The translations under genes and the position numbers were made by a program. Shown piece after piece: positions 1-22,136 of a stretch of 22,136 bases of DNA. Source of the stretch: Candidatus Schekmanbacteria bacterium (GTDB lineage: Bacteria > CSSED10-310 > JACPHN01); assembly GCA_016188575.1 (NCBI GenBank), contig JACPHN010000143.1:1-22136 (forward strand). The letters run 5' to 3'. A model generated the notes under the pieces. It was not told where the DNA came from. It worked only from the letters and a program-made list of their open reading frames with translations, and did not search any database. Positions within the stretch are counted from its first letter, which is position 1. The number at the start of each line of letters is the position of its first letter.

Positions 1-63
1 GGACCGTTGCCAAGGCCCTTTCCCGTCGCTCTTGATTGCCTGATGCTCCCCTGAAACCGCGAC

Positions 64-420
64 TCAGTTGAAATTTCGGATTCGCACCCTGGTCGACTTC
101 TGGCCGGCACAGATGGCCTGATTTTCGCCAGCGGCGAAGGTATATGTCGCTGCGGTGGTCGCCAGGAAAGTGGCAGTCAACAGGAAGGTCAGCCGCCGCG
201 CGGCCGCGCCGGGTGTGCTCTCGTCTCGCCTGCGGCGACCGAGGAACAGGAAGTTGGTCAGGAGCAGAGCAGCGTCCTGGACGTACGACTTGGCGTAGAT
301 CGGAATTGCCAGACCTCCGTGATGTTGGATGACGCAGTAGATTTTCAGCAGGAGCAAGAACACCAGGGCGTTGATGGTCAGATTCCGGGGCAACGACGGC
401 GCAAAAATGACGGTCCTCAT
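64..420 (-). CDS. Small hypothetical membrane protein (118 aa)
   Basis: I do not recognise the family. The protein has hydrophobic stretches at about residues 17-31 and 49-60, and a third at about 77-96 that starts after an Arg-rich loop (GRRRRDE). This suggests a small inner-membrane protein with two or three membrane segments. The start chosen is the ATG at 420, because AAGGAAG lies about ten bases upstream. The same frame stays open far upstream to 972, but that extension is Arg/Pro-rich and antisense to the Spy-like gene, so it is not taken as coding. The gene lies 200 bp downstream of the sigma/anti-sigma-like/Spy-like genes on the same strand and could be the last gene of that unit or a regulon member. 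The call as a gene is moderately sure; the function is unknown. Confidence 0.6.
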   Translation of the reverse strand: MRTVIFAPSLPRNLTINALVFLLLLKIYCVIQHHGGLAIPIYAKSYVQDAALLLTNFLFLGRRRRDESTPGAAARRLTFLLTATFLATTAATYTFAAGENQAICAGQKSTRVRIRNFN

Positions 421-620
421 GATAACGACTTCCTTGATGAGAGCTCCGTTTCTGGGCTTGCGGTACGCCCGAGCCATTCGGGCGTGGCTGCCATGAAGTT
501 GGGGCTCCGATGGAAGAAGGTTACAGGCCGTTCCAATCGTGGGCCAATCGCGTGCGCGGACAGAAAGAGCCAGGCAGACATGGAGACCGGCCGGGGCGGA
601 CCGCACTATCGGTCGGGCAG

Positions 621-1115
621 TTACTGGGCCGGTGAGCCCCCGGTGCCCTCGCCAAAAAGCCTGGCCTGCCGCTCTGCGGCGATTGCGCGGTGTCGTGCAC
701 GCTGTTCCGGAGTCAGCGGCCCCTCCATCTCGCGGATCATGAGGTCGTGCTCGTGCCGAACGGTCCTGGCCACATTGCCCAGGTGGGTCTCGAGAATCTG
801 CCGAATCTCCGTCGCCTGAGCGTCGGAGAGATGGAGGTCGTCGCGGACATCTCGAAGCATGTCGGAGGCGAGTGCGGGCGGGTTCCGGAGTGCCACGGTG
901 GCGCGCTCGGATATGCGCTTGGCGGCGAAAAGCGAGCCGACGAGTGCCCCGAACAGGAAGCTGCCCAGGCAAGCCATGGTTAGCCAGAGCCCGAGCCGAC
1001 GATGCTGGGGTGGCGGCACCAGCCGCGTCGATCGCGATGCGGAGTCGCGCGACGGCGCACCGCCAGATACCCCGCCTGGTGACGGAATCTCATCAGTGGT
1101 CCGCTCGACTACCAC
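621..1115 (-). CDS. Membrane-anchored Spy/CpxP/CnrX-like periplasmic sensor protein
   Basis: This is probably an envelope or metal stress sensor acting in the periplasm. A Pro/Ser/Arg-rich N-terminus is followed by one membrane segment (about residues 41-64) and a helical hairpin (about 83-150). The hairpin carries the hallmarks of the Spy/CpxP/ZraP heavy-metal-resistance group: an 'L-H-L-S-D-A-Q' turn, then a long amphipathic helix, then 'L-T-P-E-Q-R'. Histidines at about 95, 111, 121, 123 and 142 could bind metal. The GTG at 1115 is chosen because it overlaps the stop of the preceding 86-aa gene by seven bases, a typical coupled arrangement. An ATG at 1175 would add 20 residues. In CnrYXH systems an anchored protein of this kind restrains a small anti-sigma protein until metal binds; that role here is inference from gene order. 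Confidence 0.8.
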   Translation of the reverse strand: MVVERTTDEIPSPGGVSGGAPSRDSASRSTRLVPPPQHRRLGLWLTMACLGSFLFGALVGSLFAAKRISERATVALRNPPALASDMLRDVRDDLHLSDAQATEIRQILETHLGNVARTVRHEHDLMIREMEGPLTPEQRARHRAIAAERQARLFGEGTGGSPAQ

Positions 1116-1369
1116 GCACCCACCGCCTGGGCAGCGCCCAGCAGCCACGCGAACGGATCGGTCGTGAGTGACCACAAGCCGAGGCCCGCGAGGGCGGACC
1201 CGATCATCGCTGCCAGCGTCACGGACTGAAGCAGCCAGATGATTCGCCGGGGATGCCGGCGAGGCAAGACCGTCAGTCGGCGCAGCACGGCATCTGCGAC
1301 GTCAATCGGCGGCGACGCTTCGCGTCGGGCAACCGCCGCAAGGTGCTCGATAGTAGTCAGCTTGCTCAT
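1109..1369 (-). CDS. Small single-TM protein, candidate anti-sigma factor (CnrY-like)
   Basis: The 86-residue protein has a soluble, charged N-terminus (about 1-42), one clear membrane segment (about 43-67) and a short hydrophobic tail. It starts 10 bp after the ECF sigma stop codon, and its own stop overlaps the start of the Spy-like gene. Its size, topology and position between an ECF sigma gene and a periplasmic sensor gene match the anti-sigma CnrY of CnrYXH, which holds the sigma factor with a short N-terminal cytoplasmic helix. No zinc-binding HxxxCxxC anti-sigma motif is present, so it is not a ZAS-type anti-sigma factor. I see no sequence-level proof of the role, only architecture and order. 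Confidence 0.72.
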   Translation of the reverse strand: MSKLTTIEHLAAVARREASPPIDVADAVLRRLTVLPRRHPRRIIWLLQSVTLAAMIGSALAGLGLWSLTTDPFAWLLGAAQAVGAW

Positions 1370-1379
1370 GACTTTTTCT

Positions 1380-1934
1380 TCACTCCGCTGCGGATCTTTC
1401 TACGAGCTTCCTCAGTCTTTCGCGGGCACGATGGGCCTGAACCCTGGTCATTGTCAGACTCCAGCCTGCCGATTCCGCGATCTCCTTTACGGTGCACCCT
1501 TCGAGATACATGAGGGTCAACACCAGGCGGTCTCGATTGGAGAGCCGTGCAAACAGGTGCGTGAGCGTCTCCGCGGCCTGCTGCCGGCAGCGACCAGCGT
1601 CCTGGTCTGGCACGTCCTCGATCGCCTCGATCGGAACCTGCTTGCGATCCTTGGCCCGCGTCTGCCAGAAACGGTACCCGACGCGGATGGCGATCGCTCG
1701 CAGCCAGGGGGAAAGCGGTCTGCCAACCGCGAAGCTCCCCAAGCTCATGTACGTCTCGACGAATACATCCTGAACCAGTTCCTCCAGCAGGTGCTCATTG
1801 CGCGTAAAGCGTCGCATCAGCCCTGCAATCATGCCCTGGTGTCGCTCCACGATACGCCGATAGGCCTCGCCGTCGCCCTCGAGCGCCGCCACAAGGTCCG
1901 CGTTTTCCACATCTGAGGCCTCGGTGCTCACCAT
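1380..1934 (-). CDS. ECF-family RNA polymerase sigma factor
   Basis: The 184-aa protein is the usual length for an extracytoplasmic-function sigma factor. Region 2 spans about residues 24-92 and includes the core-binding and -10 helices ('EELVQDVFVETY', then 'PWLRAIAIRVGYRFW'). Region 4 spans about 122-178, with a helix-turn-helix ('CTVKEIAESAGWSL' and the recognition helix 'RVQAHRARERL'). The start is the ATG at 1934, with AGGA close upstream. A longer in-frame start at 2081 would cover the candidate promoter at 2050-2078 and adds a non-sigma-like extension, so it is rejected. It is the first gene of a unit with the 86-aa and Spy-like proteins, so it probably responds to an envelope or metal signal. 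Its target promoters are unknown. Confidence 0.93.
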   Translation of the reverse strand: MVSTEASDVENADLVAALEGDGEAYRRIVERHQGMIAGLMRRFTRNEHLLEELVQDVFVETYMSLGSFAVGRPLSPWLRAIAIRVGYRFWQTRAKDRKQVPIEAIEDVPDQDAGRCRQQAAETLTHLFARLSNRDRLVLTLMYLEGCTVKEIAESAGWSLTMTRVQAHRARERLRKLVERSAAE

Positions 1935-2468
1935 TGTATCCTGGGCTGCAGCGGGGAAAAACGGCTCGGCGCGGCATTGTCCGGTGACCTGAAGCGCGAG
2001 GACGGGGCCGAAAAAACTGTGGACGAAGGCTTTTTCTGCTGCCCTGGCGAGCCTAGCGGCCAGCACGAGCGCTGTCAACATGGGGCTGCGAGCTCTGTCA
2101 AGAAACGGGAATTAGAGCCTATCCCAGTAGGCGTTGAGCGTTGTTCCCGGCCGCCCCCGAGTTGCCCGTAGCCGTAGTCTTCGCCCTCGGCGTGGTCGTG
2201 TGGGAGCCCGACGGCTCGACCTCATGGTGCGCTCCTCTTCACCAGCATGGAAACGAGCCAGTTCACGCTCCTCGCCTCGACCGACCGATGGAGCCTGGAG
2301 GCGGCCGCGCATACGGCGCTGCAGGCATCGTCGGCCGCTTCGGTGTCGACGGTCGCGCCGGTGTCGCGGGGCGCCGCCGCGGGCGCGTTCGGATCAGGAC
2401 GGCGCTTCGCTTCCGCCCGCGGCCAAGCTTCGAGGCGACGGCGGATTGACCCTCAGCAAGCGTAGCGC
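1935..2468. other. 534-bp intergenic region between the sigma unit and the WxxW-LCCL gene
   Basis: Apart from the promoter candidate at 2050-2078, I see nothing supportable here. Small open frames on both strands are Arg/Pro/Ala-rich, lack ribosome binding sites and look like chance frames in GC-rich DNA. No clear intrinsic terminator with a T-run was found for the upstream WxxW-LCCL gene. Confidence 0.5.
2050..2078 (-). promoter_or_regulatory. Candidate sigma70-type promoter upstream of the ECF sigma gene
   Basis: Read on the minus strand, a perfect TTGACA (2078-2073) is followed by a 17-bp spacer and TAGGCT (2055-2050). This would start transcription about 110 nt before the sigma ATG at 1934. 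The call rests on consensus match and spacing only. Confidence 0.45.
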
Positions 2469-3539
2469 CTATGGGTGGCCCCCGCTGACGACGACGAAGC
2501 TGCCGGGGAACGCGCTCCAGCTCTGGCTCACATTGCCCTGGCGGTTGCTGCCGACGTACTGGCTCTGTCCGGGGCGGATCTCGATGGTCACCATACCGGC
2601 GCTGCCATAGGACAGGGATCCGGCGTGGACGGCGGCGGCACAGATCGACGAGTCGTCGGTGTAGATGTCGGTGCCGTAAATGGGCCCGCCGATGTCCTTG
2701 GGACAGCAGAAGGTGAAATGCTCCCCGTTCCTGCCGCGCAGGGACGTTGCCGTGGTGCCATTCGCGACAGGGTTGCTGCACTCGCCGCCGGGCATGACTA
2801 TCGCTGCCGAGCCGGTGACCGCCGAGCCGCAGCGGAACCGGACATGATAGTCCAGGCACCCTCCGTTGTTCTCGGCGTTGAGACACCGGCCGCCCGTGGC
2901 GAGGTCGCAGACGTAGCTCTGGCCAGTTTGCCGCCAGTCGCGCCCGTCGTGAGCGCAACACTCGATCTCCGAGGGGTTACATTTCGCATCGACAGCATAT
3001 CTGTCCCGGGTTTCGTGGTCGCCCGAGGCATCCGGGGCATCCGTATTGAACCAGTCTGTCCACTCTGGACCGCGTGGACCGCAGGGAGTCGCGCCTCCGC
3101 CGGTCACGGGCGGAGGGGGCGGCGGCGGAGGCGCGGCGCCTGCCATCATCCGCTGCAGCGTCTCCCGCTCGGCGCCCGGCATTCCGGAATCGCTCGTGCC
3201 CTCGGTGGCCACCACGATGTCGACCACCTCCTTGTCGCCCACGGTCACTTCGCAGAAGATCGACGCCGAGTGCGGTCCTTTGTCGCCGTAGGAGCCGTTT
3301 CCGAGCTCGCCCCAGTTGGAATAGCCGGCAGCGCGCAGCGCAGCGCTGGCACGTTGCAGGCACTCCGCGTGCGAGATGGCCAGGATCTGTTGACCGCGCG
3401 ACATCGCCGGGCCGGCCCAAGCCGACGCGGCATGACCCAGCGCCACGGCCACCGCGATGCAAAGCCCCAACGACAGGCACTTGCCCCGCTCGCTCTTGAT
3501 CCGGCCGCCGTGAGCGTCTCGCGTAGATGTTCTTGCCAA
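2469..3539 (-). CDS. Secreted WxxW-LCCL domain protein
   Basis: A signal peptide (about residues 1-42, ending near 'SAWAG') indicates export. Residues about 50-132 form a small domain I do not recognise, followed by an eight-proline linker (137-144). Residues about 153-237 match the WxxW domain known from CILP and gel-forming mucins: W160-T-D-W, then W-F-N-T-D, a G-D-H-E-T turn and paired cysteines to 'CLDYHVRFRC'. Residues about 269-350 form an LCCL domain, with the diagnostic 'GTDIYTDDSSIC' followed by 'AAAVHAG' (about 289-307). Both are extracellular, disulfide-rich modules; LCCL is linked to binding lipid or glycan-like ligands in animals and protists. The start is a TTG at 3539, supported by GGAGG six bases upstream at 3546-3550. 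It lies 149 bp downstream of the winged-helix gene and could be transcribed with it. Function is unknown; a surface adhesion or binding role is inference. Confidence 0.87.
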   Translation of the reverse strand: MARTSTRDAHGGRIKSERGKCLSLGLCIAVAVALGHAASAWAGPAMSRGQQILAISHAECLQRASAALRAAGYSNWGELGNGSYGDKGPHSASIFCEVTVGDKEVVDIVVATEGTSDSGMPGAERETLQRMMAGAAPPPPPPPPVTGGGATPCGPRGPEWTDWFNTDAPDASGDHETRDRYAVDAKCNPSEIECCAHDGRDWRQTGQSYVCDLATGGRCLNAENNGGCLDYHVRFRCGSAVTGSAAIVMPGGECSNPVANGTTATSLRGRNGEHFTFCCPKDIGGPIYGTDIYTDDSSICAAAVHAGSLSYGSAGMVTIEIRPGQSQYVGSNRQGNVSQSWSAFPGSFVVVSGGHP

Positions 3540-3688
3540 TATATGCCTCCAATCGCTTCCCGTTCACACTCGTCTCTGCGCCGCGGCAGGTCAATCGGCC
3601 AGGCTGAACCCTGGTAGGCGCCTCGGCCGGCTCGCGGGGGGGCGAACAGATACCCGGCGAGAGCGCGCGACGAATGCCGCCGCAACAC

Positions 3689-4402
3689 TCACGATTGCGA
3701 CGCGTCCCCGCCGTCCTCCGCGTCCCGGCGCGGTGCGGGCCCGGAGGTATCGTCCCTTCTCCAGCCGGGTACGGGTGCCGTGGTTGCGCCCGACGGCCGC
3801 TGCACGGGTTCCTGACCCGAGGCGCTGGAATCGACCGCCGCCTGCTCGCCCGCGGCCTCCGCAGCGGCCTCCGTCGCCCGCGACTCCACCCGCCAGCGCG
3901 GCCGTCTCGCCGTTGTCACGCCGGATCCGCGTGCCACGAGCTCACCCTCCGGCCGGGCTGGCGCCACGGGCGCTGCCACCGGCGCCGGGTCCGGAATCTG
4001 CCCCGCCAGGGGTGCCGCCTCCGCCGCCGCCCCCAGAGCCTGCGGTGCGCCCTGCCGCTGCCCCGCCGCCGCCACAGCCGGGAAGCGCGCCGGGTCCAGG
4101 ATGCCGTGAAACTCGTAAACGAGGGTGCCGCTGGCTCCCACATCCACCCCCACGAAGCCCTTTTCCACCAACCTGGAAAGGAGCTCCTCCGCTTCGCTCA
4201 TCGACAGCGACGTGCCCAGCGCCACCTCGGCAACGCTCAGGGTGCCCCCCTTGGCGACCGCGAGCTTCAAAATCTGCTTCTCCTTCTCAACTGCCGTTGC
4301 CTCCGGCGGCCGTCGTTTTCTCATTTTCGCCTCATCCTCCTCGAACACCAGCTCCTGCGCGTAGCGCACGATCGATCCCAGCAGTCTTCGCGTTCGTCCC
4401 AT
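3689..4402 (-). CDS. Winged-helix protein with N-terminal FEE motif and Ala/Pro-rich tail
   Basis: The 237-aa protein begins with a short amphipathic segment carrying 'AQELVFEEDE' (about residues 15-24). The same motif occurs in the kinase and coiled-coil proteins of this cluster. Residues about 38-101 look like a winged helix: helix 'KQILKLAVAKGG', a turn 'TLSVAEVALGTSLS', a recognition-like helix 'SEAEELLSRLVEKGFV' and a beta wing 'GTLVYEFHG'. The rest (about 105-237) is low-complexity Ala/Pro/Arg/Gly and probably disordered. Such domains bind DNA or act as protein-protein adaptors; I cannot tell which. It is the last gene of the ABC/VWA/PP2C/kinase operon, 54 bp after the kinase stop. The start is an ATG at 4402 with only a weak ribosome binding site. 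Confidence 0.8.
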   Translation of the reverse strand: MGRTRRLLGSIVRYAQELVFEEDEAKMRKRRPPEATAVEKEKQILKLAVAKGGTLSVAEVALGTSLSMSEAEELLSRLVEKGFVGVDVGASGTLVYEFHGILDPARFPAVAAAGQRQGAPQALGAAAEAAPLAGQIPDPAPVAAPVAPARPEGELVARGSGVTTARRPRWRVESRATEAAAEAAGEQAAVDSSASGQEPVQRPSGATTAPVPGWRRDDTSGPAPRRDAEDGGDASQS

Positions 4403-4456
4403 TCTTGTGTCGCCGCCTTTTATCGTGGTTGGGCTGCGGTCCGGATCCCGCGCCGG

Positions 4457-5713
4457 CTAGACGTCCTCGTACAAGAAGTCGCGGATTCGCCTCCTTAGCC
4501 CTGCCAGGAAAGGTCCTTTCCGGGGTGCCGCGGGGGCTGCCGCCGTTGCCGGCGCGGGTAGCGCCACCGTCTGCTCGGCTTCCTCGAAAATCAGATTGCT
4601 GATGCGCGCCCACGCTCCGGCCCCGCCCGTGCGGACCCTGACCGCGGGCGGCGGCGTGCCGGCAATTATCCGGGGAGCTGCCGCGGTCGCGCCGGCACTT
4701 CCCGCCGACACGACCCTGGCGATCACCGACTCATAACAGGGCACCGGTTGCACGTCCTGGCCGATCACCAGCCAGCGCATGACATCGGCTGCCGCCGTGA
4801 TCTTCGCAACTGCCCCGATGTGCCCGGGATCGCTGCGGCACGCCTCGGCCAACAGCTCCGCCATCTGCCTCACGTGCTCCTGTTTTGCCCTCAGACCGCG
4901 ACGCAACACGGCGGATTCTTCCGGGCTCTCGTAGTCCGCGCGCGTCAGGATCAGACGCTTGTCTCCCGAGAGCTCCTTCCACGCTTCCCGATCGATCACG
5001 CTGAGTTGAAAGAGAATGCTGAGCAGCGAGAAGTCGTCGATCGTCCTGGCGAAAAGGGTCGGGGACCGCCGCGGGTGTTGGTAATCCGCCAGCCCGATCT
5101 CGCTGGCGTCCTTTCCCGCCAGCGCCGGAACGAACATTCCGTCGTAATCGATCAGCACGACGCGATTGTCGTCGGTCACGAGGATGTTTCCCTCTTGCAG
5201 ATCTCCGTGGCCCATGTTCCAGTCTTGCAGCATACGCACTGCACTGAACAGGCTTCCCGCGACGTGGGCGGCGCAGTCGAGCTTGCCGTCATCTTCCAGA
5301 TCCTGGGCGATCGCCTGATCGAGTTGAACACCGCATCCCCACTCCATGACCACGACCGGATACGTCCGGGAGCCGACCTGGATTCCCTCCTCAACATATT
5401 GAAAGTCGACCATGAACGGAAATTTTGTGATCTGAAGCGTCTCGTGCAGCGCTCGGTAGCGGTCCGCGCGACCGGGCGCACCGCTTGTGAAGACCTTGAG
5501 GGCGTACTGGTTTCCCTCCTCGTCCTGATATCGGAACACTGCCCCGGCGCCGCCCACCGACATGAAAGGCGACCCGCGCCGATTGAGAAAGATCTGCATC
5601 GACTCCCGCCGAAAGAACGGGATCCTCACGTTTGCGCGGTCCTTCACGGCCTCCAGATAGGCGCGCAGCGGCGGATAGGTCGACTGCGTCCCGCCCCGAG
5701 CTCCGTCAGGCAT
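4457..5713 (-). CDS. Hanks-type protein kinase of a TerY-P-like (VWA/PP2C/kinase) module
   Basis: This is a predicted cytoplasmic Ser/Thr-type kinase. Numbered from the ATG at 5713 (418 aa), the Gly-rich loop 'GGAGAVF' is near 54-60, the ATP-binding Lys is K73 ('YALKVF'), the catalytic loop is 'HGDLQEGN' (169-176, D171 and N176), and the DFG position reads D-Y-D (189-191) in 'LIDYDGMFVP'. The HGD and DYDGMF forms fit the kinase family paired with TerY-like VWA and PP2C proteins. A linker contains 'ISNLIFEEAE' (about 371-380), and the last residues are 'RIRDFLYEDV'. Both match the motif shared within the cluster. An ATG nine bases earlier (5722) is possible. I prefer 5713 because AGGA lies eight bases upstream; it overlaps the PP2C stop by eight bases, suggesting coupled translation. 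The substrate is unknown. Confidence 0.9.
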   Translation of the reverse strand: MPDGARGGTQSTYPPLRAYLEAVKDRANVRIPFFRRESMQIFLNRRGSPFMSVGGAGAVFRYQDEEGNQYALKVFTSGAPGRADRYRALHETLQITKFPFMVDFQYVEEGIQVGSRTYPVVVMEWGCGVQLDQAIAQDLEDDGKLDCAAHVAGSLFSAVRMLQDWNMGHGDLQEGNILVTDDNRVVLIDYDGMFVPALAGKDASEIGLADYQHPRRSPTLFARTIDDFSLLSILFQLSVIDREAWKELSGDKRLILTRADYESPEESAVLRRGLRAKQEHVRQMAELLAEACRSDPGHIGAVAKITAAADVMRWLVIGQDVQPVPCYESVIARVVSAGSAGATAAAPRIIAGTPPPAVRVRTGGAGAWARISNLIFEEAEQTVALPAPATAAAPAAPRKGPFLAGLRRRIRDFLYEDV

Positions 5714-6464
5714 CGCCGCCATCCTGGATCAGGACGATAGAAACATCGTCGTTTTTCATGCCATGGTCGCGGCGAAGCTCGGCGACGAGAGCGGCGAAAC
5801 GCGCTTCTTCCTCGCACTCGAGCAGCCGGCGAAGCAGCTCGCCGCTCTGGCGACATGCCACCTTCCGCACCACGAGCTCCGCAAAGGCGTCGGTGGCCGC
5901 GAGCAGCGTGCAGGTCCCGCGCACGGGCGAGCGGGCGTTTTGCCTCCTGTACGGAGTGCGCTCCTGCAACTTCGCGGACGAGCGAATCAGGTTCGGCGTG
6001 TTACCGAAGTCCGCGGCCGAAACGCAAGGAAAGGCAAGCACGCACGAGCCGTCGGCGTCAAGCGCAATCAAACACGCGTCCCCCACGGCCGCCATCGTCA
6101 GCGCATACGATCGTTCACCACCTCGACCGGCGTCCTGCACCAGCTCGACACGCGCCGCCAGCAGCGTCGCGAAGCTGCCCTCCGTCAAGAATTTCCGCAG
6201 CGCGGTGTGACGCGAGAGGTCCGGAGAGAAGGTCGCGCGTGCGAGCTCCAGCACCGCATCGAAGCTCTCCAGCGCGCAATCGAGGTGTTCCCCGAAGGTT
6301 GCAGCGAGGTGAGCCGACCAGCCCTTCGAAAACACCCCTGTGCTGGCGCCATCGGCCAGCACGATTCCCAGCTCCCCGGGCGAGCGGCGGCGGAGGTCTA
6401 CCGAATCCTCGTTCTCATGGCGCGCGGCGCCTGCCTTGCTGGCCTGAAACGTGCGCACCTGCAT
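5706..6464 (-). CDS. PP2C-family protein phosphatase
   Basis: The 252-aa protein probably removes phosphate from Ser/Thr residues of targets of the adjacent kinase. PP2C metal-site motifs are visible in order: 'ENED' (about 17-20), 'LADGAS' (about 36-41), 'AVGDACLIALD' (about 126-136, G128-D129), 'AATDAF' (189-194, with TDA where the family normally has TDG) and 'KNDDVSIVLI' (237-246, D239/D240). All metal-binding acidic residues therefore appear to be present. It starts two bases after the VWA stop codon and overlaps the kinase start, so the VWA, phosphatase and kinase genes are tightly coupled. No membrane segment or signal peptide is seen; cytoplasmic action is expected. It may act as a counter-enzyme of the kinase or on VWA-bound phosphoproteins. 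Confidence 0.9.
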   Translation of the reverse strand: MQVRTFQASKAGAARHENEDSVDLRRRSPGELGIVLADGASTGVFSKGWSAHLAATFGEHLDCALESFDAVLELARATFSPDLSRHTALRKFLTEGSFATLLAARVELVQDAGRGGERSYALTMAAVGDACLIALDADGSCVLAFPCVSAADFGNTPNLIRSSAKLQERTPYRRQNARSPVRGTCTLLAATDAFAELVVRKVACRQSGELLRRLLECEEEARFAALVAELRRDHGMKNDDVSIVLIQDGGDA

Positions 6465-6466
6465 GC

Positions 6467-7246
6467 TCAGCCTCGCAGCCGCGTGCCGATGTCGAAGAAC
6501 TTGCTCAGATCTTTCGGCTGAGCGTTGAACATGTACCCCCGGGCGCCGACCTCGACGAATGGGTAGATCTCCGTCGCGCGCCGGAAAAACGGATCGGGTA
6601 GCACGCTGGACATCGCAAACAGCGCGAGCTGGTGCTCCGTGCCCGCGGTCAGCCGCGCGGGGAAGGCGAGCGTTTCCTCGTCCTTGCCCGAGATATGGAT
6701 GTTCAGCACGATTGCGCTCCCGTCTGCGGTGCAGACGCCTGACAAGATCTCCTTTGCGATGCCTGTCGGATTCTCTGTCGTCCAGACGCCGTCACTGACG
6801 TGGATGAGCACGGGGGGAAACGAACCTCCGTGCTGGATTATCCACTGCGTAAGCGCCTTCTTCGCCAGTCTGAACCCCGCCGCCATATCGGTGTTGACCT
6901 TCGCGGTTGGATCCTCGAGCCACATGGGCACCTTGACTTCGATCCCGTCGATTTCTGACCTGGTGAACCGCAGCGGGTGATACGCGAGATCCACCACGGA
7001 CTGGATGGGCACGAGCGCGGTGGCGGAATCGCCGTAGCCGAGCACGCCAATGTGAAAATACGCGCGGATCTCGTCCCCTTTTTCACAAGACAGGATCACC
7101 TGGTCGATGCTCTCGTTGCACAGGCGGGTCAGGTATTGGCCCTTGGTGAGACCAGTGCTGCCGTAGCGCTCTGACATCGAGTATGAGCAATCAAACAGGA
7201 AGAGGATCAGCGCGGGATTGCTACGGCTGATTTCGGCCTCATACAT
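6467..7246 (-). CDS. TerY-like von Willebrand factor A domain protein
   Basis: A single VWA domain fills the 259-aa protein. The metal-ion-dependent adhesion site (MIDAS) is complete: D19-C-S21-Y-S23, T119 in 'VNTDMAAGF' and D152 in 'IHVSDGVWT'. VWA proteins of the TerY type bind partner proteins through this metal site. With a PP2C phosphatase and a kinase they make up the TerY-P triad known from tellurite-resistance-associated and other stress loci. The start is the ATG at 7246, with AAGGAGA eight bases upstream; upstream in-frame codons are rejected. It is cytoplasmic, as no signal peptide is seen. A 174-bp gap and a promoter-like site separate it from the coiled-coil gene, so the triad plus winged-helix gene may be expressed independently of the transporter. 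Confidence 0.9.
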   Translation of the reverse strand: MYEAEISRSNPALILFLFDCSYSMSERYGSTGLTKGQYLTRLCNESIDQVILSCEKGDEIRAYFHIGVLGYGDSATALVPIQSVVDLAYHPLRFTRSEIDGIEVKVPMWLEDPTAKVNTDMAAGFRLAKKALTQWIIQHGGSFPPVLIHVSDGVWTTENPTGIAKEILSGVCTADGSAIVLNIHISGKDEETLAFPARLTAGTEHQLALFAMSSVLPDPFFRRATEIYPFVEVGARGYMFNAQPKDLSKFFDIGTRLRG

Positions 7247-7353
7247 GCCGGGCTCTCCTTCTCGGGTCGTGGTGTCGACGTGAACGCGTGCCGCGAGCAA
7301 CGATCTGCTTGCGGGCAGGAGCAGACGTCATTCGGCGGGTCCTTCGGTAGGGA

Positions 7354-7382
7354 ATCGTAGGCTCCCCCGCGACTCGTTTCAA
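7354..7382 (-). promoter_or_regulatory. Candidate internal promoter ahead of VWA-PP2C-kinase-winged helix genes
   Basis: On the minus strand, TTGAAA (7382-7377, five of six consensus bases) is followed by a 17-bp spacer and TACGAT (7359-7354, four of six). The site lies in the only large gap inside the operon, about 100 nt before the VWA ATG. It would allow separate control of the signalling half. Evidence is consensus match and location only. Confidence 0.45.
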
Positions 7383-7420
7383 CCGCCGCGCCGGGCCATG
7401 ACGCCTGCTCCCACCGCTGG

Positions 7421-8083
7421 TCACGGACGTCGAAGGTAGGTCGACAACACTGCGAGCTCGCCGGCGATGTCGGCAAAAGCGCGCGCAAATCCGTGCTTGA
7501 GGTCCTCCATCTGGGCATTCTTTTCCGCGACGCGGGCGTCGATGTCCTGTTTCTCCCGCTCCGCGGCTCCCAGCTCCGCACGCATCTGCTCGAGTAGCCG
7601 CTTCTTGTCCTCGATCACCGCGCCGAGCGCGGACTGGCGAGCCTGGGCGTCTTTGAGGTTCTCGTCGCGGAACCTCAGCAGCGCGCCGGCAAACTTCTTC
7701 CGCTCTTCGTTCAGGATTGCCGCGTAGTGGTCATGGTGCCGCAGGAGCTCATCCTTGCTGACGCGCATCACGCCAGCCGAGTCGAGCGCTTTCTGGATCG
7801 CCGTCTCCGCGGAGCTTCCGGCGCGCACCTGGGCGGCGAAAATCTGGTGGAGCTCGTAAAAGTCGAAGCCGGGAAGGTTGCTGCGGTCGATTGCCTGTTT
7901 CAGTGAGTCGGCGAACAGCTTGTGCGCGCCGTCAGACGATACGACTTCGGGGGCCGCCGCGGCGCCGGCCGCGGTGCCGCTCGCACTCGGATCCGGTGTC
8001 GCCACGTGGGTCACTGCCAGCGCGGGTTCGGCCTGCTCGTTTTCCTCGAATACCAGGTCGCGTAGTCGGTCGAGCAATCCCAC
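7421..8083 (-). CDS. Coiled-coil protein with N-terminal FEE motif
   Basis: I do not recognise a named family for this 220-aa protein. It opens directly with an amphipathic segment 'LRDLVFEENE' (residues 7-16), the motif shared with the kinase and winged-helix proteins. A flexible Ala/Thr/Pro/Ser-rich linker (about 17-50) follows, then a helical region (about 53-120) with 'GFDFYEL', then a long charged coiled coil (about 124-197) and a short hydrophobic end. The start is a GTG at 8083, supported by GAGGAG seven bases upstream. The long open frame upstream of it is antisense-like and overlaps the ATPase gene. It lies 25 bp after the ABC ATPase stop, so it is positioned as a possible cytoplasmic link between the transporter and the VWA/PP2C/kinase set. 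That bridging role is inference. Confidence 0.82.
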   Translation of the reverse strand: MGLLDRLRDLVFEENEQAEPALAVTHVATPDPSASGTAAGAAAAPEVVSSDGAHKLFADSLKQAIDRSNLPGFDFYELHQIFAAQVRAGSSAETAIQKALDSAGVMRVSKDELLRHHDHYAAILNEERKKFAGALLRFRDENLKDAQARQSALGAVIEDKKRLLEQMRAELGAAEREKQDIDARVAEKNAQMEDLKHGFARAFADIAGELAVLSTYLRRP

Positions 8084-8108
8084 TGTCCAGCTCCTCGCTC
8101 CCGGTCTG

Positions 8109-8978
8109 TCACATCGTCTTGAAGGTAGCTTCGATGTCGTTGACGAGCTCGTGGAAGACCGGGAGGGCCTTGGGGTTGTCGCTCCACGCAATCCCACTCG
8201 CCAGCAGGTCGAGCTCGCGAACGACGTGCGCCGCCCGTTGCCGCCGTCCGCTTTCATCAAAAGCGCGGCCGAGCAGGTGCACCCGATCACAAATCGCCAC
8301 CACGGAACGAATGTCGTGCGAGATGATGAGCAGCGTGTTGAGCTCGTGCGCGTTCGATACTTCGCGCACGAAATCGGTGACCGCGCCGATCGCGTTGGGG
8401 TCCAGGCCGGAGAACGGCTCGTCCATCACGAGGAAAAACCGATTCACCATCAACTGCTGCAGAATCGCCACGCGCTGCCGCTGCCCCCCCGACAACTGGG
8501 ATGGCCAGAAGCGGGCGCGGTCGTCGAGCCGAAACCGCCCTAGCAACTCCATGGCCTGTTGGCGCGCGAGCCGGCCGGCCATCCCCGATGCTCGGCCCGC
8601 CAGACTCAGATTCTGCAGCACCGTCAGATGCGCAAACAGCGGGTAGTGCTGAGCCACGACGCCGACCATTCCCGGCCGCACCGGCTGCATCGTCCCGGTG
8701 TCGTCTACTGCCACCCGGACGCCGCCGCGATCGGCCCTGGACAGCCCTGCGATGACCCGCAATAGCTGCGTCTTGCCGACGCCGCTCGGACCAATGATGC
8801 CGCGAATCTGCCCGCGCACGCTGCCGCGCTGCCGCAAGTCCCGCACCACCAGGTCCACGCCCTCGAGAATCGGCTGGCCCCCGAGCGCGAGGTGCACGTC
8901 AAGCACTTCGAGGATCGCATTCTGCTCGAAGTAGTCCGCAGCGCTGCGCGCCGGCGTGTTCCCCGGTGCCCCGCTCAC
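8109..8978 (-). CDS. ABC transporter ATP-binding protein
   Basis: This is the motor subunit of the adjacent uptake system. Numbered from the GTG at 8978 (289 aa): Walker A 'GPSGVGKT' (63-70), Q-loop 'VVAQH' (Q110), signature 'LSGGQ' (162-166), Walker B 'FFLVMDE' (181-187), D-loop 'SGLD' and switch His H221 ('IISHD'). A complete set of motifs indicates an active ATPase. The C-terminal about 50 residues go beyond the nucleotide-binding domain; I do not recognise them. The GTG at 8978 is preferred because the permease stop, embedded in GGTGA, lies seven bases upstream and can serve as ribosome binding site. An ATG at 9008 would overlap the permease gene. The permease type suggests a NitT/TauT-like importer, but the substrate cannot be read from the sequence. 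Confidence 0.93.
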   Translation of the reverse strand: MSGAPGNTPARSAADYFEQNAILEVLDVHLALGGQPILEGVDLVVRDLRQRGSVRGQIRGIIGPSGVGKTQLLRVIAGLSRADRGGVRVAVDDTGTMQPVRPGMVGVVAQHYPLFAHLTVLQNLSLAGRASGMAGRLARQQAMELLGRFRLDDRARFWPSQLSGGQRQRVAILQQLMVNRFFLVMDEPFSGLDPNAIGAVTDFVREVSNAHELNTLLIISHDIRSVVAICDRVHLLGRAFDESGRRQRAAHVVRELDLLASGIAWSDNPKALPVFHELVNDIEATFKTM

Positions 8979-8985
8979 GCGCCGC

Positions 8986-9810
8986 TCACCGGGAGCCCGC
9001 GCTCGCATAGGGCGCCGCGAGGCGCTGAAGCCACTTGAGCACGATGTCTTGGACCACCCCGATAGTGAGGATGCAAAACATGATCGCCAGTGCCTTCCCG
9101 CGATCGAAATGCTTGATGCTGTCCCACAGAATATCCCCGACCCCACCCGTCTTGACGATCGTCTCTACGGCCGGAATCATGGTCCACCCGATCGCGGCGT
9201 TTTGGCGCAACGCGTCGAGGGTCTCGGCAATCGTGCCGCGCACGACCACGTGCCAGAAAACGCCCCATGACGAGAGCCCCAGCGAGCGCGCGTAGTCGAA
9301 ATTGGCCGCCGGAATTTCCGTCACGATGCTGTACATGGACGTCACGAAGAAGACCGTGATGCCGAACGTCAGCAATGCCAGCTTGAGCGAAAAGCCGAGG
9401 CCGAAGGTCACGATGAAGATGAAGTAGATCCCGAGGAGGCCGAGAAATCGGCCCTTTGAAATGATGAAGGATGCCGGTCTGAAGAGCGGCACGGAAGCCA
9501 GGTAGGTCAGTGCGAGAGTCAACGCCGTGGCCAGGCCGATGGCACTCAGGCTCAGGCGGAGGCTCTCCAGGATGTCGCGGGAGAAGCGGTCGACCAGGAA
9601 GAGCTTCCTCAGGCTCAGCAAGACCTCGCTGAACGGGCGGAAGGCCGGGCCTATGTTCCCTTGCCAGATGGCCACGAGCATCAAGAGATACAGGAGAACC
9701 AGCGCCCAACGCGCGCCTGCCGCCAGGGACCGGTTGAGCTCGAGCAAGTCGAGCAACGGTCTCCTCATGCCCTGGATATCTGACTGCTTGATGTGCTGTT
9801 CCGTATGCAC
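8986..9810 (-). CDS. ABC transporter permease (NitT/TauT-like, BPD_transp_1 fold)
   Basis: The 274-aa integral membrane protein has about six hydrophobic segments (about 34-50, 82-108, 118-140, 142-163, 206-224 and 238-258). A cytoplasmic EAA-type loop (about 168-192, 'AANFDYARSLGLSSWGVFW') is the docking site for the ATPase. Layout and loop resemble permeases of the nitrate/taurine/sulfonate group. The start is a GTG at 9810, four bases after the stop of the OmpA-fused binding protein; an ATG at 9768 is an alternative. Only one permease gene is present, so it would act as a homodimer. It sits between two binding-protein genes and the ATPase gene and should form the importer with them. Confidence 0.9.
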   Translation of the reverse strand: MHTEQHIKQSDIQGMRRPLLDLLELNRSLAAGARWALVLLYLLMLVAIWQGNIGPAFRPFSEVLLSLRKLFLVDRFSRDILESLRLSLSAIGLATALTLALTYLASVPLFRPASFIISKGRFLGLLGIYFIFIVTFGLGFSLKLALLTFGITVFFVTSMYSIVTEIPAANFDYARSLGLSSWGVFWHVVVRGTIAETLDALRQNAAIGWTMIPAVETIVKTGGVGDILWDSIKHFDRGKALAIMFCILTIGVVQDIVLKWLQRLAAPYASAGSR

Positions 9811-9814
9811 GCTG

Positions 9815-11746
9815 TTACTCGGTGGCCTGGCCTTCGCGGCGGAAGATCTTGAGCACGACGCGCCTGTTCACCGCCATCTTCTCGGCGGTGTGCGCACCAG
9901 TCGCGGGATCGTAGTCGGCCACTGCCAGCTCCTGCTCGCCGTGCGCGACGACGGTAGCGCGATTCTCGGGAAATGAAGTCCCCGCCCGCGTCTTGAGCCA
10001 CGCGGCCACCGCCTCGCCGCGCCGCTGCGAGAGCACCAAGTTGGCGTCATCATTGCCTTGCGAGTCGGTATGGCCGTGTATTTCCACGCGCGCATTGGCC
10101 GCGATGACGAGCTGCTCGAGCGCCTCCTCCAGGACGGCGGTGGCTGCAGGCGTGAACAGTGCTTTGCCGCTTTCGAAGCTGATGCTGTACGAAAGCTCCC
10201 CCAACTGCGTGCCCTTCTCGGCGCTCGCCGTAAACTGGGGCAGATACCCCTGCGCTGCCGTGAGCGCCGGAAACGCCTTCTGCGTCGCGAGCAAGTACTC
10301 GGGGTTGAAGACAGCTCGCCACTCCGGGTAGGCGTCCATGAAGGCCGGGTAGTAGCTCATGGCCAGCGTTGCGAAGCGGTTGTAGACGACCTCGCCGATG
10401 TCCACGCTGCCATCGAGACCGAAGTAGGCCAGATTGCGCGGCAGGTTGCTGACAGAAGAACCGCCGATCTCCACCTTCAGCCCCATCGTATCGGTCACGG
10501 TCACGACATCGAAATACCGGTACCAGTAATCCGGCGTTTCCGAGTCGAATATCTCGTGGGCGTATCGAGCGGCGTCCCAGCGCCGGTCTGCCGCCGATTT
10601 CGCCGGCATGGCGCCGGATTTCAGCTTCTCGTCCGCTTCATTGATCTCATCGGCCGCCTGGAACAGGGCGGCAAGCATACTGGTAATGACCTGTTTGTTC
10701 TGCTCGTCCCATTGCTTGAGCCCGACAATGTACTGAGGCATCTGATTGCTGTATTCCCGCGTGGACGCAATCGACACCACGCCGCCCCTCTTGTTGGCAA
10801 TGTTCTTGTCGCCGGGTGTCCAGGTCACGGCTCCGTTGACGGCGATGCGGCCCTTGCTCCCCTTCCTTACCAGTTGCCCGCGGCTGTCCTTGCCATCGGC
10901 CGTAAACACGCGTTCGACCTCACGTCCCGCGATGAGCGTGTCGGCCGCCTCGAGGAAACTGGCAGTTTTCATGAAATTCAGCGCCTCCGGGTCGAACTGC
11001 GTTTCGTCGCTGTTGAACGGGACGCGGTTCTGGGCGCACCAAAAGATCATCACGTTCCAGTCGCCGTCCGCCGGGACGCCTGCCACGAGGCCGCCCCGGG
11101 CGCTCTGTGGATTCTCCTTCCACCGCGGCGGCCCGAGGAACTTGTCCTCACCCGCGCTGAAGCCGCCAAATCCGATGATCTCGGCCGAGTAGCCTGGATC
11201 GACCGCGCGCAAAGCCTTGTTGGTGTCGTTCAATACCCAGCCGCCCGCGTCACCCATGATCGTGAAAAAATGGGCTCCGGTTCGTGGCGCCGGATTACCG
11301 CTCTTGAGCTCCGCGGCAAACGCCCTGAGCTCCGCGATCTGCAGCGGAATCTCCTCGATGCGCTTGAACTTCAAGCTGACTCCACGTTGCGCAAACAAGC
11401 TGTCGGCCGCCGTCATCTTGCCCTTGTTGGCCAACGCCCAGGCCTGGTGGGTATTCCACGTCCAGTGGGCGAGCCTGATTTCCTTCACTCCCGGGAGCAG
11501 CGGGATATCCTCGAAGGTGGGAACTCGGGCGCCTGTGCTGGGCGGCGGGACCGCGGGCGCCCGGTTTTCCGTTGGAACAGCAGTTACCATTCGCGCCGCA
11601 GGCACGGTCGGCGCCGCAGTGGCCTCCGGCGGCCGGTCCACGACCTTATCGCCGCTGCCAAAAAACATCCGCGAGACGAGCAGCGCCGAAAGGACGAAGA
11701 GCCCCGCGAAGAACAGCTTTGCAGAGGTCTTCATTCGCCTGGCCAC
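9815..11746 (-). CDS. Membrane-anchored ABC substrate-binding protein fused to an OmpA-like domain
   Basis: An N-terminal hydrophobic segment (about residues 11-29), with no lipobox or clear cleavage site, anchors the 643-aa protein. A Pro/Ala/Thr-rich linker (about 33-80) follows. Residues about 85-495 form a periplasmic substrate-binding domain with conserved stretches 'AHWTWNTHQAWA', 'GGLVAGVPADGDWN', 'VTWTPGD' and 'DYWYRYFDVVT'. Residues about 520-635 form an OmpA-like peptidoglycan-binding domain ('VEIHGHTDSQGND' near 555-567, 'LSQRRGEAVAAWL', 'NRR' near 627-629). The protein could therefore tether the importer to the cell wall. Fused binding-protein/OmpA proteins are known in databases as putative phosphate ABC transporter/OmpA family proteins, but the substrate is not established. 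The GTG at 11746 is chosen (GGAG nine bases upstream); an ATG at 11734 is also possible. The neighbouring gene encodes a paralogue without the OmpA part. Confidence 0.9.
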   Translation of the reverse strand: MARRMKTSAKLFFAGLFVLSALLVSRMFFGSGDKVVDRPPEATAAPTVPAARMVTAVPTENRAPAVPPPSTGARVPTFEDIPLLPGVKEIRLAHWTWNTHQAWALANKGKMTAADSLFAQRGVSLKFKRIEEIPLQIAELRAFAAELKSGNPAPRTGAHFFTIMGDAGGWVLNDTNKALRAVDPGYSAEIIGFGGFSAGEDKFLGPPRWKENPQSARGGLVAGVPADGDWNVMIFWCAQNRVPFNSDETQFDPEALNFMKTASFLEAADTLIAGREVERVFTADGKDSRGQLVRKGSKGRIAVNGAVTWTPGDKNIANKRGGVVSIASTREYSNQMPQYIVGLKQWDEQNKQVITSMLAALFQAADEINEADEKLKSGAMPAKSAADRRWDAARYAHEIFDSETPDYWYRYFDVVTVTDTMGLKVEIGGSSVSNLPRNLAYFGLDGSVDIGEVVYNRFATLAMSYYPAFMDAYPEWRAVFNPEYLLATQKAFPALTAAQGYLPQFTASAEKGTQLGELSYSISFESGKALFTPAATAVLEEALEQLVIAANARVEIHGHTDSQGNDDANLVLSQRRGEAVAAWLKTRAGTSFPENRATVVAHGEQELAVADYDPATGAHTAEKMAVNRRVVLKIFRREGQATE

Positions 11747-11781
11747 TGACTGATGCTCCGAGAACAGTTTGAAGTTGGGTC

Positions 11782-11796
11782 CGGGAGGGGCTCCCG
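11782..11796 (-). other. Short stem-loop between the two binding-protein genes
   Basis: CGGGAG and CTCCCG flank a three-base loop in the 81-bp gap. There is no T-run, so it is not a classical terminator. It could stabilise or stop part of the transcript so that the first binding protein is made in excess. The hairpin is seen; its role is inferred. Confidence 0.35.
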
Positions 11797-11827
11797 CCGC
11801 GGATCACTATGTTGACGCGAGCCGCGC

Positions 11828-13243
11828 TTAGCTCTTGATCAGCTCCGGATAGTTCTTCTTCACGCCCTGAACATAGACGGGGTTGAACACGGATGACCAT
11901 TCCGCGTACGATTCCATGAAATCCGGATAGTACTGCATCGCCAGCTTTGCGAACCGCTCATACATGATTCGCCCCTGGTTCTCACCGCCAGCGAGCCCGA
12001 AGTAGCGCAAGTTCTCCTCGAGATTGCTCACGGCAGAGCCGCCGATCTCGACCTGCAACCCCTGCTTGTCGGCAATCGTGACGACATCGAAGTATTTGTA
12101 CCAGTACTCCTGGTCTTCGGAGCCAAAGATCTGCTGCGCAAAACCCGCCGCGGTCCAGCGCACGTCGGCCGCAGCACGCGGCTGAATCGCGCCGCTCTTG
12201 AGCCCGGGCGCTGCCGCCTTGATTTGATCCGCTGCCGCAAAGACTGATGCCAGCATGCGAATGACGGCGCTTTGATTTCTATCGTTCCACTGTTTGAGCC
12301 CGACGATGTATTGCGGCATTTGCTCGGAGTACTCTCTCGTGGAAGCGATGGACACGAGCCCCCCGCGCTGGTCGGCAATGTTCTTGTCGCCAGGCGTCCA
12401 CGTTACTGAGCCGGTGATGGCGACAAATCCTCTCTCTCCCTTTTTTACCGTTTTGCCCTGAAAATCCTTGCCGTCTTCCTTGAAGGTGAGCTCTACGGGT
12501 TGCCCGGCGATGTAAACTTCCGCTGCCTTGATGTAGTTTTCGGTTTGCAGGAAGTTTAGCGCGCCCGGGTCGTAGAGCCGCTTGTCCGAGTTGAATGGCA
12601 CATCGTTCTGCACGCACCAGTAGATCATCACGTTCCAGTCGCCATCGGCCGGAACTCCTGCGACCAGTCCGCCGCGCGCCGCTTGCGGGTCTTGCTTCCA
12701 CGCGGGCGGGCCCATGAGCTTGTCTTCTCCGGCGCTGAAGCCGCCGAAGCCTACGATCTCCGCCTGGAATACGGGATCGACGCCTTTCAGCGCCTTGTTC
12801 GTGTCGTTGAGCACCCAACCGCTGGCATCGCCCATGATCGTGAAGAAGTGGACGCCGTCCGCCGGATTGGCTTCGCCGGCCTTGAACCCCTGCGCGAAAC
12901 TGACCAGGGCGTTGATCTGTACGGGGATGTCCTCTATGCGCACGAAGCCCATGCGGATTTTGTTTTTCGCAAAGAGCGAGTCCGGAGCGGTCTCCTTGCC
13001 GTGGTTTGCCAGCGCCCACGCCTGATGGGAGTTCCACGTCCAGTGGCCGAGTCGGAGCGCGATCTCGCCCGCCGCTTCCCGGTCAATCGCCGGCGCTTCC
13101 ATTATCGTGGCGGGCGCCGGCCCGCCGGCGTTTTCGGACAGGAGCTTGTCAAGGATGCCGCCCGCCTGCAGCGCGACAATGACCAGCGCGGCTGCGATCA
13201 GCACACCGACAATCTTACCCGTTCTCCTGGATCGCTCTGCCAT
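11828..13243 (-). CDS. Membrane-anchored ABC substrate-binding protein (paralogue without OmpA domain)
   Basis: The 471-aa protein begins with an uncleaved-looking hydrophobic anchor (about residues 11-31) and then a binding domain aligned end to end with that of the next gene. Shared blocks include 'GHWTWNSHQAWALAN', 'HFFTIMGDASGWVLNDTNKA', 'GFGGFSAGEDK', 'GGLVAGVPADGDWNVMI' and 'VTWTPGDKNIA'. By eye most aligned positions are identical (not computed). It ends where the OmpA domain of its paralogue would begin. The ATG at 13243 has AGGAG six bases upstream. This is the first gene of the long operon, next to the candidate promoter at 13328-13356. Two binding proteins for one importer suggest either different ligands or a free and a wall-tethered form. 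The substrate is unknown. Confidence 0.9.
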   Translation of the reverse strand: MAERSRRTGKIVGVLIAAALVIVALQAGGILDKLLSENAGGPAPATIMEAPAIDREAAGEIALRLGHWTWNSHQAWALANHGKETAPDSLFAKNKIRMGFVRIEDIPVQINALVSFAQGFKAGEANPADGVHFFTIMGDASGWVLNDTNKALKGVDPVFQAEIVGFGGFSAGEDKLMGPPAWKQDPQAARGGLVAGVPADGDWNVMIYWCVQNDVPFNSDKRLYDPGALNFLQTENYIKAAEVYIAGQPVELTFKEDGKDFQGKTVKKGERGFVAITGSVTWTPGDKNIADQRGGLVSIASTREYSEQMPQYIVGLKQWNDRNQSAVIRMLASVFAAADQIKAAAPGLKSGAIQPRAAADVRWTAAGFAQQIFGSEDQEYWYKYFDVVTIADKQGLQVEIGGSAVSNLEENLRYFGLAGGENQGRIMYERFAKLAMQYYPDFMESYAEWSSVFNPVYVQGVKKNYPELIKS

Positions 13244-13327
13244 GGCTCACTCCTGTGCTCGCCGTCGGGCGTCACCAAACATTTCCGCCGGATTCTCCCG
13301 CGCCTGCTCGCCCGACGCGCCCGAACG

Positions 13328-13356
13328 AGTGTAGGCATACAGGGGAGGAGATGCAA
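13328..13356 (-). promoter_or_regulatory. Candidate promoter of the ABC/VWA/kinase operon
   Basis: On the minus strand, TTGCAT (13356-13351) is followed by a 17-bp spacer and TACACT (13333-13328, four of six consensus bases). It lies about 85 nt before the start of the first binding-protein gene. The -35 box is weak, so an activator may be needed. Confidence 0.4.
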
Positions 13357-13390
13357 GCAGGGAAATGGGTCATCCGCGCGCCCCGAGATT

Positions 13391-13424
13391 CCTCCCCCCG
13401 CTTGCGGGGGGAGGGACGGAGGGA
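13391..13424. repeat. REP-like palindromic G/C repeat, copy 1
   Basis: A perfect 10-bp stem (13391-13400 with 13405-13414) closes a CTTG loop and is followed by a purine-rich flank 'GGACGGAGGGA'. It lies in the divergent promoter region between the ABC operon and the PD40 gene. Related elements occur at 15551 and, inverted, at 19948. Confidence 0.75.
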
Positions 13425-13477
13425 GGCGCTGTCGCGTCCACGTCGAAGAGGCGGTGGATTCACGGATTCGCGCTTCA

Positions 13478-13506
13478 TTGACATTGGCCGTTGGCCGCGA
13501 TAGACC
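13478..13506 (+). promoter_or_regulatory. Candidate promoter of the PD40-repeat protein gene
   Basis: A perfect TTGACA (13478-13483) is followed by a 17-bp spacer and TAGACC (13501-13506, three of six). This would give a leader of about 40 nt before the GTG at 13555. The -35 match is strong and the -10 match weak. Confidence 0.4.
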
Positions 13507-13554
13507 TCTGTTCACGGGCGGTTTCTTGCTGTCGTAATCCAGGAGGGCAAGAGC

Positions 13555-15522
13555 GTGAGCGCATGTGTACGGTGTGGACAGATGGGCGTGGTGGCGCTAC
13601 TCACCTTCATGGCCGTCGACGCGAACGCCGCCGACCCCGTCCTCTTCGTTTCCGATAGAGACCAGAAGGCCAACTGGGATATCTATGGCATGAACCCGGA
13701 CGGATCGTCTATCCAGCGCCTCAGCGATTCCCCGAGTATCGAGAACCACCCCGGTCTCTCGCCTGACGGCCAGTCGGTCGTGTTCAGCTCGGACCTGTCG
13801 GGAAACTTCGAGGCCTACCGTGCGCCGCTGGCCGCGCTCGCCAACGAGGACGCGTGGATCAAGCTCACGGACTTCGGCTGCGCGGGCGGCGATGACCAGC
13901 TCCGCTGCACGCCGGCGCGGCATCCCGAGTGGTCGCCTGATGCTCTCACCATCATCTATACCGCCAAGGACGGCTGTTGCCACTCAACCAAGAAGATCGT
14001 CAGCCAGTGCAGTGTTCCCACCCCGATCCTGGATCCGTGCGGAGATCCGCTACAGCCCGGAGAGCGCTACGAGCGCATGCACGTGATCGATGCGAACGGG
14101 GCGAACGACAGGGTGATTGACACCGTGACGCTTGGCGGTGGCAACTGCGACGCGCCTACGGTGTTTCACGCGGGACATCCGAGTTTTAGCCCGGATGGCG
14201 GAAAGATCATCTTCACCGGCGCCACCGATCGCACCGGTACGGACTGGGAAGTGTTCGTCGCCGACTGGAGCGGATCCGGGATCGCCAGTCTTCGCCAGAT
14301 TACCCTCGGATCTACGTATCCGCCCAATCCCAATCCCATCCGCATGACCGGTGGTGCGCACTTTTCCGATGATGGCCAGGACATCCTCTTCTCATCCACG
14401 CGAACCTGGAAAGGAAACTCGCAGCTTTTCCGTATTCCCAACTGGGCGAGTGAGCCGCCGCAGCAGCCGGTTGGTCACGATCCCGCCGCGACGAGCGTCA
14501 CCAGGCTCACCTGGCACTGCGGCAATGACTATGTCCCACACCCCACGTCATCCGCCGGCGCGCCCGGCAGCCTCCGGAATGGTGACGCGATCGTGTTCAC
14601 GTCCGACGCTGCTGCCGACTGGAATAACCCTCAGGATCTCGATGTTTGGGTCATGAACCCTGACGGATCAGAACGTGCTGACCTCACGAGCAACAACGCC
14701 GCGAGCGAGATGCAGCTCATCGCGGATGAAGTGAGCTGGTTCTGCGGGCTGCCACGGAATCTCAGCCCCTGCGTTTTCATACCCCGGGCGGTCACGATCG
14801 AGTCCAAGTATATCATGGAAATGGATCCTTACTTCAGTTTTTTGCCAGACGATTTCCCGAACAAGGAAAAATATCCGGTATACATGAACGCGTTGGGACA
14901 GTACATGCAACATAACTATCCTGAGTATTCGGAGCAAATAGGATCGCTGTTTGCAATGTACGAAAAGGCAGACAATGACTTTGACGGTCTTGCCAACGAA
15001 GACCCTACTGCTGATGGTGTGGACAACGATGCGGACGGGCAGGACGGCGAGGATTCGCCGAGCGTTGCGGATACCGCGGCGCCGACGCACCAGGTCGTTA
15101 TCCCGTCGTTCATGCCGCCCGTGGGGGAGGGGACGTGGTGTCCGGAGTGTGTGCCCTGTAACCAGTGCATTGTCGTGGAAACGGCGTGTCCGCTCCCTGC
15201 CGGCACGGTGGGACAATCCTACAACGCGAGTCTTCAAGCCAATGAAGCCGGGGTCACGTGGCGCATCGTGCGGGGCGCTCTCCCGGCCGGTCTCGGCCTG
15301 TCAAATGGCGCCATTGCCGGCGCTCCCACCCTGGCAGGGACGTTCGCCTTCGGCCTTGCCGCTCACGACGCCAATGGCAATGCGGATGCGAAGGACTGCT
15401 CGCTCACCGTGGAGCCGGCTGCTGCAACTCCCGCGACGACTGTCTGGGGCGTGGCTGCGCTCGCGGTACTTGTGGGCGCCGGCGCGTGGCGGCGAGCCCG
15501 GCCCCGCCGCATGCTCAGCTAG
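13555..15522 (+). CDS. Secreted PD40 (TolB-type) beta-propeller protein with Ig-like domain and C-terminal anchor
   Basis: The 655-aa protein has an N-terminal signal peptide (cleavage near 'ANA-ADP', about residue 24). PD40/TolB-type blades follow, seen as repeated 'DIYGMNPDGSSIQRLS', 'HPGLSPDGQSVVFSS', 'HPSFSPDGGKIIFTG' and 'DVWVMNPDGSERADLT' units. An Asp-rich stretch (about 473-500, 'DNDFDGLANEDPTADGVDND') resembles thrombospondin type-3 calcium repeats. Four cysteines spaced three apart (529, 532, 535, 538) come next, then a putative Ig-like domain (about 546-620, 'GALPAGLGLSNGAIAGAPT'). The end is a membrane helix with an Arg-rich tail (about 628-655), like a tripartite C-terminal sorting signal. 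The start is a GTG at 13555, with AGGAGGG seven bases upstream at 13541-13547. It is divergent from the ABC operon. A surface binding or scaffold role is likely; the ligand is unknown. Confidence 0.87.
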   Translation: MSACVRCGQMGVVALLTFMAVDANAADPVLFVSDRDQKANWDIYGMNPDGSSIQRLSDSPSIENHPGLSPDGQSVVFSSDLSGNFEAYRAPLAALANEDAWIKLTDFGCAGGDDQLRCTPARHPEWSPDALTIIYTAKDGCCHSTKKIVSQCSVPTPILDPCGDPLQPGERYERMHVIDANGANDRVIDTVTLGGGNCDAPTVFHAGHPSFSPDGGKIIFTGATDRTGTDWEVFVADWSGSGIASLRQITLGSTYPPNPNPIRMTGGAHFSDDGQDILFSSTRTWKGNSQLFRIPNWASEPPQQPVGHDPAATSVTRLTWHCGNDYVPHPTSSAGAPGSLRNGDAIVFTSDAAADWNNPQDLDVWVMNPDGSERADLTSNNAASEMQLIADEVSWFCGLPRNLSPCVFIPRAVTIESKYIMEMDPYFSFLPDDFPNKEKYPVYMNALGQYMQHNYPEYSEQIGSLFAMYEKADNDFDGLANEDPTADGVDNDADGQDGEDSPSVADTAAPTHQVVIPSFMPPVGEGTWCPECVPCNQCIVVETACPLPAGTVGQSYNASLQANEAGVTWRIVRGALPAGLGLSNGAIAGAPTLAGTFAFGLAAHDANGNADAKDCSLTVEPAAATPATTVWGVAALAVLVGAGAWRRARPRRMLS

Positions 15523-15550
15523 GCCGTACCCGCAGCCTGGTATCTGTTCA

Positions 15551-15589
15551 CCCCCTCTCGACGCTTGCGGGGGGGAGGACCGAGGGGGG
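15551..15589. repeat. REP-like palindromic G/C repeat, copy 2
   Basis: This is a diverged copy of the element at 13391: CCCCCTC...CGAGGGGGG arms around 'CGCTTGCGGGGGGG'. It lies 28 bp after the PD40 gene stop, where its hairpin may act as a transcript end or mRNA stabiliser. There is no T-run. Confidence 0.6.
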
Positions 15590-15693
15590 TGGCTGTCACG
15601 CCGGCGTGACGATGATGACAGCCTCGCGTCGAACCGGCGGTGAATTATAGGATGAAACTGCGTCGGCCGGTGGCGCTGTAAACCCGTCCCGCA

Positions 15694-18600
15694 ATGGCCA
15701 TGGAGCTCTGTTTGTCAGCCGACTCTTCGCGTCTCGATCTGCCGTTCACGTCGATCGGCCCATATCGCATCCTCGCCGAGCTCGGCCGCGGCGGTATGGG
15801 TGCGGTCTACCGCGGCCTTCATCCGTCGCGCGAGGTGGAGGTCGCCATAAAGGTTGTGCGCGTCCCGGATCCGGGACTGCTTCGCAGTATTCGCCGCGAA
15901 ATCAGCGCCCTGACCCGGCTCCGACACCCGGGCATCGTTGCCGTGCGCGAAAGCGGCATTCAAGGCGGCATGCCCTGGTACGCGATGGATCTGGTTGCCG
16001 GAGAGCCGCTCGATCGCTACTGCCAGCGCCGGTGGAACCCGCAGTCGCAAGCCGCGGCCGCTGTGAACCGCGAGGCCTCGACGCTCATCTCTCCGGGTGA
16101 TGGAGAACAAACCGCCTTTTTCTCGCCGGCAACCAAACGGACCGGTGCCGCCCAAAGGCTTGTGATCGCTCCGGCCGCCATGCACCACGTGCTCACGGTC
16201 TTGCGCCGCCTCTGCGGGCCGCTCGCCTACCTCCACGGCGAGGGCATCGTCCACGGTGACCTCAAACCCGCGAATATCGTCGTCACCCCGGACGGCCTCC
16301 CGCTGCTTCTCGACTTCGGCATGGCCAGGCTCGTGCGCCGGCACGGCTCTGCGCTCGATAGCGGCACTCATGAGGCGCTCGACGTCGTCCCGCCCGGTGG
16401 GACTCTCCAGTATATCGCCCCCGAGCTGCTCCTCAACCTCCTTCCGGACGCCCGCACCGACATCTACGCATTTGGCTGCATTCTCTTCGAGCTCCTGACG
16501 GGGGAACCGCCGTTTTCGGGCAGGGGCCAGCAGGTAGCCTCTGCTCATCTGCGCCAGGAACCGCGGTCGTTGCTCGAAATTCTCCACGGGATTCCGGCGG
16601 AGCTTGCCAACCTCGTCGCTCGCCTGCTCGCCAAGCGCCCCGCCGATCGCATCGGCTACGCGGACATCATCGCCGCGAAACTGGGTGAGCTCGGCGGAGA
16701 GAACGGTGCCTGGCGCGACGCTCCTGCGCCCAGGACGTTCCTCTACCGGCCGGAGCTGCACGGTCGCGATTCTGCTCTCCGGCGCCTCGTTTGTCGTGTC
16801 GATCGCATCCTCGCGGATGAGCCGGGCGGCCTGCTGATGCTTCGCGGCGAGAGCGGCGTCGGCAAGACCCGCCTGATGGTGGAGCTGACCAGACTCGTCT
16901 CCAGCAAGGGCGCCTTGGTGCTTGCCGGCGAATGTCAGCCTGGCCGAGGTCGTGAGCTCCAGGGGGTGCGCCGGCTCCTGGAGGCCATCGCAGATCACTG
17001 CCGATCGCGAGGAGCCGACGCCGCCCGGGACATTCTTGGCGCGCGCGGGCGCTTGCTCGAACAGTATGAACCCTGCCTTCGCGGCTTGACCGGCCTCGAG
17101 GACTTTGCACCACCGGTGGAACTGCCCGCGACCGAGGCGCAGGTGCGCCTGTTCTCCTACCTGGCCGAGTGCCTGAGGCGGTTCGGGCAGTACGAGCGCA
17201 TCGTTCTGGTTATCGATGACCTGCAATGGGCCGATGAGCTGACCCTGGGCTTTCTGCGCTTTGCGCTGCAGGGTGGGCACCTCGCGTCACCGCCGCTGAT
17301 GATCATTGCCACCGTGCGCAGCGAGGAGGAAGGCGCCAGCGTTTCCGGGCTCGCGACGCTGCCGAACGTCGAGATAATTGAAATCGCGAGGCTCGATCAA
17401 GATGCGGTCCGCGCCCTGATTCGCGACATGCTCGACCGGCGCGCGGCTGACCCCGTGGTCGAAAACCTCGTTGTCGATCACTCCGAGGGCAATCCGTTTT
17501 TCGCGGCCGAGTACCTTTACGCCGCCGTTCAAGCCGGGCTGCTTGCGCGGGACGGTGCCGGCAGGTGGCTCCTGCGCACGCCAGACACCGGTGGCGCTGG
17601 GCTGCGGTCATTGGCGCTGCCGCGCAACCTCCGCGATGTCATTCTGCGCCGCCTGGATGGGCTGTCCGCGGCAGCTCGTGACCTCGTGGAGGCTGCCAAC
17701 GTGCTCGGGCGCGAGCTTCCCCTCGAGGTCCTCGAGGGCATGATTGGTCCGGACGCCGGCGATCTCTCCCCGGCGCTGCACGAGCTGCTGACGCGCCGCT
17801 TCCTCGAGGACACCGAGCGTGCGGATGTCCTGCGCTTCGGGCACGACAAGCTCCGCGAGGTCACCTGTGACGCGCTTGACCCGAACCGTCGCCGGCACCT
17901 GCATGAGCGCGCGGCGACCGCGCTCGAAGCGCTACCCATCGGCGCGGACGGCTACCGCTCCGCGGCGCGGCTGGCACACCATTGGGAGCAAGCCGGTGAC
18001 GCTCTGGCCGCCCAGCGCTACTACGTCCAGGCCGCGCGCGACGCCGCCAGGCTCTATGCGAATGAAGACGCGGCACAGTATTTCGAGCGCGTCTTGGCCC
18101 TGCAGACCGCCCCGACCGCCGCATCGGTGGTCTGGCGCTGCGAGCTCGGCCGCCTGCCCCGACGCATTCGCAAGGCGAGCGACGCTGCAAGCGCGTTTTC
18201 CGCGGCGCTGACAGAGGCCACCGCCCTTGGGGATGAGGAAGCCCAGATCCCCATCCTCACCGATCTCGGCCTCGTCTCTGAGGATATCGGTGACCTCGCT
18301 CAGGCCGAGGATTGGCTCAAGCGCGCACTCCTGCGTGCGACGCGTCACCACGATTGCATATCCGAGGCGAAAATTCTCGCCGCTCTGGGGCTTACTCTGC
18401 GCCGCCGGCACTGCCTCGACAGCGCGCGATCGACATTGCGGCTCGCACTTGAAACCGCGCAGTCCTGTGGAGAACGCAAGACCGAGGCCATCCCCGGTCG
18501 CACCTCGGATCCGTGGAGCGGGCCTCAGGCGATGTTGATCTCGCTGCTCACCACTACCAGGAAGCGTCGAGAATCGGCCTCGAGCTCGGCGATCCAGGTT

Positions 18601-18732
18601 TGGAGGTCGAGGCGCTCACCAACCTTGGCGTCGCCAGCAAGGAACGCCAGCGAGATGCCGCGGCAATTCGCCTGTCTGGCCAGGCCCTGGACAAAGCCCG
18701 CGAGATGGGAGACCGCCGCAAGGTGGGGCTGA
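15694..18732 (+). CDS. PknK-like protein kinase + AAA ATPase + TPR protein, N-terminal part (frameshifted)
   Basis: This is a large predicted cytoplasmic signalling protein. The kinase domain (about 21-335) has a Gly loop 'GRGGMGAVYRG', Lys K53 ('VAIKVV'), catalytic loop 'HGDLKPAN' (187-194, HGD rather than HRD), DFG (207-209) and 'APELL'. A Ser/Thr/Ala-rich insert of about 50 residues sits before the catalytic loop. An AAA_16/STAND-type ATPase follows, with Walker A 'GESGVGKT' (385-392) and Walker B 'VLVIDD' (504-509, then 'LQWAD'). TPR-like helices start near residue 780. The reading frame loses TPR character near position 18497: residues after about 935 ('PGRTSDPW...') are out of frame, and the true continuation is the frame from 18513 to 19316. 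The ATG at 15694 (or 15700) has no clear ribosome binding site. Such proteins usually sense a ligand through the ATPase/TPR part; the target is unknown. Confidence 0.85.
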   Translation: MAMELCLSADSSRLDLPFTSIGPYRILAELGRGGMGAVYRGLHPSREVEVAIKVVRVPDPGLLRSIRREISALTRLRHPGIVAVRESGIQGGMPWYAMDLVAGEPLDRYCQRRWNPQSQAAAAVNREASTLISPGDGEQTAFFSPATKRTGAAQRLVIAPAAMHHVLTVLRRLCGPLAYLHGEGIVHGDLKPANIVVTPDGLPLLLDFGMARLVRRHGSALDSGTHEALDVVPPGGTLQYIAPELLLNLLPDARTDIYAFGCILFELLTGEPPFSGRGQQVASAHLRQEPRSLLEILHGIPAELANLVARLLAKRPADRIGYADIIAAKLGELGGENGAWRDAPAPRTFLYRPELHGRDSALRRLVCRVDRILADEPGGLLMLRGESGVGKTRLMVELTRLVSSKGALVLAGECQPGRGRELQGVRRLLEAIADHCRSRGADAARDILGARGRLLEQYEPCLRGLTGLEDFAPPVELPATEAQVRLFSYLAECLRRFGQYERIVLVIDDLQWADELTLGFLRFALQGGHLASPPLMIIATVRSEEEGASVSGLATLPNVEIIEIARLDQDAVRALIRDMLDRRAADPVVENLVVDHSEGNPFFAAEYLYAAVQAGLLARDGAGRWLLRTPDTGGAGLRSLALPRNLRDVILRRLDGLSAAARDLVEAANVLGRELPLEVLEGMIGPDAGDLSPALHELLTRRFLEDTERADVLRFGHDKLREVTCDALDPNRRRHLHERAATALEALPIGADGYRSAARLAHHWEQAGDALAAQRYYVQAARDAARLYANEDAAQYFERVLALQTAPTAASVVWRCELGRLPRRIRKASDAASAFSAALTEATALGDEEAQIPILTDLGLVSEDIGDLAQAEDWLKRALLRATRHHDCISEAKILAALGLTLRRRHCLDSARSTLRLALETAQSCGERKTEAIPGRTSDPWSGPQAMLISLLTTTRKRRESASSSAIQVWRSRRSPTLASPARNASEMPRQFACLARPWTKPARWETAARWG

Positions 18733-19316
18733 TCTTGAACAACCTCGGCACCGCCCTTGAGGCGCTCGGACGCCTCGAGGAGGCGCGCGGCCACTATCAG
18801 GAAGCGGTTACCATCGCCCGCGAGCTTGGGCAGCGCTCGAGCTGGTCACTGCGGCTGAGCAATCTCGGGCTCGTGTGCGGCTTGCTCGGCGAGGTCGAGG
18901 CGGCGCTCGCGCCCCTGGAAACGGCGGCCGCCACCACCCGGGAGCTCGCCGATCCCCTGCTGGAGGTGGCGGCTGAGCTCGAGCTCGTGCGCCTCCTACG
19001 GCGTCGCGGCAGCTCCCCGCACGAGCTCCTCCCGCGCGCCCGCGCGGTGGTCCGGCTCGCCACCATGGCTGGAGCACGCGTGGACTGGGTAGAGGCCCAT
19101 TGCGAGCTCGGGCATCTCCTGCTGGCGGGCGGCATGCCGGCTTCGCCAGTCCTCGCAGAGCTGCGCGCGGCCCTTGGCGCTGAAACTCTCGCCGCGCTTC
19201 CCGAGGAGAGCGCCCCGGCGCGGCTGCTCCGCGCCCAATCCGCCTCCGAGCGCGGCGCCCCCCTTATCGCCGGAGAGTGTCCCGAAGACCTCCCCGAACG
19301 ACTTCGAGACCGCTAG
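18513..19316 (+). CDS. C-terminal TPR part of the frameshifted kinase-ATPase protein
   Basis: This frame encodes clear TPR helices, such as 'HHYQEASRIGLELGD', 'ALTNLGVASKERQ', 'LILNNLGTALEALGRLEEA' and 'YQEAVTIARELGQRS', followed by more degenerate helical repeats. It continues the TPR array of the upstream kinase-ATPase gene one frame over. The GTG at 18513 has no good ribosome binding site, and the coding-like sequence in this frame extends upstream of it ('SHLGSVERASGD'). It is therefore read as the 3' part of one gene of about 1,200 codons and not as an independent gene. Its stop codon shares a CTAG with the convergent stop of the next gene. It could be a true mutation or a sequencing error. 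Confidence 0.75.
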   Translation: MERASGDVDLAAHHYQEASRIGLELGDPGLEVEALTNLGVASKERQRDAAAIRLSGQALDKAREMGDRRKVGLILNNLGTALEALGRLEEARGHYQEAVTIARELGQRSSWSLRLSNLGLVCGLLGEVEAALAPLETAAATTRELADPLLEVAAELELVRLLRRRGSSPHELLPRARAVVRLATMAGARVDWVEAHCELGHLLLAGGMPASPVLAELRAALGAETLAALPEESAPARLLRAQSASERGAPLIAGECPEDLPERLRDR

Positions 19317-19843
19317 TTCCCGGTTTCTCCCATGACCTCGCACCGCCCCACCGGATCGCACGTGCTCGGGCATTCATCGGTGCATTCTTTCTCCCGGATC
19401 TCCAAATCCGGGCCCGCCGCCACCGCTTCTGCCAGGTCGAACGGGTTGCAGGACCTCCCTTCGGCGAGAATGCGCCCGAGCGAGTAGATCGGGGCACAAG
19501 CCTTGAGGACCGGGGATCGACCGCATGCGCCTGAGTTGATGAAGTCAATCAGGTCGGGACATTCGTAGGCGCGGACGATCTCATAGCAGCCGCAAATGAA
19601 CAGGGAGGTATCCGGACCGTCGTCGACCACCCCACCCACGATCCCGCTGCCCACTACCGGGCTCAGAAGCCCACTCGCACGCAAACCGCTGCCGCCACAT
19701 GATGAGCACGTAGGATCCGGGGGGCCCTCCCAGACGTAGAGCTTGCCGTCCCACATCCACTCCGCCGCGACTGGGGTCGCTGCAAGGCTGCCGGCAACAA
19801 CGAGCATGAGCAGAATTGCGGCGAACCAACGAGGGTCTTTCAC
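19313..19843 (-). CDS. Secreted cysteine-rich hypothetical protein
   Basis: I do not recognise the family. The 176-aa protein has a clear signal peptide (about residues 1-27, ending 'TPVAA-EW'). The mature part holds twelve cysteines (46, 49, 84, 86, 95, 107, 116, 132, 154, 158, 162, 168), an even number consistent with disulfide bonding outside the cytoplasm. 'CSSCGGSG' resembles one zinc-finger half-site of DnaJ type, but there is no full set. The start is a GTG at 19843 with a strong GGAGG six bases upstream. The gene converges on the kinase-ATPase-TPR gene, and the two stop codons overlap in CTAG (19313-19316). A secreted small structural or binding protein is the most that can be said. 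Confidence 0.75.
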   Translation of the reverse strand: MKDPRWFAAILLMLVVAGSLAATPVAAEWMWDGKLYVWEGPPDPTCSSCGGSGLRASGLLSPVVGSGIVGGVVDDGPDTSLFICGCYEIVRAYECPDLIDFINSGACGRSPVLKACAPIYSLGRILAEGRSCNPFDLAEAVAAGPDLEIREKECTDECPSTCDPVGRCEVMGETGN

Positions 19844-19947
19844 GATCTTCCTCCGCGGCAGGGGATACAGTCAATGATCAGCTTTGTGCACTCCTCTCGA
19901 ACGTTGCAAGATCAGCGCCATGATCCCCGAAATCAGTGGCTGTTCGA

Positions 19948-19991
19948 CCCTCCGTCCCTCCTCCCGCTTGCCGGGGGAGGTGAGGTGGAGG
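19948..19991. repeat. REP-like palindromic G/C repeat, copy 3 (inverted)
   Basis: The sequence 'CCCTCCGTCCCTCCTCCCG' followed by CTTGC and CGGGGGAGG matches the reverse complement of the copy at 13391, including its purine/pyrimidine flank, with a few changes. It lies about 105 bp upstream of the cysteine-rich protein gene. Confidence 0.65.
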
Positions 19992-20347
19992 TCTTCGTGA
20001 TGCACTTTCCGCGCAACGCGCAGTCAAGCCGGCGGCGGATTCAGGTCGCCGCGACCGGTTGCTTGCAGCGCCCTCCCTGCTACAATGCTTGGCGTTGCGC
20101 CCACTGCGATATCTCGGTCCGCTCTTTGCACCCATGCCGTCACCTCACCAACATGAACGCGCTCTCCTGAACCAGATGCGCCCATCTCGCGTCGTTGCTG
20201 CGCTTCGGGCTCTCGAGCAGAGCGATCGCTTCGACCGGGCTTGGCGTCGGCTATCGGCGACCTACATCGTGACTGTCGCTCTCCCCGACAACGTCATCCT
20301 ACTTCCGCGCGCTGGGCGGTGGTGTGTCAGAATGAGAGTTACACCCC

Positions 20348-20416
20348 ATGGATTCGCTGACGCCCGAGCAGCGGCGATGGCTCGCGGAACGTGATTTACT
20401 TGCGAAAGGACATTAG
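20348..20416 (+). pseudogene. Possible 5' remnant of a truncated gene (22 codons)
   Basis: An ATG at 20348 opens a short peptide, 'MDSLTPEQRRWLAERDLL', then AKGH and a stop. It reads like a normal protein N-terminus ('LTPEQRRWLAERD') cut off early. GAGAG lies seven bases upstream. It sits just before the composition change at the surface-protein gene. The evidence is weak and it may be chance. Confidence 0.2.
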
Positions 20417-20430
20417 GGATCCTGCGCTCG

Positions 20431-22136
20431 CTACGGCGTTCCCGCGCGTCGAAGTGCCGACGCGACCGCGCCCATCAGTGCCAACAGAAGAGCAACACCA
20501 GCAGCGCCACCTATAGGAGCCTCTCCTGGATGTGGTACTTCTGTCGATGACGGTGATGGTGACGGTGATGGCGAAGCGTACGCGTGAGTCGGCGACGCTG
20601 CTGGCGATGGACTGAACGTAGGTGATTCCGTTGGCGTGGCTGTGGCCGGATGTGTCGCGGTCTGAGTCGGAGACACCGCTGGCACCAAGGTCTGAGTTGC
20701 GACGCTTGTGGGCGAAGTCGATGGTGAAGCTATTACCGTCAGTGTCGCGGACGGTGTCGGCGTCCGAGTTGGATCCAAGCCGACTGAACACCATGTCCAA
20801 GCAGCGTCGATCGCCTTCTGACGATCATTGGCAGTCGACAGGGCTTCGAATGGGAATCCCCAATAGGTCGTCTTGAACGTATCATTTTCGACGAAAACTG
20901 CGGCGTCCTTACCGTTGCTGCCCGAGAATGCCAGCGATCCGCTGCTTCCTGGCGAAACGACGTCAGAGTAATCTTCGAAAGGATACGACAAGGCAACCGT
21001 TCCGAGACTCGAAAACGGTCCAGCCTCAGCCGAAACGCTAGTGTAGTCGCCGTCATCGCTGCTTCCACTGCCAACACCCAGGTAGGTCTCCATGAAGACG
21101 GTCTGCCCGCGATTATAACGATAGTCCTGGCTCGAGATATACAGGCACTTTCCTCCAGCATCGAGAAAACCGGCAAGAGCGGACTCTCCCAATACGCCGG
21201 GCCCGGCTGATCCGTCCCACTCTGATCCCGTAAACCAAATGACCATCGCATAAGATGAGAGGTCAGAGACAAGAGGTTCGTTGTCCGAGTTGTTCGTATC
21301 CCAAACGTAGTACTGAATGCCAAGACTATCAAGAGCTGACACATAAAATGAGCGAACGTCTGGTGCGTTATCATCGTCGTCTACAAGTAATACCCGAAAC
21401 CCGGATGGAGTCCTAGTGGGAGTTGAAGTATTTGTTACCGTCGGTGCTAGCGTATAGGTCGGTATTGGCGTCGATGTCACTGTCGGAGTTGGGATGGAAA
21501 TATCAATCGTAACGCCATCACTAATAGCAGTGCTGGCCATGCCCAGGCCGTTAGATGCACGTACCGAAACGTAATAGGTCGTGCCCTTCACAAGATCTAG
21601 GCTGTCATTGTACGCACTTGTCAGCAGGCCAACCGCAACAAAACCCTGTACCTGGGCTCCGCCTGGGGTGGTTCCAATCGACCATTCATGGCCTGAAATC
21701 CCACTCTCTGGGTCGGAAAAATCGAACCAGGTTGCCTCGATAGTGGTCGTCGAGCCTTGAGTGTCACGATCAACTTCAAGACCATCGCGCACAACGCCAG
21801 CAGTCGGCGCCGTCGTATCCACGGTCACGCCATCGCTGCTCGACACGGTCGTCATGCCGACTCCGTTGGTGGCACGAATCGTCACGTAGTACTTGGCACC
21901 ACTCGAGAGGCTGAGTCCCGCATTCGAGGCGTCCGTGGCGAGACTAACATCTGTGTAACCCTGGACATCGGTGCCGCCGGCGGTCGTCCCGATCGCCCAC
22001 TCATATTTGGCAACCCCGCTCTGGGAGTCGGAAAAGCCCGCCCAGCTCGCCTGGATCGTTGATGTGGACGTTTGGTAGTCGACATCGGCCCCGAGGCCGT
22101 CGCCGACCGCTCCTGCCGAGGGTGCCGTCGTATCCA
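20431..22136 (-). CDS. Cell-surface repeat protein with GATase-like domain and C-terminal anchor (5' end outside window)
   Basis: The frame is open to the window edge, so the N-terminus is missing; 567 residues are visible. Two tandem repeats of exactly 105 residues start at 22134 and 21819 ('DTTAPSAG...' and 'DTTAPTAG...'), each with 'W-[AS]-I-G-T-T-x-G-G' and 'YYV-[TS]-[IV]-R-A-[TS]-N-G', an Fn3/Ig-like bacterial surface type. A short Thr/Pro linker leads to a domain (about 246-451) beginning 'FRVLLVDDDDNAPDV', with 'MVIWFTGSEWDG' and 'LYISSQDYRYNRG'; this resembles the glutamine-amidotransferase-like domains of secreted proteases and surface proteins. A long T/P/S/A stalk (about 455-533) and a C-terminal membrane helix with 'LRRAGTP' follow. 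Base composition is visibly lower in GC than the other genes, especially 20850-21750. A surface-attached protein is likely; the enzyme activity is not known. Confidence 0.82.
   Translation of the reverse strand, partial: DTTAPSAGAVGDGLGADVDYQTSTSTIQASWAGFSDSQSGVAKYEWAIGTTAGGTDVQGYTDVSLATDASNAGLSLSSGAKYYVTIRATNGVGMTTVSSSDGVTVDTTAPTAGVVRDGLEVDRDTQGSTTTIEATWFDFSDPESGISGHEWSIGTTPGGAQVQGFVAVGLLTSAYNDSLDLVKGTTYYVSVRASNGLGMASTAISDGVTIDISIPTPTVTSTPIPTYTLAPTVTNTSTPTRTPSGFRVLLVDDDDNAPDVRSFYVSALDSLGIQYYVWDTNNSDNEPLVSDLSSYAMVIWFTGSEWDGSAGPGVLGESALAGFLDAGGKCLYISSQDYRYNRGQTVFMETYLGVGSGSSDDGDYTSVSAEAGPFSSLGTVALSYPFEDYSDVVSPGSSGSLAFSGSNGKDAAVFVENDTFKTTYWGFPFEALSTANDRQKAIDAAWTWCSVGLDPTRTPTPSATLTVIASPSTSPTSVATQTLVPAVSPTQTATHPATATPTESPTFSPSPAASPTHAYASPSPSPSPSSTEVPHPGEAPIGGAAGVALLLALMGAVASALRRAGTP
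21505..22134 (-). repeat. Two tandem 315-bp (105-codon) coding repeats
   Basis: Unit A is 22134-21820 and unit B is 21819-21505, with equal length and no gap. They are diverged at the DNA level, with unit A richer in GC. More units may lie beyond the window edge. Confidence 0.75.

Follow-up and report, generated by a model that had tools for sequence, protein, structure and literature searches.

A TerY-P-type triad encoded beside a wall-tethered ABC importer in Candidatus Schekmanbacteria: a possible envelope-linked phospho-switch

TerY-P triads consist of a VWA protein, a PP2C phosphatase and a kinase (VWA-PP2C-STK; Anantharaman 2012, as cited in PMC11090510 and PMC4978471), and metal sensing has been put forward in the literature as their input, as a hypothesis only. 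The original prediction for the locus described here held that such triads are found mainly near tellurite-resistance genes. This is inexact, since reports place triads alongside Type IV restriction (CoCoNuT) systems and also describe them as anti-phage modules that stand alone (PMC11090510). ABC importers with an OmpA-fused solute-binding protein (SBP) have also been published: PspA/AAA+ operons carry an ABC ATPase, a permease and a PBPB-OmpA protein (PMC11237479), and one such locus (L160) encodes two OmpA-SBPs. In a further group of clusters, identified in our searches on Vibrio plasmids, in Desulfococcaceae bacterium HSG9 and in one other genome (G211), an SBP-OmpA protein is found with TelA, XpaC-like genes, a NitT/TauT-like permease, an ATPase and a VWA protein that is a putative periplasmic lipoprotein; these clusters have no kinase or PP2C.

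We analyzed a window of 22,136 bp, which is an entire contig of a 9.2-Mb draft genome of Candidatus Schekmanbacteria. All nine minus-strand ORFs of the original prediction were found at their predicted positions between 3689 and 13243 (Table 1), and the identities assigned to them are supported. They are transcribed in the order SBP1, SBP2, permease, ATPase, coiled-coil protein (cc), VWA, PP2C, kinase and winged-helix protein (wh). On the importer side the gaps are 81 bp (SBP1-SBP2), 4 bp (SBP2-permease), 7 bp (permease-ATPase) and 25 bp (ATPase-cc); on the triad side they are 174 bp (cc-VWA), 2 bp (VWA-PP2C) and 54 bp (kinase-wh), with a 17-bp overlap between PP2C and kinase. Terminator-like sites are no commoner than expected by chance (7 vs. 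7.2), and on the coding strand none falls between genes. The operon-like spacing supports the prediction of a single probable operon, and we infer that the nine genes are probably co-transcribed. The cc-VWA gap holds a weak promoter-like site (7382-7354), in a region with a total of 2 such sites vs. 1.1 expected. Key motifs are intact across the nine genes, and an Rfam search gave no matches.

Table 1. Features of the nine-gene locus and the short motif found in three of its proteins
Feature	Position	Strand	Description
SBP1	11828..13243	-	N-terminally membrane-anchored solute-binding protein, without OmpA domain
SBP2	9815..11746	-	SBP domain as in SBP1, followed by an OmpA domain at the C-terminus (residues about 524-611)
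Permease	8986..9810	-	NitT/TauT (nitrate/bicarbonate/taurine) type; BPD_transp_1 44.9 bits (Pfam); SaoP/TauC-like
ATPase	8109..8978	-	ABC_tran 84.9 bits (Pfam); start 8978 or 9008
cc	7421..8083	-	Coiled-coil protein; N-terminal FEE-motif helix; conserved NLPGFDxYE core
FEE motif, cc	8042..8065	-	Core LRDLVFEE
TerY-like VWA	6467..7246	-	PADLOC TerY 168.7 bits
PP2C phosphatase	5706..6464	-	PADLOC PP2C 77.8 bits; four metal-binding Asp motifs kept
TerY-P-type kinase	4457..5722	-	PADLOC STK_OB 159.9 bits, kinase domain only
FEE motif 1, kinase tail	4580..4603	-	Core ISNLIFEE
FEE-like motif 2, kinase C-terminus	4463..4486	-	Core IRDFLYED
wh	3689..4402	-	Small winged-helix protein; N-terminal FEE motif; low-complexity C-tail with PxW motifs
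FEE motif, wh	4337..4360	-	Core AQELVFEE

As in TerY-P triads, the VWA, PP2C and kinase genes are adjacent and in the same order, and the PADLOC TerY, PP2C and STK_OB models matched them. The VWA protein retains the MIDAS motif DxSxS...T...D (DCSYS at 19, NTDM at 118, VSDG at 150). A PDB sequence search gave no match for it, and neither it nor PP2C was matched in Pfam or NCBIfam. The catalytic motifs of the kinase are intact (Lys, HGDLQEGN and DYDG). The triad is complete and appears to be active, and, as originally noted, neither TelA nor TerD lies beside it: TelA was found in neither the window nor the genome and TerD was not found in the window, while a single isolated TerD-domain gene is present on a different contig. 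The kinase carries two FEE-like motifs in its linker and tail, and no OB fold or zinc ribbon was recognized there; the STK_OB match covers profile positions 29-299 of 562, and no Pfam domain was matched in the tail. Because neither domain was recognized, we assign the triad to TerY-P in the broad sense, outside the zinc-ribbon and OB-fold subtypes. It also differs from the known triads in the addition of cc, wh and an ABC importer and in the lack of restriction, secretion or Ter genes. The PADLOC matches and the reports of anti-phage TerY-P-like modules (PMC11090510) fit a defence role in which disturbance of the envelope by phage would be sensed by the importer complex, with the TerY-P switch setting off an abortive response. 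We consider this improbable: no nuclease, HEPN domain or other effector was recognized in the operon by Pfam or PADLOC, the kinase has no recognized OB fold or zinc ribbon, and the flanking genes encode an LCCL-domain protein, an ECF sigma factor, a PD40 protein and a separate STK/AAA/TPR protein.

The five cytoplasmic families of the triad side recur in HSG9, where the genes for wh, cc, VWA, PP2C and kinase are contiguous and their products share 31-61% identity with those of the operon. The VWA proteins are 61% identical and the PP2C proteins 38%; an 81-aa stretch of cc is 38% identical to the product of the HSG9 gene directly upstream of VWA, and a 68-aa stretch of wh is 53% identical to the product of the gene that opens the HSG9 module. 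The winged-helix label itself rests on weak matches (HTH_IclR 21.7 bits vs. a cut-off of 22). In a kinase tree the operon kinase and the HSG9 kinases form one clade with 100% support, and HSG9 likewise retains the motifs of the MIDAS site, PP2C and kinase, with the kinase HGD reading HND. We concluded from these sequence relationships that wh-cc-VWA-PP2C-kinase is a real module. cc ties the importer and triad halves of the operon together, since its gene lies close to that of the ATPase, yet its HSG9 homologue sits with the other four module genes. Unlike the operon, HSG9 has wh in first position, further kinase paralogues, and a kinase that is joined in one protein to FGE-sulfatase/DUF1566-like domains and a putative membrane segment; through this fusion the HSG9 module would be joined to the envelope by another route. 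No close relative of the permease was found in HSG9, where the contig stops about 390 bp upstream of wh, and the triad module and the SBP-OmpA/TelA cluster lie on separate contigs.

In the importer half, SBP1 and SBP2 are 61% identical over residues 42-468. The OmpA domain of SBP2 (Pfam OmpA, 52 bits) contains the GHTD and LSQRR motifs and keeps the usual peptidoglycan-contact residues; it is predicted to bind peptidoglycan, in agreement with the wall-tethered importer originally proposed. The ATPase has intact Walker A/B, LSGGQ and H-loop motifs, and the nearest solved relatives of the permease are CmpB and a nitrate permease. With an OmpA-fused SBP beside a permease and an ATPase, the locus has the gene arrangement that defines OmpA-SBP ABC importers. 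SBP1 had no match in Pfam, in NCBIfam, in a PDB sequence search or in tblastn against plasmids, and its AlphaFold model, made from a two-sequence input, was discarded (pLDDT 34). No relatives were found with an SBP alignment against genome and viral contigs, for which the search patterns were too narrow, or in a domain-wide permease search at E<=1e-20. A full SBP2 profile collected OmpA domains only, and an SBP-only bridging profile was therefore used; it placed the SBP-OmpA family in 20 of 386 genomes, the profile itself having been built from both groups. Direct similarity of SBP1 and SBP2 to NMT1-like SBP-OmpA proteins is weak, and hhalign spans OmpA only. Judged from the bridging profile, the two proteins probably belong, as divergent members, to a widespread family of OmpA-fused SBPs.

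The operon resembles the PspA/AAA+ operons in combining an OmpA-fused SBP, a permease and an ATPase with membrane-proximal cytoplasmic partners, and its two SBPs recall the pair in L160. It differs in that cc and TerY-P replace PspA/AAA+ (none of the nine proteins has a PspA, Snf7 or AAA+ domain in Pfam), the SBPs are strongly diverged and SBP1 has no OmpA domain. With the TelA-linked clusters it shares an SBP-OmpA protein with a similar N-terminal region, the permease type, an ATPase and a VWA protein, but it has no TelA or XpaC-like gene. The intact importer motifs and the permease relatives would suit a conventional uptake system for one particular anion or small solute, with kinase and PP2C controlling uptake post-translationally and the wall tether merely positioning the SBP. 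This reading has a low probability in our judgment, given that related OmpA-SBP operons associate with membrane-stress rather than catabolic genes and that simple uptake seldom involves a pair of SBPs and anchoring to the wall.

The refutation test set out in the original prediction showed importer and triad to be almost never adjacent elsewhere. A detectable relative of the operon permease occurred at none of 76 TerY-P-type kinase loci and a TerY-P gene in none of 17 SBP-OmpA regions, and a recurrent importer/triad system is therefore unsupported by these reciprocal samples; the union has so far been seen in one genome only. One Rokubacteria candidate, in which an importer lies 2 kb downstream of a triad, was rejected as a second case: that importer is of a different (TOBE/SBP_bac_8) type and has its own MerR/cupin regulator in between. 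OmpA-SBP clusters are present in three other genomes of the phylum and on another contig of the source genome (C41), but a TerY-P kinase was found in none of the seven other genomes of the phylum examined. Together with the 174-bp gap and the stand-alone action of TerY-P-like defence modules (PMC11090510), these results lend weight to a chance neighbourhood, in which a mobile TerY-P module for stress or phage defence inserted directly downstream of a lineage-native OmpA-SBP importer, the two sharing a transcript at most and functioning independently. We regard this as unlikely, if well short of negligible: the triad-module gene cc is only 25 bp from the ATPase gene, the window shows no integrase or mobile-element gene, operon and flanks are uniform in GC3, and a short shared motif connects cc with the kinase and wh across the gap. 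GC and GC3 are uniform and match those of the few other genome loci compared, which argues, though not conclusively, against bin contamination.

This motif, with the consensus LxDLVFEE (FEE motif), is previously unreported. cc and wh each carry it N-terminally and the kinase tail has two copies; elsewhere in the genome it is nearly absent. Its four occurrences in three operon proteins compare with 0.002 expected from shuffling, for a motif picked after viewing the sequences; a degenerate DNA form has 5 matches in the 9.2-Mb genome, 3 of them at the operon. Its presence in cc, wh and kinase suggests docking to one shared partner. The FEE motif, the membership of cc and wh in the triad module and the PspA-linked importer relatives (PMC11237479) are points beyond the original prediction.

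We tentatively prefer, at somewhat less than even confidence, to read the operon as an importer that senses the envelope and is coupled to a TerY-P phospho-switch. SBP1 and SBP2 would be held in the inner membrane, with the OmpA domain of SBP2 also gripping peptidoglycan, and both would feed the NitT/TauT-type permease/ATPase. In the cytoplasm, cc, wh, VWA, PP2C and the kinase would form an assembly that receives the state of the importer complex (solute occupancy or envelope strain) and sets how far nearby proteins are phosphorylated; the probable targets are cc, wh or the ATPase. By binding a common partner, the FEE helices in cc, in wh and in the tail of the kinase would keep the kinase at the site. 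The operon-like spacing, the position of cc, the intact MIDAS, PP2C and kinase motifs in both the operon and HSG9, the fusion of the HSG9 kinase to a putative membrane segment, the FEE enrichment and the repeated links of OmpA-SBP importers elsewhere to membrane-stress genes (TelA/XpaC/VWA lipoprotein or PspA/AAA+) argue for this importer-coupled switch. The one-genome adjacency, the cc-VWA gap with its weak promoter-like site, the lack of a close permease relative in HSG9 and the choice of the FEE motif after the sequences had been viewed argue against it.

Since three stress modules (TelA, PspA/AAA+ and TerY-P) are tied to one kind of importer, such importers may act as envelope sensors. A broader and doubtful proposal is that OmpA-tethered SBP importers form a general envelope-sensing front end with an exchangeable cytoplasmic back end (TelA/XpaC/VWA, PspA/AAA+ or cc plus TerY-P), and that here a system-specific FEE docking helix assembles kinase, cc and wh at the importer. 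Coupled to a wall-tethered importer, the triad would have a definable input in the form of an SBP whose ligand can be tested, and cc and wh would be candidate targets marked by a common putative docking motif. The FEE helices show moderate amphipathicity, singly not significant, and a low or acidic net charge, which makes it less likely that they bind lipid.

Nine open reading frames, matching the gene list of the original prediction, were found on one strand: the solute-binding proteins SBP1 and SBP2 (SBP2 ending in an OmpA domain), a NitT/TauT-type permease, an ABC ATPase, a coiled-coil protein, the VWA, PP2C and kinase of a TerY-P triad, and a winged-helix protein. Gaps are operon-like with two exceptions, coiled-coil/VWA (174 bp, with one weak promoter-like site) and SBP1/SBP2 (81 bp), and no intergenic terminator-like site was found on the coding strand within the run. 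The run is real and well formed, probably a single operon. The draft genome (9.2 Mb, 93.8% complete), of which the window is the complete 22-kb contig C255, belongs to a phylum represented by only seven other genomes in the comparison set. Pfam matched the OmpA domain, permease and ATPase; PADLOC models matched the VWA (TerY, 168.7 bits), PP2C (PP2C, 77.8 bits) and kinase (STK_OB, 159.9 bits). The STK_OB match ends with the kinase domain, thus the model's OB fold is not seen here. The VWA MIDAS, PP2C metal sites, kinase Lys/HGD/DYD and ATPase Walker A/B and signature are intact, and SBP2 keeps the TD and R positions of its OmpA domain. The winged-helix assignment was weak in the family search; the same domain is conserved in Desulfococcaceae bacterium HSG9. 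Each half of the operon is of a known kind.

Coordinates of the features discussed
Feature	Location	Strand
Probable nine-gene operon	window 3689-13243	minus
FEE motif sites (winged-helix protein, kinase tail, coiled-coil protein)	window 4337-4603 and 8042-8065	minus
LCCL + Mucin2_WxxW gene	window 2469-3539	minus
STK/AAA_16/TPR gene	window 15694-18732	plus
HSG9 five-gene module	L036:393-6302	
HSG9 kinase set	L036:3237-14077; L037:8408-11092	
Melainabacteria membrane-segment + OmpA gene	L047:8-1621	plus
Partial SBP-OmpA class one on contig C41	L151:3423-8557	

Scanning the kinase alignment against 84,980 species genomes gave at least 566 relatives in the stretches covered, and among the best 76 loci, which were analysed, a close relative occurs only in HSG9. 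There the genes for the winged-helix protein (53% identity over 68 aa), coiled-coil protein (38%, 81 aa), VWA (61%), PP2C (38%) and kinase (51%) are consecutive, which places the coiled-coil and winged-helix proteins in the triad module rather than the importer. A quick tree of 119 kinases groups the window and HSG9 kinases together with full support, on a long stem. The HSG9 contig ends ~390 bp upstream of the winged-helix gene, limiting the view of possible importer neighbors, and the best HSG9 relative of the permease is weak (27 bits). Beyond its kinase domain the HSG9 protein has a putative membrane segment plus FGE-sulfatase domains; HSG9 carries four near-identical kinases that differ in their FGE-sulfatase/DUF1566-like C-terminal portions, which looks like diversification of the sensor end.

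A short helix pattern (FEE motif, consensus LxDLVFEE) begins the coiled-coil (GLLDRLRDLVFEENE) and winged-helix (SIVRYAQELVFEEDE) proteins and occurs twice in the kinase tail (WARISNLIFEEAE; RRRIRDFLYEDV), and none of the window's six reading frames holds a further copy. Shuffling the proteins gave 0.002 occurrences, a figure that overstates the evidence because the pattern was defined after being seen. Independent of the shuffle is its near-absence from the remaining genome: a degenerate DNA version, unable to match the winged-helix copy, has five matches in 9.2 Mb, three in the window and two identical copies elsewhere. The corresponding HSG9 N-termini and kinase post-linker region carry short hydrophobic-basic helices of other sequence (MALFEKIRNTL, MSLMDKLNKALF, KKSFFSKLVTFF). 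This fits helices that would dock on one common partner, co-changing within a genome; a rival reading makes them membrane anchors instead.

SBP1 and SBP2 are duplicates (61% identity), and searches with them alone found almost no relatives. The best HSG9 match of SBP1, which lacks OmpA, is an OmpA-fused SBP (E 0.0035) amid a VWA lipoprotein, a second SBP-OmpA, an XpaC-like protein (our reading; Pfam gave no match), TelA and a further SBP; the same set plus permease and ATPase is present on Vibrio plasmids. A bridging profile built from window, HSG9 and Vibrio SBPs detected family members in 20 of the 386 genomes searched. Class one is SBP-OmpA/VWA/SBP-OmpA, in some cases with XpaC/TelA/SBP/permease/ATPase (complete in L155); class two is SBP-OmpA/permease/ATPase, some with PspA and AAA+, as described by Ravi et al. 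(PMC11237479). Contig C41 of the window's genome carries a partial class one (SBP-OmpA, VWA lipoprotein, SBP-OmpA, XpaC-like), and no TelA was found anywhere in that genome. Judged from sequence, the window SBPs likely belong to this family; the bridging profile mixes them with the SBP-OmpA group and so is not independent on this membership, and profile-profile comparison aligned the OmpA part alone. Large plasmids from several species of Vibrio share a conserved TelA/XpaC/VWA/OmpA-SBP importer operon (L115; H3-H8, H23-H28), and no publication naming it was found.

The neighborhood count proposed with the original prediction did not bear out a recurrent pairing of importer and triad. Among the 76 best kinase loci, neither the window's permease nor its SBP domain has a detectable relative, while some ABC ATPase is present at four; at E<=1e-4, no TerY-P gene turned up in any of 17 SBP-OmpA regions. 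So far, then, the window's genome is the only one with this combination. Two candidate loci (L047, L103) were OmpA-only matches, not importers, and at the best ATPase-bearing kinase locus its own regulator stands between ATPase and triad. No description of the pairing was found in a literature search outside of which the founding TerY-P paper lay; as far as tested, the pairing and the FEE motif are new. That the pairing is seen once only favors the strongest rival, that a mobile triad lies beside a native importer by chance, which we consider rather unlikely. We tentatively read the operon as an importer-coupled phospho-switch, quite possibly correctly, because the coiled-coil protein, through its position and the module it belongs to, connects the two halves, the FEE motif is found on both sides of the coiled-coil/VWA gap, and the sister importers are partnered with cytoplasmic membrane-stress proteins.

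On a Melainabacteria contig (L047), a gene for a membrane-segment + OmpA protein lies 27 bp upstream of VWA-PP2C-kinase, a further case of a TerY-P triad linked to the envelope. Many TerY-P-type kinase tails (L036-L111) carry PxW[LMIVR], mostly LPxW[ML], after the linker (24 of 121 ORFs vs 6.2 expected from shuffling); the winged-helix protein ends in HLPDWMKKRKKNS in HSG9, and its window tail contains APVPGWRRDD. The window's second kinase, a large STK/AAA_16/TPR protein, is unrelated and on the opposite strand. The gene 3' of the operon encodes a protein whose domains, LCCL and Mucin2_WxxW, are more familiar from animals.
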